DNA of 64,000 nt from Cheilinus undulatus (taxonomy: Eukaryota > Chordata > Actinopteri > Labriformes > Labridae). Positions within the stretch are counted from its first letter, which is position 1. Each line of letters opens with the position of its first letter. The position numbers were made by a program, and so were the translations under genes. The stretch lies in NCBI RefSeq assembly GCF_018320785.1, contig NC_054875.1, positions 30,881,157 to 30,945,156 of the forward strand. The letters are read 5' to 3'. Below, one piece after another: positions 1-64,000 of the stretch. Below the pieces are notes generated by a model, which was given only the letters and a program-made list of their open reading frames with translations, did no database searches and was not told the DNA's origin.

Positions 1-713
1 AATAGAGAGCTAAGACTACGACTAATTTGAGGATCTACTGTAAACTCACCAGAAAGAAACTGGGCAAAAGATAATCATAATTTACTATTATTAAAAAAGG
101 AACACTCCTGACTACTCAGGATCCAAAAGAGATCTTTGTTCAGGTCCTCTCCTGTCTAGAAAATGACAGGGGCAGCTACTGAATGGGGTCCAAGCTTTCC
201 TTCTTTTCCCTCAAATATTTAAAATTACATAGTTAATTTCTAAGTTTAGGTTTGGCAATATACAACAGGTAGGCACAAAGTCTCAAATCATGGCCACCTT
301 TTTACAATCACTTTTTACTGACTTCAGAATTAACAGATGCAAGTGTTAGATCCACATCAAATCATAATCATATCTGTAAAAACAGGTCTAGAATTATTTA
401 GTTCCCAAAATAAAAGCATTCCACATTACTGGGCCTTTCTGTTTCATAAGGAATGTTATTTTTTTGGTCAACCTCATCAAAAATGTAGAAGTGTTACATT
501 AAGATGAATAAATAAATAATTCAAAAATGTAGTGTCTTTGTGCTTTCTGTCTGGACTAATCTTGAGTTCTAGACATTGTACCACTTTGATTACAGAAAGG
601 ACAAAAATCTTGTTTATGATTCATTACAGAAATATAGGTCAATTTGTTCATCTTTAATCATGATTTGTGTAATATGAGGACAAATCAAACATCCACAACT
701 ACTCTGCAGTCAC
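1..713 (-). other. 3' flank / 3' UTR of kctd6
   Basis: AT-rich sequence downstream of the kctd6 stop. No long reading frame resembles a protein. An ATTAAA on the minus strand (653-658) lies only about 55 nt after the stop and is a weak candidate poly(A) signal. Nothing else was recognised. Confidence 0.4.
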
Positions 714-1926
714 TCAGTCCTCCACTTTGTGAGCTGGTCTGCAGAAAGTCCAGTGATGCTCCACTGTGTTCTCATTTGCACGCTCACTCATGTGATGCAC
801 ACGCGTGTTACGGATGGTGAAGCCTTGTTTCATGATATAGTCCATGAGGTGAACCCTTAGGGACACCTCTTGATGATAGTCACATGGTCCAAAAGTGAAC
901 GACACCTGACAGTCTCTGGTGTCCATCATGTGTTTGTTCCACTTGGTGAAGTTGTTGGAAATCCCTTCAAGAAGGCCGTGAACCTTTGTAGTTATGGTTA
1001 GCTGTGTGATGATAACAGCAACGGGGTTGGAGTATTTTGACAGTTTTCGTGTGCTGGAGAGCTCAACAACCTGCTCAAATATGTCAGGAGGGTACAGGGG
1101 TTTGGGATCATTAAGGCACTGGATCAGAGGTTCAATCTGGTAGAAATCGGCCTCTTTCCTTAGGAGGTCTGTCTCTGTGAAGTCTACGGGGAGAGTGAGC
1201 TCAGACGTCCGCAGGAAGTTCAGAATATATCGGAAAAGAGTTCCATCGCGGTCTATAAAATAATTCCCCTGGGAGTCACGGGTTGTGGGGAAATCTCCTC
1301 TGAACATAGCACCCAGCATGGAGTCTGGGTAACGCTGAAGGGTGGATAAGCTGGTAGTGTAGAGGTGGCCTCCCACGTTCAAAGTAACAGGAGTAGTCAT
1401 CTAGGGCAAAACGAAGCAGAGAAAATAAGAACTTTTTTCAGTTAGAATAAGTCAGCATATGCATCCTGCAATTAGAACTGATTTTTGAAGTGGATATACT
1501 TTCTTAAATAAAACATCCAAAGCAAGGCCCTACAGTAAATCCTGCAGTTAGACGAACTATTCAAGGAATATTTGTATTAGAGTAATACTATCTCTTTATA
1601 TTTTAGTTTACCATACCAACCAGGGTAGAGTAGAAAACAGAAATATATTGTAAGGCACATGTTAAAGATTCAAAAGAGCCCCTGATCAAAACTTCAATAT
1701 TTCAAAAAGTCTAAAATCTAACACTGTTTAACCAAAGAGATTTCTAGCATGACATTAATGGAGGTGGTATTTAACTACCATGGGACTGCTGCATAAGAGT
1801 TACAAGATAGTGGCAACAACCTTAAAAAAAGATGATTTAGTATCAGAAAGAAACATTCTGACATAGCTATTTAAAGTCTGACATCTATCCATCTCTTACC
1901 CTATGGCCCCAGTCTCCATTATCCAT
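714..1926 (-). CDS. kctd6: BTB/POZ protein KCTD6 (two coding exons)
   Basis: A 237-residue KCTD6 protein, close to the usual vertebrate length. Coding exons: 1900-1926 (nine codons, MDNGDWGHR, followed by GTAAGA) and 714-1400 (acceptor CCCTAG just before the ATG at 1400). The nine-codon exon is in phase 0 and restores the MDNGDWG start typical of KCTD6. The BTB/T1 domain lies at about residues 12-105 (TLNVGGHLYTT, YFIDRDG, FLRTSELTLP, EADFYQIEPL). The C-terminal half (KWNKHMMDTRDCQVSF, TRVHHMSERANENTVEH) is the conserved KCTD6/KCTD21 domain. From family knowledge, KCTD6 oligomerises and acts as a cullin-3 substrate adaptor (reported substrates include small ankyrin-1 and HDAC1). Starting only at the second ATG would still leave a full BTB domain. 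The gene follows abhd6 in the same orientation; the 3' UTR lies below 714. Confidence 0.95.
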
Positions 1927-2071
1927 TTGTAGAATAATATCCTCTTGGTCAGAACCAAAATAGAGAGGGAACAGCTACAGTTTGGGATTACTTGAATTTC
2001 ACCTGCAAAAACAGTCACATTATATTAGCTTTAAAGACATTATGAAGCATGATAGATATTGTCATGTAGAC

Positions 2072-3884
2072 CCTTGGTTCTCAACTGATGGGCCAGGACC
2101 CAAAAGTGGGTCACAAAGCCATTTTCAGTGGATGACAGATGTAGAGATGGGAATCAGGAACCAGTTCCAGTTGAGAACCGGTTCCAGTTGGTTCAATCCA
2201 TTGACATCATTTACATTTAATCTTAATGATTCCCTTATCAATGCCTTACTTTCACGTACCTTTGAAAACTTGGTCTCGTGAAAGGCAACCAGTGAGAGAA
2301 CAGAGAAGTCAAGGAAGTAAACATAGTGGACAGAACCAAATATAGGCTAAAGCGGACGAAAGTGTGACGTCATTTCTCAAAAAATGATTAACAGCGTGAC
2401 GTGCAACGTCTGTCCAGCAGTGATTCCATGCAAGGCATGCATCTTTTTCTGTTTATACTGTGCAAGATTTCAATTTATTTCTCTGTGTCCAACGATCTCA
2501 CTAATACGTATCTGTTAGCGGTGAGGGAAAAAAATCGATACAGCATAGTATTGCGACATTTTGCGTGGCAATACGTATCAAATTTTTTCGAATGAATTGC
2601 TTATATGAACTGAAGCCTATGATACTGGACAAATAGCATCGGTTGCTTTCCTGGCCACCTGACGATGCTGTTGCACCCTTTGTCCAGTGAGGTCAGCAGA
2701 GGTGACGGTCATACAGCAGGAGAAAGTTAGTACAACCAATATGGCAGCACCAAGGAAAGGACATTAGGAATGTAAGCAGGGCAAAAACAACATGGACATG
2801 ACACATGAGGTTTGCAAGGAGAGCCGCATGAAAATAAAATGCAGTAATACGATAAAAATAAAGGCAAGGCTAATCTTAAATTAGCTAAACAGTTGAAAAA
2901 ATAATATAGATAGTAATATATCGCAATGCATGGTATCACAATATTCTGTGTATTGCAAAATGTTTAAATGTTTAATTTTCAATTCCTTATGATTTAATTT
3001 TACTTGTTTTAGTTTAACAGGTTTTTGCTCAACTTACTTTTCTTGTCAAAATACCTAATTCTAAAGGACATGAGCATACTTAACTCACTAAGTACTATGC
3101 CCTGTTTGTCGTTCATCGCTGTCGTGAGTAGTAGCAATAGCAATAGCTTGCAATCTGTATTTAAAAGAATGCTCATAAACTACAAGCATGTGCACAAGCA
3201 GGGTCCTTGATCTATGGTCCTGAATCTGCTGTGATACTGAAACTGCTGCTTGAGAGCCTGCAGATGCACCCCTCTCAGAGATCTAGGATCCAGAGACTAA
3301 TTTTATCTTTAAAAGAAAATGAAAAGTACTGTGTTCTAAGTCAAGATCAGAGGTTGAAGACTCACGGAGCAGTTTGTTTCTATTGAGACATTTCCAACAA
3401 ATTTTTGGGGGATATTTTAGTATGTTCTTCTCCCAAACACTTGATTTTTAACATTTTTAGTTATCTAAGCTGTTTATATAGCCAGTAGTTGGAGAGTTCT
3501 TGTCACTAACTCTAACTGAAGGTGGCATACATCATCATGTCCAGTGTTCAAGGAGAAAGGGACTCAATAAAATTTGAGTTTTTAACTGTGAAAACATATA
3601 TAGTCTATTTTTTCTGAAAAGGAAATTCACAGAAAAAAATCGATAAAGAATCAAATGGATAAGCAGAATCGATAATGGCATCAATATCAATAAATTATTA
3701 GTTCCCATCCCACACAGTTGTGTGCTTGTGAGCAAAAAAACCTGCAAAAAGTGTATGATGTGCTTGTATTTTTGACAATATGTCTCCCATCTCTTTGATT
3801 TGTTACATTTTTTTCTGTTCATAAAAATATTTGGCTGTAATAGAAATTTAGTCACAATAGTTGCTGGGAAGTTGAGAACCACTG
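2072..3884. mobile_element. hAT-type DNA transposon in the kctd6 intron
   Basis: The ends are imperfect terminal inverted repeats: CCTTGGTTCTCAAC on the left and GTTGAGAACCACTG on the right, i.e. the common hAT end CAGTGGTTCTCAAC. They are flanked by a perfect 8-bp duplication ATGTAGAC (2064-2071 and 3885-3892), the length expected for hAT. No transposase frame was recognised inside the 1.8 kb, so it looks non-autonomous. A second repeat may be nested inside it, beginning near 2140 (GAGATGGGAATC) and ending near 3710 (GTTCCCATC). Confidence 0.8.
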
Positions 3885-4757
3885 ATGTAGACTTTGTCAA
3901 ATCACGTGGTGCCTAGCAATACATCAGCCAAAGTTGTATTTACTTAGAAGGCGGGAGCTCACTCTGGATTTAAGAACATGATGTTTTGAATCACTTGTGT
4001 ATAATTCTAATGTCATGCATTGCAAATTCACTCATCAATGTAGTCCATTCTGTGACAAAGCAACCTCACAGCAAGCTCCATATGATGTCAAGAAGATCTA
4101 CAGCATACTTTTTTTCACTCAACTGATCTAAAGGATTGAAGTCTAAAGCCAGGATGACCCTCAAGTACTCATAAGTATGAAGAAATTTGGACATCTGAAT
4201 TTTTTTCTTTTAATTATAGTCCTAAAAGTCAAAAAGGAACGGAGTCCTGTTTTTCTTCAGCCAGGGACAAGAAGCCACTTTACTAAAAGTTAAACTTGGC
4301 AGTGAATATAAATGAATGAATATTAATCAGTCTGTGGGGTAGCATAAACAATCATATCGCGACAGTGCAAATGTGACTAGCCGGTATTAACTGGGTGAAT
4401 GCTAACGAAGCTAGCTTATGTTTGTTTTGTAGCTAACTAGTATTAAAAAAGTAACCTTTCTGAATTTCACACCGTCTGGTAAAATACAAGAAACAAGCTG
4501 GGAAACGAAATGGAGCCATAAGGGTCAAATGCACTTATAAGACTAGGTTATTAGGTTGTAAATCCTGCACGGATGCACTGAGGTATTAATACAATGCGAT
4601 TAGCACCTTGGAAATGTAGCCTGTTAGCCAACTGCTAGCTAGCAAGCTAACGTAGTTAACAGTCCACGATATGTTGTCGTTAGCTGCTGTTACCACCACG
4701 GCTTACGTCGAAATCTTACAAATATTGCACAGAAATTAGATACACGTTAAAACAAAG

Positions 4758-4764
4758 TCTTACC
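4758..4764 (-). other. kctd6: splice donor of a probable noncoding first exon of kctd6
   Basis: On the minus strand the sequence reads AACTG|GTAAGACT, a strong donor ending an exon at 4764. The exon would extend upward towards about 4900, where local CG content is higher. No frame in it joins usefully to the nine-codon coding exon, so it is read as 5' UTR. The kctd6 promoter would then sit in the few hundred bases separating it from the abhd6 3' end. Confidence 0.45.
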
Positions 4765-5005
4765 AGTTCAATTTCGTGCTTATTTTAGTCTTTTTTTGTG
4801 CAAAATTAGCGGCCTAGAGTTCGCATTTCACACTGCAGCCAGACAGTCAGTGATGTTTGCCGCTGGTCTCACCAGACAGCTGCTGCAGCAAAACTGCGCA
4901 CACAGGCAGGGTGAAGGAAGGAGGAGGTGCTGCTGTAAGCAGACACCTCTGCATGCATTTATTCACACATTTCAACATCAGCACACCAAATGAATAAAAT
5001 TAGCT

Positions 5006-5011
5006 TTTATT
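5006..5011 (-). terminator. abhd6: poly(A) signal of abhd6
   Basis: AATAAA on the minus strand about 180 nt after the abhd6 stop codon, at a normal distance for 3'-end cleavage. Confidence 0.6.
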
Positions 5012-5188
5012 ACCACGAAACAGTTTGCATTACAAATTCAAACGGTTTAATTCATTATTTTAGAGATGCTGGAGGAAGAATTATTGTCTGATTTGATCTT
5101 GCAAGCCTGCATTCATATTCATGTCATGTACAAGGAGGCTGTGAGGCTTTACAGTGAAAAGCAATAAAAAATAAAAAAGGTATTTGAT

Positions 5189-8100
5189 TTATGAAGATTT
5201 CTTTGCGCCACCCCGGGCATCTTGCTGCAAAATAATGAACTCCAGGATGAGTTTTGCAGTCCGACAAGGTCTCTCCATCGCCACAGAGTGCCCACAGTTC
5301 TCCAGCAGGTCCACCCTGCACCCTTGCAACACTTCAGCAATGACTGCAGCTCCAGAAACATCCACCACCTGGGCAGAAAGGCAAATACAGGACAGTTATC
5401 ATACCATTACAAACGTTTGTCTTAAAGCTCTGTAATAAGAGCTGAACTTACAGAAGACTGAGCCAGCGCCTCTAGGTTACAAGTCTGTACACAGCAACAG
5501 GATGTTAAAGATTACTTTAACAGACTCAGGCACCAGGTAATCCCTTCTATATTTGCTTTTGGTGAGTCTTTGTATACATCATACTTGACCTGATCTTGCT
5601 TTCCCCATATCACTTGTAAAGGTGCAGAGATGAGATGTAAATGGTCCTGTAAGGCATATCTTGATTTCTCACTGACGATCTCCATAAATACTAATAAAAA
5701 TAAACAAAAATAGGCCCCATGGACTGTAAAAATCAGGGAGTTGAATGGGAAATCTTAATTTCTGCTTTACACAGCGCCTATAAAAAGTATTCACCCCTTG
5801 GATTTTTTACCCTTTTACTGATTTTATAAGTTAATCATGGTCAATAGCATTTGGCTTTTTTTGAGACAAAAATGTACAAAAATCTTTCATGTTAAAGTGA
5901 AAACAGATTTCATATAAATATGTAATGCAAAATAAGTGACTGCATAAATATTCAACCCCTTTTAGTCAATATTGAGCATGAAAGATTTATGAAGTAAATA
6001 AAAAAGTAAAACATCCAAGGAGGTGAATACGTGTATAGACACTGTACAAATTTGCACAAACCTTCCTGGTAGAATGTGTTGTGAGGCTGCCGGACATCTA
6101 CCAATCCTTGAAGAATCTAAAAAGTCAAAACAAATTTAAACATGGCACTGAAATGATTCTTTCATCATATCTTGAGGCATGATTTTCAGCTGTGCACTGA
6201 AAGTGAAATCCCCTGATGCTTTCATTTTCAAATGTGGGCCTGACCTGCTGGGGTATTTTGAAGCGAACGTGAGAGCAAAGTCTGAACATGTCCTCCATCT
6301 CTTCAGGTGTTGTTGGTATCAGCGGGATATTTAATGTGTAATTGCTGTGCTCCAGGTCCTGCAGATGATTGTCAAATTTGGTCTCACATGGGTGCCTTAT
6401 ACCTGCAGGATAGAATTAACGACTAATTAGAAAGCGGTGATGCACGTGATCATGTTTGCTTGTACAGTCCCTGTAAAAGGAGTGAGGTTTTCAAACTTTA
6501 CAATACCACAGGATTTAATACAGTCTAATAGCATCAAAAAGTACCATGACTTTAAAATCCTACAGTCATATTCATCAAAAAGCTGCAGTGATTGACAAAG
6601 ATTGGTTCAGCTGGATTATGTGTGATGATTGAGATAGATTATTAAACAAAGGGGCGGTGCTGTATTTTTGTGGACAGCTGACAATACTTTATAATTCATC
6701 TGTGAAATGTAGACTGTGTATTTCTGCAATTTAGTCAGTGTTCAGAAGTTTGCTCACAGTTTTTGGTGATTGAAGAGCAGAACTTGACACGTTTTGGGTA
6801 CCTAAGACTTTAATTTCTGTTTCCACAGTATCAAGACAAGTATTAATTCTATCTGACTTAACTAGTATCATATCTTAACTTAAGAGTCTCATATTGGGAC
6901 AGGACAACCCTGAATATGGGGTAGGACAAGGTTCCCCATTTAAGAGCCAAATTATGTGAGAATTTTTCCTCCCATAGTACCAATTACAGTTATTTTAGGT
7001 GTTGCTTTGAACATTAGTTTATGATTATAGGCAGTAAAAGTTATATGGTATTTCAACATTCTCAAATCCTGTATTAAAGTTTCATAACAATAGGTAGAGG
7101 GTTGTCATAATCATATCATTTTACTCCTTCTATTATATTTAAAACTATGACAAGAGCCGATGCAGACCAGATAACTGGCACTGTCAGGGCAGACCTGGCC
7201 CACAGGCCACAATTTGGCGATCACTGGAGTAGTTAGTTCTGTGTTTCTAACTGGTACGTTCCATATCTGTGGACCCTGAAAGCAAAATGAGAAGAAGAAA
7301 GTCCTTAAACATGAAACGTATCTTTTTCTTTTCAGCACAAAATTAAGACTTCAAGCCAAGTTTGAAATTGGATAGGTGACATCATTATGACATCAGCAGG
7401 GTTACTTTCTGAAAAGCCAAACAGCCCTCTCTGTGGCAACAGAAGAAATGAGAGTGATACTTCACAGTGAGAAAAGCAAACACTCAGTTGTCTGTGATGA
7501 CATAATATAGCGTGTATTTGTGCCCTTTCATGCGTCCTTTAACTCACACGCACAGAGTTACTGACCGTCTGGACAAATGAGAGTCATGCTACAGATCTCT
7601 GAGGGGTAGCAAGCTGCATACACTCCAGCTACATTTCCACCCATGGAGGTTCCAACTAGATGAAAAGGTTTTGTGTTGAGTCGAATGATTTCCACAAACT
7701 ACAGGGCATGAAGGAAAAAAACAGATTTTCATGGAATCGTTTAGGATCCAAACACGAACATTCAGTTTTTAGTTGCTCTGTCTTTAGTTATACCTGATGG
7801 ATCCTTGTGACTTGCCCCTGTATGGAGTAATCGTCTGAGTTTATGCGTGTTGTTCCCTCATGGCCGGGCATGTCCACACACACAATGTGTAGATGTTTGG
7901 GTAGATACTAGAGAAGTGGCGGAGAGAAGTTTAGTTTATCCATCACTTATCACTTATCCATTCAACTCATCATTTATTTTATAGCAGGTCTTACAATCCT
8001 GCAAAGCTCACTTTACTTCCATATACACCAGTTGTATCTTATCTCAATATCACATTTCTAAAGTTAGTGATGAGTGTTTATCCATTTTATTCATAGTAAG

Positions 8101-10091
8101 AAAAAGTGTTCACTTCCCCCTGACCTTAACAACAGTGAGCCATGTGTCTTTGTGTGCAGAGAACCCATGCAGCATCAAGATGGACGGTCTTATCCCAGGC
8201 TTTCCTCTGTAGGAGAAACAGAAGCGATAACCTCCACAGTCTGCATAGCGTACCTGTAAGCCCAGGGTCCTCCTCCAGTACCTGAAGGGGAGCAGAGATA
8301 TGTGTTTAGAGACAGGACATGTCCTGACAGGAAGTCAAGGCTTGGCAAAGAGATAACAGGCCTTGATCCAAAGCTGTCCAGAGTAATGTTTTTTTTTTTT
8401 TCACTTCATGAAGAATAACTCTGTTATGTCAACAGGTAAAAATAGACATGACCTGAGCTTTTTTACATAAAGTATGTATTCATAACATAATGCTGCACTT
8501 ATTTTAAGGGTGACTTTTTTTTAAGTCAGTGGAACACTCTCAGGTCATTATCACAATAAATAGTGGTAGATCAATTCTATTCTTCCAATCCAGGTATACA
8601 ACCCTTATTAAAATGTTAGCATTAAAGGACAAAGGAATTTACAGCTGAAGGTTTTACTGCCCTATCCAAACCCTTCGAGACTGTAGACCACAGTTTGTTG
8701 TTGTCTAAGCTAAAGGCTTATGGGGTGTTTGGTGTTGAGCTCCACAGGGCTTCATACTGAGCCTACTTCTATTCCTTATATACATCAGTGATTTGCCTTT
8801 AATATCAAAGGATGCGTTTTTGTTTTATATGCCGATGACACTTATATTTGCAACACAGATAAAGATGACCATACATGTGTTTTGATATGGATTGACCACT
8901 GGTTCAACTGAAATAAATTATCTCCTAATGTTAAAAAGAGTGCCTACATGATCTTCAAGCCCAAATGCAAAAAAAATCTCAGATGTTATCAACGAGAAGC
9001 TCAATTGGAAAAAGCCCCTATATGTCTAATAAATCAGCAACAAATACCATGATTTTACAATGTGTAAGACACATCTTGTGAATGTCTATTATAGTGTAAT
9101 TTATCCTCTCATTTCTTATGGTAACATAGTTTGGTCCACCACATATAAGACTAATCTCTATTCAATTTTTCTGGTACAAAAATGTTTGTTAGTATCATCA
9201 CTAGAATGGTATTGATAAAGCTTGTGAGTATTAATCATGTCTGACATAAATATACTACAGGAAGTTCCTTTGACTTCATGGTTTTTGCTCTGATATGCAA
9301 TGTTAGCTGCAAGGCTTTCTATACAGAGGTGTGTCTTTCCAAATCATGTCCAATCAATTTAATTTAGCACATGTGGACTCCAATCAAGGTGTAGAAACTT
9401 CTCTGCAAAGATCAAGAGAAATGGGAGGCACCTGAGACAAATTGTATGTGTTATTGCAGGGTCTTAATACCTAGGTCAATAGGATATTTTAGTTTTTTTC
9501 TTTTTCAGAAAGCTGTACAAAAATAATCTTAAACTCAGTTTTCACTTTGTCATTATGGTGTGCTGAGTCTAGATTGATGAGGATAAAAAAATCAATTCAA
9601 ATGTCTGTAGCATCAGGCTGCAACAAAGTGAAAAAGTGAAGGGGCTCTGAATGCATTGTACATCATTCATCAAGGGTCTCTACTACGAAAAATGTCTGTG
9701 TCAGTTAAACAGTTAATCACTTTGACACCTCCCACCAGTCTCAGTCTTAAGATCTGCTGTAAACTCCCAATAGCAGCTGTAATGATGTAAATAAAGAAAA
9801 CTGGGAAATAAGCAGTTAAGATGATGTTTGAAATGAAATATTTGTACTTTACTGTAAGAATCTAAGGTAGAATTGTCATCAGCTGCATCTGTGGTACCCT
9901 AAACGGATTTCACATGTTGTATTAATTATATAAAGTGAAAATCAGGGCAGCAGTTATTGAGCTCACCAGTAATAGACTTTAATGAGAGCTGAAGGCCAGA
10001 GCAGGAAAGAGGCAACAAAGGCCAGGATGGGAATAGCCAAAGTTCCTCCTGCGATAATGAACAGGTTCACCACGTCTAGATCAGCTGCCAT
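5189..10091 (-). CDS. abhd6: monoacylglycerol lipase ABHD6 (eight coding exons)
   Basis: Coding exons: 9967-10091, 8125-8281, 7794-7907, 7566-7698, 6245-6402, 6062-6116, 5590-5690, 5189-5368. All phases join to a 340-residue protein; the human protein has 337. Residues 9-35 are the hydrophobic N-terminal membrane anchor (LFIIAGGTLAIPILAF). The alpha/beta-hydrolase core shows LMLHGFSAHKD (oxyanion strand) and the nucleophile elbow VGTSMGG with Ser150. Asp280 (GKQDQ) and His308 (ENCGHSV) complete the triad and match human Ser148/Asp278/His306 with a shift of two. From family knowledge, the enzyme hydrolyses monoacylglycerols including 2-arachidonoylglycerol, and also bis(monoacylglycero)phosphate, at membranes. 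Several donors are GTCAGx and exon 6 uses GTTTGT; all are GT-AG. A noncoding exon lies upstream (donor at 10256). Teleosts can have two abhd6 copies; which one this is cannot be told here. Confidence 0.96.
5771..5990. mobile_element. Tc1-like element end in abhd6 intron
   Basis: Begins with the fish Tc1 terminal motif GCCTATAAAAAGTATTCACC and continues with the family's subterminal segment (GTGACTGCATAAATATTCAA). The same motifs recur at 41504. Only one end and no transposase sequence are visible, so this is a solo fragment or an internally deleted copy. It lies in the intron between coding exons 6 and 7. Confidence 0.65.
8640..9240 (+). mobile_element. non-LTR retrotransposon (LINE) reverse-transcriptase fragment
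   Basis: Translated in several plus-strand frames, this stretch shows hallmarks of a LINE reverse transcriptase: FDTVDHSLLLSKLKAYGV, then LFLIYISDLP, then FYADDTYI (the YADD active site), followed by KLSPNVKKSAYMIFKP and LISYGNIVWS. This order is typical of the jockey/CR1/L2 group. The frame is broken several times and both ends are missing, so it is an old 5'-truncated and 3'-truncated copy. It lies in abhd6 intron 1. Confidence 0.75.
9241..9665. mobile_element. Tc1-like element remnant
   Basis: Contains a Tc1-type terminal region at its right side (AAGTGAAGGGGCTCTGAATG) and the subterminal piece GGACTCCAATCAAGGTGTAG seen in many fish Tc1 copies. No transposase frame survives. It sits next to the LINE fragment in abhd6 intron 1. 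Confidence 0.55.
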
Positions 10092-10250
10092 GGCTCGCCT
10101 GAAACACACAACACACCGGTGGCACACATGCATTGTCTCATGTCAGGGAGGGGCAAAAAGAGCATCAACATCCATACAATCAATGATTGTTGAAGTAATT
10201 CACCTAAATAACACAATATTTGTCCATGCATAACACACACTTTCAAAAGA

Positions 10251-10290
10251 ACTTACTTTCAGATGATTTCGTTTTCCCCCTTGTTTCTTC
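10251..10290 (-). other. abhd6: probable noncoding 5' exon of abhd6
   Basis: A GTAAGT donor on the minus strand (10251-10256) ends an exon at 10257. The acceptor for the ATG-bearing exon is TTTCAG at about 10099-10104, eight bases before the ATG at 10091. The upper limit of this exon is not defined. Confidence 0.5.
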
Positions 10291-10949
10291 CTAGAGAGAA
10301 ACATGAAAACGATGGGTCACCTCTGACTCTGTTTGTTTGAGAGCCAGAAGTTACTTTAATTAGTAGAAGTTTCAATGATGCATTAAAGCAGAAACCAAGT
10401 CTGCTCTCTAAAATTCAAGTATAAAATAGCAAAAGTGTCCCGGTAGACTGCAGTTAGTCCCATGAGATTATGTTTGCTCTGGATATCCTCATTGATTATT
10501 ACTCATCATTAGAGAAACCGGGACACTGAGACTGTTCGGTCGATCTTTTAAAGTGAACGCACAGGCTAGAGTTTGCTCCTGGGATTTACACATTTAAAAT
10601 CAAAAGGTGCAGAAAAGAAAACAGTGAAAAGCTTACATGAGGAAAAGCTTTACACAAAGCATCAGCACCAGCTTTACTCGATTGTGAAATGCATAACTGG
10701 TCAAGCTGCAGCTGAAACAAGGTATACAAATATATATCCATCTAATCACTTGCGCAGCATTCAAGCAGCACACACCAGGGCAGAGAAACATGTCGTTTTA
10801 ATTTAAATAGGTTTCATTTTCTTTGTTCTGTTTTCCATCTTGATAATGGGGAAATGACACATAGATAAAAAATAGACAGACTCCAAACCATATTTTTAGC
10901 CCTTTATTGTGGAAATGCATCAATATTCTTGCACAATCAAATGCATTAC

Positions 10950-11638
10950 CAGTGGTTTTCAAACATTTTTTGCCCAAGGCACACTGTAAATCAAGCCGAA
11001 AATCTCAAGGCACACCATTTTCATTGTAAAATAGCCTCTTTAACACATGTCCCAGTGGCAAATCAATTTGGTTACAGAGATTCCTTTAATGGTATCCTGA
11101 CAGCCTGTTAGCGCTTGAGTGCAATGCAGCTCAATGGCACAAGTTTTCCCCCACCGCCCTGTTCTTATTTTCCTCCCTGTTGCTCCGATTGAGATGGACA
11201 AGTAACAGAGAGGTACCCCAGAGGATGACAAGGTACCAGGAGTGTCCTACCATAAGATATTCTGAGTTTTCTTCCACTTTCCTCACTCACTGACCTTGTT
11301 AGCTTGTTTTACAAAGTGGAGAGTGCAATGCACGAATATTATCTATATTCCTTTATGAAATGTTGTAGTCTGACTTGTGCTAACATGGAGACAAAATTAT
11401 GTGGCTCACAGCCATTGGAGACTAGTCAATAAATACTTTTACATGTGGAAAAAATGTCAATATACAGGGCAGAGAATTGCATAGTCAAGAGATAACAGAT
11501 GGACAGTGAGCATACAATGCTGCATGATCACATGCAGTTAGGACATGGGTTCTAGTATCCTTAGTTGTTGTACAGTTTTAGTAATAATGTATACAAATTC
11601 CTACGGCACACCTTGACTTGTCTCAAGGCACACCAGTG
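10950..11638 (-). mobile_element. hAT-family copy (AAGGCACAC family)
   Basis: The left edge, CAGTGGTTTTCAAAC followed by AAGGCACACCATTTTC and AAAATAGCCTCTTTAAC, matches the reverse complement of the right half of the element at 41814-42041. The right edge carries further AAGGCACACC motifs and ends near CAGTG. The middle 500 bp is unrelated and may be an insertion or a longer family member. No flanking duplication was found. Confidence 0.5.
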
Positions 11639-12184
11639 TGGCCTGGTCTGGCACAAACACTGGCAGCTGAGTCCAACACGAAGAAGAAACTTCTGCTTGG
11701 GACTTCCGGCATGAATTGGATGTATAGCGACGCCCATGTCAGCGATCTTGACTGCAATTGGGTCCCTCTCCTTTGAGTTGTAACTGCTACAATAAAGGTA
11801 AAATTAATCAGATCAATTGCATGATACAAAGCACTTCCTTAACTCTTATAATAGTCCAAAATAAAATATTACTGATGAAAAAAACTGTTGTAATAACCTT
11901 TCAGATTGAAAAATGATTAAAATGTCAAAAAATGCTGTGCATTGCTGTTGTTTAATTCAAATTGTCATAGTGTATTTGAGCACAAAATTACAATTATATA
12001 AAACAGTCATGATATCAGACTTCTAAATTTAATAAAAGAGCATTGATCCCTGTTTTGATACTGAGTTTACAAATATATAGAAGTTCTAGGCATCCAGTAT
12101 TGGGTAATTTCTTGTTTCATTTGTTTTCAGCACCAAAATGTATGCTGATAGACTTGTGCAGTTTAGAAAGTGCACAGGGGTGCC

Positions 12185-12250
12185 AGTTTAGATCAGTTGA
12201 TAGAGCAGGCACCCACAAACAGAGACTACGATCCTGGTCATTCTTTCTTC
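12185..12250 (+). repeat. 5' fragment of a tRNA-derived SINE
   Basis: TCAGTTGATAGAGCAGGC resembles a tRNA box A region and is followed by an ACAGAGACTAC segment. Both parts align with the start of the SINE at 50140. Box B is missing, so this is a truncated copy. Confidence 0.35.
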
Positions 12251-14369
12251 AGCTACCCCATAGTGTAAGGCAAAAAGCTGAAAAAATAATTCAAAAAAGA
12301 AAAGTGCAGAAATTGCTTCCATTTTTAGAGGTTTTTCTGTTGCACTTTTTTAATGGAACATATATTATTCCTCAGTTATTTTCAATATTGCTGAAGAATG
12401 CCATAAAATGATGGTATCTTTATGATTTGTAACGAAAAATACTGGAGGAAAATTTGTGATATCCCTCAAGTGTTTATTTGTGTAATGAAGGTTTGGTGTA
12501 AGTATTGTCTCGGGCTTGCTTGAAGCTGTTGTGTAAGGGTCCATTGTGTTTTTTCATGAGGCACAGAAATCCCATCCACACGCCGGTCTTTGCCTGACAG
12601 AATAAACATTTTCAATACTTTATTTTGATTACATATTTTGTCACAGAAATGTTACCAAGTAAACTTGATTTGCAGGTTTCTCAGACAAAAGCAGTTCCCT
12701 CATAAATCGACATTGATACTATCATGAAGTCCTGATTTAAAGCCTGTTATCTGAAGAGCCCTTCAGACTCACTTGGTGGTCTCCCTCTGTGAAAGGTGAC
12801 TGATTTGATCGCCTGTTTAGGGTCCAAGACTCACCACTGGGTGTCATGATAGAGGCAGAGTGGGGAGAGTCTTATGTCTTTCGTAAACGTCTCACACCTT
12901 ATTGCACAGTTTACTGAGCGTCACAGCATTCAGGGCGAGGTGTCATCAGCTCTGTGATCCTTTGAGAGGGTTTTCCTTCACTGAAGCACAGAAACAGACC
13001 TGATGAATCAACCAAGTCGTGCTATAATCACACTATCCTCATTGGGGTCACCCTGACAGGATAAACACCAGAACATTCTCTACATAAAATGACTAAAATA
13101 TGGTCCCTACCTTTTGTTTTGTGCATTTGATGCATAAAGAAACACACTAAAACATGTTTATCATAACCATGATATAATATGTTGAAATTGCATAAGAGGG
13201 TTGGTGGTTTTATAAAAAATGAAACTACATGCTGTTATGTAACCCTGGAGATATGAATGTTGTGGACTGGTGAAGTAGTTTTCTTCATATTTCTCAACTC
13301 AAGTGTAAAATACATGACAGGAAAGATGTGATTCGGCCTTAGATTTGGAGGATTTAGCTGATACATGCATACATTCTGTATTGTGCCTGAGCAGCTCAGT
13401 ATGTTGAGTAAATTAGGTCTATATGCAGCCAATAATTACTCTGTAAAAAAATACCATCTAATTCAGCTGCCATTGTGCTGCCTCCCCGGTCCACTACAGA
13501 CGACCTACATGCAAAGTAGAGCAGAACAAATGGACAGGACAACTCTGCAGAGGGGCCAGCATTGCATGGGAATGATTCTCTTATTTGGGTTTATATAGAG
13601 TGAGGAGGCTGTCGTCAGTCATCTTGCATGTTACATACACCCTCTGTTTCCTCCAGGTTGTCTAAGCCACATCAGTCATGCCACATTGTATCCTAAGAGG
13701 ACTCCATGACGCAGCAAAGACTGGTAAACAGAAATGATAGATCCAGTGTGGCACCAACAAAATGAGGACGATGGACAGTGCTTTGACCTCATGGGCTAAG
13801 AAAATCCTTAAAATTAAGTATGCGGCTTCTCTTCCTGGTGAGAAATATTCTGCGTCCTCCTCCACAGACCTTACATCAGTGTGGTCAGTCTGCTCAAAAG
13901 GGCGTAGCTGCACTGCGTGCTTAGCCCTATAATCTTCCAGCAGATGTCGAGGCCCCCCACAGTCAGTTGTCACATTAATTCAGGTCATCAAACAGAGTTT
14001 CATGATCTCCGAGTATAGCTGTACAGAGATTTAGCATATCCATTTTACAAAATCAGTCTCACAAGAAGCAGATTAAAAACATACAGTACATGCAGTCAAA
14101 ACCAAAACGACACAGAGATACTCTATATCCTTCATAAAAATTCAGCTAAGCTGTCCATTTAATTGTTTCACTAATCCCCAATAAATGACAAATGGCACAA
14201 ATCCCAGTTTTTCTTTATAGTTTCTTGTTGCAACAATGCCTTGTTTTGGGTTTGAAGAACCAAGAAGACAATTAAATACATGGTCAAGTTAAAGTGACAG
14301 AATAATGAGTCCAAAAAACAAGCAGAAATGTTTTAACCCAAATAACTCAGATGACATCACTAAAAGAGG

Positions 14370-14823
14370 TGCATGTCAAAACAATTAGAATATCATTAAA
14401 ATGTTCATTTTATTCTTTTGTTTTAATCTTGATCACATCTTACAGCTCACAAAAACAAAAAAAGCCTCTGAGAACAGCCTGCCGTTTCAGCAATGACCTT
14501 CTGTGGCTTACCCTTCCTTGTTGAGAATGACAATGATTGTCTTCAGGACATTTGTAAAGTCATCAGTCTCCCCCATGTTTGTGGTTGTGTACACTAAACC
14601 AGAAGAATGAAGAGAATGAAGGCTTAGGAAACCTTTGACTTTTCCACAATATTCTAATATCTTGAGCTATAAGTAATCATAATCATCAAGATTTAAATAA
14701 GATAAGTCTTAAAATGTTTCACTTTGTATGAGATGAATCTAGAATAAATGTAAATTTAACAGTTTAAAGAAAATCACTGGTGAAAAACAAACTTTTACAT
14801 GATATTCTTATTTTTTGAGATGC
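14370..14823 (-). mobile_element. internally deleted Tc1/mariner-type element
   Basis: The ends are imperfect inverted repeats: ATGTCAAAACAATTAGAATA on the left, and a right end that reads CAAAAAATAAGAATATCATG on the other strand. In the middle, on the minus strand, is a piece of the transposase N terminus (MGETDDFT, then LKTIIVILNKEG). The rest of the transposase is gone. Confidence 0.6.
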
Positions 14824-15849
14824 GATTGTAAGTCTTAGGGTCATTTTTCTTGACAAATTTATGGATCCTTAAAGCTTCTGTGATGAGATTTGAATAACTG
14901 TGGATTATTTCTTTCCTCCTATTTTTAAGAGCTGGTGTTGTATTGAGTGTTTAACTATACCCTGCATATTTCACAACAACTACTAATGAGCGATATATTT
15001 ATTAGAGATGCATCTATTGCAAAGATCCTGGTCAAAATAATATAGATGTTAAAAATGACAATTTAGCTGATTGCCAATCCATTTCTTTAATTTTTCTGTG
15101 GGTGTAAGACCCCTTTTCATGTTTGTCTATAAAAACAGACCAGATTTGATCCCAAAGGTGACTTATTCTGCCCTATAAAAACATCCTTTCTGAATCAGAA
15201 ATAATGTGTACTAGCTTGCCAGCATTAAATTAATGCTTAACAGTGAATAAAACATTAGCTACTGACATCAGTGGATGTCACATTACTTGCCAGTCTGTCA
15301 ATAGGGCCATTATCAATTGATACCAAGTTAAACAGATGTTTTAAGAAAACAGAAAACATATAAGGTCTGTAAAACCTTTGTCACGTTATATTCCAGCTCT
15401 GTATTGCTGTAATCTCTGACAACGCACAGTTGAAGAAGCAGAAGCAGATGACTGAGATTCTTCTATTTCCATGAGTGCGTGTAAATACAGAGCTGTGTTT
15501 TTGTGTCTCTCTCCCTCCGAGAGTCCGAATCAGTCACCCTGTGTCATTTACGTGAGGAATAATGTCGCTCTATGCTGGGTTCATTGTTCATTCTCATACT
15601 ATGTGGCATGCACTCCTCCACACATGCTCACTCATTTCGACGTAGCCATCAGCTGTTTACATCACCGGGTCACAGCTGTCCAATAGCACGGCTCCACTCC
15701 CTCGCTGTTAGCCTATCATGTTGAGCATCCTCTTAAAATATGGCTTCCCCCCTCCACTGGTTTATTCGTGCTATTTCTGACCATCCGCCTCCCCATCACC
15801 ACCAGGTCTTTACCATTCAGACAACATAATCAGTCATCTTCTGATCTAT

Positions 15850-16290
15850 CCCAGCCTATGACTAAAATGCTTTTTTCCATGCGAAAGACAAGACTAAGAC
15901 TAACCAGAAATAAATAGATCTTTGATGACTGAAACTGGCAAAAAGTAAGTTTAGTTTTAGTTAAGATGACTAAAACAAGACTAAAATGTAATTAAGTTTT
16001 TGTCAGACATTCAAAATCCATGATATTTCTCCACTGTGGGTAAATCTGTGGAAATAGGATGCATCTGTAGCTCTTCTGCCTCTCGGGTGTAGAAAGCAGG
16101 GACCCCAGGTTTGGAAGGGAGCACACTACCATGACTTGGTACCAGATTTAGGCTAGAGAATATATGCTTAGACTAAAATGTGAGGACTTAAACTATAAAG
16201 GGTAGAAATGGCAAATCTGAAAGGCATCTAATCTTAAGACTAAGACTTAGACTAAAATTAAAACAGCTGTCAAAATTAACACTCAGGGTG
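15850..16290. repeat. GACTAA-rich degenerate repeat
   Basis: Many close variants of GACTAAAACTA and AAGACTAAGACTA, ending at GCTGTCAAAATTAACACT. The pattern resembles a common fish non-autonomous repeat, but its class was not determined. Confidence 0.35.
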
Positions 16291-19186
16291 TCACCCTTCA
16301 ATCCTCGTCTCCCTGCAGAGATGTAGTGCCAAAGAGTTCCTGACAGTAACTGTCAATTGAGTATCATGTCTATGTAAAATAAATTATCATCTTTGATTCA
16401 TTTACTTGTTTCTCCCTGTTGAATTCTGCCAGTGTAGCTTTTTATGGCTCATAACCTATGGGTGTCAAGAATTGTCATACTGGTCAAACTTCCACAGGCC
16501 AACATGTCAGCGCACTCCTGTAGTCTGTGGCCACACTCAGCTTTTTCTATTGTGTATTGTATGGCCAGAGTAAATACTGTGCTCACCTGAGAAAACCTCA
16601 CTCTCTCTGCATCCTGCTGTCAGCTGCTATCAGTCTTTCTAAATGTCATCTGCAAAAAAAGGCACTATTAGACAGCAGTGTAACAGGCAGTATGAGATGT
16701 GGGAACCCTTAATTTTTGAAAGCTATTGCATTCAGCCTAATACTAAAATAGATCAACTTACCATACATGGAAAATAAGTAACTGAAGTTACTTTTCAGTG
16801 TCACAATGACCTCTGGGAGTCAGGGAATTGGAGAAAAAATATTTTACAGCAGCACGATGTCTGACATCATCTCCACCAAGCTTTGTGGCTTCTGTGATCA
16901 CATGCTTATGTAATCACTAAAGAGGTGTAATTACAAGGTTAAGATCTGTATTTGAGTTCACTATTTACATACAAGAACAGTTATTCATAAATTATAAAAC
17001 CAATCAACTTGACAAACTTTTCCATGCCATTCAAAAATACAGGGAAAAAATACAGGGATTTAGTACTTAATACAGCAAAATTGCTGTATTAAATTATGTA
17101 CCTTGTACATAATTTAATATAACCATTAGACAACTCTGAAAGGATACCGAGCAAGTGTATGAACTTAAATGGGATTTATGCTTGTGTCCAGGCTGCCCAG
17201 AGTAGAAAAGGACCAGAAAATATGCCCCCCCCCCCGATGTCATGAAAAAAGAATAGTGCTAATTATATTAATGCATACACATTTGATCAGTAGCATTAGC
17301 ACCAGCCTCCTGGCTAACATTTGCCTCCTGTCTCTGATCTGCTTTAGAGCAGGTAAAAAAAAAATTTGCTGCAGGTCCTAGCATGGCTGTACAGCCAGGC
17401 ATTACTCTCTTAGCACTTCAAGTGTGTAATATCTAGCCTTGTAGCATTTAGAAAAAACTTGGTAAAATATGTTATCAGTAAGTTGGCCTATCCAAATTAG
17501 TGTTTCATCACCTGGATATTTAAATTTACTTTATTTTTATTAACTTAGAATAAGCGTTTTATTCATAGGTAGGGAGGGTCCCCTCTACTGACTCTGCCAT
17601 CTGAATTTTTGCACCACAGTAAGGACAGAATAGAAACAGATACACATTTTTTAAATTCTACTACTAGCCATGGCTACCACCAGAAGTGAGCATCTCAATC
17701 CAGAATCTGACTGTTAATCCCAGAACACACCGGCGCCAGACTATTGCAACCTGTCATGTGACATGCCTCAATTGCCATCCCTAGTAGCACGTCAGTGGTC
17801 GAACTCCCTTGAGCCACTGCTGGGCCAGGTGCTTGATAGCAGAGCCGAGAGCCCCTCTTCCCACCTCACTAGGTAAGCAAAAAAAAAAAAAAAACGATAG
17901 TAGTGGGACTTTACCAGCCGCAAATGCCTCCCACTTATTTTACACCTCAAACAAAAGATTGTGCTAAATTTCTGTTTACTGTGCTCTCAAATAGGGCTGC
18001 TACTACAGCACCCATGATGGACAAAACAACTGTTCTCTCAGAAAAACACTCCACCAGCTGCGTTTGGAATAGAGCAGTGGCGTAGAGTGCGGGGGCACAG
18101 CATGTCCAAGCACTGGTGTGGGTCTGTTCATAAAAAAATCATGGGGCAATCGTTTGGACACGCCTCCAATGGCACCAACGTGTTTGGGCATTAGATTTTG
18201 CTAATTTTCCCAATTACGGACTATACCTTTAAGTTCAACAGGAACCTCTTTGGAAACATTTTCAAACAGAAAACAATAAATCTATTTTTGTTGCTTCCAT
18301 GTAATGGTAGGTATTTAGGTTTAAGATAAAATGTTATCATTGCTCAAATTGCGGACTTCTTTGCTTATCTATATGGGCACTCCCATGATGCTAGACCCCG
18401 CAAAGCTCCGCCTTTGGGCAGCCTTGCCTCTGAATACTGATGTGATGTGATACAAATTCACCATGTAGAATTTCCTTAAATTGCTCTGCTGTTATGTAAC
18501 ATAAATTATGTAATGTGCAGTCTGGTTTATTCACATTATTAAATTCATATGCACCATCTTGTTGGTTGCTAATTAACAGCTAACGGGTGATACTAGAAGC
18601 TCTTACATGAGAGGGCATTAGATTTAATAAAAAAGTTAATAAAGAGATATTTCATCATCATACATTTAACTATACATGAGAGGAACTGTTCATTTTACAG
18701 ATCCACCAGTAAAAAGACAAGGTGATGTCACTTTAAAAGTGACTATATTACTTCAGTCTTCATTAATGGTGTATGAATTTCTAGACCTGGATGTGACTTT
18801 TTCTTAAATACCATTCCTCAGCCAGTCTACAAGATTCATTTAAACACCCATTTTCAAATTGATGTTGCTTATAATAAAAAGATAATATCACCCACTGATA
18901 AGTAGAACAAGTATCCAGGGCGTTCAGCATACAATTCATCAGGGTCTGCAGTATTGTGACAGTATTTATTATTCTGACAGTTACAGAGATGTGTTACATT
19001 AGGGGAGTTTTAAGCTCCAGGTGATCAATCTAACTTCTCATCATAGATATTCAGAATTAATGAAGCATGTAGAAGATCTTTACATTCATTAAAAGATAAC
19101 TGTTTAAGTCAATACCAAACCAACCCAACTCTCAGCTAAGAGACACACAAAGAAAGTTGTTCATTTACACACAAAACCAACATTCT

Positions 19187-19192
19187 TTTATT
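19187..19192 (-). terminator. slmap: poly(A) signal of slmap
   Basis: AATAAA on the minus strand about 190 nt after the stop of the distal last exon. Confidence 0.6.
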
Positions 19193-19382
19193 AACCTCTC
19201 TTTCATCTAAAATAGAGCATCTTAGAAATTAAACAGTGTTAAGGACGAGCCCTCTGAATTAAATGTGCAGATATGATAAGAGGGCAAGTTTTTCAGTTTC
19301 AGTGCAGAGAATTCTGATGACAAATATGGGTTCTCCTGTGTGTGTGCGTATGTGTGAGTGTTTGAGAGTGTGTACGTTGCCC

Positions 19383-22300
19383 TCAGGTCCTGAAGAGCAT
19401 GGCAGCAGTCACAGCTGTTAGAGCTGCAGCAACCACAGGCCCCCAGATCATCCACTGCTTCTGGAAAATTAGAGGAGACAGAGGAATAAAAACATGAGCA
19501 TTCACACATTAATTCATCTGTCCAAGGATCACCAAAGCTTTGACAGAGGCAGCTTGCCAATGAGGGCCGATGCAGAGCACAGAGAATGCGAGTTAGCTCT
19601 CTCAGGTAAAGATTAAGCCCATCCAAGCTAACTGAGAGAAACAGTTGTTAAGCATTAGCCACCCAGACAGGACAAACAGATGTCAGATGTTGGAGCTGTA
19701 TGATTAGAGAGGTTAGAGTTTCTTAGACGTCAATTTAGGAGTTTCCCCCGAGGAAGGCATTCTGGGTAACGAGGAAAACTTGATTATGTCATGCAATGAT
19801 CTAAAAGACAATTATGAGCATGAAAGATGTAGGCCGACTTGACAGGAGTAATGTGTACCTTCCTACCACAATGCGCCGAAGCACCAATACAGCAAAGCCA
19901 GGATAAGGCCGATGACTATGGCTTGAACAGGCGGCAATAAGGATCTCTACAGAAGGGAAGGGATATTATAGTAATCAACTGCAATGGGACATACTTTAGT
20001 TGGGTGTAGCTTTTATTAATAAATCCTTCAGTCAGTAGTCTGTGTGTGTAAATGGTGTTTATGTGAGTTTCAAAGTTATATATGGCTGCAAATGTGTGAA
20101 AGCAACAGTCAAAAAACAGAGAATGAGAAGAGAAGAGCAGGTGTGCTGAGAAAAAAAAATAGTGTGAATCTTCAAAAAGATTCACCTTTTATGGCTGCAC
20201 ACATTTTGAAATTAAAGACAGTTTCTATGTGCTGTTGCTCTACAACTTGAAGCAAAGCTCATGCTACTTAAGCTAGGAGATGTGAAGTTGTTTGCTTCTT
20301 ATGCAAAAATGCACTACACTCTATTTTACTGAATTGCAAATTGTAATTCCTACATCTACTGCAGTCATTAATTATACGAAGAAGAATGAATTCCAATGAG
20401 TGTCTGATGGAGCAGCGCTTACCTTTGTTCCTTTCTCCTGTACTTCCTTCATACTGGCTTTGCACCCTTCCAGCTCATCTGTAAGCGACTGCTTTTCCTG
20501 CTCAGACTTTTCATATTTTTCCTTTAAGTCAGATAGTGCTGTCTTTGCCTCCTCATACTGCAGAAATAGAAACACATATTTTTAATTTTTATGTGATTAC
20601 ACAACACAGTTATTCCAATTTGCATCCATTCCTGGAGCCACAGGTTGTTGCTGCAGCCGCCTGCTGAGCTTGAATAAAGGTTTTACTTGTTTCTCATGTT
20701 GTTTGTCTTCCGACAGCTTTACAGGACAAGCCTGTCCATCCTCTTATGAAAGGCAGCGTGAGAGCACTTAGGTCCCACTTTCATTCATCATCAAAGAAAC
20801 ATAATGCACTGGGACAATGACTTCACTCCTTCCTTCACTCCTGTTGTCTGCTATTCAACAGTGCCCCTCCTGTGTTAGTATCACAGCAGCTGCTGATCCC
20901 CATCCAGCCTGCTTAACCTGACTGGGAACAGACAGTCGTTTGCTGCTGACACTAACACCAATCCTGTGAACTGCTTTGAGCTGGATGCTTTAGAGCACTG
21001 GTCCATAAAAGTCCAACAAACTCTTTACAAACATGCCTGTTTTTTCTCTCTTTCATTTGTTACATGTTTTGTACTGTCTGCTGTCCAAACTGTGCTATTT
21101 TTAATTAAATAACCGTAAGTGGCTGAAAAATATCAAACATTTGGGCCACAATTTCTCCCTGAGGAGTTCATTGTGGGTCCTGAGGCTTGACCAGTTGAAA
21201 ACAACTGCTTTAGAGTTGAAGATTTAACTTAATAAAACTGAATCTAAAAAGCCATCAAGACAGTTTTAAATCTGTAAGTTAGATGTGGTGGCAGTCCCAG
21301 TAGCAGGTAACTCCATCCAAACGAAATCACTGTCGCTGATTTAGTTAGTCATTTCAAAATAGAAAAACAGTTTAAACTGAACAAAAGTCCTCAGTGACTA
21401 ATACTTCAGACTAGTAAGAAGTGATTCCTACATAGAGAAACGCTTCCAAAGAGGCCATGTTTTGGGCCGTTTTCGACTACACCAAGCATTCAAAGTGCGA
21501 AAATATAAGCATTTATAATTCTTAAGCTACTTTGGTGTCCCGAAAGTAGTGAAATAATCAGACCAAATAAATAGCTTAAAGAGAGAAAATACACAAAAAA
21601 ATGGCAGCAGGCAGGAATCATAAAAGGCCTCCATCTAAAGCCTGGATAAGGTCCGTTTCCGTGGGGTGTTCCGTTTTGGTCCAGTACAGTTTTGCCATGG
21701 TTTAGCACATTAAACCCTGATCCTACCTGGGCTTCCTCAGCTAATGTATATTTCACTAACATCCAGCCTTTCATTTTAGCGCTCCAGATCATTTGGCTTA
21801 GTTCAGTTGAGCTGGTTGTTTGGCTCCAAAGGGCTTTTCATTTGGAACTCTTTTAGCTTTTTAAACAAGGATTAAATAATGACAAAGGATGGATGGCAGG
21901 AAACTGGCACTCAAACAGGAACTAGCTCCGTGAATGGCACATCATCACCTGGTTGCTTACCCCACAAGGTTTATTCAGTTGATAGCACATCACTGTTTAA
22001 TTAAAAGGTTTATGTTAAAATGAGGATCTTTATATGTTAAAGGGGCTGAGTACAGGACTCCACAGTACTCTTGTTTTCCTCCATCTGACAAGTCAATGCT
22101 AGATGCTAGGAGGTTTGCATGACTTAGTAATTTGAAGATGGAGGTAAATCAGTTTAAGTGTGGTAAAAATTCCCTTTTTGGTGAAGTGCAAGAATTGTAC
22201 TCAATGTATGTGGTAATTCTCTTGTGATAACTGCAGCATAGAGGCCCGTTTAGAGCTGTTAATTACAAACTTTACTTTCATATTCATTTCTAATGGCTGT

Positions 22301-25300
22301 CCCCCGCATCCTAACCCCCAATGGACTTAAGGGATCCTGTGATTGCAACAAACTATTGTGTTAGACTGGACTTTTAAACTGTGAATTCCCTGAAATCAAA
22401 CTACAGGTCTAGATAATGCAGTTGGAGACTGTACAGTATGTCTACATGTCAATCAGACCAGACTCAACAACATAGGTGTTCTATGCATGCTCTACAATCT
22501 CTGCCCCTCACTTTGACCCAAAAGTTGAAAAGCATAAACGCTAAGTGTAGCAGAAGTTATATTGTTAACTGCCCTCAGATATCACCATAAGCTAGAGGGA
22601 CAGTGGTAGAGTTAGTAAGAAATGTCATGTTTTTACTGACATACATAGCAGTAGCTGCTTGCTACCTTGTTAGCAACATCAACAGGAAGACAGTCCGTAG
22701 TACCTAGCTAAAAGGAGGTATGTTGCCACCTACTATAAAGGAGGCGGATATGCTCATGTCCTGTCAAATTTACTAATCAAGCTAAAAACTTGAGCTTGAC
22801 TTTATTTTGCATGCAAACATACTGATGGTGAAAGCTGTTAGGCAAAGGGGAGCAGCATCTATCTGCAGCCCTGCTATGCTTACTTAACTACTATGCATCT
22901 AAAACAACATTTTTGTTTGTTTGGTAAAGAACAAACCTCTCTCTCCAGAGTCTTGCTGCGGCTGTCAGCTTCATCTAGTTGGGTTTGCAGTTTGGTGCTA
23001 TCTTGCTGGTGCTGGAGCTGCAGGGCTGAAAGCCTCTTCTCCAACTCCTGCTGGGATTTCTCCAGGGCTTTGAGGCTGCTGCTCAGCTCAGCATTCTGGG
23101 CACGCGAACTACGACAAACAAAACAAAACAGATTTCAATAGGTGAAAGATCATGCTAAGAGAGGTTTTTTTGTAGCAAAAGGTGATGGAGCAGAGAGGAG
23201 ACAGAAGGAGCACAAAGGTGGGGGTAGAGTGGAGATCTCAGTGCACTGACCTGGCAAGGTCCTTCTCTAGTTGCTTCTGCTTCTGCAGCACGGCCTCTTT
23301 CTCAGAGCGCAGTGCTGCACAGTCACTCTGCAGGCTGGCCTTCTCTTTCTGGTGAGCCTTGAGGAGTTCCTCCTTTTCAGCCCTGAGGGACACACACTCG
23401 CTCTGCAGAACGCTCTTTTCCTTCTGATGCTTATTCACAATGTCCTGTTTTTCAGATCGCAGGGTCGAACACTCCTTCTGAAGGCCATTACACTCCACCT
23501 GCATGGACTGCAGCTCACTGGCTATGGAGGCAGAAGGTATTATGTAACGTATAGCAGCTGCTCTGCTCTTAATTGGCTTAAAAGAATGATCAAAGCATGT
23601 ATAACACATATGACATTTTTTGCATGAATGGGCTTGCAACAGGCTTGCATTTTAATAATGCAGACAAATCTGTTAATGCTACAACCAAGGGAGCTGTGTG
23701 TCAAATCATAATGCATTAAGCAACACCTTCAGAGCAAACAGGAAGTCTCAATAATGTAGCTTACAGATTGTTGAGGATGTATGACTAAATTCAATACTAC
23801 TTTGTGTACAACATATCTAAATCAGACACACATGTCCTTTTTACCAGCTGCTTTCCTATTTTTTCTGTTTTATGTGTTACCTTGTATTTCTGCAGTTTTC
23901 TGCCACTGTTTGCCTTGCTGTTGGAGGTCCTGCTGTAGGTTATCAATCTCATGCTCGTATTTGTTTGCAGTCTGACGCCATTTGTCTAGATCCTTGGAAA
24001 CGGTTGACAGGTTAGTTTGGATAACAGCAACATCCCGGTCCCGCTCAGCAGTGGCTGCCTCCAGGGCACGTTTCAGCGCTTTCACCTCATCACGTGCTCT
24101 TTGTAGCTCATCACGTGAACTAGTGGAGGCACTGATCTGCTCTCTGAGAGAGTCTGTCTCATCTTGTAACTGTCGCAGCTGGCCTGTCAAAACCAAAGGC
24201 GGTGTTTTGATTAGAAGTGTCGATATTTTTATCAGGGTGTGTAAACACAAAAAACTACAAACTACAGACATCGTACCTTGGAGAAGTTTTATTTGTTTAG
24301 CAGATTCGTCAGCTTGTTGTTTATTTTCTTTCCTCTCATCCTCCAGGATACCTGCAAAATATGATTCCTTTTATTTCCCGCACATATGGTTGTTTGTGAG
24401 TAAACAGTCGAGAGACTGGTGAGCATTGAACATCCAAGATATTGTTTTTACCTTGAAGCTCCATGTATTTGTGTTTCTCAGCATTAGCTTGCTCCTGGGC
24501 CTCTTGTAGTTCATCATTCAAGCGCTGGATAATCTTTTCTGACTCGCCCGATGATCCCATGTTTGACCTGGACAGATCATCTTAAGAAATACAAAAGAGA
24601 AATAATCAAATTAGAACACCCTTTGTCCTAACATGAAAAGTATGTAGCAGTGATTTCTTACTGTTGGATCTGAGGTGTTTACAGAGACATTTGAAAGTAC
24701 CAGTTAAACCATAATAACACACCAGGCAGTAATGATGGCAATTTAATACTTGAATGGCAATTTAATCCTTTAAAAATAGAAAGACAGCTAAGAAGGTCCA
24801 CCACATTAACTCTGCCTCAGCCCCAAATATTTAACCAGGGCTGACATACAGTACACGATGATTTCCCAAGACATTCAAATGGGACTATTACATAAAATAA
24901 TTACTAACCCAGAAATAGGCACAACTGAGTTATCTGCATTTTCTATCTGAAGTTCTTTCCAAATGGGTGATAACTCACGACATAGAAGCCTTTGGCACAT
25001 GCACACTCCATGTTAACTATTAGTCTCTTCAAACAATGAACAAAAGAAACAGCCAGCCAAGGTTGTCAAGAGTCTGTTGTGTTTCCTAGAGGTGGAAACA
25101 AACTGTCCAAATACTTGGGCCGTGCAATGCACAGGGAATATTTTGATCCCCTAATCTAACATGACTAGGAAAAGAGATGACCTCATCTGAGGCCGAGCAT
25201 TTGGCAGAGGGGAAAACAAGAGCCAGGCCAGGTCAAGCATGTGTGCCATAAATGGCGACATGAGTGGACAGAGACTGCTATGAAAAGCTGCATTTGTCAT

Positions 25301-26631
25301 GAAAACTGTGATTTCATGGCGTCTGGCACACACTGCTACATAAAAACAAACACATAGTCACACATACTTGTGGCACTGATAAATACTGCTAAAAATTAAA
25401 GGGTATGAAGCGAGCGCTGGATGCAGGAGGCTGGTGGCACCCTCCGACTTGAGCACATGATCATCCTGCCTGCTGCGTGCCAGACAAAGGCTGGGCTCAC
25501 CGTGCTGCATGTTTGTGTGAGGGTTGTGTGATCCATCATGCATGCATATGTATGAGTGAGCGTCAGAATGTGAGTGGGCTTTCTGTATGTGGGGATGTCT
25601 GTGCTCAGTTTGTGTGGAAAATGAATGTCCCCTTGAGAGGGCAGAATAACAAGAGTATTTCAGACAAGTGCGTCCAAGTGTTATCTTTAGCAACATTAGA
25701 TATTGCTGCCATTATGCTAAGTCTTAGTGTCACTGAGTGTGAAACCCCACAAAGTAATGACGGGATTAGAACGTGGGTATAAATACCTCTCTGACAAGTC
25801 AGGGATATTGGGCATCACACTGCCTCAAGTGACGGGAAGTAAAAAAAATGTAAGAGAATGTTCTTTTTTTAGCTCAAGTGCTTAAGGCTAGCGAGCCATC
25901 ATGCTCTTTCTTTTCCTGCTGTTGGTTTCCTTTCCGATGAATGTGACAGCGTTCCCTAACAGAAACGGGGGTTAGTGATGCTCACACTGAATGTCGACAG
26001 TATTTAGTGAGTCTCTGCTTCTTTAACTGTCGTGAGTGTCTCAGTTTACAGCTACTGAATCTAGGAAATGTCCACATCATCCTAAAATGACTAAGATACC
26101 TTTGTTGTGAGGACACTGTTTGCTTTGTGTGACCTATACACAGTGCAGAGTAGCATCACAAATGAATTCATCTCGCAAAATGGATTCACTCACTCATTTT
26201 CTTTCACATTTGACATGACTGCCCCTGTTGATTTTTAAGTTTACATAAAACCACTGAACAATCCACTGCTTTCTGCTCAAAAGAGGGCCACTATATGTCA
26301 CATCAGTCAGCTGATGTGCCTTCTGTGCAAAGGGACTCCATCTTCTAATAAGCTGTTGACACTGGAGACATCAGCCTCTAAAAAAAGGCCATCTGTGAGC
26401 TCTAAAGCCGACCAACTGTCCCAAATAGCAACAAAAACTGTCTTCTGGTGTGACTTGTGCTTTTTTGGTCTTTCCCCATTGTCAAATTTGTTGTGTCAGG
26501 TAAGAGCCTTAAAGCAGCAAAACAATGCAGAGTCATTCACTAGAGTTAAGTCTGTGTTAAGAGAAAACAGCTGCATTACCTTGAATGAGTGACAGGTTAT
26601 TTAAGGGGCCACTCAGCTCTTTCTCATCCAT
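19383..26631 (-). CDS. slmap: sarcolemma membrane-associated protein, short form
   Basis: Coding exons: 26580-26631, 24452-24580, 24277-24351, 23881-24183, 23251-23521, 22937-23108, 20423-20557, then either 19383-19460 or 19863-19946. They give 379 residues plus a 25- or 27-residue tail (404 or 406). The start MDEKELSGPL matches human MDEQELNEPL, the N terminus of the short SLMAP form, and EKYEKSEQEKQSLTDEL matches the human end region. Nearly all of it is heptad-type coiled coil, closed by a hydrophobic C-terminal anchor. From family knowledge, SLMAP is a tail-anchored protein of sarcolemma/ER membranes and a STRIPAK component that recruits Hippo kinases through an FHA domain. No FHA exons are visible: the exon upstream of the start has an in-frame TAG, and the divergent cers5 gene begins 4.6 kb away. 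A teleost paralogue (slmapa/slmapb) is possible. Confidence 0.9.
19863..19946 (-). CDS. slmap: alternative last exon of slmap (second tail anchor)
   Basis: An acceptor TTCTGTAG is followed in phase 0 by 27 codons and a TAG. The peptide runs RSLLPPVQAIVIGLILALLYWCFGAL in outline: a single hydrophobic segment ending in a few polar residues. The distal exon 19383-19460 is also phase 0 and encodes another anchor (GPVVAAALTAVTAAMLF). Both can follow the exon 20423-20557. Mammalian SLMAP is known to have two alternatively spliced transmembrane segments, so alternative use fits. Confidence 0.75.
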   Translation of the reverse strand, partial: RSLLPPVQAIVIGLILALLYWCFGALW

Positions 26632-26945
26632 TTGCTTATCTGTAAAAGAAAAAAGTATAAAACCTCTTTTTATAGAAGAAAGGCAGAAGTTCAGGGGAAA
26701 AAAACCTAAATACAATCAAAAAACACCAAAATCTAATTGCAAAGACTGTGGTTGCATTTGTAGTGAGACAGGATTTGAGGATTTTCTAGAGGTAAACACA
26801 AAAATGCATGCTCATCTATAAATACAACAAGTGCTTTAGGAAGAGGCAGCTGCGTAGCTCTGAGTAAATGTCCTTAGAGGATTAGGTCACAGAAAATAGA
26901 GTAATAAAATCAGTTAAAAATAAAGAATAAAACAAGAAATGTTAC

Positions 26946-27120
26946 CTTGGGTAATCCAGGAGCTACAGTACTCTGTGTGCTGAGGCTACAGCAGTCCCTG
27001 ACATGAAGAACTCTTCTCCAACTATGAGATTTTTTCACATGCGAAATGGAACAGTCCAAGCAAGTGAGGAGGGGGATGCCGAGGGGATGACAGATGCTGC
27101 TTTACGGATCTGCATGTTAA
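26946..27120 (-). other. slmap: probable noncoding 5' exon of slmap
   Basis: On the minus strand TTACCCAAG|GTAAC is a good donor at 26946. Joined to the acceptor at 26640 the reading frame of the slmap start runs back into TAG before any ATG, so the exon is untranslated. Its 5' limit is not defined; 27120 is nominal. Confidence 0.5.
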
Positions 27121-28189
27121 TGTAGCAAAAAAGCAAGCAAAAAGAGGGAACAGGGTGAGCTAAGATGACAAATACCACAAGTGAGGTTAAAATGCTACAC
27201 CAGAGGTAGGTAAGAAGACTGTAGCCAAACACACGACTCCCCCCCTCTTCTGTGGCTGAAGTCCCCTGCCCCTGCACTCTAGGTCATGCATCCGAGTAGG
27301 GCATCTCGGAAGCTGCAGCTGCATGCTGACACAGAGAGGTTTTGTTAAGGGAGCTGAGCTGTTCCCTGGTCAGTTGGTACTGATGTGAAAATCTGCATCA
27401 TGACAGATCATTAGGGGGGGGGCAGTCTGACAGTGTGTTCCATGTATGTTTGGCATTCAACTCCTCCTCTTTTTTGTTCTTTACAACATTTTTGTCACAT
27501 GTTAACTCCTATACAAATAAGCTTAAAGGTGCCATATTTATCTTAAAGGGTGGGGTTAAGCTTTACCTATAACAGGCAAAACCAGAATGTATTGTTTATT
27601 TAATTTCTTTTGTACGTGACTGTCAAACACAGCTCAGTTGGAAATGTTTGTAAGGCAGAGGTAAAAGATAAAAAAGCAACTGTATCATTTAAAAAGCTTG
27701 TCACATTGCTATTTGAATACCTACATAAGTAAAGAAATACGCTGCTCTGGTCACAAGGTTTCAAAACTTTGAGAGTTGCATCAGAAAATCCTTGAATAAT
27801 GTATGAAGAAGTCCATACACGAGCATGCAGGTACTGATTTATGTTTAATAAACTGGGATTCAGGGTCAGAGTTGGAGAAATAAAGACGTAACTCTGGGTT
27901 TTAAGTAATAAAATTTCATGTGAGCCTCAAACTAGCATGAGCCTCTAAGAGATTTTTTATGAAGAAAAAATAAAAAATAAAATAGCAGTTTGTGTGTCAC
28001 TTCTGTTTATTCTCAGAATTTCATTTCCTGTTTTAAACTTTGCATTTTTGTTTATGGTTTGCTATTGTTCCTGTAGTCTTCCACAATACTCACTTACAAA
28101 AAATGTAATGATGCAGTAATCCTGTACTAACATTTATCTGCTCACTCCCTGGTTTAAAAGCTTTACAAGAACAGATAACTGATGGTAGT

Positions 28190-28255
28190 ATTCTGCATAA
28201 GATAAGATATTCCTTTTTTAGTCCCACAAGGGGAAGTTCCAATGAAGAATGCTAC
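28190..28255 (+). repeat. LINE-type 3' tail
   Basis: AAGATAAGATATTCC followed by TTTAGTCCCACAAGGGGAA is the tail motif of fish LINEs that end in short GATAA repeats. Only the extreme 3' end is present. Confidence 0.45.
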
Positions 28256-30070
28256 GGCCATGGTTAAAAATGTTCACAAATGAATGGCTCTAATGATACT
28301 AGAATGCTCCACACTACTCAGGCATATCAGAGATTTTTCAGAGGAGTTGGTCAACCAAACACGCTGTAATAACACCTGAAAACATAATGTCAAGCTTGGT
28401 GTGGAAACTAAGTTTTTCAATCAGCTATTTGCATGCTGCTATCCATCAATTAAGGCATTCATTTTAAAGGCAATGCATTTTCAACCTTTAAAAAAAAAAG
28501 GCACAGGAGGTGAAATGAAACATGTTTTTTTTTGTTTAATCTTGAATTTGTTTCTTAATTTTGCTGCATGGCCCTAATCCATGTGAGGCCTTAACCTTGG
28601 CTGGCGGTAAGTTAAGGCTGGTAATGAGCCGGAGGTTTATACATGAAAGCGGCAAATCATTGACACACTGTCAGTCAATGTTAAACCTTTAAGCCATCTT
28701 TTCTATTCTCAGTAAAAATTTACTACCTTCACAGACCTGGTGCTTGCATCCCTGGAGGATGTGATTCCACTATGGAAAACAGTAAATAGCCTATCTTCAG
28801 TTAAGGGGATTAAGGCTCTTAAAGAGCACGCAATAAGTACTCTCTACACAGGCAAGTGTAGGGCAAGCCCATGATAACAGGTTTGAGCTTTAACTGCTTG
28901 TACTAACATAAAGGTCTGCAGGAAAAATCCTAACTACTTCATAACTAACATTTACGGCAGTGACCCAGATGATACAAATGAAATACAACTGATTCAAATA
29001 CTTCCTTCTTTCCTAAGACTTTGAGATCTGCTGTTGTAGCTTTGTTTAATTTAGTAAAACATCTTTTTTTTTACCTTTGCTAATGCTTAATAAGATTTTT
29101 TCTGTTTTAAAGCTTAGCTATAGACATGTGAAGATTGTCAAACCAGCAATCTATCCTGATGTCTTTGAAAGTATCATTTTAAAAGGCAAATAATATCCCC
29201 TTTTGAATCACAGTAAAGCAAGATTCATTACAAACTCATGAGGACAAAATTATTTGCCCCCCATTTCATTTTTTTAACATTCCCAAGTGCTGCTCAACAG
29301 AGCAGGGACTTTTAAACACAGCTTTTCCAAACATCCTAGTTTTATTTTGGAGGATTTCATTATTCTACTTTGCATACAGAAACAAAATTATTAAACAAAA
29401 ACCAAAAACTAGGGTCAAAATGATTATCTCCCCTGATGCTAACAGTCAGTTATGTCTCATTTTTGTTTGATAACGGCCTGCAGTCGCATGTTGTTGTTTT
29501 AAACGAGTCTCAGACACATCTCCTGGGGAATCCCAGCCCATTCTTCTTTAAACCAATCTCTCAAACTCCTACACATTTGATGGTCTCCTGGCATGGACCT
29601 TGGTTTTCAGGAGTTTGTGCAGGCCAGTCAATAACACTGGTCTTCAGGATGTTGTTCATTGCCAGGAGCAACGCATGTTTTGTCGTTGTTTGGTCGTTGT
29701 TGTGTTGGAAGACCCAGTGATGACTCAGACCTAGTTTTGCTTCTGACTGCTTGAGGTTTTCTCTTAAAATCTTCTCATATCCTTTTTTTCTTTATGATTC
29801 ACTCCACCATTATGAGATTCCCAGTTTCAGACACACTAAAGCAACCTCACAGCATAGTACCCCTACCGCAATGCTTCACTGTGGGTTCGGTTCTCCTTGG
29901 CTAGACACCTCTCCCTTCTTTCTTCAAACCTTAGCAAAGTCTCTGTAGTCAAAGAGTTCTAGTTTGGTCTCATCTGACCAAAGGACATCCTTCCAGTACA
30001 CATAATCTTTCTCCAGAATGCATCCTTACCATACTTCAGTCTGAAGTAAAACATTACTGAATGTGTCAGT

Positions 30071-30174
30071 GAACACTACTTGGTCTATCTTTGTAATGTT
30101 AAATTAATTCATACTACTTGTATTAGTAAATGCTGTAGTTTAAATAGAACATGACTTAAAATACATCAGCTGCC
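30071..30174 (+). repeat. direct repeat, copy A
   Basis: About 104 bp beginning GAACACTACTTGGTCTATC and running to GTTTAAATAGAACATGACTT and a CTGCCA end. It recurs, at roughly 80% identity by eye, at 30667-30773. Copy A lies inside the Tc1 element. Confidence 0.65.
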
Positions 30175-30180
30175 AGATGC

Positions 30181-30224
30181 AAAGACCCCAGAACAACTGT
30201 CTTGGCAGTTGTTTTGGGGTCTTT
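30181..30224. repeat. near-perfect hairpin
   Basis: Arms of 19 bp (AAAGACCCCAGAACAACTG and CAGTTGTTTTGGGGTCTTT) with one mismatch and a 6-base loop, inside the Tc1 copy next to direct repeat A. Confidence 0.7.
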
Positions 30225-30666
30225 AGACACATCTCTCACTAGTTTTCTTTCCTGAAGTCTTTCTCCTCCTACCTCTGCCAGGCTTGTTCTGTACCATGCC
30301 TCTCTAATAATTTGGATCCTGGTAGTTTTTGTGAAATAAATTTTTTTCTGTAAGCAAAGTTAAATAATGTCTAAACATATCTAATAAAATATTCACTGGG
30401 TAATTACTTTGAGAAAAACTTAAATTTTCCTAAGGGGCTAATAATTTTGTCTTGTCCTGTTTTGCATGTCTAAACAAACCTTCTCTATTCTAGCTTCAAT
30501 TGGTAAGGGAATAGATAAAAACATACTTTTACTTACTTAATTGCATAAATAAAATTTACTAAATCTGATAACTTACATGGAACTTTCTGAAATATTACCA
30601 ATTAGAACAAGCTAGCAAAAGCTAGGCTAGAAAGGAAGGTTTAAAATCGTTACTGGATGATGTAAT

Positions 30667-30773
30667 GAACACTGCTTGGTCTATCTTTGTACTGTTAAAG
30701 TAATTTGTAACACTTAAAATAGTAAATACTGTAGTTTAAATAGAACATGACTTCAATATACATTCAACTGCCA
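30667..30773 (+). repeat. direct repeat, copy B
   Basis: Second copy of the 30071 repeat (GAACACTGCTTGGTCTATC at its start), lying about 200 bp outside the right end of the Tc1 element. Confidence 0.65.
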
Positions 30774-31248
30774 ACAAAAAGAAAAAATGCTAGCGTTATT
30801 TAGCTAACTTGGCTACAGCTAATCAAATAACGTTTAGCATTAGTTAGCTTTAATGCGCCAGTTGACTGGAGCTTACGCTAGCTCCATTAAACTCCTCAAT
30901 TAAACCTTACTTTCTCAGCTAAATGTAGTCCAGGAGAGGCAGTCACAGGCTCTGCTGCAGCAACAAGCTCATCCCTCTTGTGAACTACCTCATTGGAAGT
31001 TGCCTAATAAACAGAGTGCTGTGGGCGTTGCACTTCTGCCTTACGTGTCAACCTAGCGGTCCGTGCAGTTTACTCAAAGCAGTGGACCACAAGTGATACT
31101 CAGTCAGGTTTAGCTTTTAGGGAGGAGGTGACGGTATCGCTGTTGACGGGCCTCAGTGAGTTGACTGAGTCACAGCCAGATGTGTGAAAAGTGAGTTACC
31201 GGTTTACCTTCTTCGCTTCTACTACTGGGCTTGAGTTTCAGCTCCCCG

Positions 31249-34200
31249 ATGACTTCTTCCGTCTCAGCCTGGCTTTGGAGTGAGAGATTTTGGCTTCCCG
31301 AAAATGTCTCATGGGCGGACCTGGAGAGTCCACCACCTGGTGTGGAGTATCCCCGACTGAAACACATATTCATCGCCTTGCCTTTGGCCGTCGGAGTTTT
31401 TCTCCTAAGACAACTTTTTGAAAGGTAAAATAGACTCTTGTTTTTTTAATGTTCCACAACCTACGTCCTTTACAGTTTGTAACATCTGTCTTGTGTGGCA
31501 CGACGAGGAAAAAAGGCGGATGAAAAAGTGCATAACACAGCAATCCTAGCATATGACTCATGCATGATGAGCACAAACTGCATGGAAGCTATTGAGAGCC
31601 TGCTTTCTGTTTGTAGTCCCATCCTGTGCTCCCAACACAAAATGCAGAGCTAGCACAGTAACAAAGTTAGTTTTAATGAAATCATGCAGATCTACTTAAG
31701 TGAATGCCCTTTGGCTGTAGGTTTTTTATTGATGTAGTGGCACTTACAGTGTTGTTTTTGCTTCATTCTCTTGGTATTCCTTTGGTATTCTTTTGTGGTG
31801 GTGATGCATAAACAACTTCAGACACAGGTTCACCTTGCTGAGCAGTGACACTTTGCAGGCATATTTGGTGCTGGAGTTATAATGGAACTGTTGTGTAATG
31901 ATCACACAACAAGTCATTGGAAACCAAACATTTGTGTCTGGTTTTGGGACTTTAGAAACTTTTCTGTGCAGTGTATCATATACACAAAGCCATCTTTTAC
32001 AGCTTATGCACACAAGTCCCTAACTTTCTCAGCAGTTCTTCCTTTTAGAGTAAAATAACCAATGAGAGGGCAGGCCAAAGTCCAGTCTGTACTTCTGTTC
32101 ATTCAGTCTTTTTTCTAATGTTGGGAAAACTCCCCCAGATTACTAGGTATATAAGATCCAGCCAGAATAAATGACTCTAAGTTTGAGCCTTAACATTGGT
32201 CAACTCAACCAGATTAACCAGATGATCTTGTGACACACATCAGTATTTTGTTTATAGGCGCCCCTTCTGATTTTCTCTGTCTCCCACCCACTCACATGAT
32301 AGGTCATCATGCTGTGTTTAGACTAGGTGCTACATTCCCCAGGATGCCTTCTCTGTCTCCCTATAGGCTCTATTGTACTCTCTATTTCTCACACACATGC
32401 ATGTCAAACAATACTTTGTGTAAAAACTGCTGAAGCTAGCAGTTCATGTCAATAGGGCCAGTTCAGCTAATATTTATCCCATATAGCCCGTGCAAAATGC
32501 TAATCTTTTTCATATGTCTCTCCTTTTCTGAATGTCTCTCTTAATACCACACCATCTATGTGTCCCCTCCCTGCCCTCTCTCTTTTCTGCCTCCGTCTGT
32601 GTGTATACAGGCTAGTGGCCAAGCCCTGTGCCCACATACTTCAGATTCAGGCGGGAGTGCCTCGGCGAGCCCAGTCCAGTGATGTCCTGGAGAGGGTGTA
32701 TCAGTCCAAAGCGGTACATAAGGCCCATGTTTGTGCTGTAGTCCAGTAAATTTTTCTCTGCATGCTGAAATACACTGCCACAAGCATAATGTTACGTTTA
32801 GTAAATATTTATTGTGGTGTGTCATACCTGGTATTGTGGTTTTTCAAGGGAAGACTATGAAAAGCAAATGGATTCTTTTCTTTCTTTCTCTGTAGTGTCC
32901 AGACACCAGGCAACTGGAGGGACTCTCCAAGCAGCTGGATTGGGATGTACGAAAAATACAGAGATGGTTTCGTGTTCGCCGGAACCAAGACAGGCCCAGT
33001 ACGCAGAAAAAGTTCTGCGAGAGCATGTAGGTTCCCGTGTTCATGTGTACCATGTATGAGTGGACATGGATCTGCACTGCAGTGCCTAGAAAGACCTATT
33101 CTTCAATAAGCAAGAGTAGTCTTTAGCACAGGCCGTCTACTGGATTCCGCCCCAAAAAAATTTATAGTATACCCACTCCTGTAGGCACCACTACACCACT
33201 GCTTATGATAATCCATTGCCTTATTCTTCAAGTGCCATTATGAGGTTAAAGTTGTAGATCCAGACAACAATATTTATTTTCTATTATATTTAGTCTACAG
33301 CCCACCAAGTTACATAATAAAACCAAACAAGAAGACAAGTACAGTCAATATCAGCATTCAAACAAACTTGTCCATGACAACAAGTCTACTGTAAGGAGCC
33401 AGGTCATAGAAGAATTGAAGAATTCTGTTGTTTTTGAATGTTGATAAAATTTATTACAATTAAATTTGTGTTACTGAAAACATTCTGGGACACATCTCTT
33501 AGCATGCTAACATGCATGTGTTTCACACAGCCATCTGGGAAACCTTCAATACTAAGTGTTTGGGAAAGGGCAAAGGCTTTGTAAAAAACTTGTGAGTGTG
33601 ATTGGATGAATGTTCTGTCTGTCACATCTTTACAGGCCAATCAGAGCAACAAAACACGTGACGTGGCCGCGACCAAGAAAAAAACTCACTGCTGTTCTTT
33701 GTTCTTCTTGTAACGAAGAAATGTCATCAATGTGAAAACCTGCACTTTAGCAGCATCCACGCTAATCTCTTATGCCATAATTGCGCTGGCCTCTTGTTGC
33801 TGCTTGCTTAAGTCACGACTCCGCCGCTCCTGAAAGTACTGCCCCTCATCACTGATAGGTCCTGTCACTTTCTAACCGGGCCCAAACAGTTCAGAGGGGA
33901 GCTTTGCAAGATGGATTTGCCAGTGGGAAACAAGGAAACGGGCAAATCCATCTGCTTTGCAAGGTTAACTAGTATATTGATTAGCATAAATCTCAAACAA
34001 TTGTTGTGTACAGAAACCGCCTATTGAAATCAAAGCAGACTTAATTTAGCTTTACATAAAGAAAATGTTTTATTTTCCTAATTCAGCTAACATAGTGCCA
34101 TACCAAAACAGCGCATTAGAGTAGAAGCGGATTCTTAATTTGGTTTCCAAGAAAAGAACATTAATTTCTTTCCTTCCTCCTTCATTTGCTTACAGTTTAA

Positions 34201-37200
34201 AGCACTGCTCTACCCAAGAACAGCCAAAATGAACTCTCAGCATCAGAGCAGACTTGGTATGGTATTTCCAGGTGAAGAATAGGATTCCTGTTGTCTCACT
34301 TCTGCTAGCATAATGATTAGCATACAGCTCAAAGCATTGCTGCGTATAGAAACAGCATGTCAGAATAAAAGCAGATTCTTAGTTTTGTTTCTGAAAATAA
34401 CACTTTTCTCCTAATTCTGCTAGCATTTTGTTGTTAGCATGCAATTGAAAGCATCACTGCAACCAAGAACAGCCTAAATTAGCTGGTTGTTTGCCGGGCA
34501 GACTCTTAATCTCAATTTTAGGAAAAAAACTATTTTTTTGTTTTCTAAATTCTGCTAGCATGTTGATTAGCATACAGTTCAAAGAATTACTGAGCCACGG
34601 ATTAGCCTAAATCTTATGTTTACTGTAGACTCTTGATCTTGTTTGTGAAATGCTAAGAAGTGTTTTTTCCTGTTTTCTTTTTTGACTTTCCCTCAGGTGG
34701 CGGTTTACATTTTACCTGGGGATTTTCATGTATGCAATTCGCCATTTATGGGTGGTGAGTTGAATTAGCATACTTTTTTCTCTTTATGAAATATACTGTT
34801 GTTGAATTTAAGTTTTCATGTCTTTAGCTTTCATTGAAAATGAATGAGGCTTCTATATTTTTGTTGATCTAATCAGGGACATGATCATATACACATTTTA
34901 TCTTTTACTGATAGTCACCTTGGATGTGGGATACCCGACATTGTTGGTACAACTATCCATTTCAGGTTAATATTTTCTTTTACTCATTGTATAATCTCAT
35001 TAAATTCCATGTATTTCAGCTATACTGCTCAATGATCTAGTATTAGTAAGCCAAAGGAAATGCATTTAAGTTAAACGTGTTATTCTTGTCTCCCTCCCAA
35101 AGTCTCTGAGCCCTGGACAGTACAACTACTATGTAGCTGAGCTGGCCTTTTATTGGTCTCTGATGTTTTCCCAGTTCACAGACATTAGGCGTAAGGTGAG
35201 TGAGCAACACCAAGACTATTGTGCAGCTTCTCTGTGGCCCGTTTGAACACTCCATACCCTTTAATATCACAATCGTTTTGCCAGTTTTGAGTGTTCATGG
35301 TATGCCATTTTCTTTTTTTTTTTGTCTTTCTTATTTACGGATGGTTGTTTGGCAGCTAAACCTAAGCACCTCTGTACATTTGAGGTGTATTTACGTTAGC
35401 TTTTTATTGCTTTGTGCTTCAGTAAAACAGGTCAGACAATTAAATGCTGCTCTACAACTTCTTTATAGTTTCATGTAAAGTTGTTATTCAGGTACAAGCC
35501 TTTCATATGGTGTTGTAGCTGAATGACTTGATGAATGTACAAAGACCAGCAATGATTTTTTCTCCATTACTCACTCCATAAGCTACAGGTGTTTTCTTTA
35601 AATACCAAGCTTGTAATTTTAACCCCATTTTAACCTACTCTCTCCTTCTGTCATCTCTCTTCATTTCACTGATGACAGGATTTCTTCATCATGCTTGTCC
35701 ACCACCTGGCCACCATCATGCTCATCACATTCTCCTACGCTAACAACATGTTAAGAGCTGGCACTCTGGTTATGTGTGTGCATGATTTATCTGACATCTT
35801 TCTTGAGGTAAAGACTTTTATGACACATGTTGCAAAACAAAAACTTGTGCAGGTTTATATTTGCTAAGCTACATATAGTTGTGCAAAATGTCAGGTAGGC
35901 AAACACAGCTGGGAGCATATAAGAATGGAAATATTCTGTGCTGTTAGCTCCTTGTATTACCTGTCTGACAGAGCACACGTCTCTCATTAGCATCTCTCTG
36001 ACACAGTGTCATTGACATGTACTGGAAGCAGCTTCAATTACTTGAACTACCTGTCTGACAGAAAAAACTATGCCATTCTTATTAGCATTGCTGTGACTAG
36101 ATGACATTGAAATGTAGTAGTACAAGTTTAGGCTAATAAAAGTTCTTGTGCACTCATTTTAATACATTGCAGCCTCATTTAAGTAGAAATATGTCATGAC
36201 TAAGACAGAGATTGTGATGTAATATTTTAGCACTGTGAATGATTAATTTCTTATTTGTTCCCAAAGGCTGCAAAGCTGGCCAACTATGCCAAGTACCAGA
36301 GGCTATGTGATGGCCTGTTTGTGGTGTTCAGCATAAGTTTTTTCCTCACCCGGCTGGTCATCTACCCTTTCTGGTGAGACATATTAGAGCTTATTTATAT
36401 GCAGTATGTTCTATTACACACTGTGCAAGTGTGCCCATTTTTGATTAACAAAAGATGACATTTTAAAGCGATTGAGTGACACATTAAGCTTAGTGTGTGT
36501 GTATTTCTTGCAGGATTGTTCACAGTGTTCTGTTTGAGAGTTGGGAAATCATTGGGCCATACCAAGCCTGGTGGCTCCTCAATGGTCTGCTGCTAGTGCT
36601 GCAGGTTCTTCACATAATCTGGTTCTACCTCGTCGCTCGCATCGCCATCAAAGCCATATTCAAGGGAAAGGTCAGTATAGAAGCATTTGGGAAAGCCAGA
36701 CTTTCACAAGTTCTTGATGATTGGACAAAGGTTCTGTCTGTCACTTTCATTACGGGTCATCAGAACAACAAGACAAAATGAGGTTGTACACATGCACAAC
36801 TCCAGTACAAACACTGCCGTAGTATATGAACAGTGGAACATGGTGTGGATAAAACTTACAGCAAGGCCAGTTGGAAGTAGAGCTAAAAAAATCCACTCTG
36901 CCAAGAGAAGCGTTCAGTGAAGCTCTTTGCTCTTGTTTTGGTAAAGAAATGTGGCATTATTCCGATAACAATGCCAGTTTTTCCACAGCTACATCAGAGT
37001 TAATCACTTACATACACCAGCTTACAGTACAACTTAATCTCACCTAAAACAATTTCAAAACCATGTTGAAGCAGGTATGGAGAAGAGCAAAAACATCTTT
37101 TCCATCATGCAAGCTTTCATTGCAGTTTTTGGCTCTTTATTTTACAAAGAAGTGTGTAATATTTCTGGTGAAACTGCTGCTGTATTAAAGCTACAGCCAA

Positions 37201-39300
37201 TCTAACTGCTAGTCCGCTGGCCCATTACTGCCAGCTTTGAGCACAACTTAACTCTGCTTATAGCTACAGCCTCATTCTTCTCAAACAACATTGATTGGCT
37301 GGGAGCAGTTGGCCTAATGGTTTAAGGCACGCCCCATGTACGCGGGTTTGAATCCGGCCTGTGGCCCTTTCCTGCATGCCTCTGCCCACTCTCTCATTCC
37401 TGTTTCTGACTCTATCCACTGTCGTCCTCTATCAGTAAAGGCACAAAAAGTCCAAAATAAATCTTAAAAAAAATAAAACATTGATTGGATAGACCCCTTT
37501 TTGGGTCTGGCACAACCATTACGGATTGGTGTTTCATAAGATGTATTTGCCCTCTTGACAGACATGGATTCTGGCAAATCATTCTGCTTTGGAAGGTTAT
37601 TTCTTGAGACAAGAGCAAAGAAATGCACTGAAAGCTTTTCTTTCCATAAAAAGATGTTTTAGCTCTTCTTCCCAGTGTTAAATTTGCCATCTAAAACTGG
37701 GACTAATAATGCTCATTGACTACCATTTTTCAAGAGGAAGATGACTAAGAATAGAAAAAAATAGATTTTGATAATAAAAAGTCTGACAAATAGTATGTTC
37801 AATTTTCGTCAAGGAAGCCAAAAAGGGTAACCTTGCAAAGGATGGATACGCCCGTTTTCTTGTTTTTCACAGGTGAATCCATCTTGCAAAGCTCCCATCT
37901 GAACTGTTTGGGCCTGGTTAGAAAGTGACAGGACCAATCAGCGACAAGGGGCAGCACTTTCAGGTGCAGCAGAGTTGTGACGTAAACAAGCAGCAAGAGC
38001 TGGTGCAGTTATGGAGGAAGAGATTAGCGTGGATGCTGCTAAAGCATCAGTTTTATCAGGACTTGACAAAATTCATTCGTTAAAAGAAGAACAAATAACA
38101 GCAGTGAGTTGTTTTCTTTTCAACAACGACAAAAGTCGAGTACTTACATGTCTATAGTCGCCATGTTTCACGTTAGTCCTCAGTAGATGCGCAGGCGCAG
38201 TTCAATAGCGGCTACGTCACATTTTGTTCCCCTGATTGGCCCGTAGAGATGTGACAGACAGAGCGTTCATCCAATCACACTCCGAGTTTTTTTCAAAGCC
38301 CTGCCTTTTCTCAAACGTTCCCTATTGAAGCTTTCCCAGATGGATGTGTGAAACACATCCATCTGGCGTGTCAGGTTACAAAAAGGGAGTAAAATGTTAG
38401 CACTTAGCTTGGATATAGCTATAGCAGAAGTTTTATCAGAAGGAAACTACATTTCCTTATTTAAAGAAAGGCAAAGAACTATACTGAAAGCTTGTTATGA
38501 CGGCAAAGATGTTTTTGATGTTCTCCTGACCAACTTCATCATGCTGAGCATTAACAATAATAGCAGCTGCCTTGTAAGCTCACATTAGTTTAATGACCGC
38601 TACATCATATGTTTGATCACTCTGATTTGCCTGTAATGAGTGAGAATGACAAAACAATCACCCATTAACCCACTGAGATTTTTTTCAAAGGTTCTGTCTT
38701 TCCCAAACATAGACCGGAGGTGGTTGCTCAGATGGATGTGATATATATCCCATGCAATATGATATGAATTTTGGTCTATCTGGTGCGTGAGGATAATCTT
38801 ACACAACCTGCAGGTTAAACGTCACTTCATCATCCAGTGTATAATCTCCTCCTCCCTGTAAGATTTTGTAAAGATGTGTGTTGTTACCATTCCATGAATC
38901 CCATGGCACAACTTCAGGTTAAAATTTGTGGTTTGGGGGGGTCTTAGATGGATTCATGTTCCTATTTTTGATCAATTTTACCGTATTTGGTGACCCCTTT
39001 TCCATCCAGTGCCATCTGCAGGTCAAAATTGAACACCTTAATGGATGTTACCATCATTATTGTTACCACATCAGCATGTCTGTTCCTTCTTGGGCTTGTT
39101 TTTTCTTTACCCATTATTCCAGTTAATGGTAAAACTTTTCTTTTTTTTTGTAATTCCTTTATCAGGTGTCCAAAGATGACCGTAGTGACATCGAGAGCAG
39201 CTCAGATGATGAGACAAGGACTAAACCTCCCTCTCAGACCCTCATTCCAAAAGACAACAATCACACTGCTAACCTAAATGGAAATACTCATGACCATTGA
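31249..39300 (+). CDS. cers5: ceramide synthase 5 (ten coding exons)
   Basis: Exons: 31249-31424, 32611-32713, 32896-33026, 34697-34754, 34915-34965, 35103-35195, 35679-35807, 36267-36373, 36514-36670, 39166-39300. All phases join to 379 residues; human CERS5 has 392. The start [19 protein letters not shown] and the middle [10 protein letters not shown] match CERS5 better than CERS6. Residues ~70-125 are the Hox-like domain ([19 protein letters not shown]). The TLC/Lag1p domain follows ([12 protein letters not shown], catalytic His212-His213 in MLVHHLAT, then [11 protein letters not shown]). The C terminus carries the acidic serine cluster [13 protein letters not shown], a known CK2 target region in this family. 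The enzyme N-acylates sphinganine with fatty acyl-CoA, mainly C16, in the ER membrane. The ATG at 31249 follows an in-frame TTG-led stretch with no upstream ATG. Introns 3 and 9 are filled with repeats. Confidence 0.96.
33510..33967 (-). mobile_element. hairpin-ended DNA element, copy 1 (inverted)
   Basis: Inverted relative to the element at 37828-38378 and sharing its parts: a terminal hairpin with CCATCTGGGAAA, TGATTGGATGAATGTTCTGT, AGCAGCATCCACGCTAATCT, GGGCCCAAACAGTTCAGA, and the closing hairpin ending TTTGCAAGGTTA. The short protein piece seen in the other copy (EISVDAAK) is also legible on the minus strand. No flanking duplication was found. Located in cers5 intron 3. Confidence 0.65.
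33968..34665 (+). repeat. degenerate tandem array, unit ~115 bp
   Basis: About six diverged units in cers5 intron 3. Each has a CTGCTAGCAT / GATTAGCATACAG start, then CAAAGCATTGCTG-like, AGAAACAGCC-like, CAGATTCTTAATTTTGTTT-like and a C/T-rich end. Best unit starts are near 34302, 34417 and 34552; weaker ones near 33968, 34084 and 34190. Spacing is 106-135 bp. It follows element copy 1 directly. Confidence 0.65.
35950..36120 (+). repeat. ~92-bp tandem duplication
   Basis: TTACCTGTCTGACAGA followed by ATTAGCAT and GACATTGA(C/A)ATGTA occurs at about 35956 and again at about 36048. Two diverged units lie in cers5 intron 7. Confidence 0.5.
36680..37601 (-). mobile_element. hairpin-ended DNA element, diverged copy with SINE insertion
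   Basis: Starts with GGGAAAGCCAGACTTTCACA and GATTGGACAAAGGTTCTGTC, equivalent to the 33540 region. It ends with CAAATCATTCTGCTTTGGAA then GGTTA, equivalent to the closing hairpin of copy 1. The SINE 37299-37476 interrupts it. Both boundaries are approximate. Located in cers5 intron 9. Confidence 0.45.
37299..37476 (+). mobile_element. tRNA-derived SINE with target-site duplication
   Basis: Box A-like TTGGCCTAATGGTTTAAGG and box B-like GGGTTTGAATCC stand at tRNA spacing. The body has TGACTCTATCCACTGTC(G/C)TCCTC and the element ends in TCTTAAAAA. A perfect 12-bp duplication AACATTGATTGG flanks it (37287-37298 and 37477-37488), showing target-primed insertion. A relative lies at 63197. Confidence 0.85.
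37828..38378 (+). mobile_element. hairpin-ended DNA element with 9-bp duplication and helicase-like piece
   Basis: A 551-bp element with symmetric ends TAACCT...AGGTTA and a perfect 9-bp flanking duplication CAAAAAGGG (37819-37827 and 38379-38387). A hairpin lies just inside each end. The right one (38336-38366) has perfect 14-bp arms CCAGATGGATGTGT and a 3-base loop. Inside, from the ATG at 38011, a frame reads [20 protein letters not shown], then [11 protein letters not shown], and meets a GTGAGT that could be a splice donor. The piece resembles the N terminus of RecQ-type helicases found in many copies in fish genomes. The superfamily is not certain. Located in cers5 intron 9. Confidence 0.7.
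38391..38830 (+). mobile_element. helicase-piece element, diverged copy
   Basis: From the ATG at 38394 the frame reads [20 protein letters not shown], then [20 protein letters not shown]. The first part aligns with [20 protein letters not shown] in the neighbouring element; the second looks like the GKDVF...LPTG approach to helicase motif I, with the motif itself lost. Downstream parts (CATTAACCCACTGAG, AGGTTCTGTCTTTCCCAAAC, CTCAGATGGATGTG) match the right end of the family. Confidence 0.55.
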
Positions 39301-39860
39301 GTACCATGGGTAGATATTTCCTCCTGTGTAGTTTCAATCATTCACGTGTGCCTGTGTGACCCACCTGATGGAAAGACTTGAATTTTTTTTACTTTAAAAA
39401 GATATGCTGAGTCATTCAAACAGAGAGGTAACTTAAATAATGACAAGCTCCATGTGTTGAAGACAGACTTAGCTTTGTCTTACTGAGTCAGGTTTACGCT
39501 GTGTGGGGTTTACACCTGCTTTTTGCTTACAGGAATAGACAAAGAAGCGTGTGCACGGCTCCTTGTCGGCTCCTTTTTGTACGTGTGTGTGCTCATATGT
39601 TTGAAACTGCTTTGAGTGCATAACTGTCAGAAGTCTTTTGTATGTGTAAATAGATTTTATAAGTGAAACTGGTAATATATTCTAAAGCTGTAAAAGAAAT
39701 CACTGCAACTGCCTTTCAGAATATACTACAAAATCTCTTTTGATGCCAAAGATATCTTAATTAAACATTATTGTAATAAATAAAATGTGATAACTGTATT
39801 TTATTATGTATTAAGACTGTACGTTACGGTAAGGCACATTTATTTTGTTTACAAAAGGCA

Positions 39861-39866
39861 AATAAA
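39861..39866 (+). terminator. cers5: poly(A) signal of cers5
   Basis: AATAAA about 560 nt after the stop. Another AATAAA stands at 39775-39780; either could be used. Confidence 0.55.
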
Positions 39867-41503
39867 AGTCATTTGCTTGAGATATGAAGGGTAGAAACAC
39901 AAAAAACAGACAGGAAATAGACTTTTAATGGGATTTACAATATGATTAAAAAGTTTACAGAAGTGCAAAAGTATAAAAAAGCATCCTCTTTAACTACAAA
40001 ATGAGCCACAATGTAAGCACTGAGTAAGAATAAGAATATGACAGAAAAAGTTACATTAGTACTAAAGTATAAAATGCATCCTCTTTAACAACAAAATTAA
40101 AGCCTTAATTTAAAAGAGTCCCGCTCAGTGGAAAAGTAAAAAGTTGTGTGCACCTTGTGTTTACAAACATTTGCCTTTCTACTGTTCCCTTACTTTACTT
40201 TTCAATCAATAAGTTATTTTTTTCTTAATCTACCCTGAGTTCTTTTTTTTTCTTTTTAAACAAAAGTGGGTCTGTATCCATAAAAGAAGTGAATTACCCT
40301 TCATTCAAGATGGTGCAAAAATCCAAACAAACCAAAAAAACAATTTAAATTCAAAATAGTGCAATTAACAACAGAAATTCTGAGATCAATCGTGATTAAA
40401 AATTTTGATCATTGGACAGCCCTAAAAGAAACTGCATATTTGGTTTTGGCTCATATTGGGGAGACCTGCAGCAAAGGGTCTCAGAGTGTTTGATGATTTG
40501 TGGCAGAACTGCATACTGGAAGTTTATTCATCACCTCATTCTGTTTTTTGTTAACAAAACATTTTAGGAAAGCCAGTGCAAATGTCTAATGTAAAAGCTG
40601 GTGATGTGCTCTGTTTTTCAACTTTGAGTACCAGTGCAAATCTGTCCTGATTAACCTGTGCGAAACCGGCAAACCAAACTAAAACTGTAAACTTCAATTA
40701 TTACGTCATCTCAAGATAAACGCATGAACAAGTTCCTCTAAGTCATAATTATACACTTGTTCTATATTTTGAAGCTAGTGCTGAAGAGGACCTATTTTTA
40801 AAATGTACGTTAATGTTGCTTTTGACATTTAAAGCTGAGTTCATTATCACATAGTAGACATAGTATGTTTTAAAACATGTTTGTTACATGAAGTATGCCA
40901 AAAATATCAGCATGTCCTCCTTCATCAGGTCACATTTTGCTGTGTGTGAGCAGGTATGCTTTTTTTGGCTATTCTGACCCAAAATCCACTGCACGATGAA
41001 AAAAAAAAACATCTACTGAGCTCGTAGTGAGAGTAATGACAAAAAACAGTAAAACTATAGAAGCAAATGCTTTTTAAAGTGAACGCTAATAAATACATTC
41101 ATGACAACATAGTTATAAAGCTATGAAAACGAGTGACAAAGCAATGATTGTGCTGTTTTGAAAATACTGCAAAATTGAATACACAATTTGTTTTAATCAA
41201 CCCAAGAAGCAAGCTCATATAATGCCTTCCAAAGAAAGGTCTCAAAAGAATCATTTCTATGAAATATTCATTCTTTTTACAGAAACTAAGACAAAGATAT
41301 GAGTAACAGTGGCATAAAAGTTCAAGGTGTCCTGTAAGACCACACCTTGTACCTACACTGCATAAAACATGCAGATTCTGCAAAGGTAGCTGCATAAACT
41401 ATAAAAGAAAAAGGTGCATTTTGGCATACTTCTCACTTCATTACTCTTCAGATTTCAAGAATAACACCAAGATATCTTTCACATTTTCAAGTCTTAACTA
41501 GGG

Positions 41504-42480
41504 TGCCTGTATAAAGTATTCACCCCCTTGGATGTCTTATCCTTATACTGATTTTAATAATCATGCTCAACATAATTTTGCTTTTTTGACAAAAAAAAAC
41601 TTCTTAAATGCCAAACTGAAAACATATTTCTACTAATTCATGTCAATTAAATAAAAATATGTAAGGTAAGTGACTGCATTAATATTCACCCCCTTTAAAG
41701 TGACTGACCTAATTTAACAGAGGTCTAGCCAATTGACGGGACTAGTCTCACAATCAGTGAAATTGGGACCACCTGAGAGCACTGAATGTGTCTCTTTTGA
41801 GTGTAGTATAAATCAGTGGTTCTCAAATGGCGTGGCAAGGCACATGATAAGCTTTTAAAGCAAGTTTAGGTTTGCTGTGGAAATTCGTACAATTACCTTA
41901 TTATTACAACTATAAAAAAATACTTAAAATACTTAAACACAAGTTAAAGAGGCTATTTTGCATAGATATGAACATGGTGTGCCTCCAAATTTTGGCTTGA
42001 TCTTAGGTGGGCGTTGGAAAAATAAAGCGTGAAAACCACTGGTATAAAGACACCTGTGTCTGGAAGGTCGAGTCACTGGTTTATCAGTATTCCTGGCTAC
42101 CATTCCACCAAGAAGAAAAAAGAACACTCCAAGCAACTTAGAAAAAGGTTATTGTAAAGTATATCTCAGGAGATGGATACATAAATAATTCCAAGGCACT
42201 GACCATCTCTCAGAGTTCAGTTAGACTAGTGAGAGAGGCTAGCAAGACACCCATGAGTACTCTGAAGGAGTGAAAAGCTTCAGCAGCTGAGATGGGAGAG
42301 ACTGCATACAACAACTGTTGCTCAGATTCTTTACCTGTCAAAGTTTATGAGAGAGTGGCAAAGAGAAAGCCATTGTTGAAGAAAAGCTTTTAAGCACAGA
42401 AATAATCAGCCATAATATCAAACCATCATTTCTTGAGCAAGTTGGAGAGAATCAAGTCAAGCAAAAGGCATGCAAATACC
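41504..42480 (+). mobile_element. Tc1-like element remnant
   Basis: Starts with the Tc1 end GTGCCTGTATAAAGTATTCA and CCCCCTTGGATG. After a nested hAT insertion (41814-42041) it continues with transposase DNA: ACACTCCAAGCAACTTAGAA, GGAGATGGATACATAAATAA, AGAGAGTGGCAAAGAGAAAG, in the usual order. The transposase is heavily decayed and no matching right end was found; 42480 is approximate. Confidence 0.65.
41814..42041. mobile_element. 228-bp hAT MITE nested in Tc1
   Basis: Ends CAGTGGTTCTCAAA and TGAAAACCACTG are inverted repeats. The flanks GTATAAAT (41806-41813) and GTATAAAG (42042-42049) are an 8-bp duplication with one change. Removing it restores a continuous Tc1 sequence. Relatives occur at 10950 and 44563. 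Confidence 0.8.
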
Positions 42481-42634
42481 TAGGTCTTTGTTACATGAAC
42501 TATTTGCTTAGTTTAGAATCATAGATTTAAAGCAAATATGCTACATTCCCAATTTCTTAAAGTGAAATTTGTCAAATGGCTTTTTAATTATGCAGAAAGT
42601 GTTACCTTTTATAGCACGAAGAAAAGTATTACAC

Positions 42635-42640
42635 TTTATT
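42635..42640 (-). terminator. poly(A) signal of the NLR gene
   Basis: AATAAA on the minus strand about 125 nt after the stop codon at 42764. Confidence 0.6.
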
Positions 42641-42763
42641 GCTTGAGAACCTGAAATCAGGTTCATTTTGGCTTGGAAAGTGCTATTTTTGTTAGTCGAA
42701 ATGTGATACTTGGCTTACTATCTGTAGCCCTACAGTACCGTTTGTGATCATTGTCGGGTTTCT

Positions 42764-45700
42764 TCAGTATCTTATTCTATTACACTCCTCTAACATGTCG
42801 AAAACATCTTCACTGAAGTCATTGTATTTCAAGCTGAAAGCAAAAAAAGCAGTAGTTAGATGTGAGGTTGAAAATGTTCACTTGTGATTGTAAACTCTAC
42901 TTAAAGAACACAGGTTCTATATAGTTTGTGATTAACTGATGTGAACATGGGCTTACTTCATCTCCAGCATGTTTGGGCAGTCCTGCATGACTTCGACGAG
43001 GGCTGGCACAGATGCATCAGTCAGTAAGTTGTTTCTCAGCTCCAGGCTCTTTAAAGTCCGACTGGTTCTCACAGCAGCACACAAGTCGTCTACACAGGCA
43101 TCTGTTAGACCTGTCATTTCAACACTACCATAAAAGAGGGGAGAACAGTTGAATGGAGAGAACATTGTGGGAAAAGAAGTTAAAAAAAAGATTTTGTGTT
43201 ATGCTCCACTCACTCAAGATCCTCCAACAGACAATTTGGATGTGCAACAGCAACCCAAAGATGTTTAACTCCTTGGTCTCCTACATTATGTAGACCCACA
43301 GACAGTGACTTAAGTTTAGAAGTCCCACTCTTCAGCACTGATGCCAGTTCTATGAAGACTGCCTCAGTTAACTCGCACCGTGTCAAGCTGTAGGATGGAG
43401 CAGAGCATGCGTGCATAAGGTAATCTGAATGTCAACAAATGTTTGTCAAAGGTGGTCCTTTAACGCAATGTTAAAACATGTGACTCTACCCCAGTTTTTC
43501 CAGAGGACACCCAGGTTTACTCAGGGCTTTGCAGAGCAGCAGCGCCCCCTCCTGGCCCAATTCATTCACTGACAGGTCCAGCTCAGACAGAGAGCAGTGC
43601 TCTGACATCAACGCCTCCATCAGATGAGAGCAGCATGCACCAGTGAGCTCGCTGTCAAAGAAGCTAGATTAGGAGATGCAGAGAAACATGGGTGTGAAGG
43701 TCTGATTTATCACTCACACTTGTTTTCAGTGATTTTTCCAGATGGAATCGCATTCCTTCACTGCCAACTTACTTGAGGCTCTGAAGTTTACAAAGTGGAT
43801 GTTTCAGGGATTTACACAAAGCCTCTACCCCGCCGTCACCGACTGTGTTGTGTGTCAAGTTCACCTTTCTCAGCGCTGATTGGCCAGAACACAAAGCTGC
43901 TGATAAAGCTTCCATGGATGCAGCAGTTATCTTGTTGCGCTGTAATCTTTAAACAGACTAAATAAGTTAATTTTGAACCTGGAAAAAAATATTAATAGAT
44001 AGCTGTGACAATAAAAGACTTGAAAGTTAATTTTAATACATACTGGAGCTCCTGCAGTTTGCAGTGAGGACTCTGCAGGGCTTTGCACAGTTTCATTAAG
44101 CCCTGATCCTCAATCTCATTACTCCTGAGGTCTAGCACACACAGCTGAGAGGTACCTGAGGTCAGTGCCGACACCAGAGCTTCACAGCTTGACTTTGTCA
44201 GTTCGCATATTGAAAGACTAAGCAAATTAAAACCAAAAACAAACAAACAGACAACAAGAACTTAGTGGCTGAAGAGGGTGCCTTGGATAAATATCTGTAA
44301 AAATAAAGTATTCAGATTATCTCACTCTAAACTGCGCAGCTTGCAGTCTTTGAGACCAGCACAGAGGATTTTCATCTTTTCATCCCCAAGGCGGCTGTGA
44401 TTGAGATTTAGCACTGTGGCGCGTCCTGTGCTGAGAGCTGAAGCCACATGACGCGCAGCTCCAGGGCTCAAGGTGCAGTCTGAAAGGCTGGTGGACACAG
44501 AAGGATCATTATACAGTAGTAAGTATACACTCTAAACACATGAAATAGAGATGCTCTTACGCCAGTGTTTCCCTGAGCCTGTAGGCAAGTCTAGGCATAC
44601 CAAGGTAAACTGTTGTATTAGACGTTATTACAACTCTTACAAATGTAAAGAGACTATTTTGAATGGACATAAATATGGTGTCCCTTGAGGTTTTAGCTTG
44701 GTTTTACTTGTGCCCAGTGTAAACAATTGTCAGAAAACCACTTACTTAGGTTTTTTTCTCTTTCACAATGCCAAATCTGATACTGGACATCATCTCTCGA
44801 TGTCAAACAGGCCGTTCTCTGGGTACTTTAGGAGTAACCAAAAAAAACCAAACCATGAATTATGAGATTAGAATTTTTGGTCTCATTAAACTATTGACTG
44901 ATTCTTATTTATTTAATTCAATTAAAGAATTAGGTAATTATTACTGTATTGTTTTTGTACGTGTTTATTTACCTTTAAAAAGATATGTATTCCCTTCTTC
45001 TTTCTTATTTTTGTCTTTATAAAATTCTTTTCTTATTTAATCTATTTGTCCTTTTGCAAATCACTCCAAGCTTCTGCCTTTTATGTATGAAAGGTGCAGT
45101 ATAATGAAAGTTTAGTGGAGTACACTTGAGCATTGTCTGACACTGAGTTCAAAACCTGTGAAGTGAAAAAAAATCCCCTCATTTCTAGTTTAATCTCCCA
45201 TTGTTATGCATTTGGACTGAACAATTTGGGAAAATAATCTAATTGTGACTTCCGCCCACAATATTACAATTGCAATTTAATGTGATTATTTTTTAAAGAG
45301 GACATATTTTACCCTTTCAAGACAAGTTTATATTGTTCTCAGAGGTCCCCAAAACATGCCTGTGAAGTTTGTTTCTGCAAAAACACTCCAGTACAGGATT
45401 TTTGCATGTCTAAAGAGCCCTCTGTTTCAGCTCTTCTCAGAATGAGCTGTTTCTGTGTCTGTAGCTTTAAATGTTAATGAGCTGTCTGACTCCGCCCCTG
45501 ACCACACCCCTCTCCGGAAGTGGTTGTAGTACTCCTGATGTTACAATGTTACAGACACTTTTATCCAAAGTTAAGGATCTGACTGGGATTTAAATCATCA
45601 ATCTCCCAAATCAAAGTCACCACTGAGCTATCCAGTATATAAGCTGGAATTTGAAAGGAGGATCAGTAGAGGAGGGGAGGACCAACCAAACTGGGGGGCA

Positions 45701-48596
45701 GATGCTTACTCCCCACATGAGTCATGAGGGGAAAATCTGAGAATCGCTTGTTTCAGCACACATTTTCTGAAAGGTGAAGAAAGAGAGGGGAGAATGGAAT
45801 GCATTTTTCTATTATTTGAGGGGATTGTGGACAGGCCAGGGGCACATATTTTTGTTAGAAAAACCTGAAAAAGTGATTTTTGCGTAATATTTCCCCTGAA
45901 GTTCCCTGTCTTTGTATTTCTCAACGAACAAGCAATTAATCATTCTATATTATAATGAGCACAAAAACACAATTAGCACAAAAGCCTGGTCGATTGAACT
46001 AAGGCTGAACAATTTTGAAAAAAAAAAAAAAATCTTATTGTGATTATTTTGAGTTATAGCAAAATTAGTGTGAATTGTTGTCTTGAAGGGAATGATCATT
46101 TTAAGTCTTTCTCATTTTTAATGACAAAGATATATATAAAACCAATGAAAGTAGGATTTTTGCAAAGAATTCTTGGAAAAAATTGTAGTTGAATGTTTGC
46201 ATGATGTGTAGAGCATCAACATCTCTGCCTCAAAAAATGTACAAAACTGGTATTTTGAAACACATTTCAGGTCAAAGAAATATTTCACCATCTGTGATTT
46301 AAAAAATTTAAATGTTTTTAGTTGTGTTTTGATGATGCATGCTGTTCAGGATTCCTAGTGAAGTTTTTTGCTCATGTTTCTGATGGGTGGTTGTTGTTGA
46401 TGTTAGACACATTCGCACCACAGGTGAAGTTATCTACCAAGTTAGGGTTCTTATCTGTGACTTTAGGTGCTCCATCAGTATGAATTACCTTGCTATGAGG
46501 TTGACTCTCTTGTTTTGTTCTTGCCAGAGGAGACCAGCCTTACCACAGATTTTCAAAAGTTATTGCAGCTGTCATATTGTGAAATATCTAACACTTGCAA
46601 AAGTGTTTTTATGTAGTGTGAACTGATAAAGACACTTTCAACAGGTTAAATATAACTCTATATGAGTTTAATTAACATTGAATGTTTTTCTGTGTTTTTA
46701 AATGTATAGTGGTGTGACTTTACTTGAGCAACCTGGTTGGAGATCTATTCTCTTGTTTTTGCCACTAAGAAAAGATCATACGTAACTGTACAGCTCCTTA
46801 GTAGCTACCTAGTTACTACCAGAGTTCTGCACTTTTACTTGAGTACAATAGTTGCACACTTTTTCCACCTCTGCCTCTGGGTTAGCCAATCAGATTTAGG
46901 GGTGATCACTGACATGTCTTCAACTTGTATTGATATAAGGTATTGGTGTCACAACAACTCCACAAGAACCAAAGTATCTGTACACTTAGATTTCTATCAT
47001 GACTTACACTAGCTCCCGTGACAGCCTCATAGTTGGAACAAGCCTCTCTGCTTTCTCCTCCGTCAAATTTTTTGTTCTATATAGATTGAGCCCCTCCATC
47101 TCACCAAGGCTTGTAATGACATAGTTCAGTGCCACACAGTCCTGAAGGCTTAGGTCTCCATAGCTGATACCAATGCGTGCTGAGGGACTGATGATATCTT
47201 TCACCAAACTGTCACTTTGAGCCTGATGCAGCAGATGGAAGCAACGGTAGTGCTCGTCTGTGTGCCATCCCTGAAATGTCACCTCTGAGCTGCTTTTGAA
47301 CCAGTTTTTGAAACTCAGGATCTGATCTGAGTTAAATTTGCCGAGCAGGGACTCCAGAGATCTGCGCTGAGTTGGCTCTGACAGCGCTGACAAGAACATA
47401 CCTAGAAAGTTAGAGCCTTTGTGCTTTTCTAACATCTCTTCCACACCCTCAGATGTTGACTTGTCCAAAAAGAAAGACATGGCCAAGAAGAACTGTTGCA
47501 TCAGCTGGGAGCGGAACGAGAAGACAGGTCTGCTTGAAGACTCGCTGTCTACTTGCAAAAAAACACCAACTGCGGTAAGAAACTGCTGTAAACCAAAGGT
47601 ATTCATTTCCTCTTTGTTGCATCTCATATGTTGGTTGAGGGAGCAGTGTGATGCCATCTTGCCGAGGGCCAAAACAAGTTCTCTGTTGCGTTCCTCACTC
47701 AGAGACAGGATCTGAATCAGATGAACTAGGATGTCTGCATACAGCTGAGATATGGTGTCTGGAAGTTTTGTGGCAGCATCCATCAGAGATTTGTACATGG
47801 AACAAACCATCCAACAAAATTTTGGAGTGGTAGCAATATCATAAAAGCCTAGTGTTGTCTCCATGTGCTGCAGAGCTTTGTTGGCAGCACCCGAGTCAGG
47901 GAAGAACCCTTTAATGTAGGCCTCTCGTTGTGGCTTCAGAAACCCCAACACATCCACTCGAGTACCACCCAAAAACTCAAGATGTTCTGTTGCTCTTGTA
48001 GCCACCACAAAGGCAGCTCCTTTCAACAAGGATCCATGAAGCAAGCTAGCCACCAAGCAGGACAGTGAGACCTCCTGGGAAGGGTTAGAGCATAAGGTTT
48101 GGGTGGAGGGGTCCAGGCTCTGTTTGAAATAATCCAGATCATCAAAAACAAACAACACATCCTGAGGATTCTGCAGGACTGTGGAAAATGACTCATGCTT
48201 GATGAGACCATGATGGTGCAACAAAAATGTCTCCAAGGACAGCAGTTGGTCAGTGTCATTCAACTCTCTGAATCGGAAGTGGAAAACAGCAGAATAGTGT
48301 TGGAGATGTTGTCCTTTCGCCCAGTCTAATACAAGCTTCTGCATAGTGGTGGTTTTACCTGATCCTTCAGGACCTACCACTAGCACAGTTTTGATTTCAC
48401 CAGACAGAGCAGTCAGGATGGCACTGTTAAGAGGGCATGAGTTGTCTTCCTCACTTTCTTCCTCTGCCTGAGCACCAGAGGTCCGTGGGGATATATATCT
48501 ATCGTGACTTATAACACTTAATGGCACTTCTCCACCAAGGAGTGTAGACATACCCTTTGGCTTCAGGATATGAGTCAACACCACGTTTTTGTCCAT
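42764..48596 (-). CDS. NACHT-LRR (NLR) receptor without N-terminal effector domain
   Basis: Coding exons: 47008-48596, 44326-44487, 44044-44217, 43773-43946, 43490-43663, 43214-43387, 42957-43124, 42764-42833. All phases join to 894 residues. Exon 1 holds the NACHT ATPase: Walker A GPEGSGKTT (residues 75-83), Walker B VLFVFDDLD, then the winged-helix region. Six exons of 162-174 nt follow, each one ribonuclease-inhibitor-type leucine-rich unit (for example LCVLDLRSNEIEDQGLMKLC), and a short last exon. This layout matches vertebrate NLRP/NLRC3-type genes. Only about 70 residues precede Walker A, so there is no CARD, PYD or full FISNA domain, and no B30.2 domain at the end. NLRs are cytosolic sensors of innate immunity. 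The ATG at 48596 lies just inside the exon (acceptor CTACAACAG). Which NLR subfamily it belongs to is not clear. Confidence 0.88.
44563..44741. mobile_element. hAT MITE in NLR intron 1
   Basis: Starts CAGTGTTTCCCTGAGCC, ends CAGAAAACCACT, and has the inner segments AAAGAGACTATTTTGAAT and GACATAAATATGGTGTCCC seen in the 41814 copy. The flanking duplication is not clear. Confidence 0.5.
45215..46110. repeat. diverged MITE-like sequence in NLR intron 1
   Basis: CTGAACAATTTGGGAAAATA with ATTGTGA... at 45217 and CTGAACAATTTTGAAAAAAA with TTATTGTGATTATTTTG at 46010 are two copies of a widespread fish repeat start. The stretch between them is unique or too diverged to place. Exact limits are unknown. 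Confidence 0.35.
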
Positions 48597-48795
48597 AGTG
48601 CAAATCTCTGTTGTAGAGAAAACATACAACATAATGCAATTAGAAGTCTTCAGACTACTTTTTATTCATACCTGCAAGTAAATAACGGTGTAACAAACTC
48701 TTAACTTGCAAGCAGACTTCCCTGCACAACTTATCACCCTGAAGTAACAGTAGAGCAGAATTTCGTTAAAACACGGAAGAGGAAAGTGTAGTTAC

Positions 48796-48880
48796 CTTCA
48801 ACGTAGTGTTGCTTGAAAACAAACAGGAGCAGACACGGTGTAGCAGACGGTTATTTTTTCTAGGACAAATATTTTTTAAT
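48796..48880 (-). other. probable noncoding first exon of the NLR gene
   Basis: TTGAAG|GTAACTAC on the minus strand is a donor at 48796. It pairs with the acceptor at 48608-48610 ahead of the ATG. The 5' limit is not defined. A frame continuing upstream of the ATG in the coding exon is not needed. Confidence 0.45.
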
Positions 48881-49780
48881 GGTAGGGTTTACGCCTTCAA
48901 AGGGAACGCAGCCGCAGTCGCAACCTACCAATTAAACCAAGCGCAGCTATAAACAGGAAGTAACGTCCTTGGTGTTTCATCCCTCGGCGTTGCCTTGCAG
49001 GCAGTAAAGTCGAACAACAATTCAACAATTATGAATGAGAGACCAAACCATTTAATGACCAGTTACTTAAGTATATTTTTAGGGGAGTTTTGTGCTTCAT
49101 CACATTTAAAAGCATCAAAAACTAAATAAATTAACAAAGGCAAAACTAGGAGGTTCCAGCTCTCTGTCAACAACATGACACTGGCCGGTGGGTTTGGCTT
49201 TGACCAAACATGACGGTAGTAGTTCTTGGAAGAGAATGATTTACATCCCAAAACAGCTGTTGCATTCAATTTTAAAATTTAGGTGTGGCTTTACCTAAAT
49301 GATCACTTCAGAAATTCATGTTGATATTACCAGACACCTTTCACCTTTTTTCAATGTTCCTATATTGAAGCCTAATGTGTTTTGCAGTGAGGAAAAGCTT
49401 CTATCTAGCCAGTCTGCCATAAAGCCCAAAACAACGGAGGGCTACAGTGATGTTTGTTCTTCTGGAATTTTGTCCCATCCACAAAGGATCTCTGAGGCTC
49501 AGAGTGACCATCATGTTCTTGGTCACCTCTAAACAGTACAATACTAGAGAGACGCATGAAGCCTATGAGAGCCATACCTGTTTTTATGCATTTAAACTTA
49601 GTCATCAACCCAGTTAATTTGATCGCTTTAACTAAATAGCAGATCCAAGATACTTCCACGAGAAACAATAAATTTGTCAAATTTTAAAAAATAATATGTT
49701 AGTTAAAAAGATGAAACGACACACTGTATTTTATTTAGAGCCTACTTATATGTAACCCAATAACACAACACAATGTTGCT
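48881..49780. other. interval between the NLR and keratin genes
   Basis: No recognisable exon or repeat. The left edge should carry the NLR promoter, including an AGGAAGTAACG element near 48954. Confidence 0.35.
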
Positions 49781-49787
49781 GTTTTTC

Positions 49788-49793
49788 TTTATT
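49788..49793 (-). terminator. poly(A) signal of the keratin gene
   Basis: AATAAA on the minus strand about 210 nt after the stop at 50001. Confidence 0.6.
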
Positions 49794-50000
49794 TTAAACA
49801 CAGAAAGAGGTAAATAGTGTGACATTAAACACAAGGAAACAGGAAATACATACATGACAGTCATATTTGGCTCAGGTGTGGTTGACCTTTTGTGGTTACA
49901 AAGTGATTGTTGTTTGTGTTGGCGAGAACAAAATGTCCACTGTGATCCAACAGCTTACAGAATGGCAGACTGCAGTGTTGTTATTTTATTTTTTCATGAT

Positions 50001-53000
50001 TTAGTATATTCTGTCAGTTGTCTCCGTTGTCTTGATGAGAATTGCACTTGACCTTCGTTTAAGTTCGCTGTTAACTGGGGCCGCTGTTGGAAAAGGGACA
50101 GTAGAAAAATCACATACAAGCGCACAGTAGGGATGATGGATATGCTCACTGGTAGAGCAAGGACCCCTTGCACAGAGGCTACAGTCCTTGTTATATTCGT
50201 CACAGGCTTGACCTCTGATCCAGGTGCTGTTTGGTGCATGTCACCCTGCACTCTCTCTCTTTCCCCATATTTCCTGTCACTTTATAGCTTATTCATATAA
50301 AGGCAAAAGCCAGAAATAATCTTTAATAGGCACACTTAGTGTAGGTCATGCAGTCATACAAATTCGAAGGGTAGTAGTAAGAATGGTTTGATCTATAGTT
50401 GATAATAATTGTTCTTACCTTTTGTGGGAACTGTTGAGATGTTGAGAACAGAATCCTGTCCTAGTCTGTTAGTGAGAAAGCAAGAAATGCACTGTTAAAC
50501 ATGGACTTTACTGACAAGGTAAACAGATGTTGTAAAGGGAGCTCCACTGTATTCAAGAAATTTAAATTGTACAGAGATCTTAGGGTGATGCATAAGTCAT
50601 AGTCTATTGAGCTTTGAACCAGCTGATTGTTGTTTCTGGCTGTTTTAGGGGCATCAGCCTAGAGCTGTTCTCAACAACTTAAAGGGGCCAACACCTGTGT
50701 ACCTTAATCAACCACCAGGGGGCAGTGACGAGTACACTACAGTTTGACCAGTTAGCAAGACAAAGAAGATAGAGCATTGGAATATCCAGCTGTACAGGAG
50801 CGATAAAATAAGAGTCTTTTCTTTCGTTTAAGATTGACTTTTTATTTCTTAGTTTGTCTAACCCAAAACTTCTCGGATAAGATCTTTGTGTATGGTTGAC
50901 TAAAAGTTTATTAATATTTCCCGACTACAGTAAATGAATGCAACCTTATAGCTAGCTTTACATGAAATACCTTTGATAGGTTTTCACAAGAATTTGGAGC
51001 AGCATGCGTAAAAGAAAAGATAGAAAATTCACTCTAAGTTCCCTTTAGGCTATATATACTACATAAGACTATATGTAAGACTTTACATTTTGGTGGCTTG
51101 TTTTAGTGATGCAACTGTTTAACATACGTGATAACTTTTTTCGCTCACATTGTATTTTAAAAAAGGCATTTGTAAGGACGCCTTCTGGTCAATGCCAGGC
51201 ACATTCTGCAGAAATGACACCATAGCAATAGATGCTAGCCTAGCAGCATTAGCAAATTAAAGCACAACCCTCAATGAAGTAATTTGTACAACACATACTT
51301 GAGCCTACTGTTTTTGTCCATGTGCCTTTTGGGTAGTGGCTAGTTTTGACCAGAAAAAAAATTAAGACTGGTTGTTCTCCAAAATTTAACCCATTTAAAA
51401 ACTAACTGGCAGTGACCAAGTCTGGCAATGCTATATGGACATGGATAGCTAATTCAAGTTCAAATTTACTGCTAACATGATATATAATGAACTTTAAGTT
51501 TCAGCCTAACCTTGTATCTTTAAAGATCTGATTAACTCCTTAACAGTGAGGCATCTCAGAGAAACTGACTGCTCAGATCTCCCACTACAACTCACCTTTC
51601 TTCTTCTCCTTCCAGCAGCTTCCTGTAAGTGGAGATCTCTATGTCCAGAGCCAATTTGACGTTCATGAGCTCCTGGTACTCTCTGAGCTGCCTTGCCATG
51701 TCCTGCTTGGCCCTCTGCAAAGCCAGCTCCAGGTCTCTGATGCGAACCTTTGCATCCAGCACAGCCTCTTCCCCGCGACGCTCTGCATCGGCTACCTGTT
51801 CCTCAAGGTTTGCACGCTGCATAAAAAGGGCATGGATGGATTGTACTACAAGCATTCTGTAAGCTTTGTGCATGTCAGTCACCTTTTTCATATGGATAAG
51901 TGGAGATCTCAAATGTCTTGCTATTTGTGAAATAGCATTAAATCTAAAAAATGCTGCTTTCCTTGTATAAAATTTTGCCTAATCAATTGTTTTGTAATCT
52001 TTTGCAACAGAAACGTCACTTCTATGTAAAACCTACAAACAAATCATACACAGTGAAGGATACAATTAACAACATTTAGTATTGTATTACTTTAATCATT
52101 TCAAGCCCTATAAATGAGACCATTAACATCTAACTCTTACTCTGCCGCACGTAAACTATACGGTCAGTGATGATTTTAGGATTTTAAAAATAGAAGGCAG
52201 CTTTGCAGTGAAGCTTTTCCCAAGTGTAATACTAGCACAGAGTATTTTAATGTTAATCCTTGCAGCATCTCAACGAATGCTTTATTTGCATACCACAATA
52301 ACAAATACTATCTGCATTTTCTTGACTATGCTGTTGCATTTTAATCCTACAATCTGCACAAAAAAATGCAAAAAAACTGTGTCACCAATGTGACTAGTTA
52401 GAAATTGAAGATGCTGTGGGGTCTTAAAATGTCTTAACAGGGTCTTGAAAAGGGTCTATTAAAGTATTAAATTCACTGTCAGTTTTTCTGTGTACCCTTC
52501 CTACCTGTGCCTTTGCAGCATGGATCTCATTCTGTAGCCGGTTGATCATCCTGGTGAGCTCAGCTATTTCCCCCCTGGTGCTACGCAGCTCATTGCTACA
52601 CTGGTCGGCCTCGGCTGTCTTCTGGTTAAACTGGTGCAGTCAGAAAACAAACAGGAGGAGGAAGCATATGCAATCAGTTATCATCAGGTTCGTGAAGGGT
52701 GGTGTCACTCAAAAAGGACAGCAATTCAAGCAAGTTTTATGAGCTTTTCTGAACGTTTGACCCTTTTCTGTTTTCTAGTTTGAATAAGAAACCTATTCAA
52801 CTACAGAGTTACAGCACATACAGAGGCATATTTTAGGGCCGTACCTTGCTCTGGTGCCAGGATTCTGCTTCTTCCCGACTGCGGGCAGCAATGTCCTCAT
52901 ACTGAGCCTTAACCTCAGCCACGATCTGATCCATGTTCAGGCAGCGGGAGTTGTCCATTTGCACCACCACAGAGGTCTCCTTTAGGCTTTCCTGCAGCTC

Positions 53001-54230
53001 ACGCAGCTCCTTTTAATTAACAACACATAAAGCATCAGCAATAAGACATCCATATTTTGCCATATAAATATGTATCAGAAGTTTTAAGTAGATGTTGATG
53101 GAAATGGTTAATTTTTACCGCATTATATATAGCCTGGAGGAATTTAAACTCATCACTGATGGAAGACACTTTATCCTCTAGATCCACTTTGGAAAGGTAG
53201 CCGGCATCTACGTCCTGCAGACAGAAAAGTGGAAAACAATGTGTGTAACCTTTGTAATTATCAACACATTTATTTCTTATTCATCTCTTTTAAATGGGCA
53301 CCCAGTATAATTTACTTTCTAATCTGTAGTTTACAAAAGATACCTTTCAATGTAGCAGAAAACACCAATGAATACAAATGAATTCAGTACAGATAGTTTA
53401 GAGCTTAATTTGTGTGCTGAACATACCCTTTAGAGACTTTTAGAAAATAACATGCATCATAGCCAGCTTAAGTTCATACTGTACCTTTTTGAGCAAAACA
53501 AACTCATTCTCTACATCAGTCCTCTTGTTGATCTCATGCTCATACCTGAAACAGCCCAAAACATCACATTACTCCTGTAGGTTGTTATCATTTCCCACTT
53601 TATCAACACATATCTGAATCTCTGCCCTACTTTTCTCTAGCGATTCTCTTACTTGGTCTTGTAGTCATCCACATTTTTGTGCATCACACTGTTCTCCATG
53701 TCCAGTCTCTGTTTGTCATTGTTAAGGAGCTCTAGCTGCCTCTGCAGGCTGGCGATGTAGGACTTGAGCATGGGCTCGACATTCGAGGAGGCTTCAGTCT
53801 GTCCCTGCAGCAGCTTCCATTTGGTGTCAAGCATTCTGTTTTGCTGTTCCAGGTGTCTTACCTGTGGTGCACAAAGGAGGTCCCAAATTATATTAACATG
53901 TTTGACCTTTACATTTAAGTATTTAATGTATGCTTGTGGATTTAAATCTTATGACTTTCCTCTTACCTTATCAATGAATGAGGCAAAGCGGTTGTTGAGA
54001 CTTTTGATCTGCTCTTTCTCTTGATTGCGAACAGCATGTACAGTAGGGTCGATGTCTATGTTCAGAGGCGTGAGCAGGCTCCTGTTGACAGTCACGGCTG
54101 TAATCGGGGCCATCTGGCCGGGTCCATTGCTGATCTTGGGGAAGGCGTAGGATCCCATGGACATGCTGCTGAGGCCACCTGAAGACCTGTGCAGTCCTGG
54201 GCGGCTGCTGTGTTTGCTCCTGAGACTCAT
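50001..54230 (-). CDS. type II keratin, K8-like (nine exons)
   Basis: Exons: 53967-54230, 53653-53861, 53485-53545, 53119-53214, 52845-53009, 52505-52630, 51596-51816, 50419-50465, 50001-50083. All phases join to 423 residues. Rod exon lengths 209, 61, 96, 165, 126 and 221 are the standard type II keratin pattern. The helix start [20 protein letters not shown] and the helix end [20 protein letters not shown] are diagnostic. The head (about 75 residues, [12 protein letters not shown]) is short. The tail is about 43 residues, has no glycine-rich part, and ends [17 protein letters not shown], recalling the IKT(I/V)ET motif of keratin 8 and vimentin. Type II keratins pair with type I keratins to form epithelial intermediate filaments. 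The ATG at 54230 is chosen over an upstream in-frame one because MSLRSK is the family start. In exon 8 the acceptor CTAACAG keeps the frame. Confidence 0.93.
50140..50326 (+). mobile_element. tRNA-derived SINE
   Basis: TGCTCACTGGTAGAGCAAGG is a box A region. ACAGAGGCTACAGTCCTTG and a decayed box B follow, then CATGTCACCCTGCACTCTCT, AAAGGCAAAAGCC and AATAATCTTTAAT. It lies in the last intron of the keratin gene and belongs to a different subgroup from the 37299 SINE. Confidence 0.6.
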
Positions 54231-54334
54231 GACAGGTGTGGCTGATGTGTGGAGGTGTAGCTGCTGGAGAGGATGGCGAACAGTCCGAGCCACGTTCTAG
54301 CTCTAATGTGCATCTCTTATCTTTTGGGTGCTTC

Positions 54335-54340
54335 TTTATA
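54335..54340 (-). promoter_or_regulatory. TATA box of the keratin gene
   Basis: TATAAA in ACTATAAAGAAG on the minus strand, about 105 bp before the ATG. Just upstream is GCCACACCCAGGG, a CACCC box of the kind bound by KLF/Sp1 factors, common in keratin promoters. The transcription start should lie near 54305. Confidence 0.7.
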
Positions 54341-55535
54341 GTTGGCCCTGGGTGTGGCTTGATAGTGAAGATATGTGACTTCTCAATGTGGGTTAACCAG
54401 TCTAACACCTGCCTCCTGTTCTCCCACCTACCCTCACTGTGAAAGTTGCATTGTTTCTGTTGTTAAGCAAGAATTTGCCCAGCTTTCTGGTTTCAGGTAT
54501 TTGAGTAATGCATCACAAGTGTTTACTCTAGAAAAGCATTGTTCTTTCAAGGACATAAAAGTTGGTAACTGATCCAAGTCATTGGGAGCCACAATGTTAA
54601 TTGATAATTATTTAAAGAATAAGTAGAATCAGATAGATACCTTAATTGCATTCTTGCCCTAATAAGATTTTACTTTGGCAATGAAAGTGCCGATCTCAAA
54701 AGCAGTAAAAGACAAATAAGTGTTAATTATAACAGCAAGGCCTCACTCAATTCATGCAAAACAGGGAGAGCTTCTGCAACCTTTAACCTGTTAAATATAT
54801 CTTGGATTTTTAAAAGATTTACTCAAGGACTCATATCAAGACAAATTCTCCTAGGTCAGTATCTTAAATGTTATTATTTGTGTTTTATTTTTTTAAGAAA
54901 ATAATGAAAAAACATTGATCACTCCAAATAAAACAGTGTAACAACAGTGTTATAAAATCAATCATATAGTTTGTGTAAACCCCAGTTTCTAAGTGTTCCT
55001 AAGACGTTAAGTGTAATGTAAAACAAAACAAATTAAAAAAACAATATTTGATTGAAAATAAGTCAAAGATCATGAACATACAGTAATGGTTTCTTTTTCC
55101 TCTTGTATACAGAGATTTCTCCAGATTATTTTAATCTTTCAAACATATTAAGTACTGCAGAGCAGCCTGTGACCCCCAGATTAACAGTGCTAGATGCTGA
55201 GGACCCCCCCCACTGTTCCAGGATGTAATATAATGAACACAGCGGTGAACAGTCAGGCCTAATCCAACACTGACTTCAGAGTAACACAAAGAACACAGTA
55301 GCCTAAAATCATAGTATTATTTTTCTATAGTAATTTATTGTAAAAAGGCTAGAAGCAGAATGCAAGTAATCTCCATGTAAAGACTGAATAACTGAATAAA
55401 ATAACACAGGAGATGTCTGTGCGTGTCTTTGTAGAGCAGCAGACCCCTACATTAGTGCTGTCAAGTGCAAACTTATTTTCCATAACTTTCATTTCTGCAA
55501 AAATCTGAATTGACTATGTTTTTATTAACTATTTT
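54341..55535. other. upstream region of the keratin gene
   Basis: AT-rich sequence with no recognisable exon; the proximal 150 bp probably act as the keratin promoter. It contains a run of Cs (55205-55211). Confidence 0.4.
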
Positions 55536-55540
55536 CATGT

Positions 55541-57139
55541 AAACTTAGCACAAAAAGTAAGGAAATTTGTGGTTGGTAGATTATTTCTTTGTTGTAACCA
55601 TACTTCTTGGTAATAAATCTTATACCATTGGAAAGCCTGTTTATTACCCTTTTAAATGATGATGCATTTGTAAGGATCATGCATTTGTGGGATGAGCAGG
55701 AGAGCTGAGTATGTGGGTTGGGCCCATTAAAAATTTGCCAAATCTTCCCTGCCAATGCCAAACAGCTGATTCTGCCATTGACTTGTGTGGTGAATTGGAT
55801 GATTGAAGTTTGAAGAAACAAGACATTTTGGCAATTTAACAATTTATTCATTTAACAAACAGGAGCCTCAGTAGCGTGTAGAAGAACAATACACAGCCAC
55901 AACAGCCTGGCACCTCCTCATGCTGGCCACCAGCCTGGTCACACACTGCTGTGGGATGGCATCCCATTCTTCAACCAGCATTTGTTCCAAGTCAGCCAAC
56001 GCGGTTGTGTTGGTCACTCTGGCACCAACAGCACGCCCAAGCTGATCCCACAATTGTTCAATGGGGTTGAGGTCAGGACTGCTGGCAGGCCATTCCACCC
56101 TCTCCACTCCCAGACTCTGGAAGTAGTCTCTGATAAACCATGCTCTGTGGGGGCGAGTGTTGTCATCTTGGAGGATAGTTTGGTCCCAGACTGTGGAGAT
56201 ATGGGATTGCCACTGGTTGCAGAATCTCATCTAGATATCTCTCAGATTGCCTCCAGTGATGGCAAGCCTCGTTTTTCCAGTGAGGGAGATGCCACCCCAC
56301 ACCAACACATTGCCTTCACCAAAAGATGTTACTCTATCGGTGCAGCAATCAGCATAGCCTTCTCCACATCTTCTCCACGCTTTGACCCTATGATGCAACT
56401 GCCATAGGCAGAATCTGGACTCATCGCTGAACATAATGTTCCTCTACATGTTCAGGTTCCAGTGCACGTGTTGCCGACACCAGCGCAAACAGGCCTGATG
56501 GTGAAGGGCAGTCATGGCAGGCCTCCTGGCAGCCCTATGAGACCAGAGATTGGCAGCGTGCAGTCTGTTCTGGGCTGTCTGGGCAAAAAGCCATCGGCCA
56601 TATCGTCCTGCAAACCTTGACTGCAAATCTGTAGAAGACAGCCTACGGTACCGAAGTGCTGACGGTCTTCTTGGGACGCCCCCGTTATATGGAACTTGAC
56701 CAGTTTGGAGATGGTATTAGAGTTCACTCCAAACAATGCCGCAACTTGGTTTTGCGGACCACCAGCTTGAAGTTGCCCTATCGCAAGGACCCTGTCCAGA
56801 TCAGTCAAACGTGGCATGCCGATTCTTGGAGCAGACACCTACTGACCACTGTAGCCCATGGTCACCTGGGTGTACCAGAAGCTCAAAACAAGATTTAATA
56901 GCAACAGCAAAATAAGCTGTTTGGCAGTGGAGAGAAGATTTGGCAAATTTTTCATGGGCGCAGCCCACATACTCAGCTCTGCTGCTCATCTCACAAATGC
57001 ATGTTCCTTACAAATGCATCATCATTTAAAAGGGAAATAAACAGGCTTTCTAGCGGTATAGGATTTATTGCCAAGAAGCATTGCTACAACAAAAAAAGAT
57101 CTACCAACCACAAATTTCCGTACTTTTTTTGCTAAGTTA
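55541..57139 (-). mobile_element. Tc1-type transposon with long inverted repeats
   Basis: The ends are inverted repeats of about 235 bp (55541-55776 and 56903-57139), roughly 90% alike by eye. They start AACTTAGCACAAAAAGTAAG and, on the other strand, AACTTAGCAAAAAAAGTACG. TA bases flank each end, though the exact duplicated TA cannot be fixed. A single transposase gene on the minus strand fills the centre. The long, well-matched repeats suggest a fairly recent insertion. Confidence 0.88.
55868..56838 (-). pseudogene. broken DD34E Tc1 transposase
   Basis: The N-terminal part reads MPRLTDLDRVLAIGQLQAGG with VAALFGVNSNTISKLV, a helix-turn-helix of the Tc1 kind. The catalytic part reads FSDESRF (first Asp), LQDDNTRPH (second Asp) and SSPDLNPIEQLWDQLG (Glu), with exactly 34 residues between the second Asp and the Glu, so DD34E. 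The first part is in a different frame from the rest, and two in-frame stops (at 56444 and 56231) split the remainder. The copy therefore cannot make an active enzyme as it stands. Confidence 0.85.
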
Positions 57140-59330
57140 ATAATTGGTGCAGTAATAGGTTAAATATACTCTATTTTTCTATGGAGGGCGTGATTATGAT
57201 TTGGTAATCCTAATCTACCAGAACTTCTTTATCACCTCAAAGAAAATACTTTTTAATGCTACTGTAGCAATTTTTTCTGCAACAGCGTCAGTCCTGCCCA
57301 CAGAATTGATCGGGCCCCTGAAAAAACAAGTGAATGGGCCCTCCCTCCAACCTCAAGTTGTAATTTATTGATATCAATGCCTGTGTGCTGGATCAGTCAT
57401 CCTGGCTGACAGCTGCTTCATTTTGGAGCTGAAAAGTGTGACAAGCTGACTTTTAACCATTTTTGCTTGCTTTTTAACTGCATTTCACAATTTTTTTATG
57501 CCCACTTTTGTCACTACTTACAAGTTTTTGCCTCTTTAACCGTTATTTTGCCACTGTTGACCAATTTCTTTCACTCTTTAACCACTTTTCATGACTAATT
57601 CCTGCCAAATTTGCCACTTCTTACCCATTTTTTTCAAGTTTGTGCCTTTATTTTGTAATTATTTTTTCCTTGAAGTTGTGCACATCATGGCGTAGCTATG
57701 AAGCCAGACATCAGTAATTTCAAAATGGTTTAGTCAGTGTGCCCATACACACTGTTAACATTACCAACAAAAGGTAATTCTGTTTTTGGAAAATAGGTTT
57801 TTATTTTGAAAAGGCTATATCAGGGGTGTCCAAACTAGGGGGGCCAAATGTGGCCCTTGGCCCATATTTAATTGGCCTGCAGCAAATTCTAAAACATAAA
57901 TGAAAAATGACCCACATTAGAGTTTGAAAATTGTGTTCTACTGTAATGTATAGTTTATCTGTGTTTTCTTACTTATAGACAAGTATAGTTTCATGTTACC
58001 TTGGGGGATCATCCCAGAAGGTAACACAAAACTAAACTCATCTGTCAATTAGAAAATAGAAAAAAAATATTGTTTTTGTGAAGACAGTATGAATTTATTT
58101 GGATTGGTGTATTTTATACTTTCAGCATGAGGCAAGGCTACTGTACTAATTCTATAAACAAACATTTTGACACAACAGTTTATTAGTGTACTTTGATCGT
58201 GACTGAACTTTAAAGCATATCAAATCACTTAGTGTATCTTTACCTAAATTGGACTGGATTGAAAGACTGTGATATCATAAAGAGGAGGTATATGAAAATG
58301 GCCCCACCATCCTTGAAATTTTCTGTTATGTGGACACCCCAGGCTATAATGTACTACATCATAAATAAAAATCCTTTTTGTAGGTTTGATATAAGTGGTT
58401 ATTATTCAGGTTAAATATAAAATATGGTTGTCACCGATTAACTGGTAGTATGTTTTATGTTGGGGCTTCATATAAAATGTTCAGGACCCACGCAGCTCTG
58501 CACCCCTCTCAGTGTCTCCTGATCCAAGTTAGGGAACCACTGCTATATGATATTCCCACATTCTTTTCAATAATAGAAGCATTTTCCTCGAATTGCTCCA
58601 CTGTTGTTCAGCATGCTCTTACAGGTTGGTGAACCCCTCCTCATCCTTACACCAGATAGAATCACACTCTTTGGGGTGCTCTTTTTATACTCATGTGTGT
58701 AGCTAACTTGTAGCCAGATAGTTCTGACATGTAAAGTTGTTTTCTTTAAAGATTTCATTACTTTTTCATTCTTTTTTTCCACTGTTCTCAACTTTTTTTT
58801 AAAGTCATTGCAGGTGCAGCATTTGAAATGGGAATAATATTTTCCTAAAAACAACCTTATTTCCTAGTTTTAGCATATAATGATGCCTTTGTGCTATTAA
58901 ATAGGTTTCAATGTGTCGTAAATCATCACATTTTGATTTTATCAACATTTTCATTTGTCCCAACTTTTAGGAAATTGTGTATAAATCATTCAGAAAGTTT
59001 GCTACATTTTTAAAATTTGAGATAAAATTGCTCGTGAATTACCAAGGTTGAAAAGAAAACTAATTTTTTAAATATGTTCTGATTAGCACCCTTTGACTAA
59101 AGTCCCTGAAGGGTTTTTATCTTTTGTTGATAATTATGTCATTAATCATTCAAAGCAACAGCCGGTTAGCATAAATCACTGAGCTGTCGTCTCAATGTCA
59201 AACAGTGGCTGCTTTTTTCTCTCCATCTCTCCCTTGAAAGAACAATTGTGCAATCATCACCTTTAAGAAAAGAATCTCATTGAAGTTAGTTTCTTGTACA
59301 ACCTGTTGTAGGTTTGTTCTTCAGATTCAT
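57140..59330. other. repeat-rich interval upstream of the DNase gene
   Basis: No coding exon was recognised. 57440-57650 is a loose array of TTTGCCACTTTT and TTAACCATTTTT variants. 57822-58543 is a possible hAT element. 58590-58990 contains pieces (TTTTTTCCACTGTTCTCAAC, TTTGTCCCAACTTTTAGGAA) of a widespread fish DNA-transposon end. Confidence 0.4.
57822..58543. mobile_element. possible hAT element
   Basis: The left edge CAGGGGTGTCCAAACTAGG and the right edge, which reads CAGTGGTTCCCTAACTTGG on the other strand, match at about 14 of 19 bases. The flanks GCTATATC and GCTATATG overlap the ends by one or two bases. The two edges may instead belong to different elements. Confidence 0.4.
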
Positions 59331-59473
59331 TAAGACTGTGAGCCAGTGGAGCAGTACCACATCAACTCTTCTTTAAGGTACGTAAAGCTGTAATCGTGTG
59401 TGCATGTGTAATGTTCTAAAGCAAATTAAAACACTTTTTCCATATCTTTTAAGTGGCTCCTCTCTTGTCAGAC

Positions 59474-62400
59474 ATGAAGATTGCTTCGTTTAATGTTCAG
59501 AGGTTTGGACTGACAAAACTCTCTGATCCAGATGTCCTTTCAGCACTGGTTAAGGTAAACAACATCTTAGTAGCACTGTTTGGAAGACTTAACATGGTAA
59601 ATGATGAATTACTATTAAATGATAAGTTTTGTTTGTGCATAGTTTGTGTTGTTGATGTGATTTTTGGGACTAAGCCAAGTGGGAACATGTAAGTGCCACT
59701 GCGAGCTGCAAAAACAGCCCCTCCTTCTCCTCCTCTGTAATTTTTGCTGTCAACAAAATGTCCTTTATTTCCTGAACTTTATTCTTTAGATTGTGTCTCG
59801 ATATGACATCATAGTGATCCTGGAGGTTGTGGATGTGAGCGGAGATTCTGTTAAACTTTTCCTAAAAGAGCTTAACAGGTGAGTGTATTTTTAATTTCTT
59901 GACAAAGTAAACATGAATGATTTCACCTCCCTTTTATATGTGTTTTTATGTTATCACGGTTTAAGTGTGAACACAGGCCATCACTATGCTCTGCAGCTCA
60001 GCGCCCGCCTGGGCAGAAACAGATACAAGGAACAGTTTTTGTTTCTGTACAGGTGAGATCAAATCTTATCGCTAGACTTTGATCCTTTTATCTGAAAATA
60101 GTTTGACCTTAAAGCTTTTCTTCCCACTGAAAGAGATGATGTGGTGGATCTGGTTGACTGCTACCAGTATGAAGACAATCGGGAGAACAGCATGGATGCT
60201 TTTGCAAGGGAGCCATACATTCTCCACTTCAAACCACGAAACACAGGTCGGTCTCTGAAAGGAACATACAGAGAGTTTATGGGTATCAATTGGTCGTTGA
60301 TTTCTAGTTGCTGTAGACATTAAGACGACGTGATCGCTGTGATGTCTGTGGTATGTCTAAGTCATGTCTGTGTATAGACCTGTTTGTCTTCTTAAGCCGA
60401 ATGAGTCTGACTTAGAGTGACAATTGATACAAAGGAGCCAGGGGCTGGTTTGTCAAGTTTAGTCAGTCTGTATCTGCTTTGTGTACCTGCAAATGTTTTT
60501 CTTTACGTACCCTGATGGGGCCTGTTATCAGAGTTCAGATTTGTACGACTGTTTTGATTGCAGTGCTGAAGGACATAGTGCTAATCCCCGTCCACACCAC
60601 ACCATGGGGCACTGAGAAGGAGCTGGATGAGCTGTACGAGGTCTTCCTGGTGGTCAAAGACAAGTGGAAAACTGATGTGAGTTGAGAAAAATATGTAGCG
60701 ACAACTAAGTAATTGCTTAAATATACACCAGGTCCAGTCACTGATTAATCAGTATTCCTGCCTACCATTACACCATGAAGACACAAAAACCCTCCAAGCA
60801 GCTCAAAGAAAAGGTTGTTGAAAAAGTATAAGTCATGGGATGGTTACAAGGCACTGAACAACCCCAGGAGTTCAGTTAAATCCATCATAAAGAGATGGAA
60901 GGGGTTCGGCCCATGTGTATATCTGGATAGATAAGACTAATGAGAGAGGCCACAAAGATACCTTTGACTACTCTGAAGCAGTTAGAAGGAGCTGAAGGAG
61001 CTTCAACAGCTCAGATGGGAGCAACTCTGCATAGGCTTTATAGAAGAGTGGCAAAGAGAATGGCAATGTTGAAGAAAACTCATTCAATCTACCCAAAAGG
61101 CATGTGGGAGTCTCCATGGCCAGGTGGAAGAAAGTTCTTTGGTCTGATGAGCCCAAAATGGTGCTTTTTGGCCATCAGACAAGACTCTATGTTTGGTGGA
61201 AACCATAAACACACCATCCCCACTGTGAAGCACTGATGTGACAGCATCATGCTGTGGGGATGCTTCTCGGTGGCTGGCCCTGGAAGGCTTGTTAAGGTAG
61301 AGGTTAAAATGAATAAGGCAAAATATAGGAAAATCCTGGAATGAATTAAAAAACTGCCAAATTGTATTGACCATGACTGAATGGTCATGGTCAATAGTCA
61401 ACTTTTTGAGTTATGTTGCTAACTAACAAACAAACTAACAAACAAACTAACTAACTAACAAATGAACAAACCCCCCTAATCACATAACCTCCTTTGGTGG
61501 AGGTAATAATTGAGGTTTGATCAGATAATAGTATGTAAAATTGCTTCAGTTCACAAGACCTGGCTAGCTTGTTTTTGCTCAAAATGTAATTTAATAACAA
61601 CCCACACACCAAGATTTTTACAGCAGATTTCACATTAGCCAGTGAGGAACAACAGATGGCCATATGTGGTCCAGTGAAAATAATCTGCTGTTAGAACATA
61701 ATTCACAAAGTTCATCAGACTGGGGTCTGTAGATTTAATGGGCAAGTACAATTACGCATCATCGGCATAAAATGAAATAACACTATTTTTATGCACAAGG
61801 GGAGCATGTATAGGGAATCCAATATTGGCCCTAAGACTGATCCCTGAGGCAACCATACTGTATATCAGAGAAAGCAGAGACAAAGAGGAATCACATCGAT
61901 GAAACCAATTTTTGCTAAAAGACTGTTTCTAATTCCCTGTAGCACATTATGATCCTGGGAGATTTCAGAGCTGATGGTGCATATGTCACACGAGAAGAGA
62001 TGAAGCATATCCGTATCCGCAGTGACAAGAATTTCCATTGGCTGATAAGCGATGACATGGACACAACAGCAAAACCATCAAATGAACACACCTACGACCG
62101 GCATGTGCTCATTATTTATCTACACTCATATTAGTATAATATCTAAAATCTCTGGCAGTAATGTTTGCTCATGGAATTATAACATAATTGTTCAAATAAT
62201 TTGTCTGTCACAGAATTGTTGTGTATGGAGACGATATGCTGGCAGCCATTGTGCCAAGCTCAGCCAAACCATTCAATTTTCACAAAGAGTTTGGGATGAC
62301 TGAGGAAATGGTTAGTTGTCCCTCATGATAACTTAAATGTTTGCATGTTACACCTTTTCAGCTTTTCCCTTGTCTTGTTTTGAAATAACCCTCATTTAGC

Positions 62401-62686
62401 GTTTGTATCCTCCCTCCCCTTAGGCCCTGAGAGTGAGTGACCACTACCCTGTTGAGGTTGAGTTATGCAGCACTCCTCCTTTCTGGATGACAGAGAGTGA
62501 GGAAATATGCGACAGCCCGCTGGCTTCAGTTAACAATGCTGTCACAGGTAAAGCGCTTAACTCTAATTTACTTTCCCCTGCCACTGATAGACATCGATGG
62601 AAGAATTTGAGACTACAGCTGACCTACTTGAGCTTGATGTGTTGTACTTCTGACATTTTTCAGGGCAGTGTTGCCTCTTTGAATGA
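59474..62686 (+). CDS. DNase I-family protein, dnase1l4/dnase1l3-like (about nine coding exons)
   Basis: Coding exons: 59474-59554, 59790-59878, 59966-60052, 60134-60246, 60564-60676, 61943-62100, 62214-62310, 62424-62547, and probably 62664-62686, giving about 294 residues. The family motifs are ASFNVQRFG, Glu39 (VILEVVD), Glu79 (YKEQFLFLYR), His134 (IPVHTTP), GDF at 167-169, Asp213 (TYDRIVVYG) and His253 (VSDHYPVE). Residue 170, normally Asn in GDFNA, is Arg here (GDFRADG). There is no signal peptide: an in-frame TAA precedes the ATG, and the upstream exon (donor at 59379) is noncoding. Intron 6 would use a GC donor (CG|GCATGT). The C terminus is uncertain: without the last intron the frame runs on to 62756. 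Active relatives cut DNA using divalent metal ions. In synteny the gene resembles DNASE1L3; in its start it resembles the fish dnase1l4 genes. Confidence 0.85.
60720..61395 (+). mobile_element. Tc1-like element remnant in intron 6 of the DNase gene
   Basis: Holds decayed Tc1 transposase DNA in order: CCTCCAAGCAGCTCAAAGAA, GTTCAGTTAAATCCATCATA, AGAGTGGCAAAGAGAATGGC, GGCATGTGGGAGTCTCCATG, TTTGGTCTGATGAGCCCAAA (first Asp region), CAGCATCATGCTGTGGGGAT. It is the same family as 41504. The 5' end and much of the 3' part are missing. Confidence 0.7.
61366..61395. repeat. perfect 12-bp hairpin at the Tc1 remnant edge
   Basis: ATTGACCATGAC and GTCATGGTCAAT are exact reverse complements with a 6-base loop. 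TCATGGTCAAT is also part of the Tc1 end at 5840, so this may be two Tc1 ends joined head to head. Confidence 0.65.
61424..61472 (+). repeat. AACA/AACT simple repeat
   Basis: A short run of AACAAACAAACTAACT type units in intron 6 of the DNase gene. Confidence 0.7.
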
Positions 62687-62895
62687 CAAAGGTGAAAACA
62701 GAGGAATGTTTGGTATTTGGGAGTGTTTCCCTCTTTCAAACCAAAATCACAGCTAGTTTTAACATTTAAAATGCTCCAAATATTGATCTTTCTCCTTTTG
62801 TACTTCATAGATACCTTTAATTGACTATAAATTTGTAATTATTGTGACTAAAAACTACCTTTGAGAGTTCCTATTCCTAGGAGACCACAGCCAGA

Positions 62896-62901
62896 AATAA
62901 A
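62896..62901 (+). terminator. poly(A) signal of the DNase gene
   Basis: AATAAA about 210 nt after the proposed stop at 62686 and 140 nt after the alternative stop at 62756. Confidence 0.6.
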
Positions 62902-63196
62902 ATGATTCCACTGACTTTCATTCTGTCCTTAATACAAATATTGCAAATAGCTTAGTGTGAATATCTGAGAAGTTTTTTTTATTTCACTAAATATTTTAAT
63001 TTAACTACACTGCAAAATGTGAAAATGGATGTATAGTTGGAAAAAAACTAACTCTGAAGTTAGAATTAAAACTGAAACTTTGCTTCATCTAGTAAATGCT
63101 AGCTCATGCCACCTGAGCCTTAGCTGAAGCTTATTTATAAAAATAATTTTCAAAAATTATTTCAATCTTCCCATATCTTTTAAATTGACTTTATTA

Positions 63197-63376
63197 GGGG
63201 CGAGCAGATGGCCTAGCAGTCTAAGGCGCGACCCATGTACGTGGGCTGTCGGGTTCAAATCCGCCCTGTGGCTCTTTGCCGCATGTCTCACCCCACCCTC
63301 GTCCCATTTCCGACTCTATCCACTGTCCTCCTCTGTCACATAAAGGCACTAAATGCCCCCCAAAAATCTTAAAGAA
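63197..63376 (+). mobile_element. tRNA-derived SINE
   Basis: GATGGCCTAGCAGTCTAAGG (box A) and GGGTTCAAATCC (box B) stand at tRNA spacing, then GACTCTATCCACTGTCCTCC and a TCTTAAAG end. It is the same family as 37299-37476. The flanking sequences GACTTTATTA and GACTTAATTA may be an imperfect duplication. Confidence 0.75.
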
Positions 63377-64000
63377 CACTGACTTAATTAATCCATAGAA
63401 TACATTAAAACTGTGTTGTTAAATACATTAAAATAGGAAGCTAACAAAAGGTTATCAATATTTCCAAATCAAAAAACGTAGAGCACAGCACTCCAACCTT
63501 AGTACAGATGTTCCTCAAGGCTCCTCGGCCCACACATATTCATTGTTGAGCATACTTCTTTCCTCTTGGTCACCGTCAGCTCTCTGCATTTGTTAAAAGA
63601 AACAAAAAACACCACTGTTGATAGTGTAGGCCACAATTGTGTCCTTTACACAAGAGAACCAAACTTTCCAACAGCTTGCTGTACCCACCTACTGTGCATT
63701 AGGTCAATAAAGTCAGTAAACATGTTTTTAATATCCTGTGTGACTGAACACAATGTGATTACTTGTTCAAACTTGTTTGATTGTCTTGAGTGTACTATGA
63801 GATAAATACTTGGAAAACCAGATGAGAAAATGACCTTACAGGCCCTCATGGGCTCTGTGCAGAGCTGACAAACATCCTTACCAAAACTCTGTTATAGAAA
63901 ACTATGCCTTTTAATGAAGGTATTAATGCCATAATATTTTTTCACATGTCAGACATCTGTGATATTTAATGCATCCTGTTATAGATTTTTCCCTTGTGTT
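63377..64000. other. right edge, nothing recognised
   Basis: AT-rich sequence without a recognisable exon, RNA gene or repeat. Confidence 0.35.

Follow-up and report, generated by a model that had tools for sequence, protein, structure and literature searches.

A probable non-autonomous AcademH-type transposon in the last intron of a teleost ceramide synthase gene

Element A, a 551-bp DNA transposon copy inserted in a ceramide synthase gene of a teleost, where it occupies part of the last intron, is probably an internally deleted, non-autonomous cut-and-paste element of the AcademH type. It was analyzed within a 64-kb stretch of genomic DNA, referred to here as the window. Both ends of A are present, a perfect 9-bp target duplication surrounds it, and a hairpin lies just inside each end. 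Counting A, the window holds at least four related copies and one further scrap, with relatives B, C, and D and scrap E all located no more than 5 kb from A. A short internal frame likely corresponds to the N-terminus of a RecQ-like helicase, as judged from sequence comparison. A is a genuine genome parasite of a fairly ordinary sort. If it is of the AcademH type, an unclassified miniature element of fish would be tied to a known helicase-carrying lineage, and its copies could be annotated.

Boundaries and terminal hairpins of element A

A sequence-only reading of this DNA had described a DNA transposon copy with ends TAACCT and AGGTTA, a perfect 9-bp duplication, and hairpins inside both ends, all of which are borne out in A (Table 1). 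The duplication, CAAAAAGGG, is exactly 9 bp long, and the adjoining bases differ on either side. The Tc1 (TA), Kolobok (TTAA), and typical hAT (8 bp) duplications are a misfit to this length, as had been noted. Among the 12 TAACCT...AGGTTA pairs spaced 100-3000 bp apart in the window, A alone has matching flanking 9-mers. The flanking 9-mers of the remaining 11 pairs agree at 1-4 of 9 positions, and 60 Markov shuffles gave no pair with matching 9-mers. When the count is widened to every 6-bp inverted end that has a perfect 9-bp repeat beside it (100-1500 bp spacing), three places occur in the window, one of which is poly-A, compared with a mean of 0.32 per shuffle. Because such a find is no proof alone, the relatives with a shared terminus outweigh this statistic. 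The left terminus falls at the identical base in all three copies that keep it (A, B, and C), and their flanks differ.

The length of the duplication rests on one copy because both ends are kept in A only. The sequence-only reading had proposed that other copies be checked for a repeated 9-bp duplication. No copy displays a different length, but the duplication is visible only in A.

Table 1. Positions of element A, its parts, and its relatives in the window.
Feature	Positions	Strand	Basis
Element A, 551-bp non-autonomous DNA transposon, both ends present	37828..38378	+	Ends, duplication, relatives
Left terminal inverted repeat, TAACCT	37828..37833	+	Terminus common to A, B, and C
Right terminal inverted repeat, AGGTTA	38373..38378	+	End sequence of A
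Target duplication, left copy, 9 bp, CAAAAAGGG	37819..37827	.	Perfect repeat
Target duplication, right copy, 9 bp, CAAAAAGGG	38379..38387	.	Perfect repeat
Left subterminal hairpin, GATGGAT/ATCCATC arms	37833..37889	+	DNA fold z -2.96
Right subterminal hairpin, 14-bp perfect arms, loop of 3	38336..38366	+	DNA fold z -6.32
48-codon frame plus stop, read as putative start of a RecQ-like helicase gene	38011..38157	+	Relatives' frames, profile comparison
Copy B	33512..33967	-	82-84% identity to A
Older relative C, split by a SINE-like insert	36671..37599	-	A/B profile matches; left end TAACCTTCCAAAGCAGA at 37599
Older relative D	38388 to ~38798	+	A/B profile match; right limit by eye
Scrap E of helicase-like frame, KDVLALLP across a frame change	37600..37675	+	Peptide, direct repeats

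GATGGAT and its complement are the building blocks of both hairpins of A. The right hairpin, whose arms (38336-38349 and 38353-38366) pair at 14 of 14 positions, has a DNA folding energy of -15.3 kcal/mol (z -6.3) that none of 200 shuffles equalled. The left hairpin folds at -11.1 kcal/mol (z -3.0; equalled by 2 of 200 shuffles) and is stronger in copy B (-16.3, z -4.96). The right hairpin of B has decayed (z -1.9, 10 of 200 shuffles equal), and none was seen in D by DNA fold (z -0.6, 53 of 200 shuffles equal). Additionally, when the ends of A are compared with each other, an imperfect inverted similarity extends over about 80 bp and takes in the hairpins; it scores 42, or 37 without the outer 25 bp, and neither score was reached in 500 shuffles. 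The end-to-end similarity of B is weaker than that of A (3 of 500 shuffles). A GTGACGTA box is present at the left and right ends of A, and such boxes may serve as transposase sites or as parts of a promoter.

Searches outside the window returned no external copies of the element among phage records, and none by pattern in viral contigs or prokaryote genomes. Protein queries gave 14 and 48 pattern matches in viral contigs, with 0 confirmed. A hairpin-pattern match in one prokaryote contig (L003) was rejected as a short bacterial hairpin with no TAACCT in the 181 bases examined.

Relatives and genomic setting

Copy B was recovered by a search within the window as two BLASTN pieces that are 82.5% and 84.3% identical to A. 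It starts with TAACCTTGCAAAG, as A does, and about 85 bp of A's middle is missing. No duplication is visible around B, whose right end has decayed or been lost. A profile of A and B matches three pieces of C, 37599-37507 (E 1.9e-7), which carries the terminal TAACCTT, 37250-37117 (E 4.2e-5), and 37021-36664 (E 1.1e-14). Their strand and order suggest that the three pieces are one element, of which the right end is missing. C also holds two helicase-like scraps, at 37142-37047 and 37013-36872. A SINE-like insert at 37299-37476, which we presume to be tRNA-derived, splits C and has the 12-bp repeat AACATTGATTGG on both sides; ARAGORN called no tRNA in it. At the DNA level, the A/B profile matches scrap E only below threshold (E 0.16).

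The second copy that the sequence-only reading had placed at 38394 is real at the DNA level but is part of a separate older relative, D, which matches the A/B profile at 38403-38744 (E 8.4e-24). The left end of D was looked for and not found. As regards a possible nesting of A in D, the joined flanks of A align to C across the junction, whereas their alignment to A and B is confined to the downstream side. The part upstream of the junction is at chance level: of 300 shuffles, 265 did at least as well against A, 108 against B, and 112 against C.

The host gene is recognizable from two exons, 36267-36374 and 36515-36670, that match the TLC domain (Pfam E 6.6e-8 and 1.3e-4, the second below the Pfam cut-off) and, among PDB sequences, ceramide synthase 6 (E 4.8e-15). 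Its last intron runs from the GT at 36671 through 39165 (2495 bp), and C, E, A, and D occupy about four fifths of it, with the right limit of D set by eye. The splice donor at 36671 directly adjoins the decayed transposon sequence of C, so the intron now starts inside this relative. The C piece 37021-36664 reaches 7 bases past the intron boundary and into the exon, an overrun that is probably due to chance.

Elsewhere in the window, an open frame of 553 aa at 47004-48665 contains a NACHT domain (Pfam E 4.3e-29) and is presumably of the expanded fish NLR kind. A DDE_3 match (E 1.6e-7) lies at 55868-56230, within what we take to be decayed Tc1-like transposase pieces (55868-56838). Further open frames appear to be keratin-like; together with the NACHT gene, they are in keeping with a teleost.

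The helicase-like frame

A, B, and D have the helicase-like piece at a matching position, and C has two such pieces. The D frame (38394-38558), which corresponds to that of A, continues to GKDVFDVL and beyond. GTGAGT at 38104 in A was considered as a splice donor and rejected. It is probably coding, because the frame of B reads through it and that of D continues at the aligned place. Thus, the earlier description of the piece as the first exon of a helicase-like gene is doubtful. On the minus strand of A, an ATG followed by GTAAGT lies at 38139-38199, with a TGCGCAGGCGCA box upstream, in a stretch that is absent from B. This may be what remains of a second gene directed inward; however, the candidate (ATGGCGACTATAGACAT followed by GTAAGT, 38164-38139) is found in A only and is not claimed.

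The window was compared with a RecQ N-terminal profile built from four PDB chains (1oyw, 4tmu, 4q47, and 7a8r). Across six frames of the window, the top place for this profile is in D at 38451-38525 (5.7 bits), which outscores the Walker motif of the NACHT gene. Single copies score lower, with no match for A and 0.7 for B. Shuffles of the 2.1-kb cluster, which the sequence-only reading had named beforehand, never reached 5.7 bits (0 of 300), and shuffles of the whole window reached it in 0 of 12 in one run and 11 of 200 in another. In a profile-profile comparison, six cluster pieces, four of them joined across frame changes and all in frames picked by eye outside the shuffle control, score 20.9 against RecQ, compared with at most 13.7 in 300 column shuffles. 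The score against DEAD-box helicases is 14.8, below that for RecQ yet above the column shuffles. A, B, and D by themselves score 19.8 against RecQ (at most 13.8 in 200 shuffles). The hhalign probability for RecQ is 33% in local mode and 3.4% in global mode (score 16.0).

These comparisons also bear on the reading that the helicase likeness arose by chance, in which case A, with its 9-bp duplication, would be an unclassified miniature inverted-repeat element. Searches of the cluster pieces against Pfam, NCBIfam, and PDB sequences, and of PDB with a profile, returned no helicase, and a control piece of 72 residues from the N-terminus of E. coli RecQ was detected (Pfam DEAD, E 2.1e-10). The best match in the PDB profile search was protein A repeats (E 0.026), and piece E gave one sub-threshold Pfam match, DUF5338 (E 0.014). 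Together with the eye-picked frames and the whole-window shuffles that reach the RecQ score, these results suit a chance likeness. However, none of the 300 and 200 column shuffles attained the profile scores, RecQ ranks above DEAD-box, and the best place in the window falls within the cluster, which makes chance an improbable explanation. The earlier proposal of a RecQ-like helicase is thus weakly supported: the likeness shows in the profile-profile comparison but not in the library and PDB searches, and the piece is likely, though not proven to be, a RecQ-like N-terminus.

Class assignment and comparison with known systems

AcademH, the Academ lineage with a helicase, was reportedly described by Kojima in 2020. 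In the portions of the literature consulted, AcademH elements encode a helicase and make 9- or 10-bp duplications, AcademX elements make duplications of 3 or 4 bp, and this difference is related to helicase versus nuclease (PMC10045372). Academ elements are stated to carry a RecQ helicase (PMC3627910) and to occur in zebrafish, medaka, and stickleback (PMC4746887); the sections consulted of two other papers contain nothing decisive for the class of A (PMC10799480; PMC9004415). CAAAAAGGG agrees with the AcademH length in the one copy of one that keeps both ends. The earlier conclusion that the element fits no known class is not supported, as AcademH is described with both a helicase and duplications of 9 or 10 bp (PMC10045372; PMC3627910, each in part). 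A and its relatives fit as non-autonomous elements of the AcademH type, but membership is probable only, because no Academ transposase was seen in these short copies.

In the mechanism proposed for an AcademH-type A, a transposase supplied elsewhere by a full-length relative would recognize the ends of A, that is, TAACCT and the subterminal GATGGAT boxes that are palindromic at both ends. The element would be excised and then joined to a target whose strands are cut 9 bases apart, and gap repair would yield the CAAAAAGGG duplication. A cannot make a helicase because it keeps only the 48-codon N-terminal frame; the helicase of the full-length relative probably helps open or extend the ends. As palindromes at either end, the boxes are testable candidates for the site of action of the transposase or the helicase, and they bear on why AcademH-type elements make long (9-10 bp) duplications.

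The likelihoods given to the rival readings overlap and do not sum to one. It is unlikely that A belongs to an undescribed superfamily or lineage that combines a RecQ-like helicase, a 9-bp stagger, and palindromic subterminal boxes. No transposase was seen in copies A-E, nor a complete helicase, and the likeness to AcademH covers the duplication length and the putative helicase piece, both of which leave room for such a lineage; however, helicase and matching duplication length are already joined in a described one, as the literature above indicates in part. A more specific proposal is rather improbable, namely an undescribed teleost lineage in which long degenerate inverted ends around the GATGGAT palindromes act as both transposase sites and promoters, and in which miniatures keep the helicase start as a small frame.

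A Mutator-like or Merlin-like non-autonomous element, moved by a MULE or Merlin transposase and carrying a helicase piece captured from elsewhere, has little probability. On duplication length alone, a Mutator-like class is possible for A. As far as the parts consulted go, MuDR-type elements make 9-bp duplications (PMC3627910) and Merlin elements make duplications of 8-9 bp (PMC8101967), and the inverted ends, very imperfect in some Merlins, are a further likeness that the longer imperfect inverted similarity at the ends of A suits. However, Merlin ends are given as 5'-GG (PMC8101967), in contrast to the 5'-TA at the left ends of A, B, and C, and helicases go unmentioned for either group in the portions consulted of PMC3627910 and PMC8101967. 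Moreover, copies of differing age share the placement of the helicase-like piece (A, B, and D) or hold it twice (C), which is unlike a single capture.

A KolobokH-type element, a Kolobok with a RecQ helicase, would share that helicase with A, and one is also carried by a red-algal Kolobok, but this reading is very improbable, as the consulted part of PMC9587614 gives Kolobok TTAA 4-bp duplications and 5'-RR ends, against the 9-bp CAAAAAGGG and 5'-TA of A, and reports KolobokH from fungi only.

AcademH thus remains the probable class of A. Unlike AcademH elements, A is without a transposase and its helicase is cut to its start, and the two are likened by description rather than by termini. A shares with AcademH, as described in the parts of the literature cited above, the 9-bp duplication, a piece that is likely RecQ-like helicase, and a host group, the teleosts, from which Academ is known.
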